33,450 nucleotides of DNA from Candidatus Treponema caballi (lineage in GTDB: Bacteria > Spirochaetota > Spirochaetia > Treponematales > Treponemataceae): assembly GCA_018066285.1 (NCBI GenBank), contig JAGHRS010000012.1, forward strand, positions 1 through 33,450, written 5' to 3'. Shown one piece after another: positions 1 through 33,450 of this stretch (the stretch's first letter is position 1; the number at the start of each line of letters is the position of its first letter). Under the pieces are notes generated by a model. It searched no databases, was not told the DNA's origin, and saw nothing but the letters and a program-made list of their open reading frames with translations. The translations under genes were made by a program, and so were the position numbers.

Positions 1-11
1 ATATTGAATAT

Positions 12-353
12 ATGGATCCAGCCGTTACAAAACTTGTTGTTCTCATCATTGCAGGCGCAGTCTGCATTTATTACGGCATTCTCTGTGCAAAGGGCGATTC
101 CGTCCTGAAAAACGGGAATGCGTCAAATCCTCAGAGCCTTGATGCCTCTAAAGGATATGACACTACAAAGACAGGCATTGCAGGCGGATATGTCCTGATA
201 TTTGTCGGGGCCCTGACTGTCCTGCTTGGCTTTTTCGTCTTTTTCTTTCCGCAGTATCTGATGAAAGCTGTCATTGTGTATGGCAGTTTTGTTGTTCTTG
301 CTATCTTTGTGCTCATCGTCCTTGTTAAGACTCTTTTCACGAGGAAACCATGA
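12..353 (+). CDS. Small three-helix membrane protein, function unknown
   Basis: A 113-residue protein with hydrophobic segments at about residues 7-25, 57-77 and 86-107. A polar loop lies between the first and second segments and a short basic tail follows the third. I do not recognise a family. The ATG at 12 is the first visible start, but no stop codon separates it from the window edge and no Shine-Dalgarno can be seen in the 11 bases available, so the gene could begin upstream. Its stop overlaps the start of the S41 peptidase gene by four bases (ATGA), which implies translational coupling. A role alongside the membrane-anchored peptidase and AAA protein is inferred from the operon only. 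Confidence 0.7.
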   Translation: MDPAVTKLVVLIIAGAVCIYYGILCAKGDSVLKNGNASNPQSLDASKGYDTTKTGIAGGYVLIFVGALTVLLGFFVFFFPQYLMKAVIVYGSFVVLAIFVLIVLVKTLFTRKP

Positions 354-1678
354 GTAAGAAGAAGATTATCCGCATAGCCATTATAGCGGTTGCAGCCGTC
401 CTTATTCTTGCCGGATGCGCCCTCTTCATCTGGAACAGGTATTTTGACCCATACCGGGGAACGGTGAGCGGATTTGAAAACTCTCTTCCGCTTGAAACTG
501 AACTGACTGTGGAGCAGGCTCAGCGTGACATTGCGTTTGTGTACGCAACGCTTGCGGAACGGCATCCCATGTGGCTTGAGGATAACTCGCCCCGTGTTGA
601 GGATGTGAAAGATCTGTATGTTGATGCGCTTGCCGACCTTTCTCTTGATGAAGACGGCATGGTAACTGCACTTGATGTCTGGCGGGCGGTTTCGAAAATG
701 ACCGCGGCTCTTGGGGATGGACACACATCCGTCTGGTGGCAGAATCCTGACATGCGTTTCATTGACAATCTTATTCTGTATGAAACTGGCGGCAGACCTG
801 CAGCTGTTAACGGGGTTCCCATTGAGGATGTGCTGGAACAGTTCAGGTTGTACTCTTCTTTTGAAACAGAAGCAACGTTTCTGAGCGGTGTTTTCAATAC
901 TAAACTGATACGTAAGCACTTTCTTGACCTTATTGGTATTGATACTTCCAGTGGTGTCCGTTTTACCTGCCGTAAGGATGACGGTACCCTTTATGATTGC
1001 TGGTATACCTTTGTAACTGCAGACAATGTGCTTATGGCTGCTGATGCCGAAGAGAATGGTGATGGCAGCTGGGTGTACTTCAACATTGATCAAGATGCGG
1101 ATCTTGGTGTGTTTACCCTTAAGGAATGCAACTGGAACGATGAGTACCAGAAGACGCTGAAGACCTTTTTTGATGAAGTCGCCGCATCCGGAGTGAAAAG
1201 TGTTGCGGTTGATCTTCGCGGAAATGGCGGCGGAAACTCGCAGGTTGCAAACGAGTTCATCCGCTATCTGCCGGTTGACGGTTATGAAAGCTGGTGGTGC
1301 GATATCCGCTATGGTCCATTTCTGAAACAATTCCACAACGCGCATCATAAAAACAAAAACGCGGCTCCTGTTTTCAATGGAAATGTCTATGTGCTTACTG
1401 ATGTCAACACGTACAGTGCTGCCATGGATTTTGCCATGCTGGTTAAAGATAATGCGCTTGGCTCTGTTGTTGGCGAGGCTTCTGGAAATCAGCCTGGAAG
1501 TTACGGAGACTGTCTTTATTTCCAGCTGCCTGAAAGCAGGCTTGCGCTGTCCGTTTCGTTCAAGAAATGGTACCGTGTTGATCAGACTAAAAACGGTCAG
1601 CTTATAGAGCCGGATTATCCGTGTGCCCCGGATACGGCTCTTGATGAAGTAAAAAGAATTATCGCTGCAAGGAGATAG
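350..1678 (+). CDS. Membrane-anchored S41 family peptidase
   Basis: A 442-residue protein with an N-terminal hydrophobic anchor at residues 6-28. The anchor contains LAGC, which could be a lipobox with Cys23, but the hydrophobic stretch continues past the Cys, so a plain membrane anchor is equally possible. The C-terminal half matches the tail-specific/tricorn-like S41 fold: a VDLRGNGGGN strand-turn near residue 290, the presumed nucleophile Ser356 in NTYSAAMDFA, and a VGEASGNQPGSYGD segment just after it, which carries the conserved Glu of this family. No PDZ domain is obvious; residues 50-120 look helical. GAGGAAA at 341-347 is a good ribosome binding site. The gene overlaps the upstream gene by four bases and is followed two bases later by the AAA gene. 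The substrate is unknown; extracytoplasmic cleavage is inferred from topology. Confidence 0.85.
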   Translation: MSKKKIIRIAIIAVAAVLILAGCALFIWNRYFDPYRGTVSGFENSLPLETELTVEQAQRDIAFVYATLAERHPMWLEDNSPRVEDVKDLYVDALADLSLDEDGMVTALDVWRAVSKMTAALGDGHTSVWWQNPDMRFIDNLILYETGGRPAAVNGVPIEDVLEQFRLYSSFETEATFLSGVFNTKLIRKHFLDLIGIDTSSGVRFTCRKDDGTLYDCWYTFVTADNVLMAADAEENGDGSWVYFNIDQDADLGVFTLKECNWNDEYQKTLKTFFDEVAASGVKSVAVDLRGNGGGNSQVANEFIRYLPVDGYESWWCDIRYGPFLKQFHNAHHKNKNAAPVFNGNVYVLTDVNTYSAAMDFAMLVKDNALGSVVGEASGNQPGSYGDCLYFQLPESRLALSVSFKKWYRVDQTKNGQLIEPDYPCAPDTALDEVKRIIAARR

Positions 1679-1680
1679 AT

Positions 1681-2835
1681 GTGAAAAAACGCGGATTGAG
1701 CCTGAAGACTGTACTTATCATAGCTCTGCTCCTGTGTGCGGGATATGCCGCTTATGTGTTCCTCGTTCCGGCGGAACCACTTGTTCCGTACAGGGATTTT
1801 TACGCCCGTGTGACATCCGGTGGCGTTGATTCCGTCATAATGGATAAGAATGAAATCACCTTTACTTATGAGGAAAACGGCGCTGAAGTTACTGCAAAGA
1901 CGCAGAATCCGCATTCAGCAACGCTTGAAGAAGATCTTCTGCTGAAAGGAATAGCCGTTTCCCAGGCTGCTGACAGCGATCTTTTCTGGACAATGCTCGG
2001 CGACCTCATTTTCTACGGCGTTTTCCTCGGCATCCTCATTTTTGCGTATGTGAAGTTCATCCGCCCGAACCGCTTCAGGATAGTGCATAAGACGGGCGTT
2101 ACCTTTGACAACATCGTCGGTATGGACGGTCTTAAGCGTGATATGGAGCAGATTGTCCACATGATGCGGAACCCGGCGGAGTACGCTAAGAAGGGACTGC
2201 GCCTTCCGAAAGGCATTCTGCTTGAGGGCGGTCCTGGAAACGGAAAGACGCTTTTTGCACGCGCCCTTGCTGGTGAAGCAAAAGTGAACTTCATTCCCGC
2301 CCGCGCAACAGACTTTGAGAGTTTCCTTATTGCGGTCGGCCCGATGAAGGTCAAGCTGCTGTTCGCAAAAGCGCGCCGTCAGGCTCCGTGTATTGTCTTC
2401 ATCGATGAGTTTGACGGAATCGGTACAAAGCGCAATTATTCGGGCTCAGCCATTGAAACGGAGAATACGCGCATTGTTACGGCGCTGCTGAACGAGCTTG
2501 ACGGCTTTACCACGAATGACGGCGTTATGGTCATTGCTGCGACTAACAGCCGTGATGCGCTGGACGAAGCGCTCATCCGCCCGGGCCGCTTCGATGCAAA
2601 GTATACGGTACCGTATCCTGACTTTGACACACGCGCGGCTCTGGCTGAAATGTACATGAGAGGGAAGAATCCTACAGCTGACTGTACGCCGTCTGCGCTT
2701 GCAAAGATGTTGAACGGCGCGAGCTGTGCGCAGATTGAATCAGTGCTCAACAGAGCGCCGCTTATTGCCGCGCAGGCAGGCAGGGAAGCCTTCAATCTTG
2801 AGGATGTGCGGGCCGCTATAAAGGACGGCAACTAG
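1681..2835 (+). CDS. FtsH-like membrane AAA ATPase lacking the protease domain
   Basis: A 384-residue protein starting with GTG at 1681 behind GGAGA at 1671-1675. Its order matches FtsH: TM helix (about 9-29), a small FtsH-type extracytoplasmic domain (about 35-95), second TM helix (about 101-125), then an AAA+ module. Visible motifs are Walker A GGPGNGKT (183-190), Walker B with D242/E243 in FIDEFD, and the second region of homology ending LIRPGRFD with arginine fingers R300 and R303. The protein stops after the AAA lid helices. FtsH would continue with an M41 zinc protease carrying HEXXH, and none is present; the next gene lies beyond a 115-base gap. It may be a remodeller or chaperone working with the S41 peptidase encoded just upstream. 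That pairing is inferred. Confidence 0.88.
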   Translation: MKKRGLSLKTVLIIALLLCAGYAAYVFLVPAEPLVPYRDFYARVTSGGVDSVIMDKNEITFTYEENGAEVTAKTQNPHSATLEEDLLLKGIAVSQAADSDLFWTMLGDLIFYGVFLGILIFAYVKFIRPNRFRIVHKTGVTFDNIVGMDGLKRDMEQIVHMMRNPAEYAKKGLRLPKGILLEGGPGNGKTLFARALAGEAKVNFIPARATDFESFLIAVGPMKVKLLFAKARRQAPCIVFIDEFDGIGTKRNYSGSAIETENTRIVTALLNELDGFTTNDGVMVIAATNSRDALDEALIRPGRFDAKYTVPYPDFDTRAALAEMYMRGKNPTADCTPSALAKMLNGASCAQIESVLNRAPLIAAQAGREAFNLEDVRAAIKDGN

Positions 2836-2950
2836 AGTCTGTTTCTTTTGATAGAATGGAGAAAGTGGAGAAATATTTCAAAAAAAGAGGTTTTTATGCT
2901 TTCTTTTTTGATAAATATAAAGTATATTAAAAAGTGTTGGGAGAAACTGA

Positions 2951-3202
2951 ATGGAACCATGCGAGAAATTAGCAGGATGTGATTTTTATCAGGGACACAT
3001 GATATCCACATCCGGTATCGGTGAAATGCTCAAGAAGAGGTATTGCGAAGCTGGCAATAAGGCTAATTGTGCCCGTTACCAGGTATGTACTCAGCTGGGT
3101 AAAGAATACCTCGATAATACTCTTTTCCCTAATATGACCGATCGTGCAGATGAAATGATTGCACGCTACAAAAACAGGGTCATGAAGGAGAAACAGGCGT
3201 AA
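2951..3202 (+). CDS. Small Cys-rich protein with KYC/CARY-type motif
   Basis: An 83-residue soluble protein with cysteines at 4, 10, 32, 40 and 46, arranged as C-x5-C, then RYC and CARYxxC. The C-terminal half is helical and charged. From memory, a similar module (paired N-terminal Cys, then KYC and CARY followed by an LG helix and a PN turn) recurs as stand-alone proteins or tails of signalling proteins in spirochaetes and other bacteria, but I cannot name the family. Metal or Fe-S binding is a guess from the cysteines. GGGAG just before the ATG at 2951 supports the start. The 115-base AT-rich gap upstream suggests its own promoter, and a strong terminator follows at 3295-3328. Confidence 0.75.
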   Translation: MEPCEKLAGCDFYQGHMISTSGIGEMLKKRYCEAGNKANCARYQVCTQLGKEYLDNTLFPNMTDRADEMIARYKNRVMKEKQA

Positions 3203-3225
3203 GTCTGAAGTCCGGGGAAAAAAAA

Positions 3226-3280
3226 GCTCACAACTGCTTCTACCTTAAAGGTGATAGCCGGAAAAGAAGCAGGAGTGAGC
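3226..3280 (-). terminator. Long interrupted hairpin with a U-tract on the minus strand
   Basis: GCTCAC (3226-3231) pairs with GTGAGC (3275-3280), and CTGCTTC (3234-3240) pairs with GAAGCAG (3266-3272). A two-by-two internal loop separates the helices and the apical loop is 25 bases. Eight A residues at 3218-3225 become a U-tract on the minus strand, so read leftward this is an intrinsic terminator behind xylB. Read rightward it would be a structured 3' untranslated region of the Cys-rich gene, without a U-tract. It may be a back-up terminator or a structured RNA element. Confidence 0.55.
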
Positions 3281-3294
3281 CAATAATCTGGTTC

Positions 3295-3328
3295 AAAAAG
3301 CGGATATGTTGCATATCCGCTTTTTTTT
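3295..3328. terminator. Bidirectional intrinsic terminator
   Basis: GCGGATATG (3300-3308) pairs perfectly with CATATCCGC (3312-3320) around a TTG loop. It is flanked by five A on the left and eight T on the right. It therefore works for the rightward Cys-rich gene (long U-tract) and the leftward xylulokinase gene (shorter U-tract), which converge here. Confidence 0.92.
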
Positions 3329-3337
3329 GTCCTGTAC

Positions 3338-4828
3338 TTACTTGTACAGTGGCATTACTGCGTTCAGGAACTCGCAGTACTTGTCGTATGCCTTGTTGTA
3401 TGCTGCAACGTTCTCCGGAATTGGAGTTGCTGCTGCGTTTGTATCGATGGTGATGTGCTCCTCACAGAGCTTTGCCATGTCAGCAGGCTTTCCTGCCTTT
3501 GCTGACTCGAGGCACCACAGAGCCTGAACTGCGGCACCAAGGGCAGCTGCTTCATCGAGGACTGGAACGCGGATTGGCAGGTTCATGACATCTGCTGCAA
3601 TCTGTCTCCATGTTGCGCTCTTTGAACCGCCACCAATCAGGCGGATTTCCTTTGGCTGGAAACCGAGCTTTCTGAAAGCATCGAGTCCGCCGCGCATTGC
3701 GAATACTGCACTTTCAAGAGCAGCACGGGCGATGTTCTCGCGGCTTGTGTTTGCTGTAGTAAGACCGGTGAAGCTTGCGCGGCCGTTTGGCAGGTTAGGT
3801 GTGCGCTCTCCGTTGAAGAACGGCATGATGATGACGCCGTTTGCGCCCGGAACTGAAGCTGCAGCTGCTGCATCAAGGTCCTGGACAGAGAAGTTGAACA
3901 GTGAGCGTACGAACTCAGTTGCAACTGTGCAGTTCATTGTACAGAGGAGTGGCAGCCATCCGCCGCTTGATGAGCAGAAACCAGAAAGACCGTTTTCCGG
4001 GTCTGCAATCGGCTTTGCTGAATATCCGTAGAGTGTACCTGAAGTACCCATACTCATGGTGAGGAATCCGTCTGAAACAGTACCTGTTCCGATTGCACCC
4101 ATCATGTTGTCACCGCCACCTGCACTGACCGGGATTCCTGCCGGGATGCCGTATTCTGCAGCAGCCTTTGCTGAAACAACGCCAGCCTTTTCATGTGGCT
4201 GGATCAGGCGTGGAAGCAGTCCGAAAAGCTTAGGATCGATGGTGTCGCAGATCTTCTTTGACCATTCGCGCTTTGCAGAATCGAAGAGTGCGGTTCCTGA
4301 AGAATCGCCGTATTCCATGACATATTCGCCGGTAAGTACCCAGTTGATGTAATCGTGTGGCAGCATGATGTAGTTGAGCTTTGCCCATGCATCCGGCTTG
4401 TGTCTCTTGAGCCACATGATCTTTGGTGCTGTGAAACCAGGGAGCATCAGGTTTCCGAGAGCCTTGACGACTTCTGCGTTTCCGCCTGCTGCTTCAGTGA
4501 TGAGTGCGCATTCTTCTGTTGTTGATGTATCGTTCCAGAGCTTGATGTTGTAAAGAGCCTTTCCGTCTTTATCCAGAGGAACAAATCCGTGCTGCTGTCC
4601 TGAAACACCGATTGCTTCAATAGAATCGCGTGCTTCTTTTGACAGACCTTCGAAACACTGCTTCATTGCAGCGTCATACCATTCTGTCTTCTGTTCGCGT
4701 GTACCGTCGTTTTCTGAAATCAGATCAAGCTTGCAAGCTTTCTTTTCGACGATTTTCTTGTTTTCATAGTCGTAGACAACGACCTTAATACTCTGTGTGC
4801 CTAAGTCAATACCACAAACCGCTTTCAT
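3338..4828 (-). CDS. xylB: Xylulokinase
   Basis: A 496-residue FGGY-family kinase that would phosphorylate D-xylulose to xylulose 5-phosphate with ATP, feeding the pentose phosphate pathway in the cytoplasm. The N-terminus has the nucleotide-binding strand GIDLGTQS (6-13). SGQQHGFVPLD (76-86) is the substrate-loop signature typical of xylulokinases, and GGGDNMMGAIGTG carries the catalytic Asp240. A second ATP-binding stretch, IGGGSKSATWRQI, is near the C-terminus. The reading frame is open further upstream, but the start at 4828 is preferred because GGAGGA lies just upstream (4832-4837) and MKAVCGIDLG is the family's usual beginning. It is transcribed divergently from the iorAB-ligase operon and shares no operon partners here. 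The GH39 and GH43 genes elsewhere in the window would supply xylose. Confidence 0.95.
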   Translation of the reverse strand: MKAVCGIDLGTQSIKVVVYDYENKKIVEKKACKLDLISENDGTREQKTEWYDAAMKQCFEGLSKEARDSIEAIGVSGQQHGFVPLDKDGKALYNIKLWNDTSTTEECALITEAAGGNAEVVKALGNLMLPGFTAPKIMWLKRHKPDAWAKLNYIMLPHDYINWVLTGEYVMEYGDSSGTALFDSAKREWSKKICDTIDPKLFGLLPRLIQPHEKAGVVSAKAAAEYGIPAGIPVSAGGGDNMMGAIGTGTVSDGFLTMSMGTSGTLYGYSAKPIADPENGLSGFCSSSGGWLPLLCTMNCTVATEFVRSLFNFSVQDLDAAAAASVPGANGVIIMPFFNGERTPNLPNGRASFTGLTTANTSRENIARAALESAVFAMRGGLDAFRKLGFQPKEIRLIGGGSKSATWRQIAADVMNLPIRVPVLDEAAALGAAVQALWCLESAKAGKPADMAKLCEEHITIDTNAAATPIPENVAAYNKAYDKYCEFLNAVMPLYK

Positions 4829-4851
4829 AAATCCTCCGGAAAAGATAATTA

Positions 4852-4863
4852 ACTGTTTACAGT
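4852..4863. promoter_or_regulatory. Inverted repeat ACTGT-TT-ACAGT in the xylB/iorA divergent region
   Basis: A perfect 5-2-5 inverted repeat lies 24 bases upstream of the xylB start codon and about 75 bases upstream of the iorA promoter. CAGTATGAT, whose first bases are the right arm, recurs exactly 60 bases downstream (4860-4868 and 4920-4928). A repressor or activator site for xylB is plausible; the regulator is not in the window or not recognisable. Confidence 0.35.
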
Positions 4864-4936
4864 ATGATGGATAAAGGTGTTTGTGCCTATAGGTAAAATG
4901 CATGAAAAGCGAATTTTTTCAGTATGATTAAAGAAC

Positions 4937-4965
4937 TTGAAGTAATACTTAAAAGGGAGTATACT
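4937..4965 (+). promoter_or_regulatory. Promoter of the iorA-iorB-ligase operon
   Basis: A -35 box TTGAAG (4937-4942) and a -10 box TATACT (4960-4965) are separated by 17 bases. Transcription would start near 4972, leaving a leader of about 24 bases with GGAGA at 4985-4989. This argues against the in-frame ATG at 4924, which lies upstream of the promoter. Confidence 0.7.
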
Positions 4966-4995
4966 TATTCAAAATCAAAATATCCGGAGATAACG

Positions 4996-6717
4996 ATGAA
5001 AGATTGTGTTCTGCTCGGAGATGAGGCTCTTGCACTTGGTGCCCTTCATGCCGGGCTTTCTGCAGGTTTTGGGTACCCGGGAACACCCTCAACCGAAATC
5101 CTTGAGTATCTGATCGACAATTACGAGAAGAATGATGGCCCTGTTGCACAGTGGTGCTCAAACGAAAAGACCGCTTACGAAGCTGCACTCGGCGTTTCAT
5201 TTGCCGGAAAACGTGCACTCGTTACCATGAAGCACGTCGGCCTTAACGTAGCCGCTGATCCGTTCATGAACTCATCCCTTCTGGGCATTAAAGGCGGTCT
5301 CGTCGTTATCGTTGCAGATGACCCGAGCATGCATTCAAGCCAGGGCGAGCAGGATACACGCTTTTATGCAGACTTCGCGATGATTCCATGCTTTGAACCG
5401 ACAACCCAGCAGGAAGCATACGAAATGATGTTCGATGCTTTCGCTTTTTCTGAAGCTCATCACGTACCGGTCCTTATGCGCATGGTTACCCGCCTTTCAC
5501 ACAGCCGCGCAGTCGTTCATCCAAAGGATGAGAAGGATTGCCTTTCAGAGAACGCTCTTGAAAAAGGCGAGCGCAAAGAGTGGATGCTGCTTCCGGCTCT
5601 TGCACGCAAGAACTACGATAAGATGATTTCAAAGCAGGAGCTTTTCGCAGGCTGGGCTGATGCAAATCAGTGGAACAAACTGACGCTCAACGAAAAGAGA
5701 AGCGACCTTGCCATCGTTACAAGCGGTCTTGGCCGTAACTACTTCCTTGAAAATCTTGAAGACTTTGCAGCTCTTTCTGAAGCCCGCTTCCCGGGACAGG
5801 GACTGCCTTCAACACTGCATATCGGAACGCTGCCACTGCCGCGCGAGGCACTGAAAAAGCTTGCTGATACTGCAGAGACAATCCTCGTCATTGAAGAGGG
5901 CATGCCGTTCGTAGAAAAGCAGCTTGCGGGAATCCTTCCGCAGAAGACAAAGGTCGTCGGAAAGCTGACCGGCCTGCTGCCAAGAAGTGGCGAGCTTAAT
6001 CCTGATACTGTACGCGCAGCTCTCGGACTGGCACCTATCCAGTCAGCACAGGCTGTACTCGCAACAACTGACAGCGCGGCTGCAGAAATCTGCGCCAACC
6101 TGCCTGGCCGTCCGCCACAGCTCTGCAAGGGTTGTCCGCACCACGACTCATACACCGCGCTTAACAAGGCCGTTGAGATGCTTGCTGCAAAAGCAGGAGA
6201 GCAGAACGTATCCGTTCATTCAGACATCGGCTGCTACGCACTCGGCGGAACCGCTCCGCTCAATGCCTGCGAGACTATCGTCTGCATGGGTGCCTCAATC
6301 GGTATGGCACGCGGTGCTTCACAGGCAGGCGTCAAGTACACGTTCGGTGTTATCGGTGACTCAACATTCCTGCATTCAGGCATGACAAACCTGGTTGACT
6401 GCGTTTCAACAAAGACACCGGTCACCATCATGCTCGTAGATAACTCAATCGTCGCAATGACAGGCTGCCAGAAGACAATCCTGCCTTCAAGCCAGCTTCA
6501 GCCGGTTGTCGAAGGCCTTGGCGTTGAACCTGAGCACGTCCGCGTGCTTGAGACAAGCCCTAACAAGATAGAAGAAAACGCACGCATCCTTGCTGAAGAA
6601 GCAGAGTACCGCGGCGTTTCAGTCGTCATTATGAGACGTGAGTGCCTTGAGGCATTCCGCTTGAGGACAAAGGCTGCAAAGATAGCTGCTGCAAAAGCTG
6701 CAAAGGGAGGCAACTGA
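4996..6717 (+). CDS. iorA: Indolepyruvate:ferredoxin oxidoreductase alpha subunit, lacking the C-terminal ferredoxin domain
   Basis: A 573-residue subunit of the enzyme that interconverts arylpyruvate plus CoA with aryl-acetyl-CoA, CO2 and reduced ferredoxin. The N-terminal pyrimidine-binding half starts MKDCVLLGDEALALGAL with GYPGTPSTE at 26-34. A conserved CKGCPHH is at 377-383. The thiamine-diphosphate motif runs from GDS (454-456) to VDNS (481-484). Family members normally end in a ferredoxin-like domain with two CxxCxxC-type clusters; here the protein ends in a Lys/Ala-rich tail with no cysteine cluster. The start at 4996 is chosen because GGAGA lies six bases upstream and the promoter ends at 4965. 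The stop overlaps the iorB start by one base. Electrons may go to a separate ferredoxin. Confidence 0.93.
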   Translation: MKDCVLLGDEALALGALHAGLSAGFGYPGTPSTEILEYLIDNYEKNDGPVAQWCSNEKTAYEAALGVSFAGKRALVTMKHVGLNVAADPFMNSSLLGIKGGLVVIVADDPSMHSSQGEQDTRFYADFAMIPCFEPTTQQEAYEMMFDAFAFSEAHHVPVLMRMVTRLSHSRAVVHPKDEKDCLSENALEKGERKEWMLLPALARKNYDKMISKQELFAGWADANQWNKLTLNEKRSDLAIVTSGLGRNYFLENLEDFAALSEARFPGQGLPSTLHIGTLPLPREALKKLADTAETILVIEEGMPFVEKQLAGILPQKTKVVGKLTGLLPRSGELNPDTVRAALGLAPIQSAQAVLATTDSAAAEICANLPGRPPQLCKGCPHHDSYTALNKAVEMLAAKAGEQNVSVHSDIGCYALGGTAPLNACETIVCMGASIGMARGASQAGVKYTFGVIGDSTFLHSGMTNLVDCVSTKTPVTIMLVDNSIVAMTGCQKTILPSSQLQPVVEGLGVEPEHVRVLETSPNKIEENARILAEEAEYRGVSVVIMRRECLEAFRLRTKAAKIAAAKAAKGGN

Positions 6718-7283
6718 TGAAATACGATATTCTTCTCGCCGGTGTCGGCGGACAGGGTGTTCTTTCAATCGCTGCAATTATTGCTGCAGCAGCCATGCAG
6801 GACGGCCTTCAGGTACGTCAGTCAGAAGTTCACGGCATGAGCCAGCGCGGTGGCGGCGTTCAGGCACACCTCCGCATTTCAGACACGACAATTGCGTCTG
6901 ACCTGATTCCGCTCGGAAAGGCAGACATGATCCTTTCAATGGAGCCGGTGGAAAGCCTCCGCTATCTGTCATGGCTCAACAAGGATGGCGTTCTGATTAC
7001 TGCTGCAGAGTCGTTTGTGAACATCAACAACTATCCTGACATTGAGAAGATTTATTCAGCAATAAAGGCACTGCCTTCTTCCCGCATTGTGAAGTCAGCA
7101 GAACTTGCAAAAGAAGCTGGAAACATCAAGTGCGAGAACATGGTACTTATCGGTGCCGCACTTGAGTACATGCCGGTAAAGAAGGAAACGGTGGTCGATT
7201 CAGTCCGCGCACGCTTCGCTGCTAAAGACCCGATGCTCGTTGAAGCAAACATGAAAGCACTTGAGCTTGGTGCTCAGAAATAA
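6717..7283 (+). CDS. iorB: Indolepyruvate:ferredoxin oxidoreductase beta subunit
   Basis: A 188-residue protein with the gamma-type domain of 2-oxoacid:ferredoxin oxidoreductases. It opens with the glycine-rich LLAGVGGQGVLSIA turn (6-19) and has the family-typical QSEVHGMSQRGGGVQAHLR segment (about 35-53). It pairs with IorA to form the cytoplasmic oxidoreductase. The start overlaps the iorA stop (TGATG) and GGGAGG lies about five bases upstream, so the subunits are probably translationally coupled. Length is normal for the family. The phenylacetate-CoA ligase gene follows after 13 bases, so all three are one transcription unit. Confidence 0.93.
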   Translation: MKYDILLAGVGGQGVLSIAAIIAAAAMQDGLQVRQSEVHGMSQRGGGVQAHLRISDTTIASDLIPLGKADMILSMEPVESLRYLSWLNKDGVLITAAESFVNINNYPDIEKIYSAIKALPSSRIVKSAELAKEAGNIKCENMVLIGAALEYMPVKKETVVDSVRARFAAKDPMLVEANMKALELGAQK

Positions 7284-7296
7284 AAAGGATAAGCAA

Positions 7297-8613
7297 ATGG
7301 CTAGAGAATTTTCATACTGGGACAAAGACGCTGAGACAATGAGCCGCGATACCATCGAGGCCTTCCAGCTGGCTGCTCTTAAAAAGCAGGTCACAAATGC
7401 ACTCAAGACTCCTTTTTATAAAGAGCGCCTGAACAAAGCCGGCATCAACGGTCCGGATGACATCAAGACGCTTGCTGACCTGCGCAAGATCCCGTTTACT
7501 ACAAAGCACGATCTCCGCGAAGTGTATCCGTATGGTCTTCTCGCCGTTCCTTTTGACCAGGTTGTCCGCGTTCACGCTTCAAGTGGAACGACAGGAACAC
7601 CGACCGTCATTTACCTGACTGCAAAAGACGTAGACATGGCTGCGGACACAATGGCACGCGGTCTCGCAGGCGCTGGCTGTACTGCAGACGATACCTGCCA
7701 GAACATGATGACCTACGGTCTGTTCACCGGCGGTATGAACTTCCACTACGGCGCTGAAAAAGTCGGAATGACTGTTATCCCGACAAGTTCAGGAAATACA
7801 CTGCGCCAGATTAAGTTCATGCACGACTTCGGCACATCAGTCACCCACGCAACCCCAAGCTACATGCTGCACCTGCATCAGGCAATCAAGGAAAGCGAGT
7901 GGAAGCGCGAGGACTTCAAGTGGAGGATCGGTATTTCCGGTGCTGAGCCATACTCAGAAGAGCTCCGCAACAAGATGGAGAAAGAACTGGGTATTGAAGT
8001 TTACAACTGCTATGGTATGAGCGAGCTCAACGGTCCTGGTGTTGCATTTGAATGTCAGATGAGACAGGGAATGCACGTCTGGGAAGACCGCTACATCATG
8101 GAAATCATCAATCCTGAGACACTGGAACCAGTACAGGACGGTGAGGAAGGCGAGCTTGTCATGACAATCCTCTGCCGTGACGCAATGCCGCTGCTCCGCT
8201 ACAGAACACGCGATTTGACACACGTCATCACCGAGCCGTGCCCATGCGGAAGAACACACCGCCGTATCGCACGCTTCACCGGCCGCACCGACGATATGCT
8301 CATCATCAACGGCGTCAACGTATTCCCAAGTCAGATTGAGGAAGTACTCCTTAAAGAGAAGGGAGTCGGTGCAAACTACCTCATCGTAGTTGAGAAGAAG
8401 GGCGACATGGATAAGCTCACCGTTCAGGTTGAGGTAACTCCAGAGCTGTTCGCCGACGATGCACGCGTCATGAATACACTGCGCGACAAACTCCGCGAAG
8501 AGATGTCAGCCCTCATCACCATTAAACCGATCATCGAGCTTAAGGAACCGGGCTCAATCCCGACGACTGAAGGCAAGGCAAAGCGCGTAAACGACCTGCG
8601 CCCGAAAGCATAA
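7297..8613 (+). CDS. paaK: Phenylacetate-CoA ligase (AMP-forming)
   Basis: A 438-residue adenylate-forming ligase, normal length for PaaK. It activates phenylacetate or a related arylacetate with ATP and CoA to the aryl-acetyl-CoA. The phosphate-binding loop HASSGTTGTPTV is at 93-104, the adenine-binding YNCYGMSELNGPG is near 230-245, and the C-terminal domain has RTDDMLIINGVNVFPSQIEE. The ATG at 7297 follows AAAGGAT and starts the usual MAREFSYWD; an in-frame upstream extension would lie inside iorB. The position behind iorAB suggests the ligase and oxidoreductase share aryl-acetyl-CoA. The set could run toward arylpyruvate (aromatic amino acid synthesis from salvaged aryl acids) or toward aryl acid formation. 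The aryl group cannot be told from sequence. Confidence 0.92.
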   Translation: MAREFSYWDKDAETMSRDTIEAFQLAALKKQVTNALKTPFYKERLNKAGINGPDDIKTLADLRKIPFTTKHDLREVYPYGLLAVPFDQVVRVHASSGTTGTPTVIYLTAKDVDMAADTMARGLAGAGCTADDTCQNMMTYGLFTGGMNFHYGAEKVGMTVIPTSSGNTLRQIKFMHDFGTSVTHATPSYMLHLHQAIKESEWKREDFKWRIGISGAEPYSEELRNKMEKELGIEVYNCYGMSELNGPGVAFECQMRQGMHVWEDRYIMEIINPETLEPVQDGEEGELVMTILCRDAMPLLRYRTRDLTHVITEPCPCGRTHRRIARFTGRTDDMLIINGVNVFPSQIEEVLLKEKGVGANYLIVVEKKGDMDKLTVQVEVTPELFADDARVMNTLRDKLREEMSALITIKPIIELKEPGSIPTTEGKAKRVNDLRPKA

Positions 8614-8652
8614 AAAAGAAAAAGAACTTCTTTAAGCTGGGAGTCATTTCCC

Positions 8653-8679
8653 TTTACACGCGATTAATTACTCTATAAT
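8653..8679 (+). promoter_or_regulatory. Candidate promoter of the envelope cassette
   Basis: TTTACA (8653-8658) and a perfect TATAAT (8674-8679) are separated by 15 bases, slightly short. Transcription would start near 8686, giving a leader of about 30 bases. A second TATAAT at 8707-8712 is too close to the ATG at 8715 to act as its -10 box. No clear Shine-Dalgarno precedes 8715. Confidence 0.5.
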
Positions 8680-8714
8680 ATTGTGTTGGATTACCGGATT
8701 ATTGTATATAATAT

Positions 8715-10361
8715 ATGAAAAAAGTATTTGTCGGTATCGTTCTTGCGATAGGTATGCTTTCCTGTGCATATCCTCAGAATAATGCATCTTCTCAAAGTGG
8801 CAGCGCACTCCGTGTTATCCCGTATACGATTATTGCAGATAATCACGGCTCTGTCCGTTCAGCATCGTATACTGCCGATGGAACCCGTCTGCTTGCAGGT
8901 ACAGAACAGTCTGTCATCCTTTATGATGCGGTAACACTGGAAGAACTGAACTGTTTCGGGAACTTCGGAACTTCTGTACGCAAAGCCCGCCTCAATGCCG
9001 ATGAATCATATTTTCTTGCAGTTACAGGAAATGATTCGCTTATTATCTGCGATTCATCAACAGGAAAGGAACTGACCCGCGTAAGATCAATTTCAGAAGC
9101 GCCCTTATATGACGCTGTCTTCCTTGATGATGCCTGGACGGTTGTGACGCCGCTTGACGGAAAGCATGTACAGAGCTGTTTCATCCTTATCATGACGGGT
9201 CAGGCTTTGCCGGAAACGCTTTATGCACATCTTGATACTGTTATTTCACTTGATGTTGACTGCTCCGGTGAGTTGATGCTTTCAACCGGTCTTGACGGAC
9301 AGATTCAGCTTTTCAATCTCAAAGATAAAAAAGTAGTCGCAACGTACCCTGCATATACGGATTCCGGCGTGGGCGCTGTGTTTACTCCTGACGGAAAGGC
9401 GTTTGTCAGCGCGGATAAGCAGAACTCGCTCGTTTTACGGGATCTGGAGGGCGCTGTTCTTGCGTCATTCACCGATGCTGATGAGCCTGCTTCCGGCATT
9501 TCTTTTTCTCCGGACGGGCAGATGATGGCTGTTCCCGGTACAAGCGGATTTGTGAAGGTGTACAGCCTTGAGACAGGAGCCGTTCTTTTCACCATCAGGG
9601 CGCCCGACGCTGACGAAAAAAGCCCGTCACGCGCGCTCACCACTGTCTTCAGTCCTGATGGCAGCTATCTGTTCACCGGCTTTGAAAACGGCATGTTCGT
9701 CAGATGGACACTGAACAGTGTCATTATTGCAGAAGTGGTTGATGGCGGAAACGGTTCGTTCGAGTTTGTCCAGCAGGAAAGCAGCAACGGCGATGTGTAT
9801 CAGCTGCCGTATGCGGTTGCAAGAGCGCGTTCTTCTGACAATCTGAAAGCTGTCCTGCTCATTGATGCGGGCTATGCTCTCGTTCAGGAGTCGTACTATA
9901 CAGGCAGCTTTACGGGAGACGTCTGGTTCCAGCGCAGGATAGGGTCATCGAATTTGATGTGGGGCGTGGCAGCACAGCTCGGCATTTCAAAGCCGACGGA
10001 CGATTATCCCTACAAGTATGAGTTCAATGACGGAACTGCGCTTCTTACGCCGCGTCTGTACACCATTCTGGGACTTGCCTCGTTGACGTACAATCTGCGC
10101 AGTGACGGTAATACACGTGTGTATTTCGGTGTCGTTGCCGGACCTGTGTTCAGATTCCTGTGGAACAACAATATACAGCGGAGTGTCCAGACAAAACTGT
10201 ATCCGAGCGTTGATGCAGGTGTTACTGCCGGTCTGGATTTCAGCGGTATTACAGTAACGGTGTCATATATCTATAATACGCAGATTGGTTTACAGCCCTC
10301 TGTGCAGATTGGTTATGGATTACATTTTGAGTCGGGAGGAAAAGACAATGAAAAAAAGTAG
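8715..10361 (+). CDS. Seven-bladed beta-propeller fused to a C-terminal beta-barrel domain (envelope protein)
   Basis: A 548-residue exported protein. Residues 1-17 form a signal peptide ending MLSC, which could be a relaxed spirochaetal lipobox or an ordinary cleavage region. Seven WD40-like repeats fill about residues 40-330; the clearest blades carry FSPDG, FTPDG or similar turns at 40-residue spacing. After a linker, residues about 370-540 alternate polar and hydrophobic strands rich in Tyr, Phe and Gly (for example LLIDAGYALV, RVYFGVVAGPVFRFL and IGYGLHF near the end), as in small outer-membrane barrels. Periplasmic propeller plus membrane barrel is the likely arrangement. The gene heads an operon with two lipoprotein genes, the first overlapping its 3' end by 14 bases. 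The function is unknown. Confidence 0.78.
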   Translation: MKKVFVGIVLAIGMLSCAYPQNNASSQSGSALRVIPYTIIADNHGSVRSASYTADGTRLLAGTEQSVILYDAVTLEELNCFGNFGTSVRKARLNADESYFLAVTGNDSLIICDSSTGKELTRVRSISEAPLYDAVFLDDAWTVVTPLDGKHVQSCFILIMTGQALPETLYAHLDTVISLDVDCSGELMLSTGLDGQIQLFNLKDKKVVATYPAYTDSGVGAVFTPDGKAFVSADKQNSLVLRDLEGAVLASFTDADEPASGISFSPDGQMMAVPGTSGFVKVYSLETGAVLFTIRAPDADEKSPSRALTTVFSPDGSYLFTGFENGMFVRWTLNSVIIAEVVDGGNGSFEFVQQESSNGDVYQLPYAVARARSSDNLKAVLLIDAGYALVQESYYTGSFTGDVWFQRRIGSSNLMWGVAAQLGISKPTDDYPYKYEFNDGTALLTPRLYTILGLASLTYNLRSDGNTRVYFGVVAGPVFRFLWNNNIQRSVQTKLYPSVDAGVTAGLDFSGITVTVSYIYNTQIGLQPSVQIGYGLHFESGGKDNEKK

Positions 10362-10476
10362 CGTGCTGCTGGCCGTTGCGCTGATGCTGTTCTGCCTGTT
10401 TTCATGCAAAGGACCGACAATTGATGACATGATTGATGAGTTCAATGAAATCGTCATGCCGTCATCGAATGGTTGA
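10348..10476 (+). CDS. Very small lipoprotein (42 residues)
   Basis: MKKSSVLLAVALMLFCLFSC is a textbook spirochaetal lipoprotein signal with Cys20 after LFS. Only 23 residues follow, acidic in the middle (DDMIDEFNEI). GGGAGG at 10334-10339 gives a correctly spaced ribosome binding site, which decides this start over the longer in-frame reading beginning at 10285. The first 14 bases overlap the propeller-barrel gene in another frame. A mature peptide this short, lipid-anchored at a membrane, may be an accessory or stabilising subunit for the neighbouring barrel protein or large lipoprotein. That is inference from position. Confidence 0.72.
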   Translation: MKKSSVLLAVALMLFCLFSCKGPTIDDMIDEFNEIVMPSSNG

Positions 10477-10529
10477 AATTGGTTAAAGTTTGCAGTTTAA
10501 GCTGCAAGTCAAATAAAAAGGAGGGAGTA

Positions 10530-12401
10530 ATGAGAAAAAGTATACTTCTTTTCTGTGCTGTACTGTGTGCAGCACTTGTTATGTTCTCCTGTACGCCGGT
10601 ATCTGACTGTGGTCGGGTAGCGACCGTAAAGGATGAGTTTGGAAAGTCGACGCTGACAATCGGCATTGGTGGTGTCAACGCCCGTTCTATCCTGCCAGAT
10701 GACTGGAATGATACACATCTGAACAATATCCGCTTCAGACTGTCAGGAACCTCAGCAAGTGGAAAAACAGTTCCAAACGATGCCAGTTCAGTGTATACGT
10801 ATGAATCAATTGCTGCCAACGGAGCAACAATTGCACTTGATCCTGAAGTCTGGACTCTGACTCTGAAAGGTTACCAGGTTAATGGTGACAATGAATATCT
10901 GGTACTTGAATCACCGGCATATGCTGTTGACCTGACAGAAGGCAGTACGGCACAGGTCTTTTTCCTGAGACCTGCAGCACCGGTAACAGGTGCAAATGGT
11001 GAGGTTAACCTTACAGTCAGTTTTAATAAGCCGGCTAATTTCGGCTCTGTTACCTATGGCTTGTACACGATTAATGGTGATGGAGATTCCGTAGCTGTGA
11101 CAGTTGGAGAAACGGTTCTTGAATGGACGGCAAACAACGATTCCGGCCTTACTAATGGAAACAGTGCAAGCAATTTCAAGTTTATCATTAACCAGGCAGG
11201 TATTCAGGCTGGTACCTACTATGTGATTGCAGATTTCAAGGATACTAACAATCAGACCATTTATTATTACTCTGATGAAGTCCTCGTAGATGGTGGTAAC
11301 ATTACATCTGAGCTGATTGACCTTACAGATGCAAACTTTGGTTCTGCACCAGTTGCTGCAAGTAATTTCCATGTTTCATATAGCTATACTGGAAACGGAA
11401 TTGGATATAACGATTTGTCCGCTATTCCTGCGACATATTCTGCTACGTTCACCTGGAATGATAATTCAAATAATGAACGCCGCTTTGAGCTTATCATAAA
11501 AGATTCTGATAATGCCTCGGTAGACGTCCAGAACGCTACTACAGCCGGCGGTCTTGGATTAAACAAAACTTCAGTAACAATCACGCTTGATCCTGCAAAA
11601 GTCTACAGTGCAACGCTGCGTCCAGTAAACAGTTACTCACCCGCAGACGTGGCTGCTGAACCGGATGGTTATGTCTGTTCATTGACAGGTATCAATCTGT
11701 ACACGGTAACTTATAACCTTGACGGTGGTCAGGTACAGACTACTAATGGTCCGGTATCAGGTAATTACTATGTCGTTTCATATTACAACGGTCAGACTCC
11801 GTCTCTTCTTGGTGCTACCGGCAATTATCCAATTGTTTCAAAGACAGGCAACAATGGTTCGTTCAACTTTGTTAATTGGCTTGATGAAAATAACGAGAAT
11901 CATCCGGCAGTAACGTCAATTCCAGCAGATAATACTGGTAATATCAGTCTGAAGGCAAAGTGGACTGCAAACCTGACCAGTAATGTTCAGACATACAGTT
12001 ACAGTAGTGTTACAGGTAATCTGTTGAGCAAGACACTGAATGATGTAGATGGCGGTGTAATTTCTAATAATGGAAAAATCACTATCGATACTTTCAACAC
12101 AACTGGTTCAGAAGTAAATAATGTGTTGGTCTTGACCCCGGTTTCAGGAATTGCTAACGTAAGTTACAAACTGTATGAAAACTATAATACATTGGTTTCT
12201 ACAGAACAATATAGCGACTATGGTTTTAGTGTAGGTGACGACAATGCCGTTACATGGACTATTACTGGCGCTGAAACAGGTAATTACAGACTTGTAGTTA
12301 CAGCAACAGAGGATGACGGAAGTAGCACCGAAACAAACAATTTTGGAGGCGATCGTTCTCTTAGTCTGAGAAATCAGATTACTATCAGTGTAATTCAGTA
12401 A
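10530..12401 (+). CDS. Large lipoprotein with a Listeria-Bacteroides (InlB B-type) repeat
   Basis: A 623-residue exported protein. MRKSILLFCAVLCAALVMFSC is a lipoprotein signal with Cys21. AAAGGAGGGAG at 10518-10526 decides the start. The mature part is Asn/Thr/Ser/Gly-rich and beta-strand-like throughout, suggesting several Ig-like domains; residues about 390-480 match the InlB B-repeat/Flg_new pattern (YTVTYNLDGG ... FVNWLDENN ... LKAKWTA). The C-terminal 140 residues form another beta domain with no recognised signature. The composition is that of a surface or periplasmic adhesin-type protein. It lies 53 bases downstream of the tiny lipoprotein in the same operon and is followed by a terminator. 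Binding partners are unknown. Confidence 0.85.
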   Translation: MRKSILLFCAVLCAALVMFSCTPVSDCGRVATVKDEFGKSTLTIGIGGVNARSILPDDWNDTHLNNIRFRLSGTSASGKTVPNDASSVYTYESIAANGATIALDPEVWTLTLKGYQVNGDNEYLVLESPAYAVDLTEGSTAQVFFLRPAAPVTGANGEVNLTVSFNKPANFGSVTYGLYTINGDGDSVAVTVGETVLEWTANNDSGLTNGNSASNFKFIINQAGIQAGTYYVIADFKDTNNQTIYYYSDEVLVDGGNITSELIDLTDANFGSAPVAASNFHVSYSYTGNGIGYNDLSAIPATYSATFTWNDNSNNERRFELIIKDSDNASVDVQNATTAGGLGLNKTSVTITLDPAKVYSATLRPVNSYSPADVAAEPDGYVCSLTGINLYTVTYNLDGGQVQTTNGPVSGNYYVVSYYNGQTPSLLGATGNYPIVSKTGNNGSFNFVNWLDENNENHPAVTSIPADNTGNISLKAKWTANLTSNVQTYSYSSVTGNLLSKTLNDVDGGVISNNGKITIDTFNTTGSEVNNVLVLTPVSGIANVSYKLYENYNTLVSTEQYSDYGFSVGDDNAVTWTITGAETGNYRLVVTATEDDGSSTETNNFGGDRSLSLRNQITISVIQ

Positions 12402-12438
12402 CAGCCAGTTCATAGATGTGCTTCTGTGACTGATGCAG

Positions 12439-12467
12439 GCCTCGTCAGAAATGGCGGGGCTTTTTTT
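12439..12467 (+). terminator. Intrinsic terminator of the envelope cassette
   Basis: GCCTCG (12439-12444) pairs with CGGGGC (12455-12460), including one G-T wobble, around a ten-base loop. Seven T residues follow. It lies 37 bases after the stop of the large lipoprotein gene. Confidence 0.8.
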
Positions 12468-12481
12468 CTGCAATTGTCTGT

Positions 12482-12551
12482 GGCATCAAAGGGGGCATCA
12501 ATGTTTGAAAAAGATGTCATTTTTGATGTCACGAGTGTTGAGATTGATGCC
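12482..12551. repeat. Cluster of five TTGATGYC-related motifs between the terminator and the ATP-grasp gene
   Basis: GGCATCAAA (12482-12490) and GGCATCAAT (12494-12502) are reverse-oriented copies. GATGTCA occurs directly at 12513-12519 and 12525-12531, and ATTGATGCC at 12543-12551. The second and last copies form a perfect 9-bp inverted repeat about 40 bases apart. The density suggests an operator array or a structured leader for the downstream ATP-grasp gene. Confidence 0.45.
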
Positions 12552-12579
12552 TTATATTCAGCATATGTCTGAAGTGTGA

Positions 12580-12585
12580 TAGGAT
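12580..12585 (+). promoter_or_regulatory. Candidate -10 box abutting the ATP-grasp start
   Basis: TAGGAT lies exactly six bases before the ATG at 12592, the same spacing seen at other genes in this window with weak ribosome binding sites. It can also be read as a weak Shine-Dalgarno (AGGA), so this case is ambiguous. The -35 region is poor. Confidence 0.3.
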
Positions 12586-12591
12586 GTGCTT

Positions 12592-14265
12592 ATGAAAGTC
12601 GTTTTCTACAGTTCATCCACAAACGCGTATGATGGCTCCTCTTTTCATTACACAGCGTATCCGGCGTGCTGTTCGCAGCTTGAGAAACTGGCGGCAGCTC
12701 ATCCCGAGCACGAGTTCGTTGTTGTTGCCCGCCTGCCTGCCTTTTTTCTTGTAGACCTGGAAAACGATGGCAGCTTTATCCGCAAAGCCCGCGGTGTGGA
12801 GTACGTGATGCTGGATGCAGCCGGATTGCCTGTCCGGGCAATGCTCGACAAACAGGCCGATGCCGCTTTCAAGGCTTGCGCGCCGGCGTCTGCGTCTCAA
12901 GCCTCATCGGCAAAGAAGGCATTATTTGCTGATAATGCAGCGACTGCCATCAGCGCGCTTTCGCCTGATATCGCCGTCGCCGCCACCTGCTGGATGACGC
13001 CGTTTGACTGGCTGCCGCTTGAGGACGCGCTCATTGCAGAAAAGCTTGAGAAAGCGGGCATCAGGACGCTCTGCCACAGTGCGGCGTCAGTGGAACTCTG
13101 CTTTGATAAGCGGGAAACGCGCGCGTTTCTGAAAGCGCACAGGTTTCCGGCTCCCGAAAGCGTTTTTCTTGATCACGAACTGTACCGCGCGGAACGAAGC
13201 CATGCGGATGTTGTCATAAATCCATACAAAGAGCGCATGTTCACGCAACTTGAGAAACTGCACTATCCTTGTGTCATCAAGGATACGACGGGCTTAAGCT
13301 CGTTCGGCATGGATGTGGTCAATTCACCTGAAGCAGTGCGCGCCGTCCTCGATTCCCGCAAGATGAACGGCGACCGTCTGATTGAAGAGTTTGTGGAAGG
13401 TGACCAGTTCGGTGTCGAAGTATACGGAACGCCCGGCCACTATCAGGTGATGACGCCGTTCCTCTTTTCGGTGACGCGTCACGGCATTACAAGCCCCAAG
13501 CAGAGCGTGAAGCTCAGCGTTTCCGGGGATGAAGCAGAAACACGCTTCAAGCTTGCGGATATGCGCCGCCTCGTCACTGATATGGCTGAAGCTCTTGAAC
13601 TGCGCGGTGCCGCCCAGTTCGATCTGGTGTTCAGCGGCGCGCCAGGTCTTGAAAGCGAATGTGGGCCTTCTTGTGAATATGGCAGCTGGGTTGTTATAGA
13701 AGTGAATCCGCGGCTTTCGGGGCTAACTGTGCCGACGGCCGTGCTTGCAGGAAAGAGCGCGCCGGACCTGCTGCTGGTGGCTGGCCTTGAAAGCGTTTCT
13801 GTGCCTTCTTGTGAGAATGTGCTTTCAGATGCGGCCGCGCCAAATGAAAGCGAAATGCGCTGTGATGGCGCCGCATCGCCAGAAACGAGCGGGGTGCGCT
13901 GTGATGGCGCCGCATCGCCAGAAACGAGAGGAGTGTGCTTTGAAGGCAGCCAATCGCGTGACAAAAGCGGAGTGCGCTTTGAAGACCGCACCGCGCCGGC
14001 GTACGTGCTTGATGTAAAGCTCATTGTGCTGGCGGGCGAACGTTTTGAAGAGCTTTGCGCGCTTCCATATGTGTACGCCGTGAATCAGACCGCGAACGAT
14101 GATGCCCGCCAGATGCGCGAGCGCGGCTACTGCGAAGTCGTCCTAGGAGCAGAAACGCCGGCGGTCCTGCTCGCGCGCCTCAATGACCTGAAAGCCCTCT
14201 TCCCGGACGAACTAGACGACAACTTCGTAGAAAGCGCCCGCCACCTTGTCTTGAAAGCATACTAG
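12592..14265 (+). CDS. ATP-grasp enzyme with an internal 39-bp tandem-repeat insertion
   Basis: A 557-residue protein with the ATP-grasp fold of carboxylate-amine/thiol ligases. A pre-ATP-grasp region fills about 1-165. The ATP-binding part includes HYPCVIKDTTGLSSFGMDVV (224-243) and LIEEFVEGDQFGVEVYG (263-279). The metal-binding IEVNPRLSG is at 369-377. The substrate is not evident. Residues about 410-465 are a repeat insertion (RCDGAASPET-type units) between the ATP-grasp core and a C-terminal domain that resumes at YVLDVKLIVLAG. A shorter echo, LES...PSCE, occurs twice (353-361 and 399-408), one copy just before the catalytic IEVNPR strand. The ATG at 12592 is preferred over an in-frame GTG six bases upstream. 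It is monocistronic between a terminator and a 253-base gap. Confidence 0.8.
   Translation: MKVVFYSSSTNAYDGSSFHYTAYPACCSQLEKLAAAHPEHEFVVVARLPAFFLVDLENDGSFIRKARGVEYVMLDAAGLPVRAMLDKQADAAFKACAPASASQASSAKKALFADNAATAISALSPDIAVAATCWMTPFDWLPLEDALIAEKLEKAGIRTLCHSAASVELCFDKRETRAFLKAHRFPAPESVFLDHELYRAERSHADVVINPYKERMFTQLEKLHYPCVIKDTTGLSSFGMDVVNSPEAVRAVLDSRKMNGDRLIEEFVEGDQFGVEVYGTPGHYQVMTPFLFSVTRHGITSPKQSVKLSVSGDEAETRFKLADMRRLVTDMAEALELRGAAQFDLVFSGAPGLESECGPSCEYGSWVVIEVNPRLSGLTVPTAVLAGKSAPDLLLVAGLESVSVPSCENVLSDAAAPNESEMRCDGAASPETSGVRCDGAASPETRGVCFEGSQSRDKSGVRFEDRTAPAYVLDVKLIVLAGERFEELCALPYVYAVNQTANDDARQMRERGYCEVVLGAETPAVLLARLNDLKALFPDELDDNFVESARHLVLKAY
13855..13998 (+). repeat. In-frame 39-bp tandem repeat in the ATP-grasp gene
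   Basis: Units begin at 13855, 13894, 13933 and 13972, giving an exact 39-base period. The first two units are nearly identical, the third is diverged and the fourth is partial. A 36-base related unit precedes them at 13819. Each full unit encodes 13 residues, so the frame is preserved. Within the good units, TGGCG and CGCCA can pair around six bases. Confidence 0.9.
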
Positions 14266-14518
14266 TGCCTTATCAGCGACATGCATTGGATCTGCGCGGA
14301 TTAAATACATGATAAGCGGCAAATCATCATATGAGTCAGAGTTTCATGGTGATAGGGCGAATTCTAGTATTTTACCCCCAAAAATAACGCCAGTTTCTGA
14401 AAAACGCCCGCCTCATCAGTCTTAAAAGAATCTTACCACGCTGGAAGGCCTGACCGTATCTGTACATTTCTGAATTTGCTTAACAAACTTCCACGAAAAC
14501 GCTAAAATCTTCTCAATC
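14266..14518. other. 253-base intergenic region before the SulP gene
   Basis: No plausible gene is visible. CTTATCA (14269-14275) and TGATAAG (14310-14316) form a distant inverted repeat without a T-run. A weak hairpin with GGCG/CGCC ends occurs around 14356-14392. The only convincing element is the promoter at its right end. Confidence 0.6.
14480..14508 (+). promoter_or_regulatory. Promoter of the SulP transporter gene
   Basis: TTAACA (14480-14485) and TAAAAT (14503-14508) are separated by 17 bases. Transcription would start at about 14515, only a few bases before the ATG at 14519. No Shine-Dalgarno is present, so the message is probably leaderless or nearly so. Confidence 0.65.
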
Positions 14519-16228
14519 ATGAAACCAGAACTTATTAACAGTTTGAAAGGCTATAACGCCAAATCTTTTGCAAGCGATTTCATTGCGGGCCTCATTGTCG
14601 GTATCGTTGCTCTTCCGCTCGCCATCGCTTTTGCCATTGCATCCGGAGTAAATCCTGCTGCCGGACTTTTCACAGCAATCATTGCGGGCTTCTGCATCAG
14701 TGCATTCGGAGGAAGCCGCGTTCAGATAGGCGGACCGACTGGCGCGTTCGCTGTCATCGTGTATGGCGTCGTTGCGCAGTACGGCATGGCGGGGCTCGCG
14801 ACTGCTACGGTCATGGCGGGCATTCTGCTGATTCTGCTCGGCGCGTTCAAGATGGGCGGCCTTGTGAAATTCATTCCGTATACAATTGTCACGGGCTTTA
14901 CTGCGGGTATCGCGGTCACAATTGCGGCCGGCCAGCTCGGCGACTTTTTCGGTCTGCGTCCTGATTTTTCAACTCCGATGCTCATCCTTGGCGAGGAGTA
15001 TACCAAGATGCCGGGCGATTTCCTTCCGAAAATGATTGCGTACGTGCGCTCTGCGGCAAGCGTGAACTGGTATTCGTTCACCATGGCCGCGGTCTGCCTT
15101 GCGTTCATTTTCATATGGGCTAAGTTCATCAAGAAGATTCCGGGCAGCTTTGTCGTCATCATTCTGGCGACGGTCGTCAGCATCGTGCTGGAAAAGACGT
15201 GCGGGCTTACGACGGATACGATCGGCAAGTTTGCGGACGGTGCGGAACACTACGTCATCCCGTCGACGCTGCCAAAGCCTGTGTTGCCTGATTTCAGCAT
15301 ATCCACGATTACGACGCTGTTCCCGACAGCGGTTTCGATTGCAGTGCTCGCAGCTATTGAGTCGCTTCTTTCAGCGGTTGTTGCCGACGGTATGATTGGC
15401 GCCAAGCACGATTCCAACATGGAGCTTATTGCGCAGGGCGTTGCAAACATCGCGTCTCCTGTGTTCGGCGGCATCCCTGCTACAGGCGCCATCGCTCGCA
15501 CGGCGACGAACATCAAGAACGGCGGACGCACTCCTGTCGCGGGCATCATCCACGCGCTGACGCTGCTCCTTATCCTGCTGTTTGCCGGAAAGTATGCGGC
15601 GTACATCCCGATGGCAGCGCTCGCCGCCGTGCTCATCAACGTTGCCTGGAACATGGCGGGCTTTCCTGCCATCCGCGCGCTTTTGAAGGGCCAGAAGTCT
15701 GACATCTGTGTTTTCCTCGTAACATTCCTGATTACGGTGTTCATTGATCTGACGGTCGCCATTGAGGTCGGCCTTGGATTTGCCGCGTTCTTCTTCATCA
15801 AGAAGATGATTGATCTGTCTGAAGTGCAGAACGAGCGTGAGGTGCTGACAGGCGGCATCAAGGCTGACCAGCCTGCTGAGAACCTCGACATTCCTGATGG
15901 CTGCTTTGTCTACGAAATTGAAGGCCCGCTTTTCTTCGGCACTGTCAGAAAGTTTGAGCTTGCCACCGAGCGCGCCCAGACTGAGTGCAAGGTGCTCGTT
16001 CTCCGCATGAGGAATACAATCTATCTTGATGCAGGCGGCATCCGCGCACTCGAACAGGCGAAAGCGGCGTGCGACAGAAAGGGCATCACGATCGTCATCA
16101 GCGGCATCCACACGCAGCCGTACCTGCTCCTTGAAAAGACAGGCATGGCAGATGTCCTGGGCCGCGAAAACATTCACGACAACATATCCGGCGCATTGGA
16201 GCGCGCCCGGGCGTTGATAGCAAACTGA
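14519..16228 (+). CDS. SulP family anion transporter with STAS domain
   Basis: A 569-residue inner-membrane transporter. The transmembrane part (about 15-430, a dozen or so helices) opens with the SulP signature region: DFIAGLIVGIVALPLAIAFA, then GVNPAAGLFTAIIAGF and GSRVQIGGPTGAFAVI. The cytoplasmic STAS domain follows from about 450 to 565, with LFFGTVRKF and VLRMRNTIYLDAGGIRAL. Known members carry sulfate, bicarbonate or dicarboxylates. Sequence alone does not settle the substrate; no sulfate-assimilation or carbonic anhydrase gene is adjacent. Length is normal. It appears monocistronic and converges with the decayed flavodoxin gene just downstream, only six bases away, without an obvious terminator. 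Confidence 0.92.
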   Translation: MKPELINSLKGYNAKSFASDFIAGLIVGIVALPLAIAFAIASGVNPAAGLFTAIIAGFCISAFGGSRVQIGGPTGAFAVIVYGVVAQYGMAGLATATVMAGILLILLGAFKMGGLVKFIPYTIVTGFTAGIAVTIAAGQLGDFFGLRPDFSTPMLILGEEYTKMPGDFLPKMIAYVRSAASVNWYSFTMAAVCLAFIFIWAKFIKKIPGSFVVIILATVVSIVLEKTCGLTTDTIGKFADGAEHYVIPSTLPKPVLPDFSISTITTLFPTAVSIAVLAAIESLLSAVVADGMIGAKHDSNMELIAQGVANIASPVFGGIPATGAIARTATNIKNGGRTPVAGIIHALTLLLILLFAGKYAAYIPMAALAAVLINVAWNMAGFPAIRALLKGQKSDICVFLVTFLITVFIDLTVAIEVGLGFAAFFFIKKMIDLSEVQNEREVLTGGIKADQPAENLDIPDGCFVYEIEGPLFFGTVRKFELATERAQTECKVLVLRMRNTIYLDAGGIRALEQAKAACDRKGITIVISGIHTQPYLLLEKTGMADVLGRENIHDNISGALERARALIAN

Positions 16229-16234
16229 GCATGC

Positions 16235-16403
16235 TCAGCTTTTGGTCCAGCCTTTGAAGAGGCCCCCTGAGAAGAGCGATAGCAGGAAAAAGAACATATC
16301 GGCAAAAAGGATGAACACAAACGAAGGAACCATCACCCGTGTGTAGTGCTTGCCGTATGCTCCTTTTCTTCTTAGGACTGCAGTCAATGAATACTGTTTT
16401 CAT
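16235..16403 (-). pseudogene. Flavodoxin-family gene remnant with a large internal deletion
   Basis: The first codons, from 16403 leftward, read MKTVFIDCSPKKK, the standard start of a flavodoxin-type protein that usually follows a flavin reductase gene. The same frame then becomes nonsense. A different frame immediately resumes as a membrane-type C-terminus containing GAYGKHYTRVMVPSFVF, then FADMFFFLLSLF and GGLFKGWTKS, with a stop at 16235-16237. I recall family members ending in this kind of segment. The middle of the protein, on the order of 130 codons, is therefore missing and the ends are joined out of frame. The start overlaps the stop of the upstream flavin reductase gene by four bases, a relic of translational coupling. 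Confidence 0.75.
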
Positions 16404-16792
16404 GGCAAGACCGCCTCAAGGTTTTCTTTTTCAGCAAAGACGACGGCAGTCATTTTCTGCTTTCTGCCATAACGGAGCGTGTGATGCATCTGCCTTTTGC
16501 GGTACGTGCTCAGCGGGGTTGTAACGCTGATGCTCCGGTCAAGGACGTTTTTCATTTTCTGACTGTAGCCGCCATACGTATTCTCTGTAACAAGCACCAG
16601 TTCATCAGCCTGACCGATTATGCGGCTTATTTCATAAAGGGAATCCTTCATGCGGCAGACTGCGGGGTGTTTTGTCCAGCAGGCAAAACACCCCTGACAA
16701 GGTGCATATCTTCCATCCGCAAAAATGACTTTATCTACTTTGTTTTCACATAAAGACCATTCCTGCGCTACATCTTGTATCAATAGTTTCAT
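16400..16792 (-). CDS. Shortened NAD(P)H-dependent flavin reductase / flavodoxin-like protein
   Basis: A 130-residue protein of the flavodoxin-fold FMN reductase group. Recognisable parts are the N-terminal strand MKLLIQDVA, the PCQGCFACWTKHPAVC motif (about 31-46), the flavin-binding TENTYGGYSQKMKNVLDRSI (about 69-88) and MHHTLRYG (about 106-113). Relatives I know are about 170-180 residues. Here KMTAVVFAE runs almost directly into a terminal ENLEAVLP, so roughly 40 residues between the last core strand and the end seem to be missing, apparently in frame. It may be degenerate, as its downstream partner is. It overlaps the sigma-factor gene stop by four bases and probably shares its transcript. 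No separate promoter is seen. Confidence 0.7.
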   Translation of the reverse strand: MKLLIQDVAQEWSLCENKVDKVIFADGRYAPCQGCFACWTKHPAVCRMKDSLYEISRIIGQADELVLVTENTYGGYSQKMKNVLDRSISVTTPLSTYRKRQMHHTLRYGRKQKMTAVVFAEKENLEAVLP

Positions 16793-18390
16793 GCTTCAGT
16801 ATCCGGAAGCCTGTCAGCAAACATCATGAGGTTGGCTGTAACTTTTTCAGCGTCATCAAGAGGTTTGAACGTTCCGTCTTTATAAAGGATATCCATAACC
16901 ATCATCGCAACCTGTGTGCCGATAAACTGCTTCATAAAATCCACGATAACCAGATCCTGAAGCTGCGATGGATACTCTTTTGCGGCAATGACTGCATGAT
17001 CAAGGGCAAAATCTGCAAACTGGTCGGTGAGTTCCTTATCCGGATATGGGATGAGCTTATCAAAATCTGCAGGATTTCCCTTAACTACCATGATGTTGAT
17101 CTTTTCGCCTTTTGAAAGGAAGTGTCGTTCATACAGGCGGTCAAATTTCTCTTTGTTTGCTTTTGTATCAGCTATGACACCGGTCATCACTTCGTAGATG
17201 TACTCATAGTTTTCTGTCCTGTTGTTTTCCCACTGGCCCGTCCTGGCATCCAGCCGGGAATCTGCGGACCATGAGCAGACTCCCGGATATTTTCCTGAAT
17301 CTCTGAGCATTATGCCGCAGCAGGCATAATCCATGTCCTCAATGTCTGCATTCAGCTGGACCTGCGCGAAATAATCTCCGCCATCCAGAGTCTTAATCCT
17401 GTATTTTGAAACATCCTTTTCGACGGGAAGTACGCACTTCTGGCTGATTGCATAGAAAAGCGCGGCGGCTTCAAACAGTTCCCTGTTGCCGTTCGGGATG
17501 TACACATCCTTGAAATCCTTGAGTGCATCACGCACGTTCTGGACGTACTTCTCTACCAGGATCTGTGCGGCTTTTTCTTTCTGCTTACGGATGTTTTCTT
17601 TCATTTCAGCAGAACTCTTTGTGGAAGAAAACTTTACATATGTCGTATAACGCTTTTTGCCCGTTTCAACCAGAAATCCGTTTGCTGCAAGAAGATTGAT
17701 TCTGTCTTCCAGAAAAACAGGAGTCATTCCTAATTCTTCTGCAATTTCATCACTGGTTTTTGGTTCAGCATACACACTGTACACAATATTCAGATTAAGC
17801 TTATCCTGCAGATAATATTCCGGACCACCATGTGCTCCAGGTTTTCCATTATGACCAAAGCCGATTGCCTTTACCGGGTTGATTCCCAGATTTCCAACTT
17901 TTCTTTCCATTGAAAAGCCCTCCTTTAAATCGTTCCGAGCTTTGTTCAAATGCCATTTCACCGTTCCTTCCGGAAGTCCCTGCTCCGTGGCGATTTGCTG
18001 GATAGTCTTATTCTCGTAGTAAAATGAATACACGATTTTCCGGCGTTTTGCAGTCAGAAATCCAATTTCTTTCCGAAGTTTAACAAGGTTTTCTTCCGTT
18101 TCCCCAAAATCATGTCTGTCGAACCATGCAATTTCCATGCCGTCAATTGCAACGCCCTGCTTTTTTTGGGTTTCGGAAACGTACTTTGCGTATGTATGCT
18201 GGCAGATCCGCCAGATGTAGCCTTCCATATTCACAATCTCGTCCGATTGCAACAGGGAAACATACACTTCTTTAAGCATTTCTCCGCACAGTTCTTCCGC
18301 TTCATCATAAGAAAAAGAATTCTTGACAGCAAAGCCGTAAATCTTTTTCGAGAACTCAACAATAGTCTGATCAGCTGTTTTTTTGTCCAT
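16789..18390 (-). CDS. ECF-like RNA polymerase sigma factor with a large C-terminal domain
   Basis: A 533-residue protein. Residues about 1-75 resemble sigma region 2 (DEAEELCGEMLKEVYVSLL, then MEGYIWRICQHTY). Residues about 105-157 are a clear region 4 helix-turn-helix (LTAKRRKIVYSFYYENKTI, then IATEQGLPEGTVKWHLNKA). A glycine-rich hinge around 175-190 follows, then a second helix-turn-helix-like segment (about 205-245, KTSDEIAEELGMTPVFLEDR) and roughly 280 residues of mixed helix and strand that I do not recognise. Ordinary ECF sigma factors end near residue 190. The long tail probably senses a signal or substitutes for a separate anti-sigma factor. The weak AAAGAG precedes the ATG. The two flavin-protein genes overlap downstream, so the regulon may concern redox stress; this is inferred. 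Confidence 0.82.
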   Translation of the reverse strand: MDKKTADQTIVEFSKKIYGFAVKNSFSYDEAEELCGEMLKEVYVSLLQSDEIVNMEGYIWRICQHTYAKYVSETQKKQGVAIDGMEIAWFDRHDFGETEENLVKLRKEIGFLTAKRRKIVYSFYYENKTIQQIATEQGLPEGTVKWHLNKARNDLKEGFSMERKVGNLGINPVKAIGFGHNGKPGAHGGPEYYLQDKLNLNIVYSVYAEPKTSDEIAEELGMTPVFLEDRINLLAANGFLVETGKKRYTTYVKFSSTKSSAEMKENIRKQKEKAAQILVEKYVQNVRDALKDFKDVYIPNGNRELFEAAALFYAISQKCVLPVEKDVSKYRIKTLDGGDYFAQVQLNADIEDMDYACCGIMLRDSGKYPGVCSWSADSRLDARTGQWENNRTENYEYIYEVMTGVIADTKANKEKFDRLYERHFLSKGEKINIMVVKGNPADFDKLIPYPDKELTDQFADFALDHAVIAAKEYPSQLQDLVIVDFMKQFIGTQVAMMVMDILYKDGTFKPLDDAEKVTANLMMFADRLPDTEA

Positions 18391-18446
18391 TTCAAGCTCT
18401 TTGCATATAGAGTGTGCGTTTGAGAAAAAAGGTTGGCATATCTGGA

Positions 18447-20219
18447 TTATATTCCCATGCTCAGTTTGTAGTACAGTCCTTTTTTCTCCATGAGCTGCTG
18501 ATGGTTTCCTTCTTCAGCGATTCCCTTGTTCGCGATGAACAGGATGCGGTCCGCATTTCTGATTGTTGAAAGACGGTGAGCGACGACAAACGTTGTCCTG
18601 TCTTTTGTAATGATGTCGAGCGCTTCCTTGATGATGGCTTCTGTTTCCGTGTCGATTGAGCTCGTCGCCTCATCAAGGATGATGACTGACGGGTTTTTCA
18701 GGATGATGCGCGCAAAGCTTATCATCTGCTTTTCTCCGGCGGAAAGACCAGCGCCGCGTTCATCAAGCTGGTGAGCGTACCCGTCCGAAAGCTTGTCGAT
18801 GCAAAGGTCAGCGTGAATCTTCTTTGCAGCGGCGATGCACTCTTCGTCTGTTGCATCGAGCCTGCCGTAGCGGATGTTCTCGAGAACCGTCCCCTTGAAC
18901 ATGAACGGATCCTGCATGAGGACGCCGACTTCCTTTCTCAGGCTCGAAAGCGTGACGTCGCGGACATCGTGGCCGTCAATGCACACGCTTCCTTCCTGCA
19001 CATCGTAAAAGCGCGTCAGCATGTTGATGATAGTCGTTTTTCCGGCTCCTGTGGGGCCTACAAGCGCAATCGTTTCGCCGGGCTTAACGTGCAGGTCGAC
19101 GTGCTCGAGGATGTTCTGGCCTTCTTCGTAAGCAAACGTAATGTCGTTTAAGTCAACGACGCCCTGAACATCCTTCAGTTCCTCAGCGCCTTCCTTGTCA
19201 GCAATCTCGACTGGCGCGTCTATGGTGTCGAATACCTGCTCAAGGTCGCTCGTTATCTGTGCGAGCTGCTGCACTATCATGGCAATCTGTGCGATTGGGC
19301 CGGAGAATATGCCCATGTAACTGGTGAACGCGACGACAGTTCCTGCATCAATGGCGGTGCCACCGTTCAGGATGCTTGCAAGAGCGACACCGAACATGGC
19401 GAGTGAACCGAGACTCCAGAACACTTCGATGGACGGCTGGTTCAGCTGGTTTACGCGGAAGATGCTGTACCACTGACGGGCGCAGATGCCGTGTATATCC
19501 ATGAGGATGTGGCGGTTTGTGTCGCCGCGGTTGCAGTTCTTGATGATTTTCTCGCCCATGATTGATTCAACGCAGAACGCCGTTCTGTTTGAGTTGTAGG
19601 CGCGGAGGCGTGAGAACATCGGCTTTAAGAGCAGGCGCAGTCCGAATACGGCCGCCATCATCGGAATGACCGCGGCGAGGACGACAAGAGTGAGCGTCGG
19701 GCTTAAGGCGAGCATGAAGAAGAGGACGACGAAAATCTTTACGAGATACACGAGCAGCTGGACTACCGTGTTGGTGAAGAAGTTCGCGAGCTCGTTGACG
19801 TACTCGGTGACGCGGACGACGATCTTTCCGTTTGGCTTTGAGTCAAAGTAATCGAACGCGAGCTCCTGCAGGTGATAGAAGACATCCGTGCGTATGTCGG
19901 CGATGATGTTGTGGCCGAGCTTTCCCATGAGCACCTGCTGCACGTAGGTGACGCCTATTTCAATGCCTGCAAGCACAACCATGCCCGCTATGAGCAGGAT
20001 GAGCTCGCGCGTGTCCTTTGAGTAGACTGTGCTGTTGATGATGCGTTTCAGGAGCACCGGTGGAATCATTGAGACGACGGCAGTACCGAGCATAAGGCCG
20101 AAAATCAGGAAGAACAGCTTCTTGAACGGCAGGATGTATTTCATGATGCGGCCGAACTGATGGATGTCGACCTTGTTGTAGATTATTTCGTTTTCGAAGT
20201 AGGTGTTTTTCTGTGCCAT
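18447..20219 (-). CDS. ABC exporter half-transporter, consensus-site subunit
   Basis: A 590-residue exporter with an N-terminal six-helix membrane domain (about 30-325) and a C-terminal ATPase. Motifs are Walker A GPTGAGKTT (388-396), Q436, signature LSAGE (492-496, altered from LSGGQ), Walker B LDE with catalytic Glu517, and His548 in VAHRLSTI. The start MAQKNTYFENEII at 20219 is chosen because it lies one base after the stop of the partner gene; an upstream in-frame extension would run into that gene. Together with the next subunit it should form a heterodimeric lipid, drug or peptide exporter with one good ATP site, built from this Walker A/B and the partner's ISGGQ. The substrate is unknown. 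The sigma-factor gene lies 56 bases downstream. Confidence 0.93.
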   Translation of the reverse strand: MAQKNTYFENEIIYNKVDIHQFGRIMKYILPFKKLFFLIFGLMLGTAVVSMIPPVLLKRIINSTVYSKDTRELILLIAGMVVLAGIEIGVTYVQQVLMGKLGHNIIADIRTDVFYHLQELAFDYFDSKPNGKIVVRVTEYVNELANFFTNTVVQLLVYLVKIFVVLFFMLALSPTLTLVVLAAVIPMMAAVFGLRLLLKPMFSRLRAYNSNRTAFCVESIMGEKIIKNCNRGDTNRHILMDIHGICARQWYSIFRVNQLNQPSIEVFWSLGSLAMFGVALASILNGGTAIDAGTVVAFTSYMGIFSGPIAQIAMIVQQLAQITSDLEQVFDTIDAPVEIADKEGAEELKDVQGVVDLNDITFAYEEGQNILEHVDLHVKPGETIALVGPTGAGKTTIINMLTRFYDVQEGSVCIDGHDVRDVTLSSLRKEVGVLMQDPFMFKGTVLENIRYGRLDATDEECIAAAKKIHADLCIDKLSDGYAHQLDERGAGLSAGEKQMISFARIILKNPSVIILDEATSSIDTETEAIIKEALDIITKDRTTFVVAHRLSTIRNADRILFIANKGIAEEGNHQQLMEKKGLYYKLSMGI

Positions 20220-20220
20220 G

Positions 20221-22227
20221 TCAGTTTGCCTTCCTTCCGATTCTCTCGCTGAACTTCTGCAGTTCATCGGCAGAAACTTCGCTGTCAAAATCCATGACGG
20301 ACTTGCTCTGCGCTTCCTGAATGTCCCAGACTTTGGCGAAGTGGCCGCCAAGCGCCATCAGCTCGCCGAAGGTACCGCGCTCTACGATTTTTCCTGCGTC
20401 CAGGTAGATAATCTCGTCACAGTTGACAAGCGACGAAAGCCGGTGCGCGCTTATGAGCAGCGTCTTGTCAGGGTACTCTGCTTCAATGGCGGTAAGCAGT
20501 GCTTTCTCAGTTTCAATGTCGAGCGCGCTTGTTGAGTCATCAAGGACCAGCACCGGAGAATCGCGGTAGAGGGCGCGTGCTATTGAAAGCCTCTGCTTCT
20601 GGCCGCCTGAAATGCCGATGCCGCGTTCACCGACGATTGTTTCAAAGCCAAGCGGCATCTTCTTTATGAAGCCGTCTGCCTGAGCGTGGGCGGCGGCTTC
20701 TGTCATGCGCTCATCCGGCGTCTTGCCGTTCTTGAGCTTTATGTCGGCGTACACGTCGTCCGTGTACTGAATGTTCGAAGTAATCGTGTTCGAGAAGAGG
20801 AATGCTTCCTGAAAGACATACGCGAACTCTTTTCTGAGCGAGCTGAGCGGGATGGAGCGGAAGTCGTGGCTGTCTATGGTGATGCTTCCGTCTGAAAGCT
20901 CGTAGTTACGGACGAGCGCTTCAATCAGCATGCTCTTGCCGCTTCCTGTGCTGCCTGCAATGCCGACCTTCTTGCCATACGGTATGTCGAGCGAAATGTG
21001 GTCAAGAATTGTGGAACCGTCAATTTGAAGGGTAACATCGTTAACCTGGATATGCGGGGCTGCGAAATCGGGTGTTCCCCCCGCGCTCACCGGCTTCTGG
21101 CCTTTCGCATACAGGAACTGCGCCGCTTTCTTTCCGCGTTTTCCTTTAAGCCAGGTAAAGCCGGCGCGTGAATCGCGGTACGTGTCGGTCGGGGTAACGC
21201 CAGTATCATGCACTTTTGAAGGCTGGGCCATGAAGTTCATCATCTTCTGGCCGGCGACGTTCATCTGCTGCATGTTGAAGATTGAATTGTTGATGTACGT
21301 CAGGTACTGGACGATCTTCATGACGTATGTTGCGCACGCCACCAGATAGCCGACCAGGAACTTTCCCTTGAAGACGAGAACCGCGCCGACTGCAATGGTG
21401 CCTATATACGCTGCCTGTTTCAGACTGCTGAAAAGCACCTCAAACCCGGCAGAAAGATTAATCTGCTTCAGGTGGGACTGTTTGAGCGTCTCGTTCGTCT
21501 CATCGAACTTCTGCTTTTCAAAAGCCTCGTTGGTGAAGGCCCGCACAAGGCGGACTGCTTCAATATTTTCCTGAACGGCCAGGTTCATGGTGCTGTTGTT
21601 TTTTCTGATGGTGAAATAGTTTTCGCGGGCCTTGAACTTGAACTTCTGCAGTCCCACGATAAACGCCGGCATCATGATGGCGGGAATGAGCAGCAGCCAG
21701 ATGCTCATGCGGGCGAGCATGACGGCGCTCACAATCAGAACGAACAGCGACTCAAGAATGACCGGATAAATGTGGCAGAACATATCCTTGTACATGATGG
21801 TGTCTGAGTTTATTGTCTGCAGCAGCTCACCTGAGTTGTAGCCTGCAATTGTCTGGGAATCAAGCTCCATGAGCTTACGGTAGGCGGCCTCGCGAAGTGT
21901 CGTTTCAAGGCTTAATCCCATGACCTGGTTGATGACGCTTTTTCCGTACAGCAGAACAAGACGGACTGCAAGTACTGAAAGGTAGAAGATTGCCAGGTGC
22001 CAGAACAGTTCCATGGTGTGCACTTCTCCCGCGCGGCCATCGAGCAGGAAATAGAAGAGATTGTCTTTTTCGGGAACATTGGAACAGATGACGTAGTCAA
22101 TGAACAGCTCGTGGATGAGCGGAAGAATCAAATCACAGGTCAGGGAGATGAAGCTCATCAGCTGTGCGAGAATGACTGCTGGAAGCTCCCTTCTGTAATA
22201 GCGTAAACCAAATCTGAAAGGTGTCAT
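20221..22227 (-). CDS. ABC exporter half-transporter, degenerate-site subunit
   Basis: A 668-residue exporter subunit with six membrane helices in about 15-310 and an ATPase domain from about 390. Motifs are Walker A GSTGSGKS (425-432), signature ISGGQ (539-543), Walker B VLDD with Asp564 in place of the catalytic Glu, and His595. The Glu-to-Asp change, paired with LSAGE in the partner, is the pattern known from heterodimeric exporters such as TM287/288, where one of the two ATP sites hydrolyses poorly. A basic insertion of about 50 residues (about 340-390, including WLKGKRGKKAAQFLYAKG) lies between the two domains. The N-terminal part has an unusually long loop between the first helices (about 48-72). 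It is first in a two-gene operon divergent from the AraC gene. No strong ribosome binding site is seen. Confidence 0.93.
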   Translation of the reverse strand: MTPFRFGLRYYRRELPAVILAQLMSFISLTCDLILPLIHELFIDYVICSNVPEKDNLFYFLLDGRAGEVHTMELFWHLAIFYLSVLAVRLVLLYGKSVINQVMGLSLETTLREAAYRKLMELDSQTIAGYNSGELLQTINSDTIMYKDMFCHIYPVILESLFVLIVSAVMLARMSIWLLLIPAIMMPAFIVGLQKFKFKARENYFTIRKNNSTMNLAVQENIEAVRLVRAFTNEAFEKQKFDETNETLKQSHLKQINLSAGFEVLFSSLKQAAYIGTIAVGAVLVFKGKFLVGYLVACATYVMKIVQYLTYINNSIFNMQQMNVAGQKMMNFMAQPSKVHDTGVTPTDTYRDSRAGFTWLKGKRGKKAAQFLYAKGQKPVSAGGTPDFAAPHIQVNDVTLQIDGSTILDHISLDIPYGKKVGIAGSTGSGKSMLIEALVRNYELSDGSITIDSHDFRSIPLSSLRKEFAYVFQEAFLFSNTITSNIQYTDDVYADIKLKNGKTPDERMTEAAAHAQADGFIKKMPLGFETIVGERGIGISGGQKQRLSIARALYRDSPVLVLDDSTSALDIETEKALLTAIEAEYPDKTLLISAHRLSSLVNCDEIIYLDAGKIVERGTFGELMALGGHFAKVWDIQEAQSKSVMDFDSEVSADELQKFSERIGRKAN

Positions 22228-22269
22228 ACACTAATAAGAGTACCTTTTTATGAGTTGATTGTATATGCC

Positions 22270-22330
22270 GAAAATATGGGGAATGTTTACAAAAATCGAC
22301 TTTCATGATAGCATGAAAATATGGAGAATG
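22270..22330. promoter_or_regulatory. Operator-like repeats between the ABC exporter and AraC genes
   Basis: A 16-base direct repeat GAAAATATGGRGAATG occurs at 22270-22285 and 22315-22330, 45 bases apart with one mismatch; the second copy covers the AraC start codon. Between them TTTCATG (22301-22307) and CATGAAA (22312-22318) form a perfect 7-bp inverted repeat. For AraC, TTTACA (22286-22291) and TAGCAT (22309-22314) at 17 bases give a promoter whose transcript would start at about the ATG. Autoregulation together with control of the exporter is likely. Confidence 0.6.
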
Positions 22331-23067
22331 AGTACACGCTCGAGCATTGCGGGCATATTTACAATCCGACGGTATGGGAAAAATATCCCTTTTATATGAC
22401 AAACCGCATCCATTTCATCATCAGTGGAACGGCGTATTACCGTGAAACACGTCTGTTAAAGAAGAACCACCTGTATATTTTCCCCATGAATCCAGCTTTT
22501 GTGGTTACTCAGGATGCGTCTGACCCGGTTGATCACATTTTCTTTGATTTCCGCTCATACACAAACAATTTCTTTACTGATATGGTCGAGATTGACTGCA
22601 GTTCAGTTCCGGGGCTTCTTTCCCTCATGAACTCAGTTAAGGAAGCTTTTACCGACTGGGATGTCTCAAAAAAGCTTGGGCCTTCCTATTTTCAGACGGT
22701 CATAGCCCTCATCAATGATTATATTCCCGTCAATGTGCCAAAGAGCGCGGTAACGCAGGCAGCTGTTGATTTCATTCATTCTGCGGATGTGCATGACCTG
22801 ACTGTCTCGTCGATTGCAGAACACATCAATGTCAACGAGGATCATTTCATCCGATGTTTCAGGAAGGATATGGGATATACGCCGCATAAGTACATCGCCA
22901 TGTATAAGGCTGATATGGCTGCGCGTATGCTCCTTGCAGGAAAAAACGTGTCAGAAGCGGCAGATGCGCTTGGATTCAGTTCAGTTTCATCATTCTCGAC
23001 ATTCTTCAAAAACGAACGCAATATTGCGCCATCCGAAGTCAGAAACCTCAATTTCCCTCGGGCGTGA
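22321..23067 (+). CDS. AraC/XylS family transcriptional regulator
   Basis: A 248-residue regulator. The N-terminal half (about 1-140) is a cupin-like sensor fold, with a typical strand pattern in FIISGTAYYRETRLLKKNHL and YIFPMNPAF. The C-terminal half has the two AraC helix-turn-helix motifs: LTVSSIAEHINVNEDHFIRC followed by GYTPHKYIAMYK, and VSEAADALGFSSVSSFSTFF followed by KNERNIAPSEVR. The small-molecule ligand is unknown. An in-frame stop at 22309-22311 limits upstream extension and no Shine-Dalgarno precedes the ATG, consistent with a leaderless message. It is divergent from the ABC exporter operon, which is its likely target. Its 3' end overlaps the GH18 gene on the other strand by 20 bases. 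Confidence 0.9.
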   Translation: MENEYTLEHCGHIYNPTVWEKYPFYMTNRIHFIISGTAYYRETRLLKKNHLYIFPMNPAFVVTQDASDPVDHIFFDFRSYTNNFFTDMVEIDCSSVPGLLSLMNSVKEAFTDWDVSKKLGPSYFQTVIALINDYIPVNVPKSAVTQAAVDFIHSADVHDLTVSSIAEHINVNEDHFIRCFRKDMGYTPHKYIAMYKADMAARMLLAGKNVSEAADALGFSSVSSFSTFFKNERNIAPSEVRNLNFPRA

Positions 23068-24106
23068 TGTTCAGGTGTTCCCAAAATGACGGATCTTCCT
23101 GTCCGATGCGCCAGAAGCCGACTGATGAAATGCCGGCCTGTTCGTACTGTTTGGAAAGCATGAACACAGACCAGGCGTCGTTATAGTATCCTGTGACAGA
23201 AACTTCCGTTGTATATGAAAAAGTTGGGGACCCTTTATCGTAGGTTACTTCCGGAATTTCTTCATCCTGCAGGATGCGGTTTATGCCTGGATATGTCCAG
23301 GCTCCTGCTCCGCTGTCAGTTGCCCATGTCCGTCCGTAAAACGGCATTCCCATGATGATTTTTTCGTGAGGGATAGTCTTTTTTGCATAGTTGGCGATGC
23401 GTATGCTCCAATCAAGGCCTGCGATGGGACCGCTGGCGCTGCCAGACCAGTGCTGGTCGTACGCCATGATGAAGATGCGGTCTGCAAGGGATGCAAGTTC
23501 TGTATACGGGAAAATGTCGTTTTTCACAGCACCTGTACGAGCTGGAACACAGATGGAGAACAGTTTCTTTCCTTTAAGTTTGTTGCTGAGGATGCGGACA
23601 AAGTCCATGAAAAGGTCCCCATCTTTTGTGGGAATGGACTCGAAATCAAGCATGAGGCCGTCAAAATCTACAACTGAAGTTACCATCTCGTCGATAAGCC
23701 GGTCGCGGTAACCGAATTCAGAATTCAGTACAAGGTGAGAAAGACTCGTTCCGTCACAGATGTAGACTGCGTGGACGCGGGCGTTTCCGGCATCGGGGAT
23801 GCGGCTGCGTTTTGGCATGTCGACAATTTCGCCATAACAGTTGAAGTCGCCCGCGAAAAGGCAGACGTCAGTTACCGGCATGTCTTTGTTCCACGTAGAG
23901 GAGACGCTCCACTGGTTTACAAAGCCCCAGACTTCCTTGAATGAAACGGTGTCTTCATCTCTCAGAAGGTATGTGCCCTTGGGGATGTCAGAATCGCTTC
24001 CTGATGCAACCGGCCACGAAGATGATCCTGAAAGAAGCGTCTGGGCTGTGCACAAAGCTGGAAGAAGGATGAGGAGAAAGACTGTCAGAATGATTCGTGA
24101 AAGCAC
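23048..24106 (-). CDS. Secreted GH18-family glycoside hydrolase-like protein
   Basis: A 352-residue protein if translated from GTG at 24106, one base after the thrH stop. It then begins with a standard Sec signal (about residues 1-22, ending ALCTAQ). The rest is a GH18 TIM barrel: FDGLMLDFES places Asp149, Asp154 and Glu156 in the DxxDxDxE motif, but the middle Asp is Met. Further family segments are FSICVPART, DRIFIMAYDQHW, IIMGMPFYGRTW and a terminal GFWRIGQEDPSFW. The YaaH/SleL-like and chitinase branches are the closest in feel, so peptidoglycan or chitin-type N-acetylglucosamine polymers are possible substrates. An open frame continues upstream inside thrH, but that start would lose the signal peptide. 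It is probably co-transcribed with thrH. Confidence 0.83.
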   Translation of the reverse strand: MLSRIILTVFLLILLPALCTAQTLLSGSSSWPVASGSDSDIPKGTYLLRDEDTVSFKEVWGFVNQWSVSSTWNKDMPVTDVCLFAGDFNCYGEIVDMPKRSRIPDAGNARVHAVYICDGTSLSHLVLNSEFGYRDRLIDEMVTSVVDFDGLMLDFESIPTKDGDLFMDFVRILSNKLKGKKLFSICVPARTGAVKNDIFPYTELASLADRIFIMAYDQHWSGSASGPIAGLDWSIRIANYAKKTIPHEKIIMGMPFYGRTWATDSGAGAWTYPGINRILQDEEIPEVTYDKGSPTFSYTTEVSVTGYYNDAWSVFMLSKQYEQAGISSVGFWRIGQEDPSFWEHLNITPEGN

Positions 24107-24107
24107 G

Positions 24108-24722
24108 TTACCTGTTGTTTTCTGCGACCGCTTTCTTGATGGCGCCGAGCAGTTCGCTGTACTCAGTGAATGCCGGTACATCCGGATTGTCGGCGATGAT
24201 CTTGTCGGTTGAGCGGAACAGGAAGCCCTTTTCAGCCTGATGAATCATTGCCAGGTCGTTGTAGCTGTCGCCGGACGCAATCGTCTTGAAGCCGATTGAC
24301 TGCAGTGCCTTTACGGCATGGAACTTGCCGTTGTCCTGCCTCATCTTGAAACCGGTGATCATGCCGTCATCGCCGACAATCAGCTCGTTGCAGAAGATTG
24401 AAGGCATGCCGAGCTTTTTCATGAGCGGCTGGGCGAACTGCGTGAAGGTGTCTGAAAGGATGACAACCTGTGTCGTCAGACGAAGCTCATCCATGAACTC
24501 TTTTGCTCCCGGCAGCGGGTCAATGCGGGAAATGACGTCCTGTATTTCTTTAAGGCCGAGTCCATGCTCTTTGAGAATGCCGATTCTCCAGTTCATGAGC
24601 TTTGCATAGTCAGGTTCATCGCGTGTTGTGCGCTTCAATTCAGGGATGCCGCTTTCTTCAGCAAAGGCGATCCAGATTTCTGGGACGAGAACGCCCTCAA
24701 GGTCAAGACAAGTTATATACAT
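24108..24722 (-). CDS. thrH: Phosphoserine phosphatase / homoserine phosphotransferase (ThrH type)
   Basis: A 204-residue HAD-family enzyme of exactly the length of ThrH. It opens with MYITCLDLEGVLVPEIWIAF, the ThrH version of the HAD nucleophile motif (DLEG rather than DxDG). VILSDTF is the second motif, a Lys follows in MRQDNGKFHAVK, and GDSYNDLAMI is the acidic motif. ThrH dephosphorylates phosphoserine and can transfer the phosphate to homoserine, so it acts in serine and threonine synthesis in the cytoplasm. The start is fixed by family length; the reading frame continues 56 codons upstream over the divergent small gene. No Shine-Dalgarno is present; TACTAT lies six bases before the ATG. 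The GH18 gene follows one base after the stop. Confidence 0.9.
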   Translation of the reverse strand: MYITCLDLEGVLVPEIWIAFAEESGIPELKRTTRDEPDYAKLMNWRIGILKEHGLGLKEIQDVISRIDPLPGAKEFMDELRLTTQVVILSDTFTQFAQPLMKKLGMPSIFCNELIVGDDGMITGFKMRQDNGKFHAVKALQSIGFKTIASGDSYNDLAMIHQAEKGFLFRSTDKIIADNPDVPAFTEYSELLGAIKKAVAENNR

Positions 24723-24728
24723 AGGTAT

Positions 24729-24734
24729 ATAGTA
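24729..24734 (-). promoter_or_regulatory. Candidate -10 box abutting the thrH start
   Basis: On the minus strand TACTAT is followed by six bases and then the ATG at 24722. There is no Shine-Dalgarno in between, so transcription would begin at or next to the start codon. A TTACTT-like -35 sits about 18 bases further upstream but is weak. Confidence 0.45.
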
Positions 24735-24757
24735 ACAGAGGTAAAGGATAAAAGTAA

Positions 24758-24985
24758 ATGACCAGAAATGAATTTGTTCATCTTGTGAACAGTAAGGAAC
24801 AGCGCGAGTTTGTGGTGGATGGAGTTGTGTACGCGCTGACGTATGACAAAGATACTTCAGGAAAGGAGTATGTCGTTTTTGGCCGCACATTTCAGGGAGA
24901 GCGCTACACGGATGTGGGCGAGCTGCTGAACAATGCCAAAATCGGCAATCACTATCTCAGAAACATGCTCGAGGAGTTTGATTAA
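24758..24985 (+). CDS. Small hypothetical protein (75 residues)
   Basis: A 75-residue soluble protein with alternating charged and hydrophobic residues. FVVDGVVYALTYDKD and EYVVFGRTFQGERY look like two beta hairpins, followed by a helical end (VGELLNNAKIGNHYLRNMLEEF). I do not recognise a family, although short proteins of this look occur in spirochaetes. AAAGGAT about nine bases before the ATG is a good ribosome binding site. It is divergent from thrH with a 35-base gap and its stop overlaps the stop of the fumarase beta gene on the opposite strand. Confidence 0.6.
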   Translation: MTRNEFVHLVNSKEQREFVVDGVVYALTYDKDTSGKEYVVFGRTFQGERYTDVGELLNNAKIGNHYLRNMLEEFD

Positions 24986-25509
24986 CGCGCGCAGAGGTCG
25001 TTGCCTTCTGTGTCGATGACGACCGTGAGCGGCATGTCGCGCACAGTGAGCTTTCTGACAGCCTCGCAGCCCAAATCAGGCCACGCGATTATTTCGCATT
25101 CAGTAATACTCGCCGCCATGAGGGCACCTGCGCCGCCTATAGCGCCTAAGTACACCGCGCCATGCTTTTTTATCGCTGTCTTGACAGCTTCGTTTCGCTG
25201 ACCTTTTCCAATCATGATGCGGTTTCCCTTTTCAATGAGGAGCGGGCTGTAACTGTCCATGCGGCAGCTTGTGGTCGGTCCTGCAGAACCAATGACTTCG
25301 CCCGGCTTTTCTGGTGTCGGTCCTACATAGTAGATGGCGCTTCCTTCAAGCGGGAAGGGGAGCGGTTCTCCTTTTTCAATGCATTCGGTAAGACGCTTGT
25401 GGGCCTGGTCACGCGCTGTGTATACGGTGCCTGAAAGGAGCACGGTGTCGCCCGCCTTCAGTTTTGAAAGTTCATTTCCAGTAACCGGGGATGTCAGCTT
25501 ATATTCCAT
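24982..25509 (-). CDS. Class I fumarate hydratase, beta subunit
   Basis: A 175-residue protein matching the C-terminal domain of iron-sulfur fumarases and tartrate dehydratases (TtdB/FumB type). Visible motifs are KAGDTVLLSGTVYTARDQAH, then GPTPEKPGEVIGSAGPTTSC with RMD at the substrate site, and GKGQRNEAV. With the alpha subunit it interconverts fumarate and malate in the cytoplasm. AAGGAG lies upstream of the ATG. It is last in the operon malic enzyme, alpha subunit, beta subunit. Separate alpha and beta genes rather than a fused gene are usual in anaerobes. L-tartrate dehydratase cannot be excluded, but the malic enzyme context favours fumarase. Confidence 0.92.
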   Translation of the reverse strand: MEYKLTSPVTGNELSKLKAGDTVLLSGTVYTARDQAHKRLTECIEKGEPLPFPLEGSAIYYVGPTPEKPGEVIGSAGPTTSCRMDSYSPLLIEKGNRIMIGKGQRNEAVKTAIKKHGAVYLGAIGGAGALMAASITECEIIAWPDLGCEAVRKLTVRDMPLTVVIDTEGNDLCAR

Positions 25510-25555
25510 GATCAGTCTCCTTGGGGCTGCGGGCGGCGCTCAAAGCGTACGCCGC

Positions 25556-26395
25556 TTATAATTCAACAGTGGCGCGCCGCGTGACGTGGCAGCTTACGTT
25601 GACGGCGACAGGCAGTCCTGCAACGTGTGTAGGAAGTGTCTCAATGGCGAGCCCCAGGCACGTGGTGTCGCCGCCAAAGCCCTGCGGTCCGATGCCGAGC
25701 TCGTTTATGCTCTTGAAAAGCTCGTCCTCAAGCGCGGCGTAGAACGGGTCTGTGTTGCGTTCTGTGAGCGGGCGGAGCAGCGCCTTTTTCGCAAGGTAGG
25801 CGACCTTGTCGAACGTGCCGCCGATTCCTATGCCCAGAATGACTGGCGGGCAGGGGTTTGCGCCTGCAGAGCGTACCGTGTCGAGTACGAACTTCTTTAC
25901 GCCTTCAATGCCGTCGGCGGGTTTCAGCATGGCAAGACGGCTCATGTTCTCACTGCCGCAGCCTTTAGGAAACGCAGTCAGGCGGATCCTGTCACCGGGA
26001 ACGAGATGCGTCGTAATGAACGCAGGCGTATTGTCGCCCGTGTTTCCGCGGCGGATTGGGTCGGCGGCGATGCTCTTACGGAGGTAACCTTCGCCGTAGC
26101 CCTGGCGCACTCCTTCATTTATGGCTTCTTCAAAATCGCCTGTGATATGTACGTCCTGTCCGACTTCTGCAAAAACGCAGGCGGCGCCGGTGTCCTGACA
26201 GATGGGAATCTGCTTTTCACGGGCGAGGATGAGGTTCTTCTCTAAAAGTGAAAGCGTGTTTTCTGCGCGCGGGTCTTGTTCGCTTTTCCGGGCAGTGTGT
26301 AACGCCTGCTCAACGTCTTCGGGAAGCTCAAGGTTCGCCTTTATGAAAAGCGTCTTCACTGCTTCTGTAATCTGTGCGGCTGAAACTTCCCTCAT
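25556..26395 (-). CDS. Class I fumarate hydratase, alpha subunit
   Basis: A 279-residue subunit that would carry the [4Fe-4S] cluster of the oxygen-sensitive fumarase. Likely ligands are Cys66 in PICQDTG, Cys182 in NPCPPVILGIG and Cys269 in VSCHVTRR near the C-terminus. GNTGDNTPAF and FPKGCGSENMS are further family hallmarks. The start at 26395 is chosen because AAGGAG lies nine bases upstream and MREVSAAQITEAV is the normal beginning; the frame extends further upstream into the malic enzyme gene. It lies 13 bases after that gene and 46 bases before the beta subunit, so all three are one operon. Confidence 0.93.
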   Translation of the reverse strand: MREVSAAQITEAVKTLFIKANLELPEDVEQALHTARKSEQDPRAENTLSLLEKNLILAREKQIPICQDTGAACVFAEVGQDVHITGDFEEAINEGVRQGYGEGYLRKSIAADPIRRGNTGDNTPAFITTHLVPGDRIRLTAFPKGCGSENMSRLAMLKPADGIEGVKKFVLDTVRSAGANPCPPVILGIGIGGTFDKVAYLAKKALLRPLTERNTDPFYAALEDELFKSINELGIGPQGFGGDTTCLGLAIETLPTHVAGLPVAVNVSCHVTRRATVEL

Positions 26396-26408
26396 GACTG
26401 CATGCTCC

Positions 26409-27581
26409 TTAAATGCGGGTGACGCCGCTCTTACGGGCAGCTTCTGCGACTGCGGCTGCAACAGCTTCTACGACGCGGCCGTCAAATGGAGACGGAATGA
26501 CGTACTCTTCACATCTTTCTGCATCGCCGACAAGGTCTGCTATGGCATATGCCGCGGCGAGCTTCATTTCGTCGTTTATGTCGCGTGCGCGTACTGAAAG
26601 CGCGCCCTTGAAAATGCCCGGAAAGCCGAGCACGTTGTTTACCTGATTAGGATAGTCGCTGCGTCCGGTTGCAATGACGCGGACACCTGCTTTCTTTGCA
26701 TCCTCAGGGAAGATTTCCGGCGTCGGATTTGCCATAGCGAACACGATGGCATCCTTATTCATGGATGAAGCCATCTCAGTTGTAAGACAGCCCGGCTTTG
26801 AGACGCCGATGAACACATCCGCATTCTTTACGGCTTCAGCAAGGCCGCCGCTCACTTTCCGGGGATTAGTGCACGATGCAAGCCACATCTTGTGTGACTC
26901 GGTGCGCTCGCAGCCTTCTACAAGGATTCCGTGTTCATCCACAGCGACAATGTCTTTTACGCCTGCTGTCATGAGCATCTTGATGATGGCAGTTCCGGCA
27001 GCCCCCGGCCCGTTCAGTACGACGCGGATGTCACCGATGTTCTTGTTTACGACGCGGAGTGCGTTTATGAGGGCAGCGGTAACGACAATTGCCGTTCCGT
27101 GCTGGTCATCGTGGAATACGGGAATATCAAGTTCTTTTCTGAGACGGTCTTCAATTTCAAAGCATTCGGGGCTCTTGATGTCTTCCAGGTTGATGCCGCC
27201 GAATGTCGGGGCGACGGTTTTGCAGAATGCGACAACTTCATCCGCGGTGTCTGCCTTTATGACAAGCGGGAACGCGTCGACGCCAGCGAACTCCTTGAAA
27301 AGGATGCACTTGCCTTCCATGACGGGAAGTCCTGCTTCGGGCCCGATGTTGCCAAGCCCTAAAACTGCGGTTCCGTTTGAAATGACCGCGACCATGCGGC
27401 CTTTAAAAGTGTAGTCGTACACCGCGTCGCCGCTTGCCGCTATTTTTCTGCACGGCTCTGCAACGCCCGGCGTGTACGCTGTTGAAAGGTCGTCACGCGT
27501 TTTTACGGGAACGCGGCTGACAGTCTCCACTTTTCCCTGGTGTGTCTGATGAAGTTCAAGAGCTTTCTGGTTGTAATCCAT
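26409..27581 (-). CDS. Malic enzyme (malate dehydrogenase, oxaloacetate-decarboxylating)
   Basis: A 390-residue small-type bacterial malic enzyme converting malate to pyruvate and CO2 with NAD(P). Tyr36 in AYTPGVAEP and Lys91 in MEGKCILFKEF are the catalytic pair. NLEDIK (131-136) and FHDDQHGTA (156-164) bind the divalent metal. The nucleotide-binding turn is GPGAAG (191-196). There is no C-terminal phosphotransacetylase-like domain. AGGACGG precedes the ATG. It heads the operon with fumarase alpha and beta, which places fumarate, malate and pyruvate interconversion under one promoter. Cofactor preference is not decided by what I can see. Confidence 0.94.
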   Translation of the reverse strand: MDYNQKALELHQTHQGKVETVSRVPVKTRDDLSTAYTPGVAEPCRKIAASGDAVYDYTFKGRMVAVISNGTAVLGLGNIGPEAGLPVMEGKCILFKEFAGVDAFPLVIKADTADEVVAFCKTVAPTFGGINLEDIKSPECFEIEDRLRKELDIPVFHDDQHGTAIVVTAALINALRVVNKNIGDIRVVLNGPGAAGTAIIKMLMTAGVKDIVAVDEHGILVEGCERTESHKMWLASCTNPRKVSGGLAEAVKNADVFIGVSKPGCLTTEMASSMNKDAIVFAMANPTPEIFPEDAKKAGVRVIATGRSDYPNQVNNVLGFPGIFKGALSVRARDINDEMKLAAAYAIADLVGDAERCEEYVIPSPFDGRVVEAVAAAVAEAARKSGVTRI

Positions 27582-27622
27582 GATAATCCGTCCTGTACGG
27601 ACAGAGTAGCATATTTAAGGAT

Positions 27623-28189
27623 TTACTGATAGAGCATGCCGCTCTTTACTTTTGCGGATGCGCCTGGTCCGAGCAGTGCGTCAGTTATGGCAAAACCGAA
27701 CTCTCCGGCGGTGCCAGGGCCTGCTGACGTGATGATGTTGCCATCCACGACGAGGCGTGCGTTCTGCCAGCTTATCTGACTGCCTTCCGGGGCCCTGTCG
27801 TGCATGCCCGGATAGCATGTTGCACATTTTCCCTCTAGCACGCCGAAATGAGAAAGCGCAACTGCCGGAGCTGCACAGATGGCGGCAACAATGCGGCCGT
27901 CGTCATTCATGCGCTTTACCAGGTCTTCAAGCGGTTTACATGCGGCGAGATTTGTCGCACCCGGCATGCCGCCCGGAAGCACGACTGCATCTGGCAGCGG
28001 GTCATCGGCTTTTATGCTGGAGATGAGCTCATCCGCGAGATAGGTGACGTTGTGAGCACCACAGACAGCAGTCTGCTTGCCACAAGAGACAAACTTTACG
28101 GTAACGCCTGCACGACGGAGAATGTCTCCCGGCGTTACAGCCTCAATCTCTTCAAAACCTTCTGCGAGGAAAATGTAAACAGTCTTCAT
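27623..28189 (-). CDS. DJ-1/PfpI family protein
   Basis: A 188-residue protein of the DJ-1 branch of the class I glutamine amidotransferase-like superfamily. FLAEGFEEIEAVTP (7-20) carries the Glu (E16) that partners the reactive cysteine in human DJ-1. The nucleophile elbow VAAICAAPA places that cysteine at 105, and VVLPGGMPGATNL (69-81) is the typical loop. Members act as deglycases, chaperones or oxidative-stress proteins; the exact activity here is open. There is no Shine-Dalgarno, and TATACT lies six bases before the ATG. It lies 20 bases downstream of the YczE/YitT-type gene on the same strand, so read-through is also possible. Confidence 0.9.
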   Translation of the reverse strand: MKTVYIFLAEGFEEIEAVTPGDILRRAGVTVKFVSCGKQTAVCGAHNVTYLADELISSIKADDPLPDAVVLPGGMPGATNLAACKPLEDLVKRMNDDGRIVAAICAAPAVALSHFGVLEGKCATCYPGMHDRAPEGSQISWQNARLVVDGNIITSAGPGTAGEFGFAITDALLGPGASAKVKSGMLYQ

Positions 28190-28195
28190 ATCTCA

Positions 28196-28201
28196 AGTAT
28201 A
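28196..28201 (-). promoter_or_regulatory. Candidate -10 box abutting the DJ-1 family gene
   Basis: TATACT on the minus strand is followed by TGAGAT and then the ATG at 28189. A TGGATA-like -35 (28219-28224) lies 17 bases further upstream, inside the tail of the upstream gene. The message would be leaderless. Confidence 0.55.
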
Positions 28202-28209
28202 AAGGCAAA

Positions 28210-28884
28210 TTACGGATTTATCCACTTGCCGTTGAGTTTTCTGAAAGCGGCGACGAGTGGGCCCAGACAGAACGCACCGACTACCGTGCCGACGCCGAGG
28301 TGCGCGTTTTCCCAGCCGATGAAGCCGGTGAAGACCGCAACGATGATGACGATGACGCACACGGTGTCTGTCAGGACACGGCAGAGGAAGAACGGCCATT
28401 TAGTTGCCTTGCACATGCCGTTACTGATGTAATCGTACGGAGAAAGTCCCACATCCGCTTCCTGGTACATGCCGAGTCCGAACGTGAGTACGACCATGGA
28501 GATTACCATGTACAGGATGGATATGATGAGTGATTTTCCCGTGCAGTCGCCGATGGAGATTGCGAGAACCCAGTCAGCGCCCTGGATGATGTAGCCAAGT
28601 CCGACGAGGTTGACTAGCGAGCCGAATCCGATGTAGCTGTAGCCCCAGATGAACTGGATGATGAAAAGCAGTGCGTTTACGATGAGCTGATAGTTGCCGA
28701 GTCCCATGTGAAATCCTTCGCTCATGGCGAGGTTTACGGCAGTGTATGGCTCGTTTCCCATGAGGGAAAGCTTCAGGCCCGCGCAACCAAAGCCCAGGAT
28801 GATGTTGCCAAGGACAGCGGCAATGACTTTGCGGACGGTAAGGTTATGGGAAAAGTTGTTCCCTATTGCGGTCAGACGTTTCAT
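28210..28884 (-). CDS. YczE/YitT-type integral membrane protein
   Basis: A 224-residue membrane protein with about five hydrophobic helices. It resembles the YczE/YyaS/YitT group in its N-terminal LGNIILGFGCAGLKLSLMG segment and the internal GLSPYDYISNGMCK motif, which echoes the earlier NEPYTAVNLAMSEG, suggesting an internal repeat. The molecular function of the group is not settled. No Shine-Dalgarno precedes the ATG at 28884; TATAGT lies exactly six bases upstream. It is divergent from the GH39 gene across 69 bases and is followed by the DJ-1 family gene. Confidence 0.8.
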   Translation of the reverse strand: MKRLTAIGNNFSHNLTVRKVIAAVLGNIILGFGCAGLKLSLMGNEPYTAVNLAMSEGFHMGLGNYQLIVNALLFIIQFIWGYSYIGFGSLVNLVGLGYIIQGADWVLAISIGDCTGKSLIISILYMVISMVVLTFGLGMYQEADVGLSPYDYISNGMCKATKWPFFLCRVLTDTVCVIVIIVAVFTGFIGWENAHLGVGTVVGAFCLGPLVAAFRKLNGKWINP

Positions 28885-28890
28885 ACGCCC

Positions 28891-28919
28891 ACTATAGCGG
28901 TTTGTCCGATTTGTGAGAA
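28891..28919 (-). promoter_or_regulatory. Promoter of the YczE/YitT-type gene
   Basis: On the minus strand TTCTCA (28914-28919) and TATAGT (28891-28896) are separated by 17 bases, and the -10 box is followed by six bases and the ATG. It overlaps the divergent GH39 promoter, so polymerases at the two would compete. Confidence 0.6.
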
Positions 28920-28930
28920 TAGGATATACT
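28902..28930 (+). promoter_or_regulatory. Promoter of the GH39 gene
   Basis: TTGTCC (28902-28907) and TATACT (28925-28930) are separated by 17 bases. Transcription would start near 28937, and AAGGAAGG at 28937-28944 provides the ribosome binding site for the ATG at 28954. The promoter overlaps the oppositely directed one for the membrane-protein gene. Confidence 0.65.
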
Positions 28931-28953
28931 TAAAGTAAGGAAGGAAAACAAAA

Positions 28954-30474
28954 ATGGATTACAAAGTCACTGGAAAGGAAGAGGTTCTCTTTAACAACAA
29001 CGCATTTTACTGCATAGGAACAGGCCGCATGGGTCTTGCCCTGCAGAAAGCATATTTTGAGCAGCTCAAGCTTGTTCAGGAAAAAATCGGCTTTGAGCAC
29101 ATCCGCGGCCACGGACTTTTCAGCGATGACATGGCAATCTGCCGCACGGATCCTTTCCTGAAAGACAAGGAAGATGCCCCCATCGAATACTGCTGGACAT
29201 ACCTGGATATGGTGATGGACAGCTATAAGGAACTGAAGATCCGCCCGTTCCTGGAACTGGGCTTCATGCCAAAGGCAATCGCCAGCGGCGATCAGACGAT
29301 TTTCTACTGGAAGGGCAACGTCACCCCGCCAAAGGATTACACAAAGTGGGCTGACCTGGTGAAGGCGACGCTCAATCACCTTATAGAACGCTACGGCCGC
29401 GACGAGGTTGTCACATGGCCGGTTGAGTGCTGGAACGAGCCTAACCTGCCCGGCTTCTGGAAAGGGGCCGACATGCAGGAATATTTCAAGCTGTACGATG
29501 TGACCTCGCGTGCAGTCAAGTCTGTTGATGAGCGCTTCCGCGTCGGCGGCCCCGCTGTCTGTGGCGGCACCGACAAAGAGTGGATTACTGCCTTCCTGGA
29601 GCATGTCGAAAAAGAGGGCTGCCCGCTTGATTTTGTGAGCCGCCACCATTACACGACCGCTAATCCGACGCCAGACGGCCACTACGGCTATCCTAAGCTG
29701 CATGACAAGGCGCTCTGTTTCGAGCAGCTCGACTCAACGCGCGGCATTGTTGACTCATTCGCTTTTTCAAAAGACATGCCGATTCACGTCACCGAGTTCA
29801 ATACGTCGTACATCCCCAATGCACCGGTGCACGACATGAACCTGAACGCCGCATACATTGCGAACATGCTTTCAACGTTCGGCGACAACCACGCTTCCTA
29901 TTCGTACTGGACGTTCGGTGACATCTTTGAAGAGTTCGGCGTTCCGTACACCCCGTTCCATGGGGGCTTCGGCCTTGTTGCAAACGGACTCATTGAAAAG
30001 CCGACGTTCTGGTCGTTCGCGTTCTACAAGAAGCTTACGAAAGACTACGTGAAGTGTGTGCTCAAGACGCCTGAGTGCATCGTCGTGCAGTGCAGGCAGC
30101 CTGCAGAAAAGGGCGGGGCAACGTACTACAAGGGCATTGCCTGGAACGTCGACACCGAAATGAGCGGCAAGAGCATTGATCTGAACCTGGAACTGCCCCT
30201 TCCGTCTGATGATGCGGCAAACGTACTCATGACCGAGCTTGTCGACGAGGATGTATGCAATCCGCTCAAAGTCTGGCATGACCTTGGCGAGCACGCAAAT
30301 CCTGATGCGGATGAGATAGAACTTCTCAGGACAGCCGCAAAGCCGCTTGTTGAGACAAAGCGCTGTGGCAACAAAGTCAGCCTGACACTGAAAGAAAACG
30401 CCGTCTGCTACTTCGAGCTCAGGAACGAAGCCATCAAGAGCGACCGCGGATACACCTACGGAAGACTGGAGTAG
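28954..30474 (+). CDS. GH39 family glycoside hydrolase, probable beta-xylosidase
   Basis: A 506-residue enzyme of normal length for GH39, without a signal peptide and so cytoplasmic. VECWNEPNLPGFW carries the acid/base Glu162, and HVTEFNTSY carries the nucleophile Glu281. FEHIRGHGLFSDDM (32-45 region) and SRHHYTT are further family segments, and the C-terminal 150 residues form the usual beta-sandwich. It would release xylose from short xylo-oligosaccharides after import. Other GH39 enzymes act on iduronides, so the substrate is inferred from the neighbouring GH43 and the xylulokinase in the same window. It has its own promoter and ribosome binding site and converges with the EamA gene 13 bases downstream. 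Confidence 0.92.
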   Translation: MDYKVTGKEEVLFNNNAFYCIGTGRMGLALQKAYFEQLKLVQEKIGFEHIRGHGLFSDDMAICRTDPFLKDKEDAPIEYCWTYLDMVMDSYKELKIRPFLELGFMPKAIASGDQTIFYWKGNVTPPKDYTKWADLVKATLNHLIERYGRDEVVTWPVECWNEPNLPGFWKGADMQEYFKLYDVTSRAVKSVDERFRVGGPAVCGGTDKEWITAFLEHVEKEGCPLDFVSRHHYTTANPTPDGHYGYPKLHDKALCFEQLDSTRGIVDSFAFSKDMPIHVTEFNTSYIPNAPVHDMNLNAAYIANMLSTFGDNHASYSYWTFGDIFEEFGVPYTPFHGGFGLVANGLIEKPTFWSFAFYKKLTKDYVKCVLKTPECIVVQCRQPAEKGGATYYKGIAWNVDTEMSGKSIDLNLELPLPSDDAANVLMTELVDEDVCNPLKVWHDLGEHANPDADEIELLRTAAKPLVETKRCGNKVSLTLKENAVCYFELRNEAIKSDRGYTYGRLE

Positions 30475-30487
30475 GATTCAGGGGCGT

Positions 30488-30901
30488 TTACAGCACCATG
30501 AACAGCGTGCCGGCGGTAATCAGGATGCAGCCCACCAGTGATTTCCAGGTAAACTGTTCGTGCAGAAAGACGAACGCCAGAATCAGAGTAAGGACTACAG
30601 ACATCTTATCGATGGGCGCGACTTTTGAGGCACTGCCTGTCTGAAGGGCTTTGTAATAGCAGAGCCAGCTTAAGCCGGTTGCAAGACCAGACAGAATAAG
30701 GAAAATCCAGCTGCGCTTTGAGATCTCTGAAAGACCTGACTGCTGGTGTGTGATGAATACCATTACCCATGACATGGCAACCACCACCATTGTCCTGATG
30801 GCGGTTGCCAGATTTGAGCCGACGCCTTCTATGCCGACTTTAGCGAGAATTGATGTTAACGCTGCAAAAACTGCAGCCCCTATTGCAAAAATCAACCACA
30901 T
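30488..30901 (-). CDS. Single-domain EamA/DMT-type transporter
   Basis: A 137-residue protein with about five hydrophobic helices, equal to one EamA repeat; full drug/metabolite transporters have two. The motif ending LTLILAFVFLHEQFTWKSLVG and ILITAGTLFMVL is typical of the last two helices of the repeat, and GLSWLCYYKALQTGSASKVA of the middle. Single-repeat members are known and are thought to work as dimers. The substrate is unknown. No Shine-Dalgarno precedes the ATG; TATACT lies six bases upstream. It lies between GH39 (convergent) and GH43 (same strand), so it might export or import a sugar-related metabolite, but this is weak. Confidence 0.85.
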   Translation of the reverse strand: MWLIFAIGAAVFAALTSILAKVGIEGVGSNLATAIRTMVVVAMSWVMVFITHQQSGLSEISKRSWIFLILSGLATGLSWLCYYKALQTGSASKVAPIDKMSVVLTLILAFVFLHEQFTWKSLVGCILITAGTLFMVL

Positions 30902-30907
30902 AACTAC

Positions 30908-30913
30908 AGTATA
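30908..30913 (-). promoter_or_regulatory. Candidate -10 box abutting the EamA gene
   Basis: TATACT on the minus strand is followed by GTAGTT and the ATG at 30901. No good -35 box is seen 16-18 bases further upstream, and read-through from GH43 is possible across the 56-base gap. Confidence 0.45.
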
Positions 30914-30957
30914 ACCCCTTTTCTGTGATTCGTGGTTGCCGTTTCCGCTGCGCTCGC

Positions 30958-32403
30958 TCAGTCGAAGGTGAACGTGTCGAACTCGGCGATGATGTTCTTT
31001 GACTCGCTCAGGAACTCGAAGTAGACGGCGTGCTTGCCGACCAGGTTGCTGACTGAGGCCTCGGCTTTCTTGTCGCCTTTCTTCATGTTCATGGTTGCGA
31101 CAATCTTGCCCTTGTAGTCGTCGATGCGGACGTTGACGGTCAGGTCTTCCTTTGCATCAATGACGGCGCTGACTTTTGTCGGGCTGATCATGCCGAACTG
31201 GATGTATCTGAAGCCGACGGTCAGCTTGCTTGTAATGTCGACAATCGGGGATGATGCGCTGTCTGTCTTTTCGTAAACCGGCTTGATGTAAGCACCGCCC
31301 ATGCCGCCGTTGTAGCCGCCTTTTGCGCCGCCCCACATGTGAACTGCGTATCCTGCTGAGATGATTTTGCGTGCATCAAGGCCGTTTACCTGAGCGCCCT
31401 GACTTGTCATCTCTACCGGGCAGGATGCGACCGGCTCGTCGTCCTTGTATGTAATCTTACCGATGAAGATTTTGCCGTTCTTGTCCATTGCGACGTCGAC
31501 CGGCTCAATCATCGCCTGGCGGCTGAACTCATCCGTGCCGATCTGGCGGTGGTAGAAGATGTACCACTGGCCGTTTACTTCCATGAGGGAGCCGTGGTTG
31601 TTGCCCCAGCGGTATGTCATGCTGTTCGTGCCGTCTCCGTTCGGGATGACCTCGCCGCCGTTGAAGCTGATGTCGCCGCCCATCTTGAAGCCGTCGAGCG
31701 GTGTGTCGCTGTACTTGTATGACAGGAAGCCGTTGCAGTCTTCATAGACGCCGTATTCAGGACGGTGTGTGTAGTAGCGCTTTGAGTAAACGTAGACGTA
31801 CTTGCCGAACAGCTTGCGTGGTGAAGAGGCCTCGAAGAAAGCATCGTTTTCATCCTGCATGTTGTCGTCCGGTGACCACTGGGTGACGCTGTGCTTGATT
31901 ACGTTGTCGCGGAGTGTCTCCTTCTTGATTGTCTTCATGTCGTCGTTCATCTCGGCGCAGAACTGATGACAGAAGCCCCAGTAAGCGTAGACGCGGCCGT
32001 CATCATCGACGAGGATTCCCGGGTCAAAGCCAAGCTCTGTCAGCTCAGGATTTGTGAACGGACCTGCAGGATCCTTGCTTGTAGCAACCATGATGCGTGA
32101 GCCCTTTGACTCAGCTGCGTACATATAGAAGGTATCTCCTTTCTGGACGACGTCCGGCGCATAGAGGATGCCGCCGTCAGTTGCAGTGTAGCAGACGCCG
32201 TGGCACTTCCAGTTTGTCAGGTCATCGATTGGGGCGCTCCAGACTACCTGGTCCGGACCGCAATATTCAGTCTTGAGCGTATCGTGTGAACCATAAAGGT
32301 AGACGCGCTTCTCGCCCTTGTATTCAAAAACTCTCGGCTCTCCGTCAGGAACATGCTCCCACATCGGCATGTACGGGTTTGCACCCTTGATATACTCTTT
32401 CAT
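30958..32403 (-). CDS. GH43 family glycoside hydrolase, probable beta-xylosidase / alpha-arabinofuranosidase
   Basis: A 481-residue enzyme without a signal peptide. The five-bladed catalytic domain fills about 1-325. VPDGEPRVF (18-26) probably holds the catalytic base Asp20. FDPGILVDDDGRVYAYWG holds Asp127, and DAFFEASSPRK holds the acid Glu191. WGNNHGS supplies the His usually placed at the active-site metal. The remaining 150 residues form a beta-sandwich resembling a CBM6-type module. It would act in the cytoplasm on arabino- or xylo-oligosaccharides, complementing GH39. AGGAGG precedes the ATG at 32403. The 126-base gap to the TetR gene contains GTGTCACAC (32507-32515), a short palindrome, and no clear promoter boxes. 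Confidence 0.92.
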   Translation of the reverse strand: MKEYIKGANPYMPMWEHVPDGEPRVFEYKGEKRVYLYGSHDTLKTEYCGPDQVVWSAPIDDLTNWKCHGVCYTATDGGILYAPDVVQKGDTFYMYAAESKGSRIMVATSKDPAGPFTNPELTELGFDPGILVDDDGRVYAYWGFCHQFCAEMNDDMKTIKKETLRDNVIKHSVTQWSPDDNMQDENDAFFEASSPRKLFGKYVYVYSKRYYTHRPEYGVYEDCNGFLSYKYSDTPLDGFKMGGDISFNGGEVIPNGDGTNSMTYRWGNNHGSLMEVNGQWYIFYHRQIGTDEFSRQAMIEPVDVAMDKNGKIFIGKITYKDDEPVASCPVEMTSQGAQVNGLDARKIISAGYAVHMWGGAKGGYNGGMGGAYIKPVYEKTDSASSPIVDITSKLTVGFRYIQFGMISPTKVSAVIDAKEDLTVNVRIDDYKGKIVATMNMKKGDKKAEASVSNLVGKHAVYFEFLSESKNIIAEFDTFTFD

Positions 32404-32529
32404 CGTTTTCCTCCTGAAACGCCGCGCGTGAAGCAGCGCATACTGTTTGTAATGGAATTCAGTGTATCACAGAAAAGGTTGAGAAAACATAATACTAATT
32501 TCGGATGTGTCACACGCAGACGGATGAGT

Positions 32530-33393
32530 TTATTTCAGTTTATCAAGGTTTCTGACAAGTTCAGATGCGATAAGTTCAGCTTTAGAAGCGTAATCGCGCA
32601 CGCGGCCTGGCTCCCCTGCGTGTTTCCTGATGAGCCCGATGTAGCCTTCGATAGCGCGCAGTGCAGGCCGCACCTGTTCTTTGAAAGCAGCGATTGCGGA
32701 GACTGGAGAACCGTCCCCTGGTAACAGAGAACCGTCCCCTGGTTTACGCAGTGTGACTGGAGAACCGTCCCCCTGTATCAGGCCGAGAACGGCGAGAAAG
32801 TAGCTGTCTTCCGGTAGTGGAATGCCGGCTTCTCCGCAGTCCCGGATGACAGCGAGCGCGTTCCTGTAGAAGACGAGGAACAAGTGGTAGGTATCTCCTT
32901 TGGAGGGAGAGGAAACTAGAGAACCGTCCCCTGGTGCTTTCTTAGAAAGGGCAGGGAGAACCGTCCCCTGGTACAGCTTGTGTGAGAGTGCGGTAAAGCT
33001 TTCGGGAACATCGCGCGCTGTGTAGAGCATGGCGGTGAACGCAAAACGCCGCCTGTCGGTGTGCTGTTCTTTCTTGAGTGCGGTGACTATTGAAAGCAGG
33101 GTAGCGCTCAAATCCGCACTGGCGGAATCGTTTGCGGCGTCTACTGCTTTTCCGGCGGTCGCGCTCAGAAAGAACGATGCGGCGGGAGTTGCCTTGAAAG
33201 CAGCTTCGAGCAGTTTCTCCTTGCTTTCGAACCGCTGGGAAACAAGCCCCTGCGAGATGCCTGCTTCTGCAGCTATATCCGTTAAGGAAGCAGAAGTGAA
33301 TCCTTTCTCTCCGAACTGATGCATTGCAGCCTGTAAAATCTTCTCATCTGTGTCTATTCTGCGTTTGCCACGTTGTGTAAGTTGTGCGCACAT
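32530..33393 (-). CDS. TetR family regulator enlarged by short GC-rich repeats
   Basis: A 287-residue regulator; TetR proteins are usually about 190-220. The N-terminal DNA-binding domain is intact: TDEKILQAAMHQFGEKGF, then SLTDIAAEAGISQGLVSQRF and ESKEKLLEAAF. The ligand-binding part (about 75-287) is interrupted by PGDGS-type stretches encoded by five copies of one DNA repeat: one reads as YQGTVLP and four read as (P/Q)GDGS. Without them the length would be close to normal. Whether the protein still binds ligand or dimerises is uncertain. It is upstream of GH43 on the same strand and may control it. TATAAA five bases before the ATG suggests a leaderless or very short leader; AAGGAT further upstream is too distant for a normal ribosome binding site. 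Confidence 0.82.
   Translation of the reverse strand: MCAQLTQRGKRRIDTDEKILQAAMHQFGEKGFTSASLTDIAAEAGISQGLVSQRFESKEKLLEAAFKATPAASFFLSATAGKAVDAANDSASADLSATLLSIVTALKKEQHTDRRRFAFTAMLYTARDVPESFTALSHKLYQGTVLPALSKKAPGDGSLVSSPSKGDTYHLFLVFYRNALAVIRDCGEAGIPLPEDSYFLAVLGLIQGDGSPVTLRKPGDGSLLPGDGSPVSAIAAFKEQVRPALRAIEGYIGLIRKHAGEPGRVRDYASKAELIASELVRNLDKLK
32707..32972. repeat. Five copies of the short repeat AGAACCGTCCCCTGGT inside the TetR gene
   Basis: Copies lie at 32707-32722, 32728-32743, 32761-32775 (one extra C, last bases changed), 32920-32935 and 32957-32972. Four are identical over 16 bases. Spacing is irregular (21 and about 33 bases in the first cluster, 37 in the second). Four copies are read in one frame and one in another, so the sequence was spread as DNA rather than selected as a peptide. 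Confidence 0.92.
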
Positions 33394-33398
33394 GCGTC

Positions 33399-33440
33399 TT
33401 TATATCCTTGTAATAAAAAGTATTAAAAGTAATAAAGCAA
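33399..33440 (-). promoter_or_regulatory. TetR promoter region with tandem AT-rich repeats
   Basis: TATAAA (33399-33404 on the minus strand) lies five bases upstream of the start codon. Upstream, three related GTAATAAA/GTATTAAA units follow at about 9-10-base spacing (33410-33437), one helical turn each. These could be a self-operator; the AT-rich composition makes chance more likely than elsewhere. Confidence 0.3.
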
Positions 33441-33450
33441 ATAGTAAAAC

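Follow-up and report, generated by a model that had tools for sequence, protein, structure and literature searches.

A repeat within a TetR-family gene

The window, meaning the whole stretch of 33,450 nucleotides analysed here, is contig 42 of the 2.9-Mb genome of Candidatus Treponema caballi, which is assembled in 75 contigs. It contains an open reading frame (ORF) for a TetR-family regulator, whose TetR_N domain (53.6 bits) spans residues 19-65 of 287. A first-pass annotation of the window had reported five copies of AGAACCGTCCCCTGGT in this ORF. All five sites are present, but only four are exact 16-mers and one carries two mismatches (Table 1). With up to three mismatches allowed, seven matches occur in the window, compared with a mean of 0.12 in shuffled windows. 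One 12-mer match falls within an ABC-transporter ORF, at a point where the encoded protein has FKGTVLENIRYG, which we take to be a conserved ABC-exporter motif; this match is probably a coincidence with the protein motif and no element. The remaining near match, with three mismatches, is unremarkable.

Table 1. Positions of the genes and repeats discussed in the text. Unprefixed positions refer to the window.
Feature	Position	Strand	Remarks
TetR-family regulator ORF, host of five copies	32530-33393	-	287 aa
Repeat copy 1	32707-32722	+	exact 16-mer; GDGS on the gene's strand
Repeat copy 2	32728-32743	+	exact 16-mer; GDGS
Repeat copy 3	32761-32776	+	AGAACCGTCCCCCTGT, 2 mismatches; GDGS
Repeat copy 4	32920-32935	+	exact 16-mer; PGDGS
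Repeat copy 5	32957-32972	+	exact 16-mer; other frame, QGTVL
12-mer match in ABC-transporter ORF	18883-18894	+	protein reads FKGTVLENIRYG
Near match	22002		3 mismatches
Y1_Tnp transposase gene	C26:13814-14557		247 aa
Stretch corresponding to the HTH-like tail	L063:14480-14570		GLSINQISRLTGTSRRMVI; other frame, past A8 run
DNA polymerase I (PolA)	L071:159-3086		two GDGS copies, interdomain linker
Homocysteine methyltransferase (MetH)	L072:3283-5832		two GDGS copies, interdomain linker
Short degenerate runs beside core copies	L063:14600-14640, 15328-15360, 16146-16190		e.g. CCTAGTCCCCTAGTCCCCG
Composite of about 125 bp	L063:5893-6027, L063:15202-15336, L065:11105-11239, L070:3720-3830		three hairpins
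Further ATGGA-loop hairpins	L066:9206, L167:8701

As the annotation had stated, the copies in the TetR ORF are read in two frames, four as (P/Q)GDGS and one as QGTVL. Its estimate that the protein is about 70 residues too long is a fair one, the best TetR matches in relatives being mostly open frames of 201-258 codons. A search of 245 genomes of the family yielded no orthologue of the regulator that matches it beyond the helix-turn-helix (HTH), and none that lacks the repeats, so there is no empty site with which the gene could be compared. The five copies may represent five separate insertions, or fewer insertions combined with tandem duplication. A single-sequence model of the protein is too poor to use (pLDDT 47); in it, most of the repeat sequence is placed between predicted helices.

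Distribution of the repeat

The interpretation as an element at the DNA level, dispersed through the genome, is borne out. The 12-mer AGAACCGTCCCC has 63 copies genome-wide (32 on the plus and 31 on the minus strand; none for the reversed control), which lie on a dozen contigs, in genes and in intergenic regions, with unrelated flanks. The TetR gene is not a special target, since the repeat is also present in at least ten further genes recognised by Pfam.

A single copy is present in one of six congeners; the other five have none. Most of the 296 sampled genomes of the phylum have 0 or 1 copy, and three genomes from other families have 11 to 24. Similar repeats in other bacteria, which the annotation had mentioned, were found in other families of the phylum, and also in Firmicutes. 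Two motif-rich stretches gave no match in Rfam, and a literature search with 11-12-mer sequences, covering open-licence papers, in which sequences are poorly indexed, returned no paper on a bacterial repeat.

Structure of the element

In an alignment of the copies, the core GAGAACCGTCCCC is near-invariant, and T(G/A)GT comes after it. The left flanks tend to GTGAACCA and the right flanks to TGGTTCAC, which are complementary. On the G-rich strand, the element is probably GTGAACCA-GGGGACGGTTCTC-TGGTTCAC, a single-strand hairpin with variable arms and with the core GGGGACGGTTCT in and beside the loop. Pairing between the arms of the same copy scores 283, compared with 259 when arms are shuffled among copies (sd 10, P 0.01), and the best stem also exceeds that of shuffled arms, with P 0.008 in the Ca. 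T. caballi genome and P < 0.002 in Firmicutes. The pairing in Ca. T. caballi is weak, with a best contiguous stem of 2-4 bp in most copies, and the best-preserved copies have folding z-scores of about -4 to -5.5. The 63 copies nevertheless fit the general description of REP-like sequences as tens of dispersed palindromic copies.

The same core is found with other arms elsewhere, namely AAAT / GATTTT in genome G066, and GGGACAA / TTGTCCC and GAATCAC / GTGATTC in Bacillaceae. An element recognised as a hairpin would be expected to show this combination of a fixed core and changing palindromic arms.

A single transposase gene in the densest repeat cluster

The annotation had also pointed to a REP-associated tyrosine transposase (RAYT) as a possible partner of the repeat. 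The genome has one, which is its only Y1_Tnp gene and lies within the densest cluster of copies. The protein matches PF01797 (Y1_Tnp) with 60 bits, and the NCBIfam model REP_Tyr_transpos (NF047646) with 77.6 bits, just under the curated cut-off of 80. H60-x-H62 and Y119 are invariant in 12 homologues and are taken as the catalytic residues (HuH motif and tyrosine). A structural model of the protein (mean pLDDT 74, near 90 in the catalytic region) has as its best structural match 4er8, the structure of TnpA-REP in complex with a REP hairpin (E 2e-8).

The closest full-length relatives in named genomes are from Firmicutes (Alkaliphilus, Sporomusa, and Bacillaceae), with 38-49% identity over the aligned part; relatives from the same phylum reach at most 43% over shorter stretches, and the six congeners have no Y1_Tnp gene. 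Horizontal acquisition of the transposase is likely. The Firmicute homologues end in an HTH-like stretch, ...SIRQISRVTGISKSVI. The corresponding stretch in Ca. T. caballi lies in another frame, past a run of eight A, and no HTH match was obtained with Pfam. Because of this frame change, the transposase copy may be damaged, phase-variable, or misassembled. Judged by its length, its tail, and the repeat motif, the transposase most probably belongs to the TIRYT / TnpA-REP subclass 2.1 group.

Within 15 kb of the transposase gene there are 27 of the 63 copies, at 18 separate sites, where 0.65 would be expected. The neighbourhood is unlike an island of mobile elements, since it contains guaA-like and sugar-use genes. 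In two congeners, the genes of C7 lie at a distance of about 5-8 kb from guaA, in a different order, and this synteny, although not conclusive, suggests that C7 is linked to C26, where the transposase gene lies.

Genes for Firmicute homologues adjoin gggacaaGGGGACAGgttccTTGTCCC or gaatcacGGGGACGGttctcgtGATTC repeats, which combine a GGGGAC(A/G)G core with palindromic arms that differ by species; near several other Firmicute and same-phylum homologues, no obvious repeats of this kind were seen. Clustering could be checked in five Firmicute genomes, among fourteen genomes searched. In these, the 15 kb around the transposase gene hold 3 to 10 copies, compared with 0.06 to 0.47 expected (P 3e-5 to 9e-11), counts that may be inflated because the search pattern, GGGGACRGKTNC, was designed from the repeats beside those genes. 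We read the clustering as short-range dissemination.

Alternatively, the repeat could have spread by replication slippage, local duplication, or gene conversion, with the RAYT as a bystander. Direct pairs 21-39 bp apart are common, one pair on C1 with a common flank resembles a 36-bp duplication, and degenerate TAGTCCCC runs adjoin copies, all of which would be compatible with such local processes. They do not readily account for copies scattered on a dozen contigs with unrelated flanks, for RAYT-centred clustering in six genomes of two phyla, or for the lack of the repeat in congeners that also lack the RAYT, and we consider this explanation unlikely.

Copies inside genes

We find 24 of the 63 copies within 11 Pfam-recognised genes, which encode an alpha-L-rhamnosidase, a melibiase, a DNA/RNA endonuclease, a glucosaminidase, a phosphodiesterase, DNA polymerase I (PolA), a homocysteine methyltransferase (MetH), an Rsm22-like methyltransferase, PrmC, a cation-ATPase-like protein, and the TetR regulator. 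The free frame tolerance assumed in the annotation does not hold, as 18 of these copies are read in the GDGS frame, in nine of the 11 genes. The bias was assessed by gene because tandem copies are not independent, and has P 2e-5 in this post-hoc test, corrected for the choice of frame. None of the six frames of the canonical core contains a stop; common TAG variants give stops in the GTVL and RTVP frames and never in GDGS, which is also the most linker-like peptide of the frames. The bias can thus be explained by a reading-frame sieve.

In PolA and MetH, the copies lie in linkers that vary in length among congeners, and the congener orthologues are without the GDGS stretches. The net gain in length is small in both proteins, so the copies may have replaced linker sequence and not simply been added to it. 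Since the PolA and MetH copies sit in variable linkers, we favour tolerance over regulation for the TetR gene as well: by analogy, its repeats are most likely passive passengers, tolerated in loops of the ligand-binding half. The protein presumably still works with them, and a change in its regulation is possible.

The strong preference for one frame in nine of 11 genes and the copies in the PolA and MetH linkers could also be understood if GDGS were a feature of the proteins, either a selected linker or a recombining coding cassette, with the DNA repeat as a by-product. This is improbable, given that many copies lie outside any ORF of at least 90 residues, on both strands and with the core unchanged, that the GTVL and EPSP frames also occur in genes, and that an identical core is found beside homologous transposases of another phylum. 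A conserved protein feature was rejected because of the intergenic copies. Least probable of all is a protein-binding or DNA-uptake-type site selected for genome maintenance, which the strict 12-bp core and its presence in and between genes would allow and which the low number of copies (only 63, 27 of them in one 30-kb stretch), their near absence from congeners, the hairpin arms, and the association with a transposase speak against.

Model for the spread of the element

We think it likely that the 16-mer is the core of a REP-like hairpin element that is spread by the one subclass 2.1-type transposase of the genome, and that copies in the GDGS frame are tolerated in genes. In this model, the Y1/HuH transposase would recognise the single-strand hairpin on the G-rich strand and disseminate the element mostly near its own gene, with new copies landing between and inside genes. 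Copies inside genes would survive mainly where they lie in variable linkers and are read from the G-rich strand as (P/L)GDGS(L/P), a hydrophilic turn free of stops. The TetR gene would be a host of this kind, its five copies forming two clusters. We infer that the Ca. T. caballi transposase mobilises the element.

More tentatively, and with somewhat less than even confidence, we propose that subclass 2.1 transposases, those with an HTH tail, have their own overlooked type of REP. It would combine a constant GGGGAC(A/G)G loop core with species-specific arms, pass horizontally across phyla, spread chiefly within about 15 kb, and give rise to GDGS linkers through the reading-frame sieve.

Comparison with known repeat systems

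Di Nocera et al. 2013 (PMC3733652) described TIRYT transposases, whose terminal inverted repeats share GGGGWSAS, and intragenic REPs, many of them in DNA repair and replication genes. The present system resembles TIRYT in its Y1/HuH RAYT-like transposase, its G-rich repeat motif, and its moderately abundant dispersed copies, often in pairs or clusters. It differs in the core, GGGGACGG, which has G instead of A at position 7 of GGGGWSAS and is placed in the loop of a short, variable-armed hairpin. Furthermore, the copies flanking the Ca. T. caballi gene have the same orientation and are not inverted; inverted GGGGACGG copies flank related transposase genes in genomes G066 and G042.

According to Quentin et al. 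2018 (PMC6006769), who also noted in-frame REP insertions, most TIRYT belong to subclass 2.1, the second largest TnpA-Y1 subclass, which has no REP assigned; neither automatic nor manual searches found REP-like sequences near its genes. The long C-terminal extension, the HTH-like end of the Firmicute homologues, and the lack of an evident GTAG guide would agree with this subclass, in contrast to the palindromic family with a shared core, of which that survey found none.

With GTAG/CGTC REPs and REPINs, the element shares its short palindromic form, its tens of copies, its pairs, and some intragenic in-frame copies, with DNA polymerase I and further repair genes among the hosts (PMC3733652). 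It was rejected as a GTAG REP, as the flanks of 63-67 copies have no GT[AG]G consensus at the foot of the hairpin, and as a CGTC REP, as CGTC is located inside the core, in the loop region between the arms, and not as a tag at the end of a palindrome with the stem beside it. The arms are also far more variable than the core. We know of no dedicated transposase for the rickettsial palindromic elements (RPE). These elements, compared here by description only, are likewise palindromes in frame within genes (PMC3733652).

The element would thus work like a REP, most probably of the TIRYT group, without GTAG/CGTC tags or inverted flanks in Ca. T. caballi. TIRYT repeats are known in outline; what is new here is a REP-like family around the gene for a probable subclass 2.1 transposase. 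The mechanism by which REPs spread is not settled, and a defined core, a genome with one transposase, and sharp clustering make this a simple system for tests. PolA, MetH, and TetR, with their in-frame copies, illustrate how a selfish repeat can add short protein linkers.

Other repeats near core copies

In other genomes of the phylum (L142, L141, and L148), other Y1 lineages lie within their own GGGGAC(A/G)G arrays, in which the next bases differ (TGGTGTTTT, AGGCGCC, AGAGCA). This hints at a G-rich core of general occurrence, with the remainder cognate to each transposase. In Ca. T. caballi, some core copies have short degenerate runs beside them, which look like repeated copies of the right arm. 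A composite of about 125 bp with three hairpins (CAGGGCCATGGATGGCCCTG, GAGTATT...AATACTC, and GCCAGCATGGACGCTGGC) occurs at four places, in three of which it is bounded by two GGGGACGG copies. It is possibly a second, composite mobile element, and more ATGGA-loop hairpins are found at two further sites.
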